DNA of 64,000 nt from Branchiostoma lanceolatum. Taxonomy: Eukaryota; Chordata; Leptocardii; Amphioxiformes; Branchiostomatidae. The translations under genes and the position numbers were made by a program. Under the pieces are notes generated by a model, which saw only the letters and a list, made by a program, of their open reading frames with translations, searched no databases and was not told the DNA's origin. Location of the stretch: contig NC_089723.1 of assembly GCF_035083965.1 (NCBI RefSeq), positions 19,309,489-19,373,488 on the forward strand, in the 5' to 3' direction. Positions 1 through 64,000 of this stretch are shown here, one piece after another. The number at the start of each line of letters is the position of its first letter. Positions within the stretch are counted from its first letter, which is position 1.

Positions 1-211
1 CAGAAAGAAATTGAGTAGGAGCAAGGAGCAAGAATGTAGAGATGTCAAAATAGAATCACCCTAGTATTGAATTTGTTTTTCTAGATAAACCCTACCCCAT
101 CCCCTACTTTTTCTAAAATAGAAAATCCTGGTTGATACATCCAAGTGATGATAAGGAAACTATTTGGATAAGTATGAATATTAATTTTGTGTACCTGTTG
201 TTTATGTATAG

Positions 212-963
212 GTGGTGGAAGCAGTTCTGGTAAATGGTCTGAAGGAGTCCCTGGAGCAGCTGTCTGAACTCCTCCCAGCCATGAAGGCACAGCAGAAGGA
301 GCTGTCTGCATCCCTGGAGTTGGAGGAACAGTTGTTACAGCAGAGACAGGAGTTGGGGAGGATGCTGGAGGGTCGCCTGGCAGAAGTACCAGACGCACAA
401 GCAACATCGGCAGATAGTAGGGTAAGGAATTGCTAAATGATTCCCCTGCCAGCACACCATAGTTATACATGTACTGTGGTTCATACATACATTTGATTAC
501 CAGTATAGTGTTCTTGTATACATCATTTTCTAGTCTAGAAGTGATTTTGTTTTTCAAGATCTTTGCTCAATTGTTTTGTATATCATTTTTCCGTTCTCAG
601 GTCAAAACATTTAGAAGGAAAATAAAGCGGGCAGAGCAGTTCCATGGCAACCTGGTCCAGAACTTGGAGGAATTCTTGGACAAACACTTCCCTCCCCCAC
701 AGCCAGCAAATGGAAGAAGACGACGGCGGCACGGATCCGGCCCCGTGGACAAGACTCTTGATGCTGATGACCCCCAGTGGGAGACCCTGAACAAAATGAT
801 AGAGACACTTATAAACAAGTCTCTGGACTCACCACACGATCCATACATACCCATAGAGCCCAGATATTGGCCACCATACGTTGAGACACTACTGAGATGT
901 GGTATTGCACAAAGGCATCCAGAGGACAGCATGAGATTTAAACTGGCACCATTCAACCTCTGA
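212..963 (+). CDS. CENPK: Centromere protein K, last two exons (partial)
   Basis: CENP-K is a subunit of the constitutive centromere-associated network (CENP-H/I/K/M group) and links centromeric nucleosomes to the outer kinetochore in the nucleus. Two exons are visible: 212-421 (acceptor AG at 210-211, donor GT at 422) and 601-963 (acceptor AG at 599-600, stop TGA at 961-963). They join in phase 0. The first exon codes a Leu/Gln/Glu-rich coiled coil, as expected for the family. The second carries the conserved C-terminal signature: YWPPYVETLLRCGIAQRHPE (Trp-Pro-Pro-Tyr, then Gly-Ile-Ala-x-Arg-His-Pro-Glu), ending close to the usual family C-terminus. The N-terminal exons lie left of the window, so the CDS is truncated only by the window edge. 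It is convergent with the Nudix gene on the other strand. I recognised the family from memory of human CENPK; I am confident in the family and less so in the exact first exon edge. Confidence 0.88.
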
Positions 964-2854
964 GACACTGAAAGTCTGTGTATGTTAATGGTTGTTTGGT
1001 GTCTGTACCTATTTAGTACACATGTATATGTGTTCGATAGGTTTTGTTCCTTGGGTCACCTTCTTTCAAGTTTTGTACAGCTATTGATTGATAACAGTGG
1101 CATTGGATGTGAAATTTTTGTTAAATGTGGAAGATCTCTTAAGCCCTTATTTCCTTAACTTTAATTGACATACATGAGGAGCTGTGTATGTATGCTAGAT
1201 TTGTACGGAATTATGCTCATCATAATTAAGATTTACAAACGAGTTTGATTTTAATCATCACTGGTTTGGTAATCACATAAAGAATGACGTTTTGTGCCAT
1301 TTGACATAAGAATGGACCAGCTTCTAGTCGGATATAAGCAGACTTATGTATGCTAAGTGAAATCGATTTAAAGAGCACAGCAAATCCACCCTCTGGAATG
1401 GTCTATTCCCATGATAGATCGGCACTGTGTGTTGTTATAGTAGTTTGAAGAGAGCTAAATGTACATACATGTATAACAAGGTGACATGGGAAAACTATAC
1501 TGCTTATTAAGCGTTGGTTGTACTAATATGTATTTTCTACATTGCTGAGAGCTGTACATAAAGAAGTGCCTCTGTGGAAAATACTACATATTTTCTCTTC
1601 TGGTTTTGAGATCCTCTCCAATATAGTGATGGAAAAACTGGTCTTATTTTGTTATTGTTTTGTACATTATATATTCATCTAATGTTACATGTAAATGGCA
1701 TCTTAAAGTTGTTAAGAAAAGTGATACAATTTAGCCTCCTGTGTCAGACTATCTCACTGTGTAGGAGCAATGGAATTGGACTCCTTGAAGTTGACAGTAG
1801 TTGACAAAGTAGGACAGCTTTGGAGTAAGGCATATTTCATCAAGAAGTAGAATGTACCCCTATATAGTAATGTCCTTTACATTTATACAAAGAACATTTA
1901 ATGTTCCAAACAGAAGTCGTTGATAATTTTGTACATGTGTATGGTGAAAGTAGAAGCAGATAAGCCTTGACTGTGTATATATATAACCATTTTTTTTAGA
2001 TTAGTCTAGATGTAATTTATTTTTATTCACAGGATGTTTGAGATTTGAATCACTGGGCTCACTCAACTTTTTGCCACTACCTGTATATACTTCATCAGGA
2101 TGGACCTACACTAGGTATAGAATGAGCTGGGGACAATAGGCAACAGAATCTAACTTTCATAATGCTACTGTTAGCTGATGAGTTCATGTGTATAGTCCTG
2201 TGATTCTTACTGTGACAATATTTAGCTCCCTCTCTAAGAATATATACATGAATTTAAGTTCGAATTGTGGGTGCTTTGCCAGCTCTTCAGATTCAAGCAC
2301 AATTTCACATATCAATATCATGTATTTTGTTGTGGGCCACAAGGGCAGCCTGGTGACTAAAATGTGTCATGTTACTGACTCTGTGATCTCATAAGTGGTC
2401 ACTGGGGCACCATTCTATTCTCGGCTTCACTTGGGTGCTGAATTTGGGTCCATTTCTAAATATTATTACCTTTTTCTGTGGTCTTGTGAACTAGATTCTT
2501 ACTGTAACCAGTAGTTTCCTCTGTAAGAATATATACATGAATCTCTCCATTTTCGAATTGTACGTTCTAGCTTCTAGGCATTACCATTCATGTGCTTTCC
2601 CAGCTCTTGTCAAATTTAAATACAATTCGACATACAGTATCCCAGTCAATACCATGTCTTTCTCCCGTGGACCACAAAGGCTATTGCATCATGCATGTTT
2701 ATCCTGTAATCACATAAGTGGTTAATGGGGCACCATTCTGTTCATTTATATGTGTCCATTCCTTGACATTGTTCTCTTTTTCTGTTTTCATTTTTATGTG
2801 ATCATTGAATCATACACCATAGTAAAACAGAGTCACTTGATGTTACATATCAGC
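964..2854. other. Convergent 3' spacer between CENPK and the Nudix gene
   Basis: AT-rich sequence holding the CENPK 3' UTR and, at its right end, probably the 3' UTR of the minus-strand Nudix gene. I see no open frame with homology and no RNA gene. A roughly 300-bp tandem duplication (2195-2800) lies inside and is listed separately. Confidence 0.5.
2195..2800. repeat. Two-copy tandem duplication, period about 300 bp
   Basis: Copy 1 (about 2195-2490) and copy 2 (about 2497-2800) share, in the same order, GATTCTTACTGT, AAGAATATATACATGAAT, a block around CCCAGCTCTT/GCCAGCTCTT, ATCACATAAGTGGT versus ATCTCATAAGTGGT, GGGGCACCATTCT and a final T-rich block with CTTTTTCTG. They are diverged by substitutions and small indels, so the duplication is old. 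It lies downstream of CENPK, where it could be part of the 3' UTR. Confidence 0.7.
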
Positions 2855-2860
2855 TTTATT
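2855..2860 (-). terminator. Candidate poly(A) signal (AATAAA) for the Nudix gene
   Basis: AATAAA on the minus strand, about 1.85 kb past the stop codon of the Nudix gene. The family often has long 3' UTRs. No stronger minus-strand hexamer was noticed nearer the stop, but transcript ends cannot be proved from sequence. Confidence 0.4.
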
Positions 2861-4711
2861 AAGTCACATCTGACAGATCAAAAGGCCAAACATGCATAGT
2901 ATCACTTGACAATCACACGACTCTTGATGCCAACACATATACAAATACAGCTCTTCTAGTAGTTGAAATCATGATACAAGTTTGTCAGTACTTCTTCCTG
3001 ACTCACTATAACAGTAAATTTGCCTTCTGGCTTCCTAGTCCAAAGTAGCTGACAGTTCTATATGTTAGTGCTGCAACTTGTCACCTATTACAATGACACA
3101 CCAAGCAGAACACATCATGCATGCCTCAACAATCGTAGTCCTCTACACTGCTTTATACATACATTGTTGAACATTGAACTATGAATATAGGCATAAAGAC
3201 AGGGCCTTAATATTAATAAAAGAAAAGCAAATACAAGCTCAACACACCGATATTATGCAGCAGAACTTTAGCCAAGCAACTCCAGTTTTTGTTATTCTGT
3301 TTCATTAGCATCCATAGGTTTTGGGCTACAGTAGCATGTGTACATTATACAAAGTTGGTTGCATTTCCATCATTTTTTCTGTAGATCAGTTTTCTTCCAC
3401 ACTCAGTGGTTATTCCTTCAAATGGTTTCCTTGTACAGTATTATTTTGTTGGCATTCTTATTACTGTAGATCTAACTTTAAATGCAGAAGAATTGGGCTG
3501 ATATGTGCATGCCCACACCAAAGATCCTAGAAAAAAGAGGATGCCTCAAATACATACTGTAACATCTGTATAATAATAATACATGTAGTAAAAGCAGCAA
3601 CAGCAAATCTAATATATCATGGTATCACACAACGGCTCATAAATTTCCATGTCATGTAGAAATGTCCATACTTACTATGTACAAGATATTAATCATGAAA
3701 TCCACACTACATATTGGTTACGATCACATATCAAAATTGGAAAACTGCACGACAATGGTACTGTATTGCAAACTGACTGGACATGTGAAAAATGGGCCCA
3801 AAAAATTATTGTTTTGTGGAAGTTTCCTGCAAAATTTTGGTGAGTGGTGAATTTGATCACACCCCACCTCTGAACATTGGTTGCATAAAAATTCATGTAG
3901 AGCATCTCATACTGACAGTTGCTTTTCATAAATCCACAGAGTAAAACTGGCTCATCACAATGAGACTGTTTTGAAAGTCTATGAAGACTGTGTGATATAA
4001 TAACCAACATCTACGGGATCTTTACGGCTGTATGTACATGCTTAAATCTAAAGAAATGGAGAAGACACTACCAATATCTTAACCACTTTTCCTGGACATT
4101 ATTGACTAGTTAGTTAGTTGCCCAATCTTGTGCTTTACAAATATCGGCTCTCAATGCATATGTACGGCTTGTTACATCTGCTGTTTTGACAACATTAAAA
4201 TGATATATTTTTGTTGTCTGAAAGCAAGGTTTTTCTTAACCATCTTGTGTTTCCTTCTCCCTCATGGGGTTCTGCAATTTGTATCAACAAAAGGAAAACT
4301 CTCCACACAATCTTAAGTAAATGTTGTTTTACCTCCTAGAAAAGATCTTCAGGCAAATGTGGCAATGACAACACATAAGGCTACTGGCTTTCTTGGCAAA
4401 TATAATTACAGAGCACAGCAGTTTGTCAGCTTTGTAGATGAAGCTTTCTTGAAAAATAGGTTGATTAGTTCATATACAAGTAGGGCTTGGAAAACATGTT
4501 TTTAAAACAAACTATTACAGAAACATGGCAAAACCATTGACTTGTAAGTCCTTTACAAAAACTGTGAACTCATAATTTGATTCTAGTTCAAAATAGATAT
4601 ATTTCTGGAAGCAACTGACAGTATTGCAAATGTACCTTGTGTCATTCTACCGAAACAAGACCATTTTCTTATCTATGTACAGCATATAATTTACAAATCT
4701 GCTACATTCTG

Positions 4712-7700
4712 TCATCTCGTGTCGCAAGTTTTGGCCAGAGTCGAAAATCTGTTGGATGTTTGAGAGTTGGAAGATTCTAACCTGTGTTTGCTTACTGCCC
4801 CCACAACATGGGACTCTATACTTTGACCCGTAGAGTCAATGTTACTACTGCAGTCATGTTTCTTGTTCTGCTGCATTCTTCCTTCCAGAGTGGAGCTCCT
4901 GTGTTCGGGTAGGCTGTGTCCATTCGTGGAGTCTATGCCGCTATCCTCGCCTTCTCTACTGTGCTCTTCTGCTGGCTGTGTGTGGGCTGTCTGTGAGGAG
5001 TTGGGTGTCGAGGTTTCACAGTTCTTGTGTTTGTTGAGAATGGACAGCAGTTTGATAATGTACTGTTTCTGGACGGGCTTGTGCTCTGCCAGGCACTGCT
5101 GGGCCTCATCAAAGGAGAACCATTTCCTCTTGCGATCTGTGAGCAGTGGACAAAAATAATCAAGCAAATTATTCAACATTGGATGCAAAATACAATTTTA
5201 CACTTGTAGTTTTTTCAGACTACATAGACTACAAACAGACTACAAAGTCCAGACTAAGTTCTTACCGATTTTCTGTAAGTCCTCCCAGTCATCTAGCAGC
5301 TCGGTGACTTGTACAAGGTAGACCATAGTGCGGTGCTTCCTTTCTGTGTTCTCAAAGGTGTCCAGGTAGCCCCGGGGTGTCTCCTCGCTCAGGTTCACGT
5401 CCAGCACACCTGTTACCCCCGCCTGTAAGGACAGGTGAGAGGGTCCTGTCTTCATATATGCACAGGTCATGGAATGTGCTGTAACATCTATACCATTTGT
5501 GAATATGACAACAAATATGACCTACACATCTAATGTAGGCTACCAAAAAAGGCCAACAACACAGGAAGCTTAACTCTTAAAGCAAAGTTGTGTTACTACT
5601 GAAACAACAGCAGGAGTAATGCAAAATAACAGTTAACAGGTTTCTGTTCCAAGTTAGGAATACAATGAAAGATCAGAGTACACGTACCTGATAAAGTTTT
5701 TCAAAGAACATTTCTATTGTACCGAGCAAGTATCAAAGCCCTGTAACCATCATTGCAGCATTGACATCACCCAAGGACTACTTTTTCCCCCCCAAAAATA
5801 AAAAAGCATGCTGTGTAAAGAAGTCAATCTCACCTCTTCTGCTACCTCTCGAATGGCTGCCTGGCTGGGCTCCTCCTCCGGCTCCAAACCACCGCCTGGA
5901 ACCACCCAGCGGTCAGGGTAGCGGCTGCTGCTCACCAGGAGAACCTGCAACAGACGTACAGACAACACTGAGCAACAGGGGAATGCGCTGCAACTCTGAA
6001 ACTTTACTCTGTACAGTTGTACCTTAACTGAGAACCATTTCTACTACCAGTCAAAGTATGTCAGTAATTCTGCAAACCCAAGAGAAGATTAATGTTGGCA
6101 TCAGCATTTTATATTCAAAAAGCATGTGGAATATTCAAACATTTTATCTTTGTTTCCTATGACTTGTTAATGACAGGTCGGTTAAAACCAAGCATCAACA
6201 GGAAGCAACAAAAGTGCACCTAAAGTAATTGGGAACAAGTTGAAGGGTGTAGCTGTTCCATGTGACCTTAGATGCAAGTAGGTAGCGTGTGACTCAGCTG
6301 CCCTTTGGCCAGGCATTATGTTCACACCAGTGGTAAGCACGTGATTAAGACATGCTTTGCCTTGACATTCTACAATGGTGGTAACAAACTGGTAAGCACA
6401 TGACTAAGTAAACATAACTTTTGTGAGACATTGTACCGTTCTTAGCCAGTGGTAAGCACGTGATTAAGAAATGCTCTGCCTTGATATCGTACTATTCACA
6501 ATGGTGGTAAACACATGACTAAGTAAAGAACCGGTCTCAGCCAGTGGTCAACACGTGATTAAGCAATGTTTTGTCCTGACATTGCAACAGTGGTGAGTAG
6601 CAGTGGTAAGCACATGACTAAGTAAATAACGCTTTAGCGAGACATTGTACTGTTCATTACAGTACCACTACTAGTTCGACACGACTTTAGAAGTAAAGAC
6701 ATCATGTTCACAATAGTTCTAAATCCATCATAAAGTATTGCTTTGCCGAGACACCAGAGATGAGCATGTGACTCAGCAATGCTTCTGCAAGAAATCGTGC
6801 TTACACAAGCAATGATCTGATGATCCACCGATGTGACATGGATGCCTTGTGCAATCCCTACATCTACAGCTTTTAAAGATTATAATCAGTCCTCAAAACA
6901 CTAACTGGAAACATGAATGGAGATGTACATGTTACCTTATCTCTTTGGCTTACTGTTAATACTTAAAACAACCATCAGGCATAAGGTGGTCTTAAAAGAC
7001 TTCTTGCTTAGCGACTACATGTATGTTCACTGGCCCCCTTGTTACTGACATTTGTACTAGATAACTTTTGTTGTTGTTCGTCCGTCGTAGTCGACGATGA
7101 CCGGGATAACTAGATAACTAACCATCAGCTCATCCAACAAATCAACAGTATAGTACTGCTTTATAGGTCAGTAGCTTAGCAACCATTATATTTCTACTGA
7201 AGACATGTAATTAACCTTCCGTCATCAGTATGGTGTGCACTGTGGCTGCTGACCCAAATAGTCCATGAAATTGCCCACCTGCTTTCTGAAATATAACGTC
7301 TGCGTAGCATTGTTGGTATCTACATTTACCTGCAACTCTACTGCACAGTTTTGTTGCAACTTCATACATAATCAGTATGGTAAAGGTTAATCTATCTAAC
7401 CATTGTAAGTATTTTTAGTTATACATTGCGAAAGGCTGACCTTTGACTGATGTTATTATTAGAAGCTTCTTGACAGCACCTTTCAGTGTATCTGACAGAG
7501 ATGGAATAGCTCAACCAAAACATTTGATTAATGAAATAGGAAATGCTGAATAACCAAATCAAAGTTGATGTATTATCAGGATCATGCATCTTGTCAACTG
7601 TCACAATACCAAACTTGTTTTCCAAACAGAATTGACCCTTGTGGTAAAGCCACTGAAATCTGATTACATGTACTGTACTGTGCTTGTAAACTAACACCCT

Positions 7701-9684
7701 AAACTTTTTTCCCACTGAAATGAAAACAATTAACAAAAAAAATTGGTATTTCTGGTTACTTTGTGTGATTTTTTTTTTTAACGATTTCGCTCAATGCAAG
7801 GCCGTAAGTCGTAAGAGGCCACTTCTCGGCATTGAACTAATTGAACTAATGTGGCATAGGTGAGAGACAGCGGTGTGTGTTTGTTTTGAAGGTTTGTAGG
7901 TTGTATTCGGGGGAAAGCAGTGTGCTGGGAGGGAATTATATATAGAAAGATCAATAAAACAGGTTCAAATTTTGTCAGAAGACAACTGTCTGAAAAGCAT
8001 GCGGTAGGGAATTATCAGGACATAAATAAATCACAACACCCTACCTATAAAATATTCATAATTGGCGTAATCATTAATTTACTATCAAGTTAACTAGGCC
8101 ATTTACATAAACACACTAAATGACCTTTCTAAGCCATCAATGGTGGGGACTGAATGAAAGAAATTCCCTTACAAATCAGTGAGCACTTGACAAGACATGG
8201 GTATGTTCCTGCACTTTGTTGTTAGGATTTTTGCTGTCAATCTCCTTTCCCTACCATGGGACAAACATGTACATGAACATAAAAGGCACATGGCCCATTG
8301 GCAAGAAAGCTTAGGTTTAGTTTATGCATAGAAGAGAATGAACAGATCGCATCTCAAATCCACCAGACTCCTTTACACTACAGGCTAACAAAATAAAAAT
8401 CAAAAGGTAAAACATAAAATTTGACACTCAATGACAGGCAGCTCCTCTGAAAATCTTCCTCCCTATTGGGCCAATTTCTACCATTTTTCTCAGCCAGCAT
8501 AAGAACCTGGTGTAGACTGGAGAGATCTCTGCACTGCCTAATTTGATTTGGCCCTGTGCTATGGGTGTGTCTACACAGTACTAGTATTGATTCGTTGGGC
8601 TTGACTGCCCTTCATCACACATGCTCATTAGAATTAAATAGCTGATGCAATATCTTCAGTAAAAATATGCAAGTAGGTAAGTAAAAATAAACAAAAATAA
8701 AGAAATGGATAAAGGCCATGTTGGGAATACATCTTCCAAGAAAGATAAACCTTGAGGTAATGACCTCTTATCTTTTAATTCTAAATCCATAATCTCCAAG
8801 CAGATGTCGAAAGGCAATTGTAACATTTCTCAAGCTCCTGGTTTTGCAGAGTAGGTCGTCTTTCCAGCAGAAAGCCGTGAGCTTAATGTTATGATCTACA
8901 TCTGCTTGAATATTGGTGGCTCATGCACCAAAATCACTTTATTATTGCATCTCCCAGCTTTTTTTTTCTGTTGTGTATCTATATTTGCAGCCTAAATGAT
9001 TGGTTTAATCTGGCCATAAATGGAATATATCAAATCCGTTAAACAAGGTAACTTAATTCATCTGACCGCAATGACGGAAATATCGTACCGCATACGGTAG
9101 CTTGCTACTTACCTACACAATACACGATTTGCTTGATATTCAAGCTGGTTTATTATTGTTTTTACAGGGATGCATTGTTCCTATTGCACTGGAGTTTGAG
9201 TTCGATTCTCTTTTCCTATTAAAGACTGTAGGAGAGAGAGTGGCTCGTTCCTGATTAGTATTGTCCGAGCTAAACGATAATTATCGGAATTACACAGGAA
9301 ACAATAATACAATGATGAATCTATCTACAACAACACCACGGGATAGCTCGGGGTGGTTTCACCGCGTGGTTGCTATGTCTTTTGACCCCGTTCCCTCATC
9401 AACATGACAAAGATACAATGTTAAACATCAAATAGAAAGGCAGATGTCTTAGAAATCGACTTAACTATCTACCAGTCGTGACAAACAGAATGCATACCAT
9501 TAAAGAATCGTGTAGGCTATTTAAATCCAAGAATTTATATCGCAATCTATCAGGACGCGAATTATTCTGGCGGGAACTGCGCTCCACTTACCTTGTCGCG
9601 ATTTGGGTTCAAGCAGAGGCAAGCTGCCCGTCTCCTGAAGCCGTCTGCGTCGTACGTTCGAATCTGGTTCTCCTTGGGCTTCAT
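4712..9684 (-). CDS. NUDT3/4-like: Diphosphoinositol polyphosphate phosphohydrolase (Nudix, NUDT3/NUDT4 type)
   Basis: This cytosolic Nudix enzyme removes the beta-phosphate from inositol pyrophosphates and hydrolyses diadenosine polyphosphates. Exons (minus strand): 9592-9684 (ATG), 5834-5944, 5266-5422, 4712-5136; the sum is 786 nt, 261 aa. The start is the only in-frame Met before the family motif RTYDADGFRRRAACLC. The Nudix box is complete (G49 to V71: G-x5-E-x7-REV-x-EE-x-G-V), preceded by SSSRYPDRWVVPGGG. The family block FENTERKHRT and the HKPVQ motif near the exon 4 start are also present. Oddities: about eight extra residues (around SEETPRGYLD) sit between the Nudix box and FENTERKHRT, and a polar Ser/Thr/His tail of about 110 residues makes the protein much longer than human NUDT3 (about 170 aa). 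Intron 1 (3.6 kb) carries an E-box-rich tandem repeat. It is tandem with FAXC and convergent with CENPK. The family assignment is firm; the NUDT3/4/10/11 paralogue cannot be chosen. Confidence 0.92.
6329..6640. repeat. Two-part tandem repeat with CACGTG E-box cores
   Basis: In intron 1 of the Nudix gene an A unit (core GGTAAGCACGTGATTAAG) alternates with a B unit (core GGTAAGCACATGACTAAGT). A cores lie near 6332, 6447 and 6546; B cores near 6391, 6504 and 6605. The A-B dimer is about 110 bp, repeated three times, with decayed edges toward 6280 and 6780. Each A unit holds a palindromic CACGTG, and each B unit the near-match CACATG. Confidence 0.75.
8793..8909. mobile_element. Decayed foldback element, TCTCCAAGCAGA end family
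   Basis: Left end TCTCCAAGCAGATGT at 8793 and right end ACATCTGCTTG ending about 8908, with weakly complementary interiors (AAGCTC/GAGCTT, AACATT/AATGTT). It shares its terminus with the elements near 10255, 10686, 12625 and 26041. It lies in intron 1 of the Nudix gene. No target duplication was found; it is the weakest member. Confidence 0.45.
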
Positions 9685-10254
9685 TGTGGTCCTAAATCGG
9701 CTCGTTTGATCCAGAAATATGCCCAAAATTACCTAGAAACATACATCCACCCTACGACGTGAGCAGCCATTTTGAAAACACGATGGTTCCGCCTGACGCT
9801 GATTGGACGGCGAGTTTTCCTTTTGACCAATCAGAGGTATGCCGGGTGCTGGAGGCGTGATCAGGGCGTGATGGTGACGTCACATACACCAGCACAGCTG
9901 ATGCACGCGGGAAGGAAATGATATGCTGCCAAACCCCGCTAGATCAACACTGGCGCACTGGAAACGGGCCAAAAGTCGACGCAAAGCTTCATATTGCCCG
10001 CTACATTCCGAGAAAGGTGCACAGAAAACAAACGCACAACCAGAGAGGCATAGAAGATGTGAAATAGTGCAAATCACAAGTACTTTATCATCATTCAACG
10101 TTATGTCCATATGTCATAAATTCATATTAGAATAGAATTGAAGAAAAAACTCACTGTCGTCCATCATTTTCAAGTTTGACAAATTCTTGTGTTAAAATGT
10201 TAAGATACATACGAAATATTTCTAAGCTGCTAACGTCTTGGCATCCCAACTCGT

Positions 10255-10389
10255 ATTTTCTCCAAGCAGAGGTTTCGATGGGGGCTATAAGTCAGTGGGT
10301 GCAATTTTTAACGCTGCTGAGCTGAGGGAGGACAGCGTTAAAATTACGGCCACTACTAGCCCCCGATCGAAACCTCTGCTTGGAGAATA
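10255..10389. mobile_element. Foldback element, TCTCCAAGCAGA end family
   Basis: Both ends read inward TTCTCCAAGCAGAGGTTTCG and continue with GGGGGCTA. A second complementary pair lies inside (TTTTTAACGCTG versus CAGCGTTAAAA), so nearly the whole 135 bp can fold on itself. No clean target duplication was found. It is placed upstream of the Nudix gene. Confidence 0.75.
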
Positions 10390-10685
10390 GGGAGACATTA
10401 CACGCTCATGCCTTCTCCCCTTCACAAGATGATCATGAGCGCCATGATGACAGATCATGACATCCTTACGCAGGGTTGATAGTAGAAATACAAATCTGAC
10501 GATACTAGTATACATGTATATGTAAATGTAAATGTAACGTTAATACATTGCCAGAATATAGGGCAAACGTAAAGTGACCAAACGGGCCGTTGAAAAAGTA
10601 AACAAAACTTGACAATAAAGACAATAAAGACAAAGACAAAACTGAAGACTCAATCGTGAAGATCATGCAAATTGATATGGTGCAC

Positions 10686-10794
10686 TAGTCTCCAACCAGA
10701 CCCAATAGATTGCAAAGACCGTATCCAACTGGAAGAAGGAGCTTCTGCCTGTTGGATACGGTCTTTGCCAACCCGTAGGTCTGCTTGGAGACTA
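10686..10794. mobile_element. Foldback element with exact 9-bp target duplication
   Basis: The 109-bp element begins TAGTCTCCAACCAGA and ends TCTGCTTGGAGACTA. Inner arms pair around CAAAGACCGTATCCAAC. It is bounded by identical 9-bp repeats ATGGTGCAC at 10677-10685 and 10795-10803. Terminal inverted repeats plus a 9-bp duplication are typical of Mutator-like elements; that superfamily placement is inference. It carries no gene, so it would depend on a transposase elsewhere. Confidence 0.85.
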
Positions 10795-12186
10795 ATGGTG
10801 CACGGGATCATTGATAGTTGCAATGTGGTACATAACGTAACGTTGATTCACATAATATAAAAACCGCAGGGTATCACCGCCAGAAATGCAAACTTGACAG
10901 ACTAACGAGTAACGCATCGGACGTCGTTAAAAACTCCCCGTCGCTTATTGAAACAGTCTGAGGGTGTCATGGGAGAATCACACTACATGGTTGTTCGCTG
11001 GTTTATAAGTCACATCCTCTTCCTGCTAAACGCAATTATTTATTAGACAACTCATTAAAACCTCTTTTGCTAACGCACAACTGGACTCGAAGTGTGATCA
11101 ATCATCAAGAACGCCTCTCAAGTTGTTGCTGCAACCTACGGCATGCACTTTGGTGTATTTTACCGCCGCCATATTCATTACCAATTAAGAATTCTGTTAT
11201 CCAGCAGCAGACGACACAGGTTTGTGATGAACACTAGTACTTGTTTGTCTAAATTTTGTGTGTGATATAGTGGACTAAAGGCTATGTTTTCCTCAAAGCT
11301 TGATTCTAACACAAACAGAAACACATGGACATATTAGTATTGCCATAGATACAAGTTTCCATGACAGTCGGATCGACTTTGAATAACGTTTTACTGACTC
11401 TATATATAGAATATTTCTCTATATATATATCGGGGAGGGGGTCATTAACCTCCGCCAGTGAAAGATTGTGTAAACTTTAGACTTGCTAGGTCATTCTCAG
11501 TCCGACGGAAGGTAGTTTCAATATCATGGTATCAGCACGACTAGAGAGAAAATCTAACATGCATAGCAAAAGTGACAAATTTAATCTATGACATTGACAG
11601 AAAAACAGGAAAAAATATGGTTTATTGTCTTGCCAGATTGGTTTTGATTAATTCGTATCGGAAAAATCCCGGCTTTAGCTTAACTAACATTATGTATAAA
11701 TCGTATACATGTATATAAAAAAACAAAGTAAACAAAATACCAAAATATATAGAAAATAGCATATATATAAAAGAACTAGTTGCCAAAAACTAGTAATAAA
11801 GCGGTAAATCCAGAATAATTTCAAAGCAATTTGGTCTAATATGGGGCTACCCTATCCGTGCTTGTATCGTCACATATCCTCCTTTTCTAGATACGGTACA
11901 AACATGTTAGTTCCATTGACAATGTTTAATCTGCCAGGTTACATAAATCTGCCACTTTGAAAAACAGTGGGTTTGAGAGATCTCTAGTGCATCACCCCCA
12001 GGTGTGAACAGTTTAGATATACACTGAGTGCAGTGCACAATGGGGAACGTTGGGTTGGAGACCTGTTTGGCCGTATCTTTTTCAGGGTGGCGGAATTATA
12101 TACTAGTACACTGGTGGAATTATGTTAGTAGAAATGAGTAGATGCTATGTGTTTACTATGACGCGCCGTTGACCACCGGTAACGCT

Positions 12187-14831
12187 TCAGCACTTGTCCG
12201 CCAGACCCTCCCAGTCCTGCCAGTAGCGGCGGGTCATCCGCACACAGTACTCCCTGACGTTCGGACACTTCTCGGTGACGAGGGCGTACAGGTCCGATGA
12301 CTCGGGCGCGGCCCACAGGATCTCCGCCATGAAGCCGTACACAGTGGCATCAGCCTCCGTGGGCTCCTCCCCCATGAAGAAGGGTTTCTCTCCTAAAGGA
12401 TATATCATGAGAGCAAACACATAATGTAGTGAATTAAACAGCGAAAACGTTATCTTGAAGCACAAAGTTCTGTTTCTCCATATATATGTTTGATGGTTTT
12501 GTACTATTTATTTTTAGATTCGTCGCAAGTTTGTCGATCTTGCTTACTCATTTCGGTTTGATGTTGAAGGAATAAACGATTGGATGAAAATAATATCGCG
12601 GTGTACAGGCTTATACTGAGAGTCTACTCTCCAAGCAGCGGTTGGTGGGGGAGATTGTGACCTTTTTATCATATACCCTTCAGGGGAGCGGACAAAAAAC
12701 GGGGCATATGGTAAAAAGGTCACAATCTTCCCCACCAACCTCTGCTTGGAGAGTACTAGTATATTTACTGAGAGTCGTCACTGTGATATGAAATATAACT
12801 TTATTGGCGGGCAAGGGGGGTCGTTATATTGTCATTGCTATTTGAAAACAAGCAATGCAATGAAACACACTTGTCCTTACCTAGAAATTCTGAGACTGCC
12901 ATGATGTCCTTCTCGGTGATGGCATAGATATCTTCCGGGGAATGTCGGCCGATGCCCTGAGCCCACAGCGTCTTGCTCAGTCCCCGCGCCGCTCTTCGCA
13001 GCAGAACGTTGTGCATAAACCACCCAACCTCAAACAGGGACCCAATCACGTCAAAGTTCTCAATCCAGCGGAAGTACACCAGCCCCCTAAAAGACAGAGG
13101 CAAATCTACCATGTTTACCGTGTATGTAGAAAATAGAAATACTGTATATCTAGATGAGGGCGTTTGTGTCGTTATGTTATGATTTTTATCAACCTAGCGA
13201 GTAAGATTTGCCAAATTGATGTGCGTCTCCACTTTCTCAGTTTTGTTCTTTTAGTTATCTCTTATAATTTTCTTTCCTCAGTCACACAGAAAAGGGTGTT
13301 TCCCTGGATAGATATGAACACACATGTTTTTCCTCATGTGTGGCGACAGGGCACGTTGGGCAACGTTCTATAGAAGCAAGGAGGTTACTTATTTTAACCT
13401 CCTTGATAGAAGATACACCAAGGACAAGGGATGACAGAGACAGGCAGTGGAGATACTAAAATGTAGCTGTAGTAGAAGCTAAGTATATGCCGAGATCATG
13501 CTGCATGGGTGATCGAAAAGGGGAGCAGACACTTTCTGAAAGCAACACATCTAACTAGACGGAAGTAATGAGTGAACCACCAGTAGGTGTTTTCTTCCAG
13601 CATCTTGACGAATGCCCTGCTGATGGCTCTGTCCGTGGTGCTGAGGGGTCGGTTCAGGTCGATCTCCAACTCTTCTTTGAAGAACTGGATGATGAGCCCT
13701 GAGTCCGCCATAGCTCGTCCATTGTACTCTATCCACGGAATCTTTCCCTGCACAAAGAAAGAACTGTATGAAATCGTACAATACATGACAGACGAGGTAG
13801 CATTTACAAAATCAATACAAAGCATCTTCGTTTTGTGACTCAGTCTACTTCAACTATCCTCTACCTTGGGACCAGGTTCCATCCCCAGGCTCTTGTAGAC
13901 GTTCTCGTATGGAATGTCTGCCAAGCGCAGATACATCTCCAGCTTCAGGCAGAAGGGAGACAGGCTGGGCAGGCCGCTGGCAGGGACGTGCTGGTGGAGG
14001 TACACTTTACCTGGGGCAGATATAGGAGGGGCTGTCACTTAGTACCTGTGTGATAACCAGCACTAGCCTAGGAGAGCAAATGATGAGATGTTCACCATGT
14101 GCTTGCCTGCACAGAACTGCTCTAGATAGACGGATGTCTATCTTCTTTATTGATCACTAATCAGTTACAGATGTCTGGTGTCTCTGTCATAGGACCACCA
14201 GTGGATAGACTGTCCGTCTTCCTGTTATTACAGCTAAACATTTTGCAACATCTAGATGTGTTCCCGACATATGACCAGTGAATGCTGTACATGTATGGTG
14301 GGAATTGTAAGTAACAGGAGCCCTGTCAAGTTAAAGGTCAATCGAAATCTTAATCGGAGAACAAAAACAGGATGGAAGGATCGGTGCCACTACCTACTAT
14401 TAATGTTACTACCGATTTTATTTCCACATCAAGAACACGCACTTAGAACCTTCAGCCGCTATGACAATCAACATTAGCAAGTTCTGCCAAGTATGTCAGA
14501 CAGGGCCTATGCCTGTCTTTCCGACATGTGTGACATGACGTTTTTCTACAGATCTCCCCAAATGGCCCGCGGCCGACTCACCAGGTTCATAGTTCTCCCT
14601 TGTCTTGACCTTCCTCGATCCCCGGCCTCCACAGCACATTCTGGCGATCACAAAGACGAAAAGGCACCAGAGGACAAGCACGGGCGCATTCCTGCCCACA
14701 ACATACCCGGCGTCGTCCAGGGCTACGCCGCCACGAGCTAGTTCCACGAGTTCCTGGGTGCCATTTTGTAAGTTCTTTGCCAAAGTGTTCACTACTTCGA
14801 GAAAGCTTTGAAGAAGCGAATTCGAACCCAT
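12187..14831 (-). CDS. FAXC: Failed axon connections homologue (FAXC), membrane-anchored GST-fold protein
   Basis: FAXC/Fax proteins have thioredoxin-like and GST-C folds (metaxin-like) and were first found through axon development in Drosophila; no enzyme activity is established. Exons (minus strand): 14582-14831 (ATG), 13865-14010, 13581-13747, 12881-13086, 12187-12392; 975 nt, 324 aa. Residues about 50-67 are a hydrophobic membrane anchor followed by a basic stretch. The thioredoxin-like half starts VYLHQHVP and contains SLSPFCLKLEMYLRLADIPY and GKIPWIEYNG. The GST-C half runs through YWGLVYFRWIEN, then GIGRHSPEDIY, and ends with RRYWQDWEGL. Trp-Gly at the exon 3/4 junction supports the chosen donor at 13580. 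It is divergent from the F-box gene, with 632 bp between the start codons. Human FAXC has a longer acidic tail that is absent here. Intron 4 and intron 3 each contain a small foldback insertion. Confidence 0.93.
12625..12765. mobile_element. Young foldback element, TCTCCAAGCAG end family
   Basis: Arms of about 54 bp starting TACTCTCCAAGCAG are complementary with only three or four mismatches (12625-12678 against about 12702-12755), so this looks recent. An 11-bp direct repeat TACTGAGAGTC lies at 12614-12624 and 12766-12776. The right copy is separated from the arm by about ten extra bases. It sits in intron 4 of FAXC. Confidence 0.8.
13377..13405. mobile_element. 29-bp palindromic insertion with 7-bp target duplication
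   Basis: Arms CAAGGAGGTTA and TAACCTCCTTG (perfect, 11 bp each) surround a 7-bp loop. Identical 7-bp repeats ATAGAAG flank it at 13370-13376 and 13406-13412. It lies in intron 3 of FAXC. It is the same family as the 24-bp element at 60040. Confidence 0.7.
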
Positions 14832-15463
14832 GTTGACGTAGACGTCGTTCTTTCCAAAGGATTAGAGACCCAATGGCAATAGTTTGAATGGATAAGCAGC
14901 TATAAACGCCGACGTCGCTTTGGCAACTAACGATATCCTTACTCTTGAAATTCGTATTGTGCCATTTGGGCTGAACCAAGCACTTCCGGGTTTGGTGAAC
15001 CTCTAATGTGACCTATCCCAAGTCGCTTTGTTTGGGCGTTAGGGAGTACCACACATGGGGAATTTAATATCCCATTTCTATCAGTCTGCATCAGAGCACC
15101 CCTATTGTTGCGAGGCTACAACTCCTTTTTGATTTTTTTTTGCATCCATAAAAACATAAAAACGCTACCTAGCGAGATGCATTGTGACTGCACGTCTAAC
15201 AGCTGATATGTCAAAGGTCACATCAGACGTGCCAAAAGTAGAGCAATAGAAAACGATTCATCAAGAAACACGTCCAACAACAAGCAGGTTCAAGACACTA
15301 TGGGGCAGAACCAAGAGACTTTATCAGCACGAACTTGAACCCAGTGGAATCTAGCCCCTAGAGACCAGATCTAGGACTATAACAACGCTTCGGTTTGAGT
15401 ATTAAAGAAGCTTTGTGCTGCTTTGAATTTTCGGTCCAAGTTTCGCCCCACTGTGGTCCAGCC
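14832..15463. promoter_or_regulatory. Shared divergent promoter of FAXC and the F-box gene
   Basis: The 632 bp between two opposite start codons must hold both 5' UTRs and core promoters. It has more CpG on the FAXC side (around 14830-14960). I saw no convincing TATA box for either gene. Confidence 0.5.
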
Positions 15464-18400
15464 ATGAGCGAGGTGTCGTCCTTGTGGACAGGGCTACCTG
15501 ACATTGCCCTACTGGAGGTGTTCTCTTACCTGGCCACGCCCCAGGACAGGTGGAACGCCTCTCTAGTCTGTAAACACTGGAGCAGATTCTTCAGGTACGT
15601 TTATGATTTTTCAAATGATTTCATTGACGTTAGTTGTTTCTCAAACCAAGGAGGTAAAAGACTTGCTCAGACAAGGAGATAAATGGTAGTTAAATGGAGA
15701 CATTAAACATTTACCTCCTTGCTCGGACCCATTTGCTTGAAAAATAATTTTTGTAAAAAAAAAAAAAAAATAGATAAATACAAATTGTCATTTTGTAGTT
15801 ATTAGCTCAGTTGTTTGAATCTGGTTTGATAATGATATTTCTTCTGATATATATTTTAATTTTTTTAGTCACCCCAAGATTTGGGAAGATGTGGAACTGA
15901 ACAGTCACAGGTCTGATGATCTGACTGTGGCGAGCATCAGGCGCTTCGGTGTCCACTTCAGGAGGGTCAAGGTCCACAACTCAACCTTCTTCTTTGGAGT
16001 AAGAGACATCCTCCGGGAAATAGCACAGAGGTCAGTTATTCTTAAGCAGTGGAGTTCTGTTTCATTGTCTTATGATTATGGGACATAAGAATGCCTATGA
16101 AACAAATCAAAGGAGAGAGTAGAAACAAGTGATCCCAACCGAGATTCGAACCCACACTGAAACCGGCAGCCCAAATCACAGGCACGCACGCCTTAACCAC
16201 TAGGCTAAAAGATGCCGACCAGTTAGACTGGTCAGTTGGAGGCGCTTGAACCCCCACTGTTACACCTACATTTATTGTTTCACGACACATAATAAGTATC
16301 CCCATCTCTCTGACCTGTATGAGGGTGATCTCAACCTATTTCTTAGAACATGACCCTCTTTCCTCAGCCAATCAGGAGCATGTATTTCTTGTGATTAAAT
16401 CCACATAGTAAGGTCCCTTAGGTACCAGAGGTGGACTAACCAAGGAGGTTATATGGACTAACCAACAAATAAATTGACTAAGTTGGAGACGCCCACTGAC
16501 TAAGTTGGAGACGCCCACTGACTAAGTTGGAGACGCCCACTGACAAAGTTGGAGACGCCCACCATTTACATGCAAATAAAAGCAATTAAAGGATTAACAA
16601 AAAGCGAAAAGATTTGGGGAAAAAGGGAAAAAATTAATCAGTGTTCCTGGAAATCTTTATTCAAAAGAATAAACATGAAAAATAAAGATACATGAAAATG
16701 AAGACAGAAACTTTTAATTGTTGCATCAAAAACCTGACATGAGAATAAACTTGAATATGAATAATAAAGAAACAAATTTAAGATCGTTGCATCAAAAAGA
16801 AAACGTATGAAAACGTTTCTCATAACAAAATTTATAAGAAATAGTGCAGGTTATGCAATGTACATGAAAACAAATCGCAGTCATATCAAAAGATCACTGC
16901 AGGTTATACAATGTGAATGAAAACATTTGGCATAGTCATAACAAAACAAGAAAACAGTGCAGGTTATACCATGTCCGCCCTCGGGCTACCAACAAAATCC
17001 TTGGGAGGGCGGGGCTGTACCAAATCCACATAAACTCGCCCCGCCCATCCTTTAACTATTACTTAAATTGTGTTTTCCTAAAATGCCATTCATCCACAGC
17101 CGTGATCTCGGTACTCTTTCAGGTGTGAGAAAGTGGAGGTGTTCATTCTTGAGCCGACCTTCCGGACCCATGAGCCGATATACCTGGGCATCATGGCAGA
17201 GCTCATGGTGACATTCAACAAGGTGAAAACTTGGGATGACTGTAAATGTTGTATTCTTTTATGGGCAAGAATGGTTTAGTTACGGTATGATTCATCAATG
17301 TCTGGTTATAAAGTAAAATATATCATGGGTCATTTCTATTAAGATATATGAACCTTTCCTTCTATGTTGCAAGAAGTGGTCAACTTTCATGTCAAGATTA
17401 AGAATCCTAACTCAATGCTCCTCCTGTTATTCACACATATTATATGCCATAAGAAGCTACAGCACTTACTCGGCCCCAAGAGCTATCTACCACTAAAAAA
17501 TCACAACCATAGCATGTCCAAAACACGAGAAATCAAACCCGTTTTTGCTGCAGTGCCATGGAAAGTTGCCAGGGAACCCATAATCTATTATTTTCTTCAT
17601 CTTGCCTACCAACATACCAAATACATGTATCATAAAGATCCATCGGCTACTTCTTGCATTATGCTGTTCACAAACACACATACACACAGTTCTGAAAACA
17701 TAACGTTACCTTTCTTGGTGAAGGTAATTTCTAAACATTATAGTAACATGTGGACAATGGATATCTGTTTCAGCTGTGTGATCTGAGAGAGGTTCGCCTG
17801 CCGTTCCTACAGACAACAGGAACTGACAGCTACAACCCTCTGAAATCTATCGGCACCAATTCAGCACAAACTCTGACCGTGTTAGATGTTACAGAGTTCA
17901 CCCGGTATCCTCGTCCTCTCAGCACCATTATCAAGTTGAAGCACATCAGATCTCTGGGCATCAGCTACCAGAATCTCACAGAGGACATTCTCCTTGCCAT
18001 GAAGGAACACAGAACGTTGCAGGATTTGACGATCGTAAGATCGCACGCCAAGCCACTGAGCGGGAATGGAACTACACTTCCTGGGAGTATCTGGCAGGAT
18101 TTACTGTATGAACTGCCAGACCTTCGAGTTCACCTTGTCTTAACAGAAGAGGCTCCCTTGTCCTGTCCCAAAGGAATTCCTGCCATCTCCTATGCTGTTG
18201 CTGACCATAATAACCCGAATTCTGTCCAGTTGAACCGTCTTGTGTCCAAACTCATACTGACGTATTCTGAAACGCTGCAGAACTTTGTAATTAAAGCAGA
18301 CAACTCTTTCTACTGGGACCTGCAGTTAGCCCAGCTGGCCCGTAGGTGCTCTAACATGCGTGTTGTCATAGTGGATGGAACTGTGACCCTGGAGTCGCTC

Positions 18401-19136
18401 GTTCAAGCTTGTAGACAGTGGGATAAACTGGAGCTGCTATACGTGAAACAGAGCAAGATTACATCAAATGGGGAAAGCTTGTATCAGGTTGGTTTTATCG
18501 CTACTCCAGCAACCGGATAAAATTTGGAAACAGATGTTTCAGACAGCATCCGCTGTCTTTAATCAGTAACTGATGTTATGTGTATCTTATTACCTGGTTG
18601 TTTATCCTTCATCAACATATAGGTGTATATGGGTCTGGCTTAAGTTGTGACACATAAGACCTTTCATAGATCTCCCCATGGTAAGCAAACCATTATATTC
18701 TGTTCAAGGGCAAAAGTGCAGCAAAAACCCATGTGGCAAATCCAGAAAAAATGTATACTGACTGTGTTTAACGTTACTGGGTATTCACTGAAAGGTAGAC
18801 CAATTGAATCACTGGGTGCCACACAAGCATGATCAAAGTATCTACTTAGAAGCAATACCTTAAAAGAATTGGCTGTGGTAAATGTATACATTGCAATTAC
18901 ATTCCTAGATAATGTTATATGCCTGTCATGCTATAACCTGAACTTTGCCAAATCTTCAGGTGGACAAGGACCAACCACAGCTTGAGGAACTGTCCAGGAT
19001 ACTGGGGTATCCATGGCGACCACTTGAAGATGAGGAGTTTTTCCAGAAAACCAAAAAGTTTCTTAGGAAGACCATGACAACTGCTGTACTAAGGAGAGCT
19101 CCTCCTAAAGTCGATGATAAAGGATATAGATACTAG
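15464..19136 (+). CDS. FBXO33-like: F-box protein with leucine-rich-like C-terminal half (FBXO33/FBXO39 type)
   Basis: Probable substrate-recognition subunit of an SCF (SKP1-CUL1) ubiquitin ligase. Exons: 15464-15594, 15869-16030, 17123-17222, 17774-18487, 18960-19136; 1284 nt, 427 aa. The start at 15464 has a good context (CAGCCATGA) and places the F-box at residues about 10-50 (LPDIALLEVFSYL, then WNASLVCKHWSRF and HPKIWEDV). An upstream in-frame ATG at 15395 would add 23 residues. The large exon 4 codes irregular leucine-rich-like repeats. By memory it aligns best with human FBXO33, including RSLGISYQNLTEDILLAM, LARRCSNMRVVIVDG and the C-terminal LGYPWRPLEDEEF (compare LGQPWHAVMD in FBXO33). 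FBXO39 and FBXL3 are more distant alternatives. It is divergent from FAXC and convergent with ARFRP1. F-box status is firm; the paralogue name is tentative. Confidence 0.85.
15647..15721. mobile_element. Decayed double copy of the CAAGGAGGT palindromic family
   Basis: CAAGGAGGT at 15647 and ACCTCCTTG ending at 15721 frame 75 bp in intron 1 of the F-box gene. Inside, ACTTG followed by CTCAGAC and AAGGAG suggests two adjoining insertions. Related 7-mers CTCAAAC (15640), CTCAGAC (15666) and CTCGGAC (15722) lie at the three edges, as expected for a repeated, now diverged 7-bp target duplication. Confidence 0.45.
16100..16260 (-). mobile_element. tRNA-derived SINE
   Basis: The minus strand shows a Pol III A box (TAGCCTAGTGGTTAAGG, about 16190-16207) and a B box (GGTTCGAATCTCG, about 16140-16151) at tRNA-like spacing, within intron 2 of the F-box gene. 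The intervening part does not make a proper anticodon arm, so this is a SINE head rather than a tRNA gene. Confidence 0.7.
16475..16562. repeat. 22-bp minisatellite, four units
   Basis: Four head-to-tail copies of TGACTAAGTTGGAGACGCC plus CAC. The last differs at one base (TGACAAAG). It lies in intron 2 of the F-box gene, next to a TGGACTAACCAA direct repeat at 16431-16465. Confidence 0.9.
16630..16980. repeat. Imperfect AT-rich tandem repeats in F-box gene intron 2
   Basis: A motif with CAGGTTATACAATGT recurs about every 60-65 bp near 16846, 16899 and 16958. To its left TTGCATCAAAAA recurs near 16719 and 16788. Diverged; no coding meaning seen. Confidence 0.6.
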
Positions 19137-20959
19137 AACAATGTATGCTAGATAATAGACAGTGTGGGCTAAATGCTGTAACTGGAAGGCAATGTATAGA
19201 AACTAATCTTTAGTAACAGAGTCATGTTATTTTGGAGGCTACTAGTTTTGGAGATTGTAGCCATTGTTTGTTGCAATGTGTTAGGTAGAGATTAACTTAA
19301 GAAAGATTCGAACATTGTGCATTGAGTGCTCTTTCGACAGACCAAGATTTGTGCCTGAATTATGTTCCCTTTATAAGATATTGGGCCATCAAACATGTTA
19401 TTCCAACAGGCAGCCATACTAGCTATGTGGGGACTCATGCGTGTGACGTCACGTCCTGTTCTTAATTAGCCCCACCAAAGAGCACAAAGTACACATTTTT
19501 AGGTCGCTGTTTCAGCAAGTTCTTCCCGGACAATTGATTTAAAGATACATAGATGTTTTCAGAAAAGATCAAATTTTTAGATGAATGATAGAGGATATTT
19601 CATTTCATGTAATCTTTAAGATGTAAACAGCATCTTGAATATAAAAATGGCTGATGGCATATGACTTGTTTCTGTTTTATCTGTATTAGAAGTGCATGAT
19701 TATATGGTGCCACTTTTTTCTAGTGCCAACCATATATGAATGTAAACAACTGGGGGAAACTGAAGGCAGGGCAGTTACACATTACAGATATATACATTAG
19801 GGAGCAGCTATATCTAGTATTTACTTTTACAGATTGAAATGACTACACTTTCCCATTATACCTGATTTAGTGGAATTTGATATGATCGATAATATCAAAG
19901 TGAAATGCAGTGAAAAGCATTAAACTGTGAAAGGCAAAGATAAATAATGACAACAGAGTTTCTTTATTTACAGTTAAACAGTGTGCAACCAAAGGAAATA
20001 CATGAGTACAGGCAGCCAAATGTAGGCTGTTCTTTTCCTCTTGGTCTGTGCATATACAAATGGAAAGTTCATGCACAAAACAGCAGTTGTTTCTGACAAT
20101 GGACGTACATGTTGTACATGTACAACTGTATATGGTTATGTAGGGAATGTGTGGCAACAATGGAAATTGTTTGTATCAACACTTTTGCCTATTACAATGT
20201 TTCCATTTGTGCTTTACTGTTTAGTATTTATTGTGTTATTTTCCTTACGATAAGCTTGTGCTGTCATCCCTGGTGAGATTAGATATCAATAAATGGGTCA
20301 ATATTCCCAAGAAAATGTATGATGGCTATCATATGGATGTGTGTATGAACATTTGCCTTTTTCAAATGTTGAGCTATCTGACATGGATAAACCAATACAA
20401 TATAACACAACATGTTTTGCATGTGTGGGACCTATATAGGTATACATGTACATGTATGTCTATATCATAGGTTGATAGCATGATAGAAGAAGACTACATG
20501 AATTGATGCTACTTAAACATGGCATAACAAAATTCATGAGAGTTTGAGACCTTGGCACATTTATGACATAATTGGTGACTCTAAAATATCATTTGTACAT
20601 GAAGTTATTTCACTTATATCTTGATGAAGAGAAGCTTATAACTTCCAATGGCATGGTTTTCATCAATAGAATTTCAATAGCCCTGTAGTGTTTTTAGTAG
20701 AAACAGTGATGACTTAGTGATAACATCTTAATCTATGCTTTCCACGACATACTTTTGCTGGGTTGCCAATCAATACATGGCAGCTCAACATACCTCATGC
20801 CATCATTCTATCAACTATTCAATGCAAAGGAGTTGACATGTTTACTCTGTTATTAGAGTGCCTGAAGGACCACACCCTGACAAGGGATTGGTAAGTAGAA
20901 CTAGTCTCATCAGTATTCATTATGGACAAGTGTGTAGGACAGGAGAAGTGTGAGGACTG
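19137..20959. other. Convergent 3' spacer between the F-box gene and ARFRP1
   Basis: AT-rich, no coding homology. It contains the 3' UTRs of both convergent genes. A plus-strand AATAAA near 20288 and a minus-strand AATAAA near 20227 are possible poly(A) signals, which would make the two transcripts overlap slightly. Confidence 0.45.
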
Positions 20960-23513
20960 TCAGGTGATGTCGCTCCGTTTGGGTGGTCTGTGGATGTTCC
21001 TCTTGACACACTGTACCATCCACTCAATGCTCTCATTGATCCCAGTCCTGAGGGGAGGAAAGACACAACAGTTTGCATTTAACAAACGTCACACTGATTC
21101 TCAACATCATTAACGACATGTGGAGTCGTTTAACTTGTAGATCTAATCAGTTTGTACCATTTGCTTCACCTCATAGATTTTGTATATGATGACAACATAC
21201 TTCCCAATGCTACTTTTCTCAGAAAAGGGTGAAGATATGCTCCAGCCTCAGGATAAACTTACTAGGGGCTATCACTTTTGACCATAACTTACATTAGTAC
21301 ATTCATTTTCAATGACAAACATTATTATAACTGCACTATTGCTCCAATCATTGAAATCCAGTTTATAACAGCTAGGATAACAGCATATGTTTTGGAGGCC
21401 CAACTCACCCTTGTAAAGCTGACACTGGTTGTACCAGGCAGTCCCGCTTGCCTATCCGAGGTGCACTCTCATTGAAAACATCTTTTATGTCTGCAACTGT
21501 CATACAGTTCTGGAATGAGGAAATACAGTGATGAAGTACAGTTTCTCCCTGTTACAAGTTACTACAGAGAGAAAAGATATTGAAACCCTCCTGGTTTATT
21601 TTCATGGTTTTCTTTGTGACCTCATAAACTGCAAATATGTATTTCTGATATATCACTACTGTATGCAGAATTGGTATACCCACAACTTAAAACATAGCAA
21701 AAACCTCCTTTTCTTTCCCACCACGAAATAAAACAACCTCAAATTTGAATGTATTTACAGTAACATCACCCCTCTCTTACCTCAATATCTTGTTTGTTGC
21801 CCACTACCAGGAGTGGTACACCTTCCAATGATTCACTTCCAAGCATCTTGTCTGAAAAGACACAAAAAATATCTCTCAAACCAAGTTCTACCCTTAAGTA
21901 AAGGTCGAATTTGAAAAAGTCAGTAATTCACAGAAAGGAAGGACTTGCACGAGGAGATCTTACCGAAGGCGAGTTTTGACTCCGGTAACCTTTCCCTGTC
22001 GTCAGAGTCTATCATGTAAATGACACCATGTGACTCTGCATAGTACTGCAGGAAAAGAACACAAGACATGAACGAAGTGTTCTGCATCTCCATTTACTCC
22101 TTGCCAAAATGGTGTCACCTTCAACAACACTTATCAATGACAGTAGGGGTACATTATTGTTGGTGTGCAATAGCCTAAACCAATCAGTACAGAAGTGAGG
22201 TACTCAGTAACAGGCTAGCCCTTGATACTAGTACATGTAATAGCTTGTCAGGTGGCCTTGGCTGCATGTCATTCACCCCCCCCCCCCAAAAAAAAACTGG
22301 AAAATGAAAATAAAAATAAGCATGAGAAAGTCTTCAGTCAGGATATCCTTCGTTTCTCAGAAATATCTGATCCTTTTGAAACAGTCAACATTGTTGCTGC
22401 AGGTCCTGAGATAAAGTTACTCCTACCTTATCCCAGAGGGACTGCAGCTCCTCTTGGCCACCCAGATCCCAGAACATCAGCCGGACTGAACCCACATCAA
22501 TCTTCCCAACTGTAAGTGTAAGAGAGATGACACAAAAACAAGTGGTTATAATCCCTTTTCTACTAGAGGCTACAGCTGCTGAGAGACTGCTGAGCAACCA
22601 AAGATTTGACAGATTTCTCACCTAATTTCATAGATTTAAAAAAAATCATTTTACATTTTGTGTGTTTCGTTGTCTTTTAAATCATACTTCTACACCTTGC
22701 ATCCTATTCTGATTATGGAATCAAGAGTTACACCAAACCAATTTTGGTCGCTGTACAGTTGCTCAGGGTCTAATGGAAAGGGGCCTTAGTTGCAATGGCT
22801 AAGCTAACTGGCTTTAGGCTAAGCTTCTTGAATTTCTCTTAAATCCCTCTTTCTGCACTGCAATCTGCAATAGAGAACGTAATAATTTACAGCCATAGTA
22901 CTAGTATTAATTTAGGTTCAAGTGTACCATAAGAAATACTTGGACTAGTTTGGTACTTTTTGATATATTAACTTAAAAATCTGGCATCATCATACAAACC
23001 ATTGAGTCCCACAGTGCTTGTGATCTTGTTCAGGTTCATGCCTTTGTAGTTTCTTGTGAACTGGATCTTGGTTTGCTCCAGAAATGTCTGAAGAAAAGAA
23101 AGAAAAAAACATCTAACCTGACCTCATCAAGACCATTTGTCGAGCATAATACAGTGTGTCAAAATCCCTCACACATAACTAGTGACTTTCATTGAAACAT
23201 GTGGAACCTCGGTAGTCGGTACACACACACAAATACAGGCTCATGAAATGTGAAGACATCTAGACATAACGCTACAACGTTAGTAATTTCTGGAAATAAA
23301 AAAAACTTTTCTGTTTGGTCACTTTAGTGTCATAACTAACTTACTATGCTACACTAAAATGTACTAAGCTATGAACTGAAGCAGGAGGCAAACATCCATC
23401 ACCATGTTTTGTGAACTTACTGTCTTTCCTGCATTATCTAGTCCCAAGATGAGGATACAGTACTCATCCCTCTGGAACAGGTACTTCCACAGGCCGTGCA
23501 ACAATGTGAACAT
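20960..23513 (-). CDS. ARFRP1: ADP-ribosylation factor-related protein 1
   Basis: ARFRP1 is an ARF-like GTPase of the trans-Golgi that acts upstream of ARL1 in golgin recruitment and cargo sorting. Exons (minus strand): 23421-23513 (ATG), 23000-23087, 22427-22509, 21964-22045, 21781-21851, 21409-21509, 20960-21047; 606 nt, 201 aa, the same length as human ARFRP1. GTPase motifs are intact: GLDNAGKT at 24-31, a conserved switch I threonine within ITSTVGLN, WDLGGQE at 74-80, NKQD at 134-137 and SAL near 169-171. The N-terminus MFTLLHGLWKYLF and the C-terminus RPPKRSDIT match the family closely, and there is no Gly2 for myristoylation, as in ARFRP1. A minus-strand AAG/GTAAGT donor near 25037 could belong to an untranslated first exon. 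It is convergent with the F-box gene. Confidence 0.97.
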
Positions 23514-25490
23514 GATGCCTGGAATAACAAAGTAATGGTTACACCAGGACGGTGCTCACAATGATGTTGAGATTCACATGAATTAAAACATCATTCAGTG
23601 GCCTATACCAGCGATCGCTGTTTTTGTTTACATACGGGGTATTGCCTACCGTGACGTCAACAGATTAGATAACTAATCAATATTCAAATTATTGATTAAT
23701 ATGTAAATTGATATTTTGTCTACCTCCTGCTTTTTGCCTGCCAGTGCATCACCGCAACATCATTGCAATCGCTTGTATTCGATACAACACTCTTTGGCTA
23801 CATGTTTTTAAACATGTAACTTGTTCAAGTTGTTGTATTCAATGTCTAAATAGCAATATGATTGCATGATTTTAGAGAAAACACTTTTTATAAATTATAG
23901 ATCTTTGTATACTTATTGAGGTTAGAACCTGTAATTATGTGTGCAGTATTTTAGCAAAATCAACGCAATTCAGTTGTTTATACTTTATGTACTGTAGATC
24001 TACAATGTGCTTCTGACAGTTAAACAGATGGCGAAAATGGACATCACATCCAGTGCTGTAGAGTCGATTTCACATTACCGAGAGGGTGTTTGTTGCCTTT
24101 TGTTCTAACATTTGTAAAACCTTTGTAACAATCTAAGGGAGATAAGTGACTCTTCAGAACAATTTCCAACATTCATGTGATGTTCTAAATAGTTTCTGCT
24201 GTGTTCCAAGATGTTAGACAAATTTCTAACATTGCACATGTTATTTGTATTATTTTCGAAACTGTTGGAAAATAGGTTGATCATTTGTTCCTACATGTTC
24301 CAACATCATAACAACATGGTATAACTGGGTCAGTGGGATGGGAACAGGGCAATTCACACATCCCTTCAAAGTATAGGGGATTAGGCCTGGGTGCCATGCA
24401 TAGACACCTGAAGACAAAAGTCCAGACGTGAAATCTAAAAATATACAGAGGCAGACAATAGAGTGTGATTAGCACCTACTTTTATGGGGGCAATAACCCA
24501 AATCTACCATTTGAAAAATGATTCAAATTGTTCCAACATGTTCGAACAGTGAAACAATCACATAGATGTTTGAAAATTGTTCTAAATAAAGAGATATTTG
24601 TGCAATTACTTTCCAAATAGTTCCAACATATATAAGTAAGTTCAAACATGTTCAAACTTTCATTCTTGATTGTTTGAACAATTTAGAACTATTTTGACTT
24701 GAATAGTCTTTTATCTAAAATTGTTTGAACTCACTAGCAATATTACCTGAAAACCCTCTCGGTGACATGGAATTGACACTGGCTAACAAATATATTCAAA
24801 TTATGTCACAAATATAACAGTGGAAGAAACAAAAATTGTCCTTACAGCCATCAGCGCACAACCTGAAGGTGAACAGTTAAGCGTTAATCATCCTGTTTTA
24901 CAGCAGAAACGCGTTTACGTTTTATGTCGCAACTTGTTTGCCCCCCTCCCCCAAAAACTTTCACCAAGCCTCGAGAAAATCATTGAAGCTAGCGCTGCAA
25001 ATAACCTGCAACTTGTTCTCTTTTTAAATCGCCGACTTACCTTGTAGACTTAATGAACACAACCCGTGTGAAAAATCAAAACTCACCTTTGTGAAAGGAC
25101 CTTTAAAGCGTAAATTGTAAACGTATCACAACAACATTTCCACGTCCACTACTATCATTAGAGGTCAAAGGTCAACTCACGCAAATAGCCCTACATTTGT
25201 GACGGATGATTCGAGCGGAATTTTTGCACGGGTTTCTTTCTTCAGTGAGTCGAATTCAGATCTTCATCTTTATCGGCATTGCCTACGTAATTCTGTTTTC
25301 TCATCATTTAGGCCTTTTATACCATGGTTTTATACCAGCCCAACCCCTCCCCCTCTCCAAACGTATTCAGGCAATCTCCAAGCAGATGTATGGCTTCTGA
25401 CATGTTGTTCTATAGGTGCAGTACAGTACAATTACGACTACAGTAGTTTACTAGTGTTGTAAGGTAACATGTTGAGCAGTCAGCATGTAT
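23514..25490. other. ARFRP1 upstream region
   Basis: No coding homology. It holds an interspersed element (24077-24763) and, on the minus strand, two donor-like sites (near 25037 and 25085) that may mark untranslated first exons of ARFRP1. Confidence 0.4.
24077..24763. mobile_element. Non-autonomous DNA transposon with ACCGAGAGGGT ends
   Basis: ACCGAGAGGGT at 24077-24087 is the exact reverse complement of ACCCTCTCGGT at 24753-24763; the 687 bp between are AT-rich with many variants of GTTCNAACATGTT. The right third is clearly repeated at 32945-33178, which shows it is an interspersed family. No long open frame is present. Target duplication is uncertain (CACAT versus GACAT). Confidence 0.7.
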
Positions 25491-25493
25491 TAA

Positions 25494-25910
25494 AGGAGCA
25501 TTCCACTCCAGAAGCGGGTATTATTTTCTGATGGATTATATTTTTCGTAATACAAATGCGCCCGACTTTTGCTCAGCCGTCTTTTGGACAGTAATCCTTT
25601 TCTAAATCCATGTACCCCCATTCGGACCCGCTTCTATGCACTTGCATGGCCAACTTCGGGAAAGATTTCTCACTAATAGTAGATGCAATAAGACTATCAC
25701 GTCTTGGAATACAGAGATTTTGGTACTTATGTAAGAAACATTGAACTCTGGCACTGTTGGAAGGGTCCTCCGGTGAATTCAATACCTCGATTGCTATAAT
25801 ATTCGCCCTGACTTCAACTTATGGTAAGTTTGACAAAACAAACTGGATTCAACCATAACAATTTAGTCTCTGATGCATTATAATACTCGCTTCTTGAGTG
25901 GAATGCTCCT
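25494..25910. mobile_element. TTAA-inserting MITE, 417 bp
   Basis: Ends AGGAGCATTCCACTC and GAGTGGAATGCTCCT are perfect inverted repeats, extended imperfectly to about 30 bp (AGAAGCG then GTATTAT). The element is flanked by TTAA at 25490-25493 and 25911-25914. A TTAA duplication is used by piggyBac and Kolobok elements; the ends do not look like piggyBac CCY ends, so Kolobok is the better guess. The small minus-strand open frame inside has no recognised homology. Confidence 0.85.
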
Positions 25911-26040
25911 TTAATAAGCTGAAGTATGATGCCATTTCTATTGGCTACAAGTGCAATACGTATACAACTCACTTGTTTACCTGGCTGGCCACCCCTTCTC
26001 TTACCCACCAGGGCTCTTTAGTATGCAGAGGTTTGATAAT

Positions 26041-26152
26041 TCTCCAAGCAGATCTAACAGTGCCAAAGCAGTATCAAAAGGGCCAACCAGTATCCAGAAT
26101 TCTCCAGTGGCCTTTTGGATACTGCCTTGCCACTGATATATTTGCTTGGAGA
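26041..26152. mobile_element. Foldback element, TCTCCAAGCAGA end family
   Basis: Begins TCTCCAAGCAGAT and ends GCTTGGAGA; arms pair through AGTGCCAAAGCAGTATC and GGATACTGCCTTGCCACT. The arm core resembles that of the element at 10686 (CAAAG, GTATCCAA). No target duplication was found. It lies between ARFRP1 and RPS17. Confidence 0.7.
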
Positions 26153-26418
26153 TGAAATGCCTTAGACTCCCCATACACGAGACCTTAGGCTTCCTCTAAA
26201 TGACATGAATATTTTTAGCTTATTAGTTCAGATTCATTATATGCCAAAGTGCCTATGTGAATGTATACATACACATGGTACTGTCATGTTCATCAGGCAC
26301 TGCCACTATCACGTATACAACTTTTGAAGTGTGCAATGTTGCCTAAAATTACTAATGAAAGAATTAACAACCTTTATAGTAATTGACTAATCTGACCTGC
26401 TTTCTGAATGACTAATGT

Positions 26419-26571
26419 AAAAGCCCTCTCACTGGACCCAACCCACGCTGGCGTCGTCGCTGCGTTCTAAACTGGACTTGTGTTACCCTTGACTTTATAA
26501 TGGGAATTTCATTTTGTCAATAAGATCGGCCGCAGCGACGACGCCAGCGTGTTGCGTGAGAGGGGGGCTTT
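26419..26571. mobile_element. MITE with AAAGCCC ends and CpG-rich inner arms
   Basis: Outer ends AAAGCCCTCTCAC and GTGAGAGGGGGGCTTT, and inner arms CACGCTGGCGTCGTCGCTG and its exact complement, enclose a short AT-rich loop. The flanks are consistent with a TA target. It sits just past the RPS17 3' end. Confidence 0.75.
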
Positions 26572-26670
26572 AGGTCTCTTAAATAGAGCCAAGTCCCTTT
26601 ACACAGTCATGATCACATTCACACTTAAGTGATGGGCAACAAACACAACGTGATGTTATCAGCGTTTCTC

Positions 26671-26676
26671 TTTAAT
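26671..26676 (-). terminator. Candidate RPS17 poly(A) signal (ATTAAA)
   Basis: ATTAAA on the minus strand, about 60 nt past the stop of the alternative terminal exon. I saw no AATAAA between the main stop codon (27257) and this point, which suggests that RPS17 transcripts run on, or splice on, to the exon at 26834. Confidence 0.45.
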
Positions 26677-26732
26677 TCAGTTGTTATTCTTCAGAGAAAC
26701 ATACATAAAGTGTGTCTGAGTTGTTGTAGTAG

Positions 26733-26834
26733 TCATATCTCCAGGTGATACATCATATTCAGACATCCGCTGCTAAATAATGTTGGAACTCCGACAGGCT
26801 GCAAAACCCACATATCAGGGATGGAGCCAAATTC
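26733..26834 (-). other. RPS17: Diverged second copy of the RPS17 last coding exon
   Basis: A minus-strand acceptor (TCCTGCAG at 26842-26835) is followed by an in-frame 33-codon exon beginning EFGSIPDMWVLQPVGVP and ending at TGA 26733-26735. The normal last exon begins DFGNISGLQVTQPVGVP. The same acceptor sequence, the same phase (0) and the shared D/E-F-G-x-I and QPVGVP blocks show an exon duplication. The tail (about 15 residues) is unlike any RPS17. It may be an alternative last exon, a 3' UTR exon reached from the donor at 27250, or a relic. Which one needs transcript data. Confidence 0.65.
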
Positions 26835-27256
26835 CTGCAGGACAAAAAGATATAAGAGAATGGTTGAATGTACCATAGCAGTTCAACTTGGTATCAGGAA
26901 AGGGATTAGATTTCAATTATACATTCAGTGTCCAGGAATGGAACAAGGTTGTCCTCAGAAACTATTGTGTTGGGAATGACTCTTCTTTCTTAAGTTTCTT
27001 CAAAGTCATTAAGCTACATTTAAATCATAAGCAAAATTACCATTTATCACCTTTAAAATCAGTTTTGACCTTGATGGAGAAGACAACATGAACAGTTGTA
27101 TTTTGTATAAAGGCACACACAAAAGGTTTCAACATAATCAACTGCTTTTCCTTGTGATTGAAGTAACTTATACTGCTTTCATACTAATAATAATCAATAG
27201 TCTTCCAGAAAATGCACTTAAAAGACTGTTATTTGTGAGAAGTTCTTACACGTAGT

Positions 27257-36182
<8,926 letters not shown>

Positions 36183-36185
<3 letters not shown>

Positions 36186-36272
36186 GTTGAAATCTGGATC
36201 GGGAAAGGAAGGCGCTAGGCCTGCTGGGAGCCAAGTTGGAATTGCTGTCCGGAAGCGCCACCTAGCAGGCCA
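36183..36272 (-). promoter_or_regulatory. RPS17 5' TOP leader and proximal promoter
   Basis: Reading the minus strand toward the ATG at 36185, a pyrimidine tract CCTTCCTTTCCC (36212-36201) sits 16 bases before the start codon, as expected for the 5' TOP of a ribosomal protein mRNA controlled by mTOR/LARP1. Just upstream on the plus strand is CCGGAAG (ETS-type) overlapping GCGCCACCTAGCAGG, which resembles a CTCF core read on the minus strand. Motif calls are by eye. Confidence 0.55.
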
Positions 36273-36725
36273 TTGTAGAAAGGCAGGTATAGACGCTGAT
36301 ATCGTACCAGATGATCGTCATCTTTCACAGATTCACAGATTCTACCTTTGCACAATGATTCAGCCTGACAATTTCGATGGAAATTGAAATGTAAATGAAA
36401 TTAAACATTAAGATTTCAGCTTGTCATTCTATCAAACACTATTGCAAACGTCAAGACGCGCGTATTCTCCTCGTGAATTTTCCAACATCTTTTTTAACAC
36501 CTTTTGTTTCCAAAGTCCAAAAAGTAAGTTTATATGTCAGCATCAAATCAATCATGTAACAGCTGAGGTTGGCCGCATTCAAGTCCATCGGTAATCCATC
36601 TCTCGTGGCATATTGCGGCGACAGATGCAGGACAGCCTGGCCATTCAGCAACATTCACACCGTCACGACTGCACGCAAGGAAGATTTTAAGTTATAAGCT
36701 AAATTTCATCAAGAGCGTAACAACC

Positions 36726-37818
36726 ATGTCGCGATTGTTTCTCCTGTGTGTCCTCGCCGTGGTCATTCTAACCGCCAGTGAAGGTAGGTATCACGATGAT
36801 ACAGAAATTGCATCAGTTCATCCTTACGGGAACGCGTTTGGTTTTTGTTTTCTCTTTCCCACTATTTTCCTTACCATTTCACGATGAAACTTAGTCGACA
36901 TTAATCAATGACAAGCCATGCAAAAGCCGAAAGCACATCCCTGTATCAGTGCCTAAAGAGTGTAAAACAAACATGTGTAAACTCCCACACGTATCAAAGT
37001 TAACATCATTTCCTCCGTCTTCTACTGTACTCTAGTCACTCATGCTCTTGATCCGGAGCGGATTCCGAACGGACTGCACGATTTGTGTACAAGGCTCAAA
37101 ATAAGCTACACTTCGCTGTTTGAGTGTTACTGGCTGAACCGTGCCTATCAGGTAAGTTTTGTTTCGTTATTCCTGTCAATGGTCAAGGATTCTGGCTCTT
37201 TAGTAATGAGCCTGTTCAAGCCGTTACACAAGGACTTCGTGAAGTGACATGGTGAAGTGAAAGAACTGCGTCTCCCTACTATATTGGAGAGCAGCTCCAT
37301 TTTGAGCATATGCACTAGTACAGGTGAAATGTTTTGGCACATTCATTCATGCCATATGTAAGCTCAAATTCATTACCAGTATCCATTTGCATATCCGTTT
37401 TTGCTAGTCATTATTGATATGTTTCCAAAGTTTGTGAAATTCATTTTAAGTCATATATGCTTGAATTTCAGACATACAATCAAAACTGCCCAAGAAGACT
37501 ACGCAGTGGACTGATAAAATCTGGTCAATGTGGACAGGTGGTTATTATAGACAGGACTGTTATATTAAATGCTTTTGTCAACGGGAAAGTATGCGCAGAG
37601 GTTGTCACTTGTACAGTTCAGGTTTGACTGTACACGTGGCTTAACGCAAGTACTACCCCTCGTTTGTTGAGGGTTCATAACCCGAATACCTCATGTGCAA
37701 TTGAGTTGTCAAATATCTCATATTCAACTGCCACGATAGACAAATGTTTCCTCCTCGCTTACAGCAAAACGAAGAAGTCGAAGAGGGAGTTGATGTCGGA
37801 GAGGGAGACGGGAAGTGA
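36726..37818 (+). CDS. Small secreted cysteine-containing peptide, unrecognised
   Basis: Exons: 36726-36783, 37036-37151, 37472-37537 (or to 37621), 37765-37818; phases fit in both forms. The short form is 97 aa and the long form 125 aa. Residues 1-18 (MSRLFLLCVLAVVILTAS) are a clear signal peptide. The mature part has four cysteines (in HDLCTR, FECYW, QNCPRR, GQCGQ) with a basic RRLRSG segment, and the last exon codes an acidic tail EEVEEGVDVGEGDGK. The third exon can end at either of two CAG/GT donors, 37538 or 37622, both phase 0; the 28 extra codons have no stop and add two cysteines. A poly(A) signal AATAAA is at 37932. It is divergent from RPS17. I do not recognise a family; an extracellular peptide (defence or signalling) is a guess from the layout only. 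Confidence 0.65.
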
Positions 37819-39642
37819 CCGAAGTTTCCCACAAGTAGAGGTCCCAAGGTGTAAATGACTCTGAGCTGACGTCACCATGTCGATGATTGAATAGCAGCCA
37901 AGAGCAGGGGCCACTAGACGATGTAAACCTGAATAAAAGTTTCATCCCAAGCATCTATTTTGCAGCAAATCTTTATTTCACTTAGGTTTGGGGCGGCGCG
38001 GGTCAGGAAACACCATCGGTAGTAGCCTGTGCTGCAGTGGGGTGGTTACATTGGAAAGATCTCTCTAAAATTGTTGGTAAAAGTTTTTCCTGATTTTTTT
38101 GCGGTATCTTTTATGTAGGATACGGTTTTGTGTTCAGATTAGCTGTGCATTTTTTTTTTCATTTTCGCCCCTCTACAATCCTTCCTTTGTAGTACCGCAT
38201 TGCTCGGCAGTGAAAGAAAATTACCGACATTCAGCGAGATTGAATGAAAGTCATCTTGAAAGCCATTTCTATTATTAGTTAGAGCTGATTAAAATTACAA
38301 ACTGGCAAATAAAATAATTCTTTTTGTGATAAAAAAAGGAAAGTGAAGAAAAGACAAAAGGAAAGCCGATGAAATGTGGAAAAACATTCCAATGGCCACA
38401 TCATCATCCATTTCTTCTGAAGTGCCACCAATGTCCTATATATAACACAGTGGGAACAGATGGCAAGGCGAAGAAGTTGACAATGGGTAGTAATGATTTT
38501 CCCTTCACTTTTAGAATGTACATAATAGCAACTTGTTAGATTGTGAACAAAAAGACACAGTTGCACATGGACACCAACGACCAACAGATGGGCAAGGTGG
38601 CTGCTGATGTAGGAAGTCAACTAGGACTGGCTGTAAGGCCTAAAGCAACATGAAAAGACCCACCAGATATTTTTAACAACCTACTATACAACACAGTCCA
38701 GTGATAAAAATTACTATAGTGCTTCACCAATGAAGATTGTGGCTTTGGATCATAGATCATTTATTAATTCCTTTATCATAGAACAAATTGATTCATCAGT
38801 CTGAATATATGCACAATTGTCAAACCCTTCCACCACATGTTTTGAGCAATGTGTAACACTGATATCTGGGTAAATTTCACGATTGTGAAAAAACAAACTC
38901 TTCAGACCTTAAGAGAAAGGTTTGATATTTCTACATTTGCAACACACACTTTACACTATCCATAACCCAAACATACATGCTACTTTCACATGTGCAATAT
39001 CTTAAGGTTCACCTCCAACAAAAGTGTCATTCCAATTGAATGCAGTACCGTACAAGACACAGTAGAGCTTGAACAAGTAAAATACCACATGTACATGTAC
39101 AACAAGCAAGTCATGAATCTCTTTAAAGTGTAGCACAATGCGTTACTGTTGTTACCAACTTTCCAAAGTGTGGCCCCAGACAGACAGTTTTCAACACTTA
39201 CAGTTGTTTCACTAACCCACTGAGAACAGTTACATCAAACATCTAAACATGGCATCCACAGTAAATTGAAAGGTGGAGTAGTGATCCTATGAAACCTGGG
39301 GTAAATCAAGTAATCTAATCAGAATCAATCAACAACCTGTGTATTCTAACCTTATTGCAGAGTCTGTTATTCAGCTGCCATCAAGCTTACATGTACACAA
39401 CAACACAGGAACATAATTAACTATACCAGGAAGGGAAGGATATGTTTGGCTTGTCTGCATGGTGGTTGGCAAACAGAATAGCTCAAATCAAAAAGTTACA
39501 TGTGGATTCTCATCACGTTATTTTCTGTGCGTCGGTAGGCTCTCAGGTCCCAAACATGCAGTGCACATTCTGCTTTAGGTCTCCTGCAGGCGTTTTGCCT
39601 TAGACCTCCTGCAGGCGTTTCTTGAACACGTGCCCAGAGGAG
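37819..39642. other. Spacer and probable YTHDC2 3' UTR
   Basis: Contains the poly(A) signal of the peptide gene (37932-37937) and, on the minus strand, the likely YTHDC2 3' UTR (a minus-strand AATAAA lies near 38759). An 18-bp sequence, GACCTCCTGCAGGCGTTT, is repeated at 39603 and nearly at 39577. Nothing else recognised. Confidence 0.45.
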
Positions 39643-42600
39643 TTAGTCCTGTGGGAGTGAGGGGTCAGGCATGGTAGGTGTGGCACTTCCCATGGGTAAG
39701 GTGGGGTCAAAAGAAGGTGGAGGGGTAACAGCTAGTGGAGGAGAAGAACCCCTGGGGAGGGCTGCCTCACCCCCAGCGGGGGGAACGTCGTACCCAACAC
39801 CTGGCGCCCCCTCGGATGGTTCCACTACAGCTGGGGCTGGGGGGTCCTGTTGTGTGGGTTCTACCACTGCTTGTGAAGGGGAGGGCAGGCTGGCCTCCTC
39901 CTGAGGGCTGGAGCTGCTTGAGCTGGAGGTGGAACTCTGCGGTATAGCTAGCACTAAATTTGGAGCTTCTTCCGCAGTGGATGGCGTTTCCGTTTCCCCG
40001 CCCTCGACAGTAGACTCTGCCGAAGCTTCAGCCTGCCAGTGTACCGGGGGGACTGGCAGCTTGTTACTGTTTCCTCCACTGTCCTTTGGCCTCTGACCCC
40101 CAGCAAACCTCTGCTCCTGTGACCTCTGCCCTTTCGGCGACCCCTGTGGGGAGGATGTTTTGGAGGGAGGTCCTGAGGAGGGTCGTGAGGAGGGGCGACT
40201 GCTGCCGGGGCTCCTGTTGAGGATGGTGACAGGACGATCCCACGCCTTCAGCAGCTGCTCACCAACCTGGGGCTCGATCTCCTGTGGAGTGGAGAAGAAA
40301 AAAGCATGCTTGATTATTTGTTTCTTGTACATGTTCATTTACTACAATGTAGCAATGGTTTAAGCACTGTAACACACTGTACTATTTCAATACAAGCAAC
40401 TGGGCAGTGAAGTTTCATGAGTAATAGAAACAAGCGATAATAATATCCACAAAACACACAGGTGATAAAATCAAGATATAAAATTCATCCCACACCTTTT
40501 TGTTGGAGAGGCCCACTCTATGTAAATGTATACCATGATGCATACCTGTCCATCCCTGCTGATCTGGACCTTCTTGTTCTCATTCCATGGGTTCAACAGG
40601 TGGTGGGCAGCTTGGAATGGGATGCTCATTCTGCAAATGGGAGGAAGCTTTGTTATAAAAATCAAACTATTCCACATCCATACATACATGATCAAGATTA
40701 AAGGCACAAGGCAATTACACGACAGGGCTCGAAATTCCGTTTTGGAGATAGGTGCACTGGTGCACCCAACCAAAACAATTAGGTGCACAGAAAAAAATTT
40801 GGGTGCACCAAATGAAATAAAGTTGTATGTCAGCAAAACATAAGTTTGACACTACTGCCACCTTTAATTAAGAACTTCAGTCTGTAATTCTATCCAGATG
40901 TCAAATTTCAACCAAGCAATACATCAAATAAAGTACAACAAAAGGTTAATTGCTTTTTCTTATACTTACATTTCAAGAATATTCTGTATGCTAGTGTACA
41001 AGAGAACCGTTACCCTATAGTGTACAAAAATATCTAGGTGCCCTGGTGCACCCACGGTCAAAAATTAGGTGCACAGCTCCAATTTTGGGTGCACACAGGT
41101 GCACATGCACCCACTATTTCAAGCCCTGCACGACAATGTAGGAAAAGCAAAAACACTATGGGATTACATGTTATGTATAGATTCTGAGGGAAATATTGAA
41201 GATAGATACAGAAGTTTAAGTAGCACATGTCCATCCCAACCTTTTAATCCACTCTATCCGGAAGGCTCCTCCCAGAGAGGCTGAGCTGAACTCAGGAACC
41301 TTGTCCTTACTGATGGAGGAGACCATGCGAGCATACCCTGCAGATTGATATATAAGTCAAACAACACTGTTACACTGTTGTAAAGTCAGGGCAAAAGTTC
41401 AACAAATTCTCTTCCTACACCTAGCTTACTCCACACATTAAAACCAACTAAAGATGTTTTTATAACAGGTCTGTTGCTCAGTAAGAGTCAACATTGAAGT
41501 CCAGGAGGATTACATTGCTTGTGGCAGTATATTTTTTTAATATTCATATCTTTGTTTTACAGTAGTTTCCACAACAGCAAATCTAACAGGACCTGGTGTA
41601 CTTAGTCTAGTATTACTGAATGGATTAATGAATACATAATTTTTCTCACCTTGGAAGTGCCCACTACCTTGAACCGAAAAGACCAAGTACACATTCTGGC
41701 AATCCTATGTGAGAAAACAAGAACAAGATTAATGATTCAAAAGAAGGAAGCCACATAAAGCCAAAAAAGGCAATTTCACATGTCTGTCAATGAAAGAAAA
41801 ACCCAACTTATTCTGGGATAGCTAAAATTTCCAACAGTTGAGTTTACACTTTGCTGTTGATGCAACAATAATGAGTGACAGTTTATAAAGGACAGGGGCT
41901 AGTCCCCAATACATAGACAGCTTCCCACTCACTTTGAAAGCCTTGTTGAGTTTCTTCTCGTTGCTAGGCGTGGTTGCCCAGATACTCTGGCTCATGGCGA
42001 TGTCCAGGTTGCGCTGGTTGTTACACTTCAGGATGAAGTACCGGTTGGGGTTCGAGACACCAGCTCCGGGAGAAAACGACTTGTCACTTCTGAAAACACA
42101 TATCATTGGTTAAGACATTTTCTATCAGAAGAAGTAAACTAACACATTAAGCGTACCACATTATCCATTAACCATTCCAGCAAGCTACCAAATTGTATAA
42201 GAGAACATTTTAAGCAAGAGGCACTGTAATTCTTGATTTGTTAATGGTAACTTAATTTTGGCCACTTAACGGTCACTAGTCAAATGCTAACATTTCATCA
42301 TCGCAAATATTTGATCACTAACATTTGAGACAGTGATGTTTTTCCTGATGTTAAAATCAAATGCAGTGAACTACTTACTTTTCCCAAAACCACTAAAATT
42401 ACCAACAGCAATATTACATAGATTTAACTAAGATTGTCTAGCTCTACTATAAGTGACAGTGACTTTAAGAAACAGATCGCGGTAGCAAATGTTAGAAATG
42501 TATGGAGAAAATATGTTGGCATCATTAGTGTCGCATTCATGTGAGCTGCACAAACATGTAGTAGTTTACCCTACCCATACCTGACCGTTGGAGACTGTTG

Positions 42601-45600
42601 TGGAGTCCTCCCACCCTTTGGGCTCACAAAGGGGGGTGTCCTGACCCGCTGTGGGGGCGTACTTCTCCCCCCACTCCTGCTGGAGGAGGCAGAGGAGGGC
42701 GGGGTCCTCTCCCCACCCCTGGTGTGGTTGGGTGAGGGGCAGGGGCTGGTGGTGCAGCTACTGGTGCGACTGGACGCCTGGCTGCTGTTGGCTGATGCAG
42801 ACTTTACCGACGAGCGGTCTGAACGGTTGTCAAACTCTCGTGGAGACCCTGTGTCATATGTACAAAAGTAGTCAAATTAACCTTCTCCCTGCTGCCTAAC
42901 TCTGTAACCAATACAGAATGAGGTGCCAAACAGCTACTTCAGTGTGCTAAAGCTTAAATAAAGTCATTTCCCCAAATTTCAAGGCAGCAGTGTAAGAAGC
43001 CTTACAATCAATCTGTCCCTAGATATAGAGTAGTAAAAAAGAGTCATTTTCTCAAATTTCAGGGGGAAAATTTCAGAAGCCCTGTATTCAACTTGTCACT
43101 GGACATAAAGCAGTTGAAAGAGTCTTGTGTTTGCTTTATAGTAGACATACTGTAAGGAATATATTCTATCAAGCAGAAAATGAAAGACATATAGACTATA
43201 TACACTAAGTGTAGAAATGAAATGTTATTTACTGTGATCTCTCTTCAGGATTCGTTTCTCCCTGTTGGCTGGGCTGGTTCGTGGGTAGAACCTGCAAGAA
43301 AGTCAACAGCATATTACACCACTTTATATAATACATCATAAAGTAATCTTATGAATGTGTCAGTGTTTTAAATAATAAAACCACAGCTCAGCAGAAGCAG
43401 GCACGTACCTGTCACCCTTGTTCTCCTCTCCTACTGGTACAGAGTCGTTGGACTGAAATGATAAAAATTTCAATAGAAACTCGGTTGTAAATTGTTTTGA
43501 CAATTTTTTTAAACCTAAATACCAGAACTGCAACAGGTGGAAGTTGACCGTGGAACATTGTCCATGTCCAGATTCTTTTCAAGTATAACAGATTGAAGTA
43601 GAGTCTTACAGTATCATTGCTACAGCTTTGAGTATCTATACTTCTTGTCTAACTCTACAAGACAGACAATATTGCACAACATTGAAGATGATGATGATGA
43701 TGAAGATATGAACCACCCCCGCTTTTGTTGGTGGCAAAGAACAACAACAAGGAACAGGGAACTTGGAACAGATGCATGCTGGGACTGTACTAACCTTCCA
43801 CGAGGCTAGGAAGGAGGGTTCGGGTGCTTGGTACTATGAAATATAAATGTTCCTGGTTTACATGTACATTTACTTCCGGTTAAATGTCTTTCTATAGGTC
43901 TGGCTACCATCTTTGCACCAAATGAACATGTGACAACACATGTACATGTACCTTGAAACTACCAGTAGCACATGGAACTACATGTCCTATGTACTAGGCG
44001 AACTTTACATGATGGCACATCACTGGGTAATACAGCTACTTGTGGGCATCTTCCAAACTGCTAAAGGTAGGGCAATCTAAACTCTACATGTAAACACTGA
44101 TAATTGAAGTATATGCATGACATTTGATGTGAGCGATTACAAATTTCTGATTGAAAACAACAGTTACTACAAAAAAGAAGATTGAGAATAAGAAGTTAGT
44201 GTACAAACATTGCACTGATTGCAGTTTTCTTTTTATAAGCACATTAAACTTTATTTAAAGTAGCTGTTGGCACCTCATTCTCTATTGGTTACAGAGTTAG
44301 GCAGCAGGGAGAAGGTTAAGGAACTACACCCTACATTACATACATACATACCTCAGTAGAGTTCTTTCTGCTGCCCCGCTGGGAACCGTACGACTCTGTG
44401 GCTGAAGAGGAAAAATCCCAGTTAACTGGGACAAAGCAAAAAACAAAACAGAGCAGAAGGAAAGGGGAATACAGGGTGGGAAGTCAGTATGGGATGGAGA
44501 CAACAGGTAAATGGTAAGCCATGAAAGGGATGAAATGCAACTGTGCAATTTGAGGATCGGTGCTAATGCAGGAAAAGGAAGTGAATTAAAGGTTCTATGG
44601 CACAAGGTTGTGAAGGATTTGTTCCACACAACATTTTAAGGGACTTTCCTTGAGGGTTGTAGATCACATTTCGTTTTCATTTCAACGTCATAAAACTATT
44701 ACTACAAATGGACGAACATCATAGCTCATCTGACCAGGTTAAATCTATAGTCTTTGACTTTAGTTAGCTTTCACAGCTTTGCACACAGGAACAAAATCAA
44801 TGTGATGTTACAGACATTGACTTAGCCTTCCTTCCATCATGGCTGTTCATACAGCCAGTAAAATAAATAATTGAGTTAAATCTCAGGTGTAAGGTTAATG
44901 TTAAGCTAATTACACATTGGGCGTGGTCTCTGCCCTATCCCAGAAGGCTGTTGGAGGCCCAGGGCCTGCTCTTCGCTGGACAGCACACCAATCACAGCTC
45001 GGATAACGCCCTGAAGAACAGAAGACAATCTTACCACTGTGAGACAAGAGTCAATTCTATCCATCTGAAGAAAAACTGGGTACCAAAACTGGCACTACCA
45101 TCATGGTTGTATTACTTGTACATGCCCCTAGATGACGAATGATTAATGTTCATGGGCCATGAAAACGTTTGATACCGGTGTTCCGGACAGGGTGATATTT
45201 TGGATTATCACACAGGCTTGTATCACATGGGCTTCAATAGAATCATTATAATGCACTTCACATGCGCCGAATGCACCGCTGTTGAAAATTCGAATACCAG
45301 ATTCGAACATTGGAATTGCTGTTGTTTCAATTTTTTCTTAAAAGACACAAAATTTTCTAAACTTCTGGCACATTTCACATTGAGATGTGTGTTTTCTCAG
45401 GTGTGTATGACAGTGAATTCCGCATCACCCTCGGCCCCAGCCCTTCCGCAGATTCTATCGCCCTCTGGGTGATCCGATAAGCAGTTGGGCTGGTACCTCA
45501 GGTAATACGGAGCACACTGTGTTGTTTTCTATGTATAGTTGACTTGTCAGACAAACTAATAAGTCTACTCATGTCCGGGTGTGTTGGCATACAGGGACTG

Positions 45601-48600
45601 TTTTCCTTGGTCCTTACCTCGTCCACCTGTGACCATGGTTTGGCAGGTGCTCTCATGCGGCGCAGGAAGAGGGAATGCCACTTTAACCGCAGCTGTAGCA
45701 GCAGGTGGGCAGCCTGATAACATGGTAAAAAGTCATTAAACACAATCTTTTGAATTATAAAGAGGCTAATGACTTTGTGTATCATTTGCTGCTATTCATT
45801 GTGCTATTCATCGACCACCTTACTTCTGAATCTTCTAGCAAACCCCTCCCTGTGAACATATACCATAATTACAGAAACAGCAAGCTAGAAGGTGAACAAC
45901 AATTACCTCTGAATCTAGTTTGAAAGAAATCCAGTCGTCTAACTTGGTGGTGGCACGTTTGTTGTTCTCCCCCTCCTCGCCTCCACTGTCACTGTAGTTC
46001 TCAAACTGGTCGTCACCTGACAAACAAAAACTGACAGCTCCGTAAACTACATCTTGTCTATTGAATTAGTCAAGACACAAATTTCACCATTTTTTTGTTT
46101 GAACCAAAGCTTTGACATTTCCTAATGCAAAGGACAATGTAGCAGGAATTTATTGCTACTCCATTTCTCTCTGATAACATGTGACAAATAACTAATCTGA
46201 ATCTGTAAAAAAAATACTTTTATCTGACACGTTTGGGACTGCATCCTAGTCGTTTTATCACAAAGCTGCAAGGAGGAGTAACGAAGGCACGTTGGAGAAT
46301 ACATCCTTGTCGGGATAATTACATCACAATAGCACAAGTTTACTTTACACAGATGCAGGCAGCAAATAGGATGCGGAAATGTCTGTTGAAAACAAAAATA
46401 ATGCATTCCCAACAATTAAAGGTAAGAATTAAATTAATCTTAATGTAAAGACTACTTCCACACCCAAAATTTGCCACAATGAGATCTATCCCATGAATGG
46501 ATGTTTAACTAAATACAAGTAAAGAATCTTGGAAAATTTGACAGATTTTAATAAGATCTGTGTGTAGAGCTCACCCCCAGGTCTGTTGTCAGGGGCGTTG
46601 GGGTCCGTCAGAGCGTCCAGCGGGAGGCGAGACGGGCCTGCAAATATGGCGACTGTCACGGGGCTCATCAGTGTGCAGCATCGCACATAGGCATAGCGGT
46701 GCGCTCTGGGGGAAAATTATACAATTATCGCTCTTTTCATTTAAATGTACAATTTTGTAATCTCCGTTACCATTAGAATTAAGACGTTCCTGACATTAAG
46801 ATATGCCACAAATAAGGTACCAAACTGCCGTTTTTAAAAGCTAGAAAAGTTTTAAGTCATCATAAAAACTACAGTTTGACATCTTATATGTGGCATATCC
46901 TAATGCCAGGAAAGTCTTATTTCAATCGGTAACGGAGATTACAAAATGTGTACATTTAAATGAGAACGAGAGTTATACATTAAGAGGAAACTTTATAAAG
47001 GTTGTCAGTATGCATTGCCTTACCGCTGTTACTACTCCTACCCTTTATCTTTTAGTATGGAAAACTTGAAAGAAAAAAATACATGATATGATATAGACAT
47101 AACGATGCCACCTAATATTCTGTAAGGGTACTTGATAATAGTCTTCAAACTAGCTCAACATCTTACTAGCACATGTATGATCTGACTGCTCTTTTGTGAC
47201 CATTCGGTGTTGAACAAATTGTTCTATTGTTTTAAACAGCCTTTCACAACGCGTCCTCACCTTGAGATTTCCTCATACACCAGCCAATCAGTAGGCAGCT
47301 TGGTGACACTCTGGGCGTGGGACAGCGCTACTGTGACCTTTGGGTTTGCCGCTTGTCCGAGAACAGATGTGTTGTGGAAACGAACACTTTTCTCCATCCT
47401 AGACACAAAGTAACACTTTCTGTCATAGTATTCATGGAGGAACTCTTTATATAAATTATAGAAAAAAGACAATTTACTGGCAAAATTTGTAGAGCAATAT
47501 CACTGTCACTATCAAGTCCAGTCCCGTTCTTATGTCAAAAACAGCTGTAAAAGAGTTCTACATATACAGTACTAGCCCTTACTGTGTGGTCAGCCAGAGG
47601 TTTTCCCTGTCCACTCTAACCATGTTGGGATAGCTCCCAGCACACAAGGCAGCCTGAAAAGGAGGGAAAAATATATGTTGTAATCTCGATCATAGCACTT
47701 TGACCTAGCTGTTCAGGTAATACTGGAAATGTATCTTGAATGAAAAGGGGTTTATTTAATATGGTCAAGATATGGCTCTCCTTGGACCAAGGGATTACAA
47801 CAGTGTACTTAAATGACTGTTTGAACTGTTTCTTGATCCTTGAACTGTATGTCTTTGTGCACAGTACCACGTAGTCTGTACTAGACTGACAGTAATAGTA
47901 GTAGCACCTTAATGACTGCCCAGTTCTCGGAGTTCGTGTTCAGGTCCCTGATGTCCCCTCCTCCTCGTGCGCGTACAAACCCAGAGGCCCGCAGCTGGCC
48001 CAACAGCTGTGTCCTGCAAAACAACCAGTGGGTTTACACACACATTACCAAGCACTTTCGGAGTACACTCAGCCGAAGTCCGATTCAAGTGCAGTCTGTT
48101 TACACACAGGGCCGTGAGGTGACTTGAAATGCCCAGCTGCCCTGGTGGTGTTATGACCGCAGTGTTGAATGTCTTGGTTTGTATCATGGCCAACTTGCAC
48201 CACAGTGTGCACAAAATTATAAAATAGATTCCGAAAATTATGGCATGAAGAGTAAAAAAATGACTGCGTAAACTGGACCAATGAGTGTCTTCAGTGTTCT
48301 GGCATCATGACTTAACTATTCATTCCATCAAGTAATGTCCTTGTGAGTATTGGTGATAAGCTACTAGGTCATGACCTTGAGTTTACTAGTAGAGTCCACA
48401 TTGCAGTACTATACTTAAGTGTCAGGACAAAAAAACTACCACATCTGTATTACACTGGTGATTTAGACTAACATTTCTAGAATATGATGTAGATTATCAC
48501 ATTTTAGGAATACCCCATTAACTGCTATGTCTTACAAAATTTACCGCAAAAATAGATATGTAGGGCACCGAATCAAGTTTCCAGTCAGAGTGTATCCAGA

Positions 48601-51600
48601 CAAAACCCACCTCATGCCGAAGATCATTTCCATGGTGGCCTGGCAGAGAAAGTTCTTCTCGCAGAAGCTGCGCTCCCAGCCGTCACTCTTGGCCTTCTGC
48701 CAGCCCTGAAAGTGCAACACAGTGGGGAAAATGAAGGACCGATATTTGTAAGCAAATGCAGGATGTTTCCCTTGTACTTTTTTTTTCAAAAAGGTTTTCG
48801 TGAATACTGGCATGGGGGGATCCAGCTTGACCTAAAGCAGATCTCATTTAGGAGGTCATTTACATCAGGGCGCCCAACCTTCTCTCAACCGGGACGGGAG
48901 GCGATATAGACTTCTAAGAACTTTTCACCCATTGCTGACATCACACATACGACAATTCACGTTTTCACAGAGATTGGGTCAGAGAGCTGAGGAAGACTGA
49001 GTGATTCAGTCGAAAATTCGGATGAGTTCAATTTTATTTAGTTTGAGAACAGTTAAACTTTTCCAAAGTTTACCTGATGCTGTCTAGTGGTGACACTTGG
49101 CAAGATGGCATGCTGACCTGAAATGCTCTCAGGAGGGCCATGTGATCACTGTTTGCACCAGCAGAGAACTTCTTCCTACAGTACACCGCTGCACGTTTCT
49201 GGGACGGCTGGTTGGGCAGGATAACTGCAACAATACATGGGAACAAAGATTTGAAAAGAATGAAACTACTTTTATTCGGTAAGGATCTCGCAGTCAACAC
49301 ACCCAAATTTCGTCCTTATTACAGAGGCTTTACGACAAACTTTTTCTTACTTTTTAATACAACTTAAAGTGCAGAAACAGAAGACTTTTGCGTCTGGTTT
49401 AGATTAGAGACTTAGCCGCTGTGTCTGAATAAAGTCATGCTCAGTCATGAGGCAGGGTCAGTGTAGTGTGAACCTCAACTTGTGAAGACTGTGTTTCTTG
49501 AGTTCCTCAGCCTACCTACATCATGATGATTGTGTTTCTACACATGTACTTACAGGGATCCCTGTATGCCAGAGCGCAGGCAATAGTGAGGACAGGATCC
49601 AGACACTTGAGGACCACAGAGTACAACACCATCTTGGCCAGTCTGGGCTCGATGGGCAGGTCAACCATGTGGTGTCCTAACTCTGTCAGGTCCTCCCACA
49701 TGTCCAGGGCATCTACAGTCTACAATACAGGACAAAAAACACATTGTACAGCTATCCTTGAACATGTCCAGGTCATCTACAGTATACAATACAGGACAAA
49801 AACACATTGTACAGCTATCCTTGAACATGTCCAGGTCATCTACAGTATACAATACAGGACAAAAACACATTGTACAGCTATCCAGCTCTGTCATGCTCTT
49901 GAACATGTCCAGGGCATCTAAAGTCTTCAATATAGGATGAAAAAACACATCTTCCTAGTACACACCTAAGGGCACTGAAACATTTAAATGCAGCCTGAGA
50001 GTCTAGCCAGGGCCAGTTATCATCATAATTCTAGTAGGAAAAATGGGTTTCGTCAAAACCTGTTATTTATAACTGGAAGCTTGATGCCTTTAACTCTTCA
50101 TAACTACGGTATACTATAACTTCTGTCTGACAGATGATTGTGAAAGCCTCATATACCTTCAGTAACTGCACTGCATTTCTCAGCACCAGGAAAGCCGGTG
50201 GTTCAGGGGCCTTGGCTAGGAACTCAGAGATGGGGGTGTTGGGTGCAGACAGGAGCTTGGTCTGTAGACAGAGTTCCTAAAAAAAGCAAAATATGGAAAT
50301 GTACTAAATGCTGGAAGGTTTGTTCTGGTCTTGTTACATTTGACAGCTTTCTGTTTCCACTTCAGCAGAAAAAGAGATAATCCAATTAAGCTTTAAAACT
50401 AAAAGAAAAAATTCATTAACATGACTTCGTGTAACAAGTTTGTTGAATGTGAGATTGTTTAGACACAATAAACAAAGCCTGGCTGCACCTGTAGTGGTGT
50501 CCGGAGCAGCTCAGGGTCCTGGTACTCCTGTAGGCTCTCATACCTCACTCTGCTGAACAGGTGGAAACACACACCTGGTCGGCACCTGCCTGCCCTGGGT
50601 AGACAGCAGACATAATCATGTTAATACAAAGAAAAAATCATCAAAAATGGCAATGTGTGTACAGAAAATTTGCATTTATATCAGATCTCCAGGACAACAG
50701 TCACTGTAGGACGAACGACAATGGCTATAAAGGAGGATATTTACCTGCCCTTCCTCTGTTGGGCACTAGCTTTAGACACCCACACACTTTTCAACATGGA
50801 CACAGATGTCAGAGCATCAAAGGATTTCTGCAAAACAAACAGACCAATACTGATAAACACAGAAATATTTGTCTCTAAACAAAGTGAGCACAAAAAATGT
50901 TATGGAGAAGCAACAACATATTAATGTTTTACTTTTAGATACTACATAAACAGGAGGAAAGAGTTTTGACTGTTACTACTTTACATGACATTTACAGTAT
51001 ACTGTATTATATAAAAACAATAACATCATCTTTTACACACACACACACAACATTGTATATGTAGGCATGTGCTGTGTACATTAAGGTAGTCTCACCTCTT
51101 TCACTTTTCCTGAGTCGATCACAAACACCACATCATTGATGGTGACACTTGTTTCAGCAATATTGGTCGACAGGATCTACAGAAATTCAAATTCATTCAC
51201 AATCAAAAGGTCTTGTAAGTCAATAACAACAAATAAGAAAATAGCAGTGCAGAAAACATCAGCATAAAATGTTGAAAACCTTTGCTGAAACCTACAATTT
51301 TCCGGACTCCTGCAGGGGGCTGCTGGAAAACCCTTTTCTGGTCCCCTGACTGCATGGCGGAGTGAAGTGTGTACACCTGGTACCTGCAGGAATGATGGGA
51401 AGACAGGCTTTTTTTTACACAAAAAGAGATTTCTATCTACATTGACATTGACAAAGAACAACCAGCATGCATATAAAATCTTTCAGTCAGAACATTTAAT
51501 TTTTCACCACTGAAAATTGTCAAATTCTTGTGTGCAGATCTTCTCAATATCAATCTGTAAACAAAAGAACATGAGGCCCTGTGCTGATTTGTTCCTCTCT

Positions 51601-54600
51601 TGGTGCTTTCAGAAATTTTCATCCTCACAAGACATTGCCAATGAACAGATTTCTGTCTGATTCATGTCTTTATCTATTCATTCCTTTTTTTAAAACCTTC
51701 TCCCTGCTGCCTAACTCTGTAACCAATAGGGAATTGGGTGCCAAACAACTACTTCAGAGCGCTAAAGGTTAAATACATGGACAATGATAGAAAAAATTGT
51801 TATCAGTCCTGGAGATACAGGGAATCTTGGTCTGGAAATTTGTAGTTGTGGGCAAAGAGAGGAAGGAAAAAATGCCTTGGATTCCTACCTGCTGGTATCA
51901 GAGAACCTCTTGTCATCCCACATGATGGCATCACGTAGGGTCACTATCTCCTCATAGCCAGGTAAGAACACCAGGATGGCTCCTAACACATCATAGTCAC
52001 ATTAGTACTCATGTACAGTTCTAAACTATTGTCATAATGAAGGAAGGTAGAAATGTAATATCGATCCAGTTTGGCTCACTGATCCTGTCGACCAATATTG
52101 CTATTCTTCCATTGGTTATAACAGAGAAGACAGATGCTATGTTCAGTGTTTACAGGTTCATTGTATTGGGGGAATTCCCATAGCTCTTTTCGACAAGCAC
52201 ATTGAACAGTGGACCACGGCTTAACGTCCCCTCCTAAGGACTGCAACTCTTTCTGGTAACGTGCATGTCAGGAGAGAAACACAGCCGTAGTCAAACTCAG
52301 GGGTTCTAGTTCTAGAGGCAGGGCCATTTAACCACTGGACTACGCGTGCATGCTGCATGTGCCTCAATGATAATGATGTGGTAGCGTCTGTGAAACACCT
52401 CTCTGACATGTAGTGAAGGTCAGTCTCATAGAAATATCAAAGCTTAATGTTTCGTAGGTAAATAGAATACATGCATGTGATTTCACCTATGTGCTTTACA
52501 TGTTATAAAAGACAGAAACACACATTTCCGTACATTTTTAACAAAAAAGAGTGGTCAGGCATCCGTACACCTACAGTCATTAGTCTGCTTGACAACCGCA
52601 GAAGTACCATTAATAGTACTCAAACCTACCGTCTTCCTGGCTGCTACAGATGTTGAAGAGAAGACACAGGATGAGATCCAGGTCCACATGTTCATCGTCA
52701 AAGCTCTGGTGGTAGGCCTTGAGCAGCTCCCTGTCTTCTGCACTCAGCTGACTGCTCTCACTCACCAGCAGGGTGTCGTCACTCACTGTGATCTCACTGG
52801 ACGCTCTGTGGAATGATATAGTGGTGGACTTCAGATACTCCTATTCATTGATTTCTCTGTTTTCACTTGTCATGTCTATACAAGTGATTTGTTTGGGTTT
52901 ATACCCCCAGGGCTCTTTGAAAACCGCCAGCTGGCAACAAGATTTCCCCTGGTGAAATGAAAATAAACAAACAAACAAGAGGTCTGAGAAATTTTGTCAC
53001 ATTTGATCAGACAAAAAAATACAAGAGAATTTCAATACACAGACGACTTTGCTGAGGGACAAACCAAGAATTATTCTTGGGAGCTTTGACTTAATCATCA
53101 GCGTTATTTTGGTCAGATCAAGAATACCGTACTTACATGTAGGCTTCTAGCACCTCAACAGTATCTGTCTGGCCAAACTTTCTCGCCCAGTCAAGAGCAG
53201 TCCTGCAAAGGTACACAAGAATACAGTGTGTAGATGAGCTTACATTCACAGAGAGGCAAACAGACACCTGAGAGGCATACATAATTAATTGCTGTGACAC
53301 CCTAGGTGCCACCCTAGTTAATTTACAGAGGCTCCCAAACTCCCAGGTGACTAAAAACACTTAAGAGTAGACGTACAGTCCGTTGGGTGCTCTGAGGTTG
53401 ATGTTGGCCCCCAGTGCTAACAGCTGTTCCACTGCTGCCACGTTTCCTCGACCTGCCGCAATCATCAGGGTAGTGGAGCACGTCTCGCTGTGCCGATAGT
53501 CAACTGCAGGAAAACATGACGATAAGAAATCCTAGAAAACACAAAAGTTCTGGATACCTCTCCACAGTCTATTATGGAAAACAACTGTTACAGTGCTGAT
53601 TGACTGCTAAAAGTTTATTTTCTTTATCAAAATTTTCTTCAGAAGCAATTAAATCTTAAAGCTGTAATTACTTTTCAAGCTTTTAAGGTCAAGAAAACAA
53701 GTATAATTTACACATCAAAACAATGTTACCAAGTACACGTAATATGATAGAATTCGGCAGATACTAAGAATGTAGTTCCCCTGTGAGAGTTAAGAAGATA
53801 TTAACCTTCTCCTTGCCTAACTCTGTAACCAGTAGGGAATAGGGTGCCAAACGGCTACTTTAGTGTGCTAAAGGTTAAACAGAGAGGGAGAAGAGAAGCT
53901 TGAGTTGACTTACCGCTAACATTTTCACTCATGATGAGATGGAACAGCTGCACATAGGCATCCTCATCATTCTGGGGCAACCAAAACGAGTTGTTACTTG
54001 TAAGTGCTCATCCTTTTTGGTACATTACTTTACACAAACTGCCTTTACCCATCAAAATTGCAAATCTACATAAATCCCAGTATTGTTTGTAAATATAAGC
54101 CCTTAACTTGATGATAAAGCCGCACCAATTTAATTTGCTGGGTCTCGGATTATAAAATTTTTGCTTAACTGGAAGCAAACAATGAAAACCAAACCTGACT
54201 ACCAGGTTTATGCCTTGGTGCACTCTTTTTCTTGGCGTGCATACTGTCATATTAAACCTTTTTTCCTTTTCTGCCTTGTGTTTTTTTTTATTTCCTCTAC
54301 ATTTTCAATAATAAAATAAATTGGTGTGGCCAAATAATGTCATATAACGTAGATATGGTTACTGTGCTGACATCACTGTTATACATCAATAAAGTTATTC
54401 ACAGAAAGTCCTGTGATTGAAAACAAAACACCTACATTGAGCCAGGCAGTCATGATGCACTTATCCATCTCCTGTATCAGCCAGGGTTCCATTTCACTCA
54501 CATCTCTCTCCTGTTGGAGGAAAACATTGGTCAGTCTTCCTGTACTCTCCAACACTATTTATTCAATAAATACAAGATGAAAGGACTAACATTTACTAAC

Positions 54601-57600
54601 ATAATTCCACCAGGGTACATAATTCTGCCACCCTGAAAAGATGTGTCCAAACAGATCCCTATTATAATGCACTCCTGTATATCTAAACTGTGCTGCACTT
54701 GAGATCTCTCAATATAAGCACATATCAATTATTTCTCTTTGGTAAAAGCCAAGCTTCATAAGCTATGCTGGAACATGCATTGGAAACAGTCAGTACAATC
54801 TTGCATTTTGGTGACTTCCATTGAAGTCCTCTGTGTGTACATGCACCATACCTCAACATGCACTGCAGTCCAAGATGCTTCTGGTGGTAGATTTTGTAAA
54901 GTCTTTTTGTAAAATACACCCACCACCATGTCTTCATCAGTTGGTGGTTGAACAATCCTCAAATAGTCTTTTTTCTTTTGTACACTCGGACAAGCAGCCT
55001 TGTTTGAAGTGTACAACGAACAATGCAAGCAGGTGACAGCTGAATCTTCAGACTTACGTAGCTGTAATTGTCATGTTTAGTTAGTATGATAGCCATAGAA
55101 TCAATAAGGGAACCATGGATAAGTGATGATCGTCATGCACATGCCTGGGGGATGTCCTGTAGGTCGCTGACCTCATAGTCCTCCTGCTGTGCTGTGTCCA
55201 GGTCTTTCTCAGCCAGGTGCTGAGTCAGCTGTTCTTTGGGACTCACCACTCCAGGGGCGGGGGTGCCGCCCTGTTGGTACCACTGGTCTAATGAGGACTG
55301 CTGTTGTTCCACTAAAATTAAACATCATGGCAATGTAACATATCATGTCTGCATAGGTGCAAGAAGTGAAAATTACAATATTGCCAAATGAGTTTGTTTT
55401 TATCATACAAAATACAAATTCTGTGCAAACTAAAAACAGCTCACATTGTCCTCTCTCTTTCTTGTACTTCTGCATCTTCTGGTTGGAGTAGTTTGTACTG
55501 TGAAGACAAAAAAATGGCACAAATTATAAACAGCCATTACTTTCAATACTTAATTCAAATATTCACAAAAGAAAATCTCTCACATTCAAAGGCTAAATAG
55601 ATAAATTAAGCACTTACCTTCGTAAAACATCTTCCAAGAAAAATTCTGTCACATCAAACAGGTTTCCTGAAACTGAAGGAAGCTGACTTTGATGAATTAA
55701 GTCGTCATCTGGGAAAATATGCTCATATTCTAACATTCACTTTCATTAACAGTATGACAGCCTTCACGAAACCCTTCATCTATTTGTCATAAATATCAGT
55801 TTGTATATGATGCTATAACAAAGATACTTAGCATTATAAATGCATGATCTGTTTTGCAATTTCCTCTAACATTAACTCTTATGGTTTGCAAAATCCTTCC
55901 CCTTTATGAGTTATTTCAAAGATTTAAATCTATTATCAGTAATCTAAATCATCACCATTGATGACAAGTTCCAAAGTACTGCTGAAGGTTTGCAAAGTCA
56001 TTCCCCTTCGTGACTTATTTCAAAGATTTAAATCTACTACTTTAAATGCAGCAATGTTTGTGGGGTTTTAATTTCGCGGTAGGGAGAAAATTGAGTGCTC
56101 ACAGTGGTTTTGAGTTCATGTTTGAAACAATACTAGAGCTACAGTCACACAATGGCTTTTCGCAGCAGTTTTGAATTTGTGGTAAAGAGTTAGCCGCAAA
56201 AAATGTGAACATAAAACCACCGCGAACATTTCTGCATTTACAGTATCAGTAATCTAAGAAATATTTAGTACACGAACTGCAGATTTCCTATGCTGCTCTA
56301 AATCCTCACCATTGATGATTGGACAACTCCCAAAGTACTGCTGGAACAGCTCAGTGTTGAGGGTTGCACTCATGAGGACAACCTTCAGACCCTTGAAGTA
56401 GCCCAGCATCTCACGCAGCTTGATCAACAAGAAGTCGCTAAATCTGTCTCGCTCATGAATCTCATCCTGGAATACAAATACTTTGTTGACCACAAGACAA
56501 GCTAATAACATCCTATTTAATTCATTAATCATAACAACAAAAGTTTACGCCTAACAGATTGTACTGGTCCGTACCACAATGACATGTGTGATGGTAGTCA
56601 GGGCACTGTCTCCTCCCATCAGAGTTCTCAGCAGAACACCATTGGTACAAAATGTCAGTAAGGTTCTCGGAGAAACCCTGCAGAGAGAAAGAGTTCAGTC
56701 AACATAGGTAAGCAAAAATAAACAATAATCATTGATCTACATGTAACACACACACACAGACACACACAGACAGGCATCTGAAAATTTCAGCAAATGAACA
56801 AGATAGCCTTTGCCATTTTGGAGACATATTTCCTTGCAGACATGCTCTTGAAAACACAGAACATTGTTTCCAAGATGTTTTCTACTAAAAGGTTTGTAGT
56901 ACCTGCTTTCCAGTCTGATCTGGTAGCCCACAGTTTGTCCAATCTTCTCTCCCCTCTCACTAGCCACCCTCTCTGCGACTGTCAGGGCGGAGATTCTGCG
57001 TGGCTGGGTGCAGATGATCCGACATGGCCGATTCGTACGTTGGGCATCATCCAAGATAAACTGGGGGACCTGTTAAGTAGGGACAAAATGGAAGGTTTAG
57101 TTCCTACAACTGTACAGTAACTTGTGCCGTGTCGTGTGTGATGTTTCTTAAATCGTAGGTCATCATAGACTGAAAGTTTAAATTGTTGAAATGAGAAAAA
57201 GCACAATCGACAGATCGACTTTCACTAATCAGGTACTAAAGGTAAAGGTAGTCCCATAGCCTTTTCCAGGCTGAATGGGCAGTGGGTTTTTATCTACTTT
57301 GTCTATGGCAAGGTATTGGAAGGCAGAGCCCATCCCTTTCCTTCCATCACCTTTTACCTTCCTACTCAAAGCCAGGTACCCATTTTTACACCTGGGTGAG
57401 GAAAATTGTGTGAAGTGCCTTTCCCAAGGTCGCAACGTCGGTGGCAAGTCAAGGGAATTGATCCTAGCACCTCTGGGTTCTGGGCCAATCACCATTACCG
57501 TTACGCCAACACAACGTCACTGGTACATATTGCTTTCTTCATATCCTTTGTATCTTTGAACCACAGACGGCTCCTTACCTGAGTGGTCTTCCCTGATCCA

Positions 57601-60489
57601 GTTTCCCCAGCAACCAGCACCACCTGGTTCTCATTAACTGTCTTGACAATGACCTCCTGGAGGACAGCCACAGGCAGCGTCCGGCGGAAGTTGTCGTAAT
57701 CCGACTGTGTCCGGGGAGGGGGCACCTGCTGGATACCATTGTTCAGACGACCGTTCAACCCCGTAGCTCTGTTGCCATCTCTACTGTGTCCTGAAAATCC
57801 AAGGACCGTCATGTAACAATACAACATTTCACTACTTTCTTCCTACTTCAAAAAAGCGTGTTGTTGAAGAAGCTCTCGAAAGCTTTAAAAGTAAAACAAT
57901 TTTGGAAGCACTATCTTTACCCGCATCATTGTTCTAGGCCCATGTTCAGACTACATGCTTTCTTTACAAGCCAGCCCTTCTGATTTCTTGCCTTTTCTGT
58001 TTTGTTTTGGACCTGATTTGTATAATGCCGAATTTGCACAGAACATTTAGACTGACTGACAGAGAGACAGTACCTTCTCCTATGCCCCTCTCGGTTCTGG
58101 GCATGAGTTCCTGTCTCTCCCTGCCTGTGATAGGGAACCTCTGCAGGAGGGTGTGGGTGTGGTGCCTGGCACTGCGGCACAGGGAGAAGGTGGCTGTACC
58201 CAAACCTATTCCTCGGCTGTCCTTCTTAAAGATTGTCAGGTAGCGGTTGCTGCCCTTTCTGTAAAGATTACAGGGTGGAATAATGGCATGTTAACTTTAT
58301 GTGACTGCACAAGGTTGCATATGCTGTGTTGGTAGTGTGAAAGTTTATGCTTAAAGTTTATAATCATAATGTAAAATCAGGACACTACTTCTTCAAAATC
58401 AGGGGAACACTCACCCTCTGCTCTTCGTCTTGATTCCCAGACTTTGACAGTACCTGTGGATGAAGGCTCTCTCTACAGATGTCAAACTTGATGGAAACTC
58501 ATATTCTGGAAAAAATAACAGATGAATTCTTAGTTGCTGCATGTACAAAATAAAATCTTAGGATGGGATGCAATAAAATACAAATGTACATTGTAAAAGG
58601 GGAAATGTTTGCGAGGATTTTATTTTGGGGTAGGGAGAAAAGGTATCAGGTCTTTTCCCCCCAGGACGTTTCCCCCCCTGGACGTTTCCCCCCCTGTTGA
58701 AGACATTTCCCCCCCAGGTCGATTCCCCCCCAGTCGTTTCCCCCCTGTCTGTACCTGACTAATGGTAGTCGCTACGATTGCTAAAATGCACCATCTACAT
58801 ACACCGAATATACACACCTTTATGCTGGATAAAATCAGTAACATTATATCATATATAACGTTATATATACTTTTCGAGCAGGTGCTGAGCTGCGCGCCAT
58901 CGATATCATAACCTGACTGTGCAAGCCGGCGCTGGCGATTGTCAAGTCCGCCCGCGGCGCCTGACCAGGCCCACTCCGCCCGCTGTAGGCGAATTCGACT
59001 GCAATCTCCTTTTTAGCTAGTTCGGGAACGCGTAGAAATCACCAGAGTTACGTTTGTAAAACAATGATTTAAATCTAAATATATTTCTAATCCTATAACT
59101 GAGGGCAATCATAATTTGGGACCGCCCGACATTTCTGAGTAACGGCAGGCGCAGTGGGCTTGGTCATGACAGGCATGAGGACTTGGAAATTGCCGCGCCG
59201 CCCGCTAGCACAGGCGAGTTTAGCGGTATGCAGTTTAGAACATTATACAGTTAACTTATAGAATAATGTGAAAGTAAATCGTGCATCTAGTATATTTAGA
59301 ATCTAACGTGATAGTCACTAGCTAAACGTAACCTGGTTTACAGCTAGACAGGGGGGGGAACGACTGGGGGGGAAACGACTGGGGGGGAAACGACTGGGGG
59401 GGAAACGACTGGGGGGGAATTGACCTGGGGGGGAATCGTCTTCACCAAGACGTTTCCCCCCCTGGGTGGGAATAGTCCTGGGGGGGAAAAATCTTGAAAC
59501 CGGGAGAAAATACTAGTACTACTAGGGACAAAATGAAGTGTTCGTGGTGGTTTTAAGTTCACAGTTCAAACAAGGGGGTAGACAGGCAGGAGACAGAAAA
59601 AATATTTCATGGTGGAGAGGTCACTTCGAAAACTATGAACATAAAGCCACACAAATTTAAAACAGATGTAGACAGGACTTTTCTTAGTCCAAACTCACCT
59701 TTCTGACTCTCGTTGTACCTGAACTTCTCCACAGCTATCCTGACTGCGATCTTCACCTCCTCATCTATGCAGATTTCTCTCTTGTGTAGAGGTGGCGGTC
59801 GTCCCCCTCTCTTTCCGCCTTCCCCACCCTGGGGCTGCGGGGAGGCGCTCCCAGGACGAGACATGCCAGATCTAAACATACAACATAAGTCTCAGACCTC
59901 CTTCATACCAACATTCACAAATCGGAACTCATGTGGGCATGCATTCCCTCTCAGTATATTAGCCTAGAGGTTGTTAGAGGGTTATGAAAACAAAAGAAGA
60001 TATAAAAGTTATCAGTTATGACCTATGTGATAATGACACCAAGGAGGTTAAAGTACCTCCTTGATGACACAAAGCTAAAACTTTTTCTAAAAATAATATC
60101 ATCTGATTATCAATCATTCATTCATAATTCCAGGTTGGATTTAATACAGGGGAGTAGTCATAATCAAAAACTGCTCCGACTTTTCAGGAAGATGGACACA
60201 TGCAAGATGATTTTACAAGGTAAGGGGCTCCTCATTTATATATTCCCAAATATAAATTTGAAAGATTACACAACGAAACGAAACCAGTGTGCCCCCCTCC
60301 CCATTATAATAATTCAAAACATTGCTTTAGGTTGTTCGTGGGACGGACTGTGCCCAGATCAGAGGTCCACGGGGTGTACCTGTTTCCTCCTCCTTGGTGC
60401 ATCCTCTCTCCCATCCCCTGCTGACCCACAGGAGGAGAGTTTCGTGATCTGGGTCTCGGAGGAGGTCGACCTGACCCCCGAGTCGCCAT
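39643..60489 (-). CDS. YTHDC2: YTH domain-containing 2, 3'-5' RNA helicase and m6A reader
   Basis: YTHDC2 binds m6A RNA, works with MEIOC and XRN1, and is needed for germ-cell entry into meiosis in mammals. I place 42 coding exons, 5193 nt, about 1730 aa. Key exons: 60380-60489 (ATG), 59699-59871 and 58415-58505 (R3H), 57579-57790 ([10 protein letters not shown], residues 248-257), 56575-56677, 56310-56466 (DEIH at 348-351, MSAT), 53377-53503 and 53137-53202 (ankyrin insert, about 548-611), 51889-51982 (FLPGYEEI), 51096-51176 (STNIAETS), 50745-50827 and 50489-50594 ([12 protein letters not shown]), 49554-49719, 48611-48705, 47908-48013 (HA2/OB), 42581-42848 (Ser/Pro linker), 41933-42089, 41650-41704, 41241-41337, 40546-40630 ([36 protein letters not shown]), 39643-40281. 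Ankyrin repeats inside the helicase core identify YTHDC2. About 200 extra Pro/Ser-rich residues follow the YTH domain; human YTHDC2 is 1430 aa. Divergent from PMVK. Confidence 0.96.
40723..41128. mobile_element. hAT-like MITE with 5-bp duplication, rich in GTGCAC
   Basis: 406 bp with ends CAGGGCTCGAAAT and ATTTCAAGCCCTG, flanked by CACGA at 40718-40722 and 41129-41133. Subterminal regions on both sides are packed with GGTGCAC/GTGCACC palindromes (about ten), which could be transposase-binding repeats. It lies in the YTHDC2 intron between the two last YTH-domain exons. Confidence 0.85.
42877..42957. repeat. 80-bp TTAACCTT...AAGCTTAA repeat, copy 1 of 4
   Basis: Begins TTAACCTTCTCCCTGCTGCC, passes through AACTCTGTAACCAATA and GGTGCCAAACAGCTACTTC, and ends GCTAAAGCTTAA. 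Other copies in YTHDC2 introns are 44244-44319 (inverted), 51692-51773 and 53801-53879. The ends are inverted (TTAACCTT/AAGGTTAA), so this is a very short MITE-like family. Confidence 0.8.
44244..44319. repeat. 80-bp TTAACCTT repeat, copy 2, inverted
   Basis: Inverted relative to the others: GTAGCTGTTGGCACCTCATT, then TATTGGTTACAGAGTTAGGC and AGGGAGAAGGTTAA ending at 44319. The left end is altered (TTTAATAAAG-like). Confidence 0.7.
46716..46982. mobile_element. Long foldback element, arms about 120 bp
   Basis: The left arm (ATTTAAATGTACAATTTTG, TAATCTCCGTTACC, ATATGCCACA) is the imperfect inverse of the right arm (TGTGGCATATCC, GGTAACGGAGATTA, CATTTAAATG). The RNA would form a stem of over 100 bp. 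It lies immediately upstream (in transcript order) of the YTHDC2 exon 46575-46705, whose acceptor is at 46706-46707, so the foldback ends about 10 bp from the splice site. Confidence 0.8.
49696..49940 (-). repeat. Tandem array of a YTHDC2 exon start plus its acceptor
   Basis: Four units of about 63-78 bp. Unit 0 is the real exon edge (acceptor 49721-49720, exon 49554-49719, beginning [11 protein letters not shown]). Units 1-3, starting at about 49757, 49820 and 49898 and lying upstream in the intron, repeat the pyrimidine stretch, an ACTGTAGATG edge and codons for DLDMF or ALDMF. The units carry GTCCTGTAT followed by ACTGTAG rather than the full TTGTAG/ACTG. It looks like a slipped duplication of the exon bound to its 3' splice site. 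Confidence 0.85.
51692..51773. repeat. 80-bp TTAACCTT repeat, copy 3
   Basis: AACCTTCTCCCTGCTGCC, AACTCTGTAACCAATAGGGA, GGGTGCCAAACAACTACTTC and GCTAAAGGTTAAA. Best preserved right end. Confidence 0.8.
52190..52365 (-). mobile_element. Decayed tRNA-derived SINE
   Basis: On the minus strand, TAGTCCAGTGGTTAAATGG (about 52329-52347) is an A box, and GAGTTTGACTACGG (about 52285-52298) a degenerate B box. The following AGTTGCAGTCC and GGACGTTAAGCCGTGGTCC stretch is a SINE-like body. In a YTHDC2 intron. Confidence 0.55.
53801..53879. repeat. 80-bp TTAACCTT repeat, copy 4
   Basis: TTAACCTTCTCCTTGCC (three bases shorter than the others), AACTCTGTAACCAGTAGGGA, GGGTGCCAAACGGCTACTTT and GCTAAAGGTTAAAC. 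Inverted ends TTAACCTT and AAGGTTAA are intact. Confidence 0.8.
55880..56350. repeat. Local duplication including the end of a YTHDC2 exon
   Basis: Copy 1 (about 55885-55990) and copy 2 (about 55988-56345, enlarged by a MITE) share GGTTTGCAAA, TTATTTCAAAGATTTAAATC, TATCAGTAATCTAA, CACCATTGATGA and CCAAAGTACTGCTG. In copy 2 the last blocks are the 3' end and donor of the real YTHDC2 exon 56310-56466. In copy 1 they are a partial, unused exon remnant at 55952-55986. It lies in the following intron. Confidence 0.8.
56040..56243. mobile_element. TA-inserting MITE, CTGTAAATGC family, copy C
   Basis: 204 bp, left end CTTTAAATGCAGCAATGTTTG, right end CATTTCTGCATTTACAG, TA on both sides (56038-56039, 56244-56245). 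It sits in one copy of a local duplication; the other copy (around 55930) has the unoccupied site AAATCTATTATCAGTAATC with a single TA. Confidence 0.9.
57237..57515 (-). mobile_element. tRNA-derived SINE with conserved body
   Basis: Minus strand: A-box-like TGGCGTAACGGTAATGG (about 57500-57516), B-box-like AGGATCAATTCC (about 57456-57467), then a body with CCTTGGGAAAGGCACTTCAC, CCTCACCCAGGTGTAAAAAT and GGGTACCTGGCTTTGAGTAG, and a tail with TACCTTTACCTTTAGTACC. The body block is of the kind conserved among invertebrate SINEs. In YTHDC2 intron 5. Confidence 0.75.
58589..59665. mobile_element. TA-inserting MITE, CTGTAAATGC family, copy D, split
   Basis: Left part 58589-58641 (CATTGTAAAAGGGG, AAATGTTTGCGAGG, GGTAGGGAGAAAA) and right part 59511-59665 (GTTCGTGGTGGTTTTAAGTT, GAGGTCACTTCG, GAACATAAAGCCAC, AAACAG) together make about 208 bp, the usual size. 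A separate 860-bp element lies between them. In the intron before the R3H-coding exon 58415-58505. Confidence 0.75.
58642..59501. mobile_element. 860-bp element with G-run inverted ends and 9-bp duplication
   Basis: Ends GGTATCAGGTCTTTTCCCCC and, inverted, GGTTTCAAGATTTTTCCCCC, with a 9-bp direct repeat GGGAGAAAA at 58633-58641 and 59502-59510. Subterminal arms are arrays of short units (C-run plus AGTCGTTT or AGGACGTTT on the left; GGAAACGACTGGGGG repeated on the right, 59348-59420). The middle 600 bp are CpG-rich without a frame. A 9-bp duplication suggests a Mutator-like element; no transposase is present. Confidence 0.85.
60040..60063. mobile_element. 24-bp palindromic insertion with 7-bp target duplication
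   Basis: Arms CAAGGAGGT and ACCTCCTTG around a 6-bp loop (TAAAGT). Flanked by identical ATGACAC at 60033-60039 and 60064-60070. In YTHDC2 intron 1. Same arms and same duplication length as the insertion at 13377. Confidence 0.7.
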
Positions 60490-60975
60490 CTTCTCAAAGT
60501 CACTATCTGTGTGTGGCTGTTTAATTTACAACTCTCCCTCCCCATACTCTCTAAACTAACGGTCTATTATCGTATAATGATATTGAAAAGCAAACGCTGA
60601 AAAATTAAAAATACAGCACAACTTAGTTTCTTATGAAAAACACGCTGCAATAACTTGTCATCTGTTATATTACACCTGATATTATTATCAATCTAATCTG
60701 TATTGATAATGATAAACGTGTCGTTACGTGCAGAAAAAGGAACAGCTATTTGGACTGTACGATTTGCATATTAGGGAGTTATTATTAGATGGCAATGTTG
60801 GGATCCTATTTTTGTCAGTGTTATAACAATGATCACAAATCTATGCCATGCACTCCAATACATCAATAATTGGCACATGTTTACTAGTCATAATTATATT
60901 TCAAAATAAAGTATTTATCCTTGGTAACTTTACCAGAAAAGCTATTTACCTACAGACAAAATACACTTGCCCAAG
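60490..60975. promoter_or_regulatory. Shared divergent promoter of YTHDC2 and PMVK
   Basis: 486 bp between opposite start codons; AT-rich, no clear TATA box. The PMVK start lies in CCAAGATGGCGGAC, a YY1-type AAGATGGCGGC-like element spanning the start codon, a common arrangement in housekeeping promoters. Confidence 0.55.
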
Positions 60976-62981
60976 ATGGCGGACATCGATGCGGAAGTAC
61001 CGCTTGCCGTAGTAATATTCAGTGGAAAGAGAAAATCTGGCAAAGACTTTGTGACTGACCTTCTTCAAAGAAGGTGACACTAGCACTGATAGCTGGAAGC
61101 CATTGTTGTTGTCTTCTATTCGTTAAAAGTCTAGTTGTTCGCTAGTTTGCAAGACGTGATCTTGCTCGAGATTGATCACACCACTGTTTTATCAGCATCT
61201 CTTGTTGACTTTTCTGTAAATTATTATGTTTTTGTTTTTGCAGACTTGGCGAAGATAAATGTGAACTGATGCGACTATCAGGGCCACTGAAATCCCAGTA
61301 TGCAAAGGTAAGCTTAACATTCCATTGTTGTGCAAATCTTGAGGGTTCATCATCAAAATATTTTCACATGATTGTGTCAAGTCAGCGCTGATGACAAGAC
61401 TTGTACTGTACCAGAGATGCTACCAAAACACTTGGTCATTTCATTGACATGCATGCTTTCATATCATTTGCTGATAAAGAATATTTAAAATGTAACTACT
61501 GAGGTAGTGTCACTTTGAGATCAGTCACTCATTGGACATGTACATGGCTTGAAAATGGGTAAGGGGAAAACCCTGTATTGGTACCCGTACCCATATAGGT
61601 ACCCGTATAGGTATACCGGTATACCCCATATTTTACGATCTTTTGATTTCTATGAAGAACGGGTTTAGTTGAAAGGTCTCTGAGATCGGTGCTCGCACGT
61701 TCTGACAGGCGCTCCGTACGAACTTTGCAAATTTCGTATTTTCCAATCAAAAGATCGTAAAATATGATTGTTCAGCTATTTTCTGACCAAGTATAGTCAA
61801 ATGTTTGTGTCTTATATCAATGTGGAGACCGTAAAAAACAGCCGTTCTGGGTGTCCCGTATGGCGGCCGTCATTGCGTGTTTCCTGGCTTGTTGGGGCCC
61901 CAAATGGGGTATACCGGTATACCTATACGGTTACGGGTACCTATACAGGGTTTTCCCCTTATCCCTTGAAAATGCCCACACATTTTTCATAGGAATTACT
62001 CCGAATGAGTGATAGTTACAGTCACAGTCCTGTTCCAAAATTGAAAACTTACTAGTATCCTGTCTCTTTTACTCAGGAACACGGCCTTGATCTTGAACGT
62101 TTACTGGATGCATCAGAGTACAAGGAGACCTACAGATTAGACATGATCAGATGGGGAGAGGAGAGGAGGAACCAGGATCCGGGGTACTTCTGTTGCCTAG
62201 CAACAAGATGCCCCGGAGCACAAAAACCTGTCTGGATCATAACTGATGCCAGGAGGAAGACAGATGTTCAGTACTTCAGGGATAAATATGGGACATGTGC
62301 AATCAGTGTGAGGGTGGAGGCCCAGGAGGAAGTAAGGAGAAAACGAGGATGGGTGTTCACATCAGGTGGGGAAATATTTTCAGACAAGATAAAGGGCCTT
62401 TTCACGGTTGTGCGTATATACATAAACTCCATTTGAGTTGCGTATTAAAATTTGGTAATAAGGTAAAGTTTGCGGCCAAAGAAGTAATTTTTTGGTTTAA
62501 TAACCAGACTGCACAGCAGCGGGTATAAGTAGAAAAAAACAACTTCCCCGCATACCAGAAATATGTTACCTAACTCATACATACTTTACTATATGTACTA
62601 TACCCATAAGGGTACTTGGTACCATTTCGATGGGACTGTCTGCAATTGGTCCTTCTATAGTAGTCATGCTCTTTTCTATACAAAAGATGCTGATGAGAAA
62701 CCTGGAATTTTGTGGTAACTGTCAGTGCATAATTTTGTTAAAGGTGGCCAAACATTAGACTCTCTCCTCATGCTATTGTTTTTGCTGAAGAAGGGAAAAT
62801 CAAATTTTACAGGATTGTGGCATCTTTTGTTGCAGGAGTCGATGATGCAGAGTCCGAGTGTGACTTGGATGAGGGAGTGATGTGGGATGTTGTCATCACG
62901 AACAATGGGGAACACACACAACTCATGGAGCAGCTAGATCAACTCGAACATTCCATCAGAGAGAAACAAGGAAAACAGTGA
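60976..62981 (+). CDS. PMVK: Phosphomevalonate kinase (animal type)
   Basis: Converts mevalonate 5-phosphate to mevalonate 5-diphosphate with ATP, in the mevalonate route to sterols and isoprenoids. Exons: 60976-61073, 61244-61307, 62077-62365, 62836-62981; 597 nt, 198 aa (human 192). The P-loop-like SGKRKSGKDF is at residues 16-25, followed by RLSGPLKSQYAKEHGL, the signature DMIRWGEERRNQDPGYFC, DARRKTDVQYFRDKYG and RGWVFTSGVDDAESECDLD. The ATG at 60976 is the only in-frame start before the P-loop. The C-terminus ends KQGKQ, so the SRL-type peroxisomal signal of the human enzyme is absent. Intron 2 carries a 409-bp MITE. Divergent from YTHDC2. Confidence 0.97.
61557..61965. mobile_element. 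MITE with GGGTAAGGGGAAAACCC ends and 8-bp duplication
   Basis: 409 bp. Ends GGGTAAGGGGAAAACCCTG and, inverted, GGGATAAGGGGAAAACCC pair through about 75 bp including GGTACCCGTA and GGTATACCGGTATACCCC. An inner pair (ATTTTACGATCTTTTGATT and its inverse) extends the fold. Exact 8-bp repeats TTGAAAAT flank it at 61549-61556 and 61966-61973. In PMVK intron 2; no coding capacity. Confidence 0.9.
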
Positions 62982-63017
62982 CCTTAGGCTCATGCAGAAA
63001 TTAGTCATTCATTTCAC

Positions 63018-63023
63018 AATAAA
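63018..63023 (+). terminator. PMVK poly(A) signal
   Basis: AATAAA 37 nt after the PMVK stop codon, which implies a very short 3' UTR. Confidence 0.65.
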
Positions 63024-63039
63024 ATGAAATTGTTCTTAT

Positions 63040-64000
63040 GTATGTTCCAAAATGTATTCAATCGTAGTTGATTTCTATGGGACAGCAACATGTATTCAGC
63101 ACCCCTATGAGTTCAATGAAACTCCTTTCTTGCCATACTCAGTAATTCTTCCCGCATCTGGTAGAAATTCTTGCTGTACCAGTAATTTTCTATGTACCCA
63201 ATGGCTGACGTTGTGCGGCCCAGCATGATCAAAAGTCATGTCTAAATACCGTGCGGCAAGAAGTCAATTATAGCCTATGCTAAGGTTACCATTCCTGACC
63301 ACCTCTCTTCTGAATTGCGATGTACAAACCACACCCATCTTGAGAACACTTCTGCAAACTGTTGTGAAATGCAGTCTGGAGTGCTCGAGCTGCAGAAGTA
63401 CGATTAAACCTCAACAATTACCTCACTGTCCATCATGAAGCATTCAATATCATCATCCTTAAGCAGCTGTTGACTGAGAAAGTGGGCTCCTTTCTCTGTT
63501 TGTGAATACTGACATTTCTTGCCATCCTCATCAGTCTAATAACAAGTTAGTCTATCCAGAGTCATGAGAGGTCCACACAGGAAGTCATTCAGACCATAGG
63601 AGACTTTATTCAAGATAATAGATTGATCTCTGAGTACATTTAATGATTGTGACATTTACTGATGGCTGAAGAGCAATGAATGGCTAAAGCTAAATAAAGT
63701 TGGGTCTCACCTCCCAAGCTATTATTAAAAGGAAACATACTTTGAAAGTTTGCGAGATGATTTTAATCATTCTCTACACAACATTACAGTCAAATGAAAT
63801 TTATGACCTTAGTCCCATCTATCATTTGACAAACAATATCACAGCTCTAAAAGGACTTTTCCAAAATGTCTGGAGGGAGATATAGCACTTTCTAACAGTC
63901 CTGAAGTTTCTTTCAAGGATTTTCTCCTCTGAAGAAAGACTCAAACCTGCCTCAGTCCCCAGAAATTTTCTGAAATAACCTTAAACATTTAGTCTCCAGA
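63040..64000. other. Spacer right of PMVK
   Basis: AT-rich sequence with no recognised exon, RNA gene or repeat on either strand. The next gene probably lies outside the window. Confidence 0.4.

Follow-up and report, generated by a model that had tools for sequence, protein, structure and literature searches.

Short end-only insertions with 7-bp target duplications in a 64-kb stretch of animal DNA: candidate excision scars of a larger transposon

The window and its four loci

The 64-kb stretch of DNA analysed here as a whole (the window) is animal-like, with split genes. Among ten stretches compared with Pfam, six scored above the curated cut-off (GST-like, phosphomevalonate kinase, CENP-K, and three of reverse-transcriptase type) and a seventh had a match below its cut-off only; a DEAH-helicase-like exon matches solved structures, and Rfam returned no known RNA gene at gathering scores in the window. 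Between 28173 and 34493 lies a LINE-type reverse transcriptase spread over several frames, with a zf-RVT domain near its end. Two assumed divergent gene starts stand about 630 bp apart at 14829-15466, one on the minus strand (MGSNSLLQ, no Pfam match) and that of an F-box protein on the plus strand; three of the four loci described below fall within 1.5 kb of them.

The window also contains other inverted repeats. One family of about 110-130 bp, with ends near TCTCCAAGCAGA, is represented at 8791-8914, 10258-10387, 10683-10797, 12625-12755, and 26041-26152, the copy at 10686-10794 having a 9-bp repeat, ATGGTGCAC, at its edges; a link between this family and the CAAGGAGGT ends that are the subject of this work was considered and dropped, as no evidence supported it. 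The host may be an amphioxus; papers matching the end TCTCCAAGCAGA lend no support to this guess, none being on amphioxus by title. A long inverted repeat with 85-nt arms at 85% identity occupies 46752-46947, where TTTAAATGTACA and TGTACATTTAAA border the surrounding region, and may be another foldback element. Short G-run repeats (GGGGGGGAAACGACTGGG) are clustered at 59349-59500 in direct and inverted copies, and similar inverted repeats with ACCACCGCGAAC-like stretches are found at 27880-28035 and 56020-56260.

Our subject is a set of four loci at which 15 to 75 bases lie between short duplicated flanks. Their features, in order of position, are as follows:

13370..13376, plus strand: left 7-bp target duplication, ATAGAAG
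13377..13405, plus strand: 29-bp insert, with a 7-nt loop between 11-bp inverted ends
13406..13412, plus strand: right 7-bp target duplication, ATAGAAG
15640..15646, plus strand: target 7-mer, version 1, CTCAAAC
15647..15665, plus strand: unit 1 (inferred parsing), 19 bp, with an intact left end CAAGGAGGTAAAAG and a right end reduced to (A)CTTG
15666..15672, plus strand: target 7-mer, version 2, CTCAGAC, its last C perhaps shared with the next left end
15673..15721, plus strand: unit 2 (inferred parsing), 49 bp, with left end (C)AAGGAGATAAATG and right end CATTTACCTCCTTG
15722..15728, plus strand: target 7-mer, version 3, CTCGGAC
16434..16440, plus strand: left target duplication, GACTAAC, readable up to 9 bp (TGGACTAAC)
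16441..16455, plus strand: 15-bp one-ended insert CAAGGAGGTTATATG, with no right end
16456..16462, plus strand: right target duplication, GACTAAC
60033..60039, plus strand: left 7-bp target duplication, ATGACAC
60040..60063, minus strand: 24-bp insert with 9-bp inverted ends
60064..60070, plus strand: right 7-bp target duplication, ATGACAC

The palindrome at 13370-13412 is as the initial annotation described it, with 11-bp arms, a 7-nt loop, and an exact ATAGAAG on both sides (ATAGAAG, CAAGGAGGTTA-CTTATTT-TAACCTCCTTG, ATAGAAG). Its recurrence at 60040, claimed in the same annotation, holds for the 7-bp duplication, which is exact (ATGACAC, CAAGGAGGT-TAAAGT-ACCTCCTTG, ATGACAC), and needs correcting for the arms, which are 9 bp long and not 11. 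The ends CAAGGAGGT/ACCTCCTTG are common to both inserts. When the 60040 insert is reverse-complemented, all 24 aligned bases are identical to those of the 13377 insert, with two gaps of 1 and 4 nt; being the 13377 insert minus 1 and 4 nt, it suggests one parent and different joins. Of 20,000 random cores, 632 align equally well. At both loci, the hairpin formed by the strand beats 200 of 200 shuffles (z −6.5 at 13370 and −4.6 at 60033).

The third locus had been presented as a decayed copy at 15647. Arms are indeed there, 12 bp in length (CAAGGAGGTAAA/TTTACCTCCTTG, 15647-15721), with flanks, CTCAAAC and CTCGGAC, that are identical at only five of seven bases; such two-mismatch outer flanks are weak by themselves, one other arm pair out of 79 (6275/13405) matching that well. 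Inside 15647-15721 lie CTCAGAC and a second, decayed left end, so that the unit at 15673-15721 has a left end with one change and an intact right end. As 7-mers that differ from CTCAGAC at no more than one base are found at 0.12% of window positions and three of them sit at the borders of the array, 15640-15728 is probably made of two tandem units sharing the middle target copy.

An additional locus had been missed: 16434-16462 reads GACTAAC, CAAGGAGGTTATATG, GACTAAC. Its left end is present and its duplication precise; the right end is missing. With the two preceding bases matching too, the repeat is readable as up to 9 bp. Since this unit keeps one end only, it cannot have transposed in that form.

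Counts and controls for the shared ends

The exact 9-mer CAAGGAGGT occurs seven times in the window, always within the four loci, against a mean of 0.42 and a maximum of 3 in 200 Markov sequences. Five of these seven copies adjoin an exact 7-bp repeat, compared with 1.5% of window positions at a spacing of 9-80 bp and 0.6% at one of 9-35 bp; the five copies represent three loci only, because both ends of two palindromes count. For none of the 15 one-mismatch copies of the 9-mer does an exact 7-bp repeat lie within 150 bp. When all 9-mers of the window were scanned in this way, low-complexity and tandem cases having been filtered out, CAAGGAGGT came first with its five repeat-adjoining copies, followed by a next best with two; the best 9-mer of 60 Markov sequences had two such copies (55 times) or one (5 times). 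The eight surviving ends have the 9-mer in common, one of them with a change, and diverge beyond it.

These counts bear on the explanation that chance palindromes, or a regulatory inverted repeat, happen to lie beside coincidental short repeats. The window has 604 pairs of 7-bp repeats that enclose 10-60 bp, about twice the number in Markov sequences (236-273 in eight draws), so a short repeat alone proves little. Nor is the palindrome diagnostic by itself, the same arms being found in 36 viral stretches, many of which are near-identical. Against chance, an exact 7-bp repeat flanks the arms in none of these 36 viral stretches (with the same caveat on near-identity) and at three of the four loci here, where it is specific to each locus; at the fourth (15640-15728), the duplication is degraded. 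A scan for an exact 7-bp repeat together with exact inverted ends of at least 8 bp within 120 bp returned two cases, 13370 and 60033, while 40 second-order Markov sequences gave a mean of 0.075 and a maximum of 1, and this control argues against chance, as does that for the 9-mer count. Within the 604 repeat-flanked inserts, inverted ends of at least 5 bp are present in two, again 13370 and 60033, and the exact arm is carried by three, the next best having two mismatches; when 500 shuffled arms were compared with the same inserts, the best match was exact for 2 and had one mismatch for 38. We, therefore, regard a chance or regulatory origin as highly improbable. The four loci form a real, small, and coherent family of end-only insertions.

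Pairing the arms in order, with at most one mismatch per arm, gave 79 pairs, of which only 13377/13405 and 60040/60063 have exactly matching flanks; a longer element bounded by these ends and by flanks that match exactly did not turn up among them. A pair at 46269-46309 was rejected as a family copy, its arms having two mismatches and no flanking repeat.

What was inserted, and what remains of it

The duplications imply that a transposase-like enzyme inserted something bearing these ends. The mark of transposase insertion that had been pointed out at the first palindrome is now seen at separate loci, in the form of locus-specific 7-bp duplications around shared ends, and insertion by a transposase is well supported. 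The idea that the 29-bp piece was itself the inserted unit is not supported by the comparison: the units are 29, 24, 15, 19, and 49 bp long, and the one at 16441 is one-ended. Because the units differ in length and one has lost an end, the ends left by excision or collapse of a larger element fit better than a mobile 29-bp unit.

Our preferred reading, to which we would give a probability of about 0.55, is that these loci are excision scars, or end-only remnants, of a larger cut-and-paste transposon with a 7-bp target duplication and ends that begin with CAAGGAGGT. A larger element would have inserted and duplicated 7 bp of its target, a step that the duplications support; the transposase may then have excised the element by widely staggered cuts that left up to about 17 nt of each end on the broken chromosome, and end joining would have sealed the two stubs, usually with trimming. 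The outcome would be a duplication, a stub, an inverted stub, and a duplication, with 15-29 bp in between. The one-ended insert at 16441 would be a case in which one stub was lost, the 49-bp unit of the 15647 array may reflect filler or incomplete gap repair, and the array at 15640-15728 could stem from two insertions at one target or from a tandem duplication. If the 13377 unit does consist of two stubs, the ends of the parent would resemble CAAGGAGGTTACTTATT and CAAGGAGGTTAAAATAA. Four of the five units (15, 19, 24, and 29 bp) do not exceed 34 bp, i.e., 2 × 17, which is compatible with excision without saying more, and the fifth, unit 2 of the 15647 array, is at 49 bp longer than two 17-nt stubs and counts against it. 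It also counts against excision scars that all four loci are small, though a family leaving scars should leave unexcised copies too. The same goes for the outcome of the arm pairing, which gave no parent element in the window, and for the number of known loci, only four.

A deletion inside an ordinary MITE would give a similar appearance, which is a further point against excision scars, and MITE collapse is their close rival. The interior would in that case have been lost by replication slippage, or by deletion between the inverted ends, with no excision by a transposase. Constant ends, variable cores, and intact duplications are all accounted for by collapse, of which the 75-bp array could be an intermediate, and the strong hairpins at 13370 and 60033 may favour deletion in replication. 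It nevertheless requires deletions that repeatedly stop about 9-14 bp from the ends, and the window holds no uncollapsed copy with exactly matching flanks, so that we find this origin rather unlikely.

Another possibility, the reading of the initial annotation, is that about 24-29 bp, made up of two ends of 9-11 bp and a few bases, form a mobile micro-MITE that is moved by a transposase acting in trans. Three observations speak for such a unit. The ends and duplications are perfect at 13377 and 60040; either of these inserts, once reversed, aligns to the other without mismatch; and no pair of these ends that lies further apart in the window has flanks that match exactly. Against it, lengths and cores vary among the loci, and 16441 is without one end. 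DNA of 24-29 bp also seems too short for a synaptic complex. The transposase of the fly P element reportedly requires internal sequences, as the title of one study has it. Internal transposase binding sites beyond the terminal repeat are indeed described for this element in a passage of PMC7776569, which likewise tells against a unit made of little more than ends. We consider a micro-MITE about as unlikely as collapse; the more specific claim of a mobile element of 24-29 bp that is essentially two fused ends, makes a 7-bp duplication, and is very numerous if the density seen here is typical, appears slightly less likely to us. Such an element would be, to our knowledge, smaller than any mobile DNA element of animals.

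If the loci are excision scars, as we favour, they would constitute a countable fossil record of transposon departures from the genome, and their joins would measure the stagger of the transposase cut. The window was chosen because it has this feature; should its density of four loci per 64 kb nevertheless hold genome-wide, insertions that are too short for the usual repeat annotation would number in the thousands. If units of 24-29 bp are themselves mobile, the minimum size of a transposon would need to be redefined.

Comparison with known systems

The loci share with MITEs their terminal inverted repeats and target duplications, both perfect at two of the four loci. Instead of many uniform copies with a shared interior, there are units of 15, 19, 24, 29, and 49 bp at four loci, and a shared core is apparent for 13377 and 60040 only, with two gaps. 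LanceleTn elements resemble them in having inverted ends, a target duplication, no coding capacity, and several copies, whereas the loci described here have no uniform length or shared core, lie below usual sizes, and include a one-ended copy, in a comparison by general features. The shortest internal eliminated sequences of Paramecium are also very short transposon-derived remnants with conserved ends, but a domesticated enzyme removes them between TA repeats, and nothing of the kind is shown here.

Among cut-and-paste transposons, Dada elements make target duplications of 6-7 bp, and superfamilies other than P with 7-bp duplications, such as Dada, are a possible source. The hAT superfamily, for which a passage of PMC3878927 gives an 8-bp target duplication at NTNNNNAN, was rejected: the duplication here is 7 bp, not 8, and the 8-mers at 13377 and 60040 mismatch at seven of eight positions. 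Literature searches with the 11-mers of the ends gave, judging by title, no transposon family from an amphioxus-like animal among the matches listed, Repbase, supplements, and most subscription journals being outside their scope; the matches listed for the P-superfamily end motif known to us were unrelated by title, and those for a 7-bp target duplication concerned Galileo only.

The transposase type that fits both a 7-bp duplication and long residual ends is possibly the P superfamily, an assignment that we infer from these traits. Its target duplications of 7-8 bp are paralleled here by an exact 7 bp at three loci, that of 16441 being readable as 7-9 bp, and CAAGGAGGT starts with CA, which is too weak a trait to be diagnostic. 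Ends starting with CA are also found in P-superfamily members other than that of zebrafish. We know of no transposase with these ends, and a Pfam scan of 13 stretches, covering part of the window only, gave no match to a THAP-domain or P-type transposase. The zebrafish P element end quoted in a passage of PMC10983969 (CATACCTGTCAAC) has little in common with CAAGGAGGT beyond CA.

A passage of PMC7776569 describes cutting by P transposase with a 17-nt stagger and end joining as a possible repair of the donor breaks; end joining, in a passage of PMC3878927, leaves overhang sequence between the target duplications. The footprints of P excision, as these passages describe them, have the general form seen at our loci, in which short remnants of the ends separate the two copies of the target duplication; they differ in that the duplication of P elements is 8 bp in fly and zebrafish (passages of PMC7776569 and PMC10983969), and the likeness is one of general form. 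P elements favour promoters, as another passage of PMC3878927 states. Here, the 60040 insert is 176 bp upstream of an assumed start codon at 59864, in front of a protein with no Pfam match, and 15647 is 183 bp downstream of the F-box start codon at 15464 (Pfam F-box-like, 3.1e-10); proximity to a gene start at two of four loci is too few to count.

Galileo, a P-superfamily transposon of Drosophila, differs in size, its copies in D. buzzatii averaging about 950 bp in a passage of PMC2775673, where the target is GTAGTAC, against at most 75 bp for the present loci, in a comparison by description. It is like them in its duplications of 7 bp, sometimes 8 (a passage of PMC4168063, which gives the consensus GTANTAC), and in the existence of one-ended copies. 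The four targets in the window, viewed post hoc, have A at position 6 in four of four, T at position 2 in three of four, and C at position 7 in three of four; this partial agreement with the Galileo consensus, with n = 4, is suggestive.
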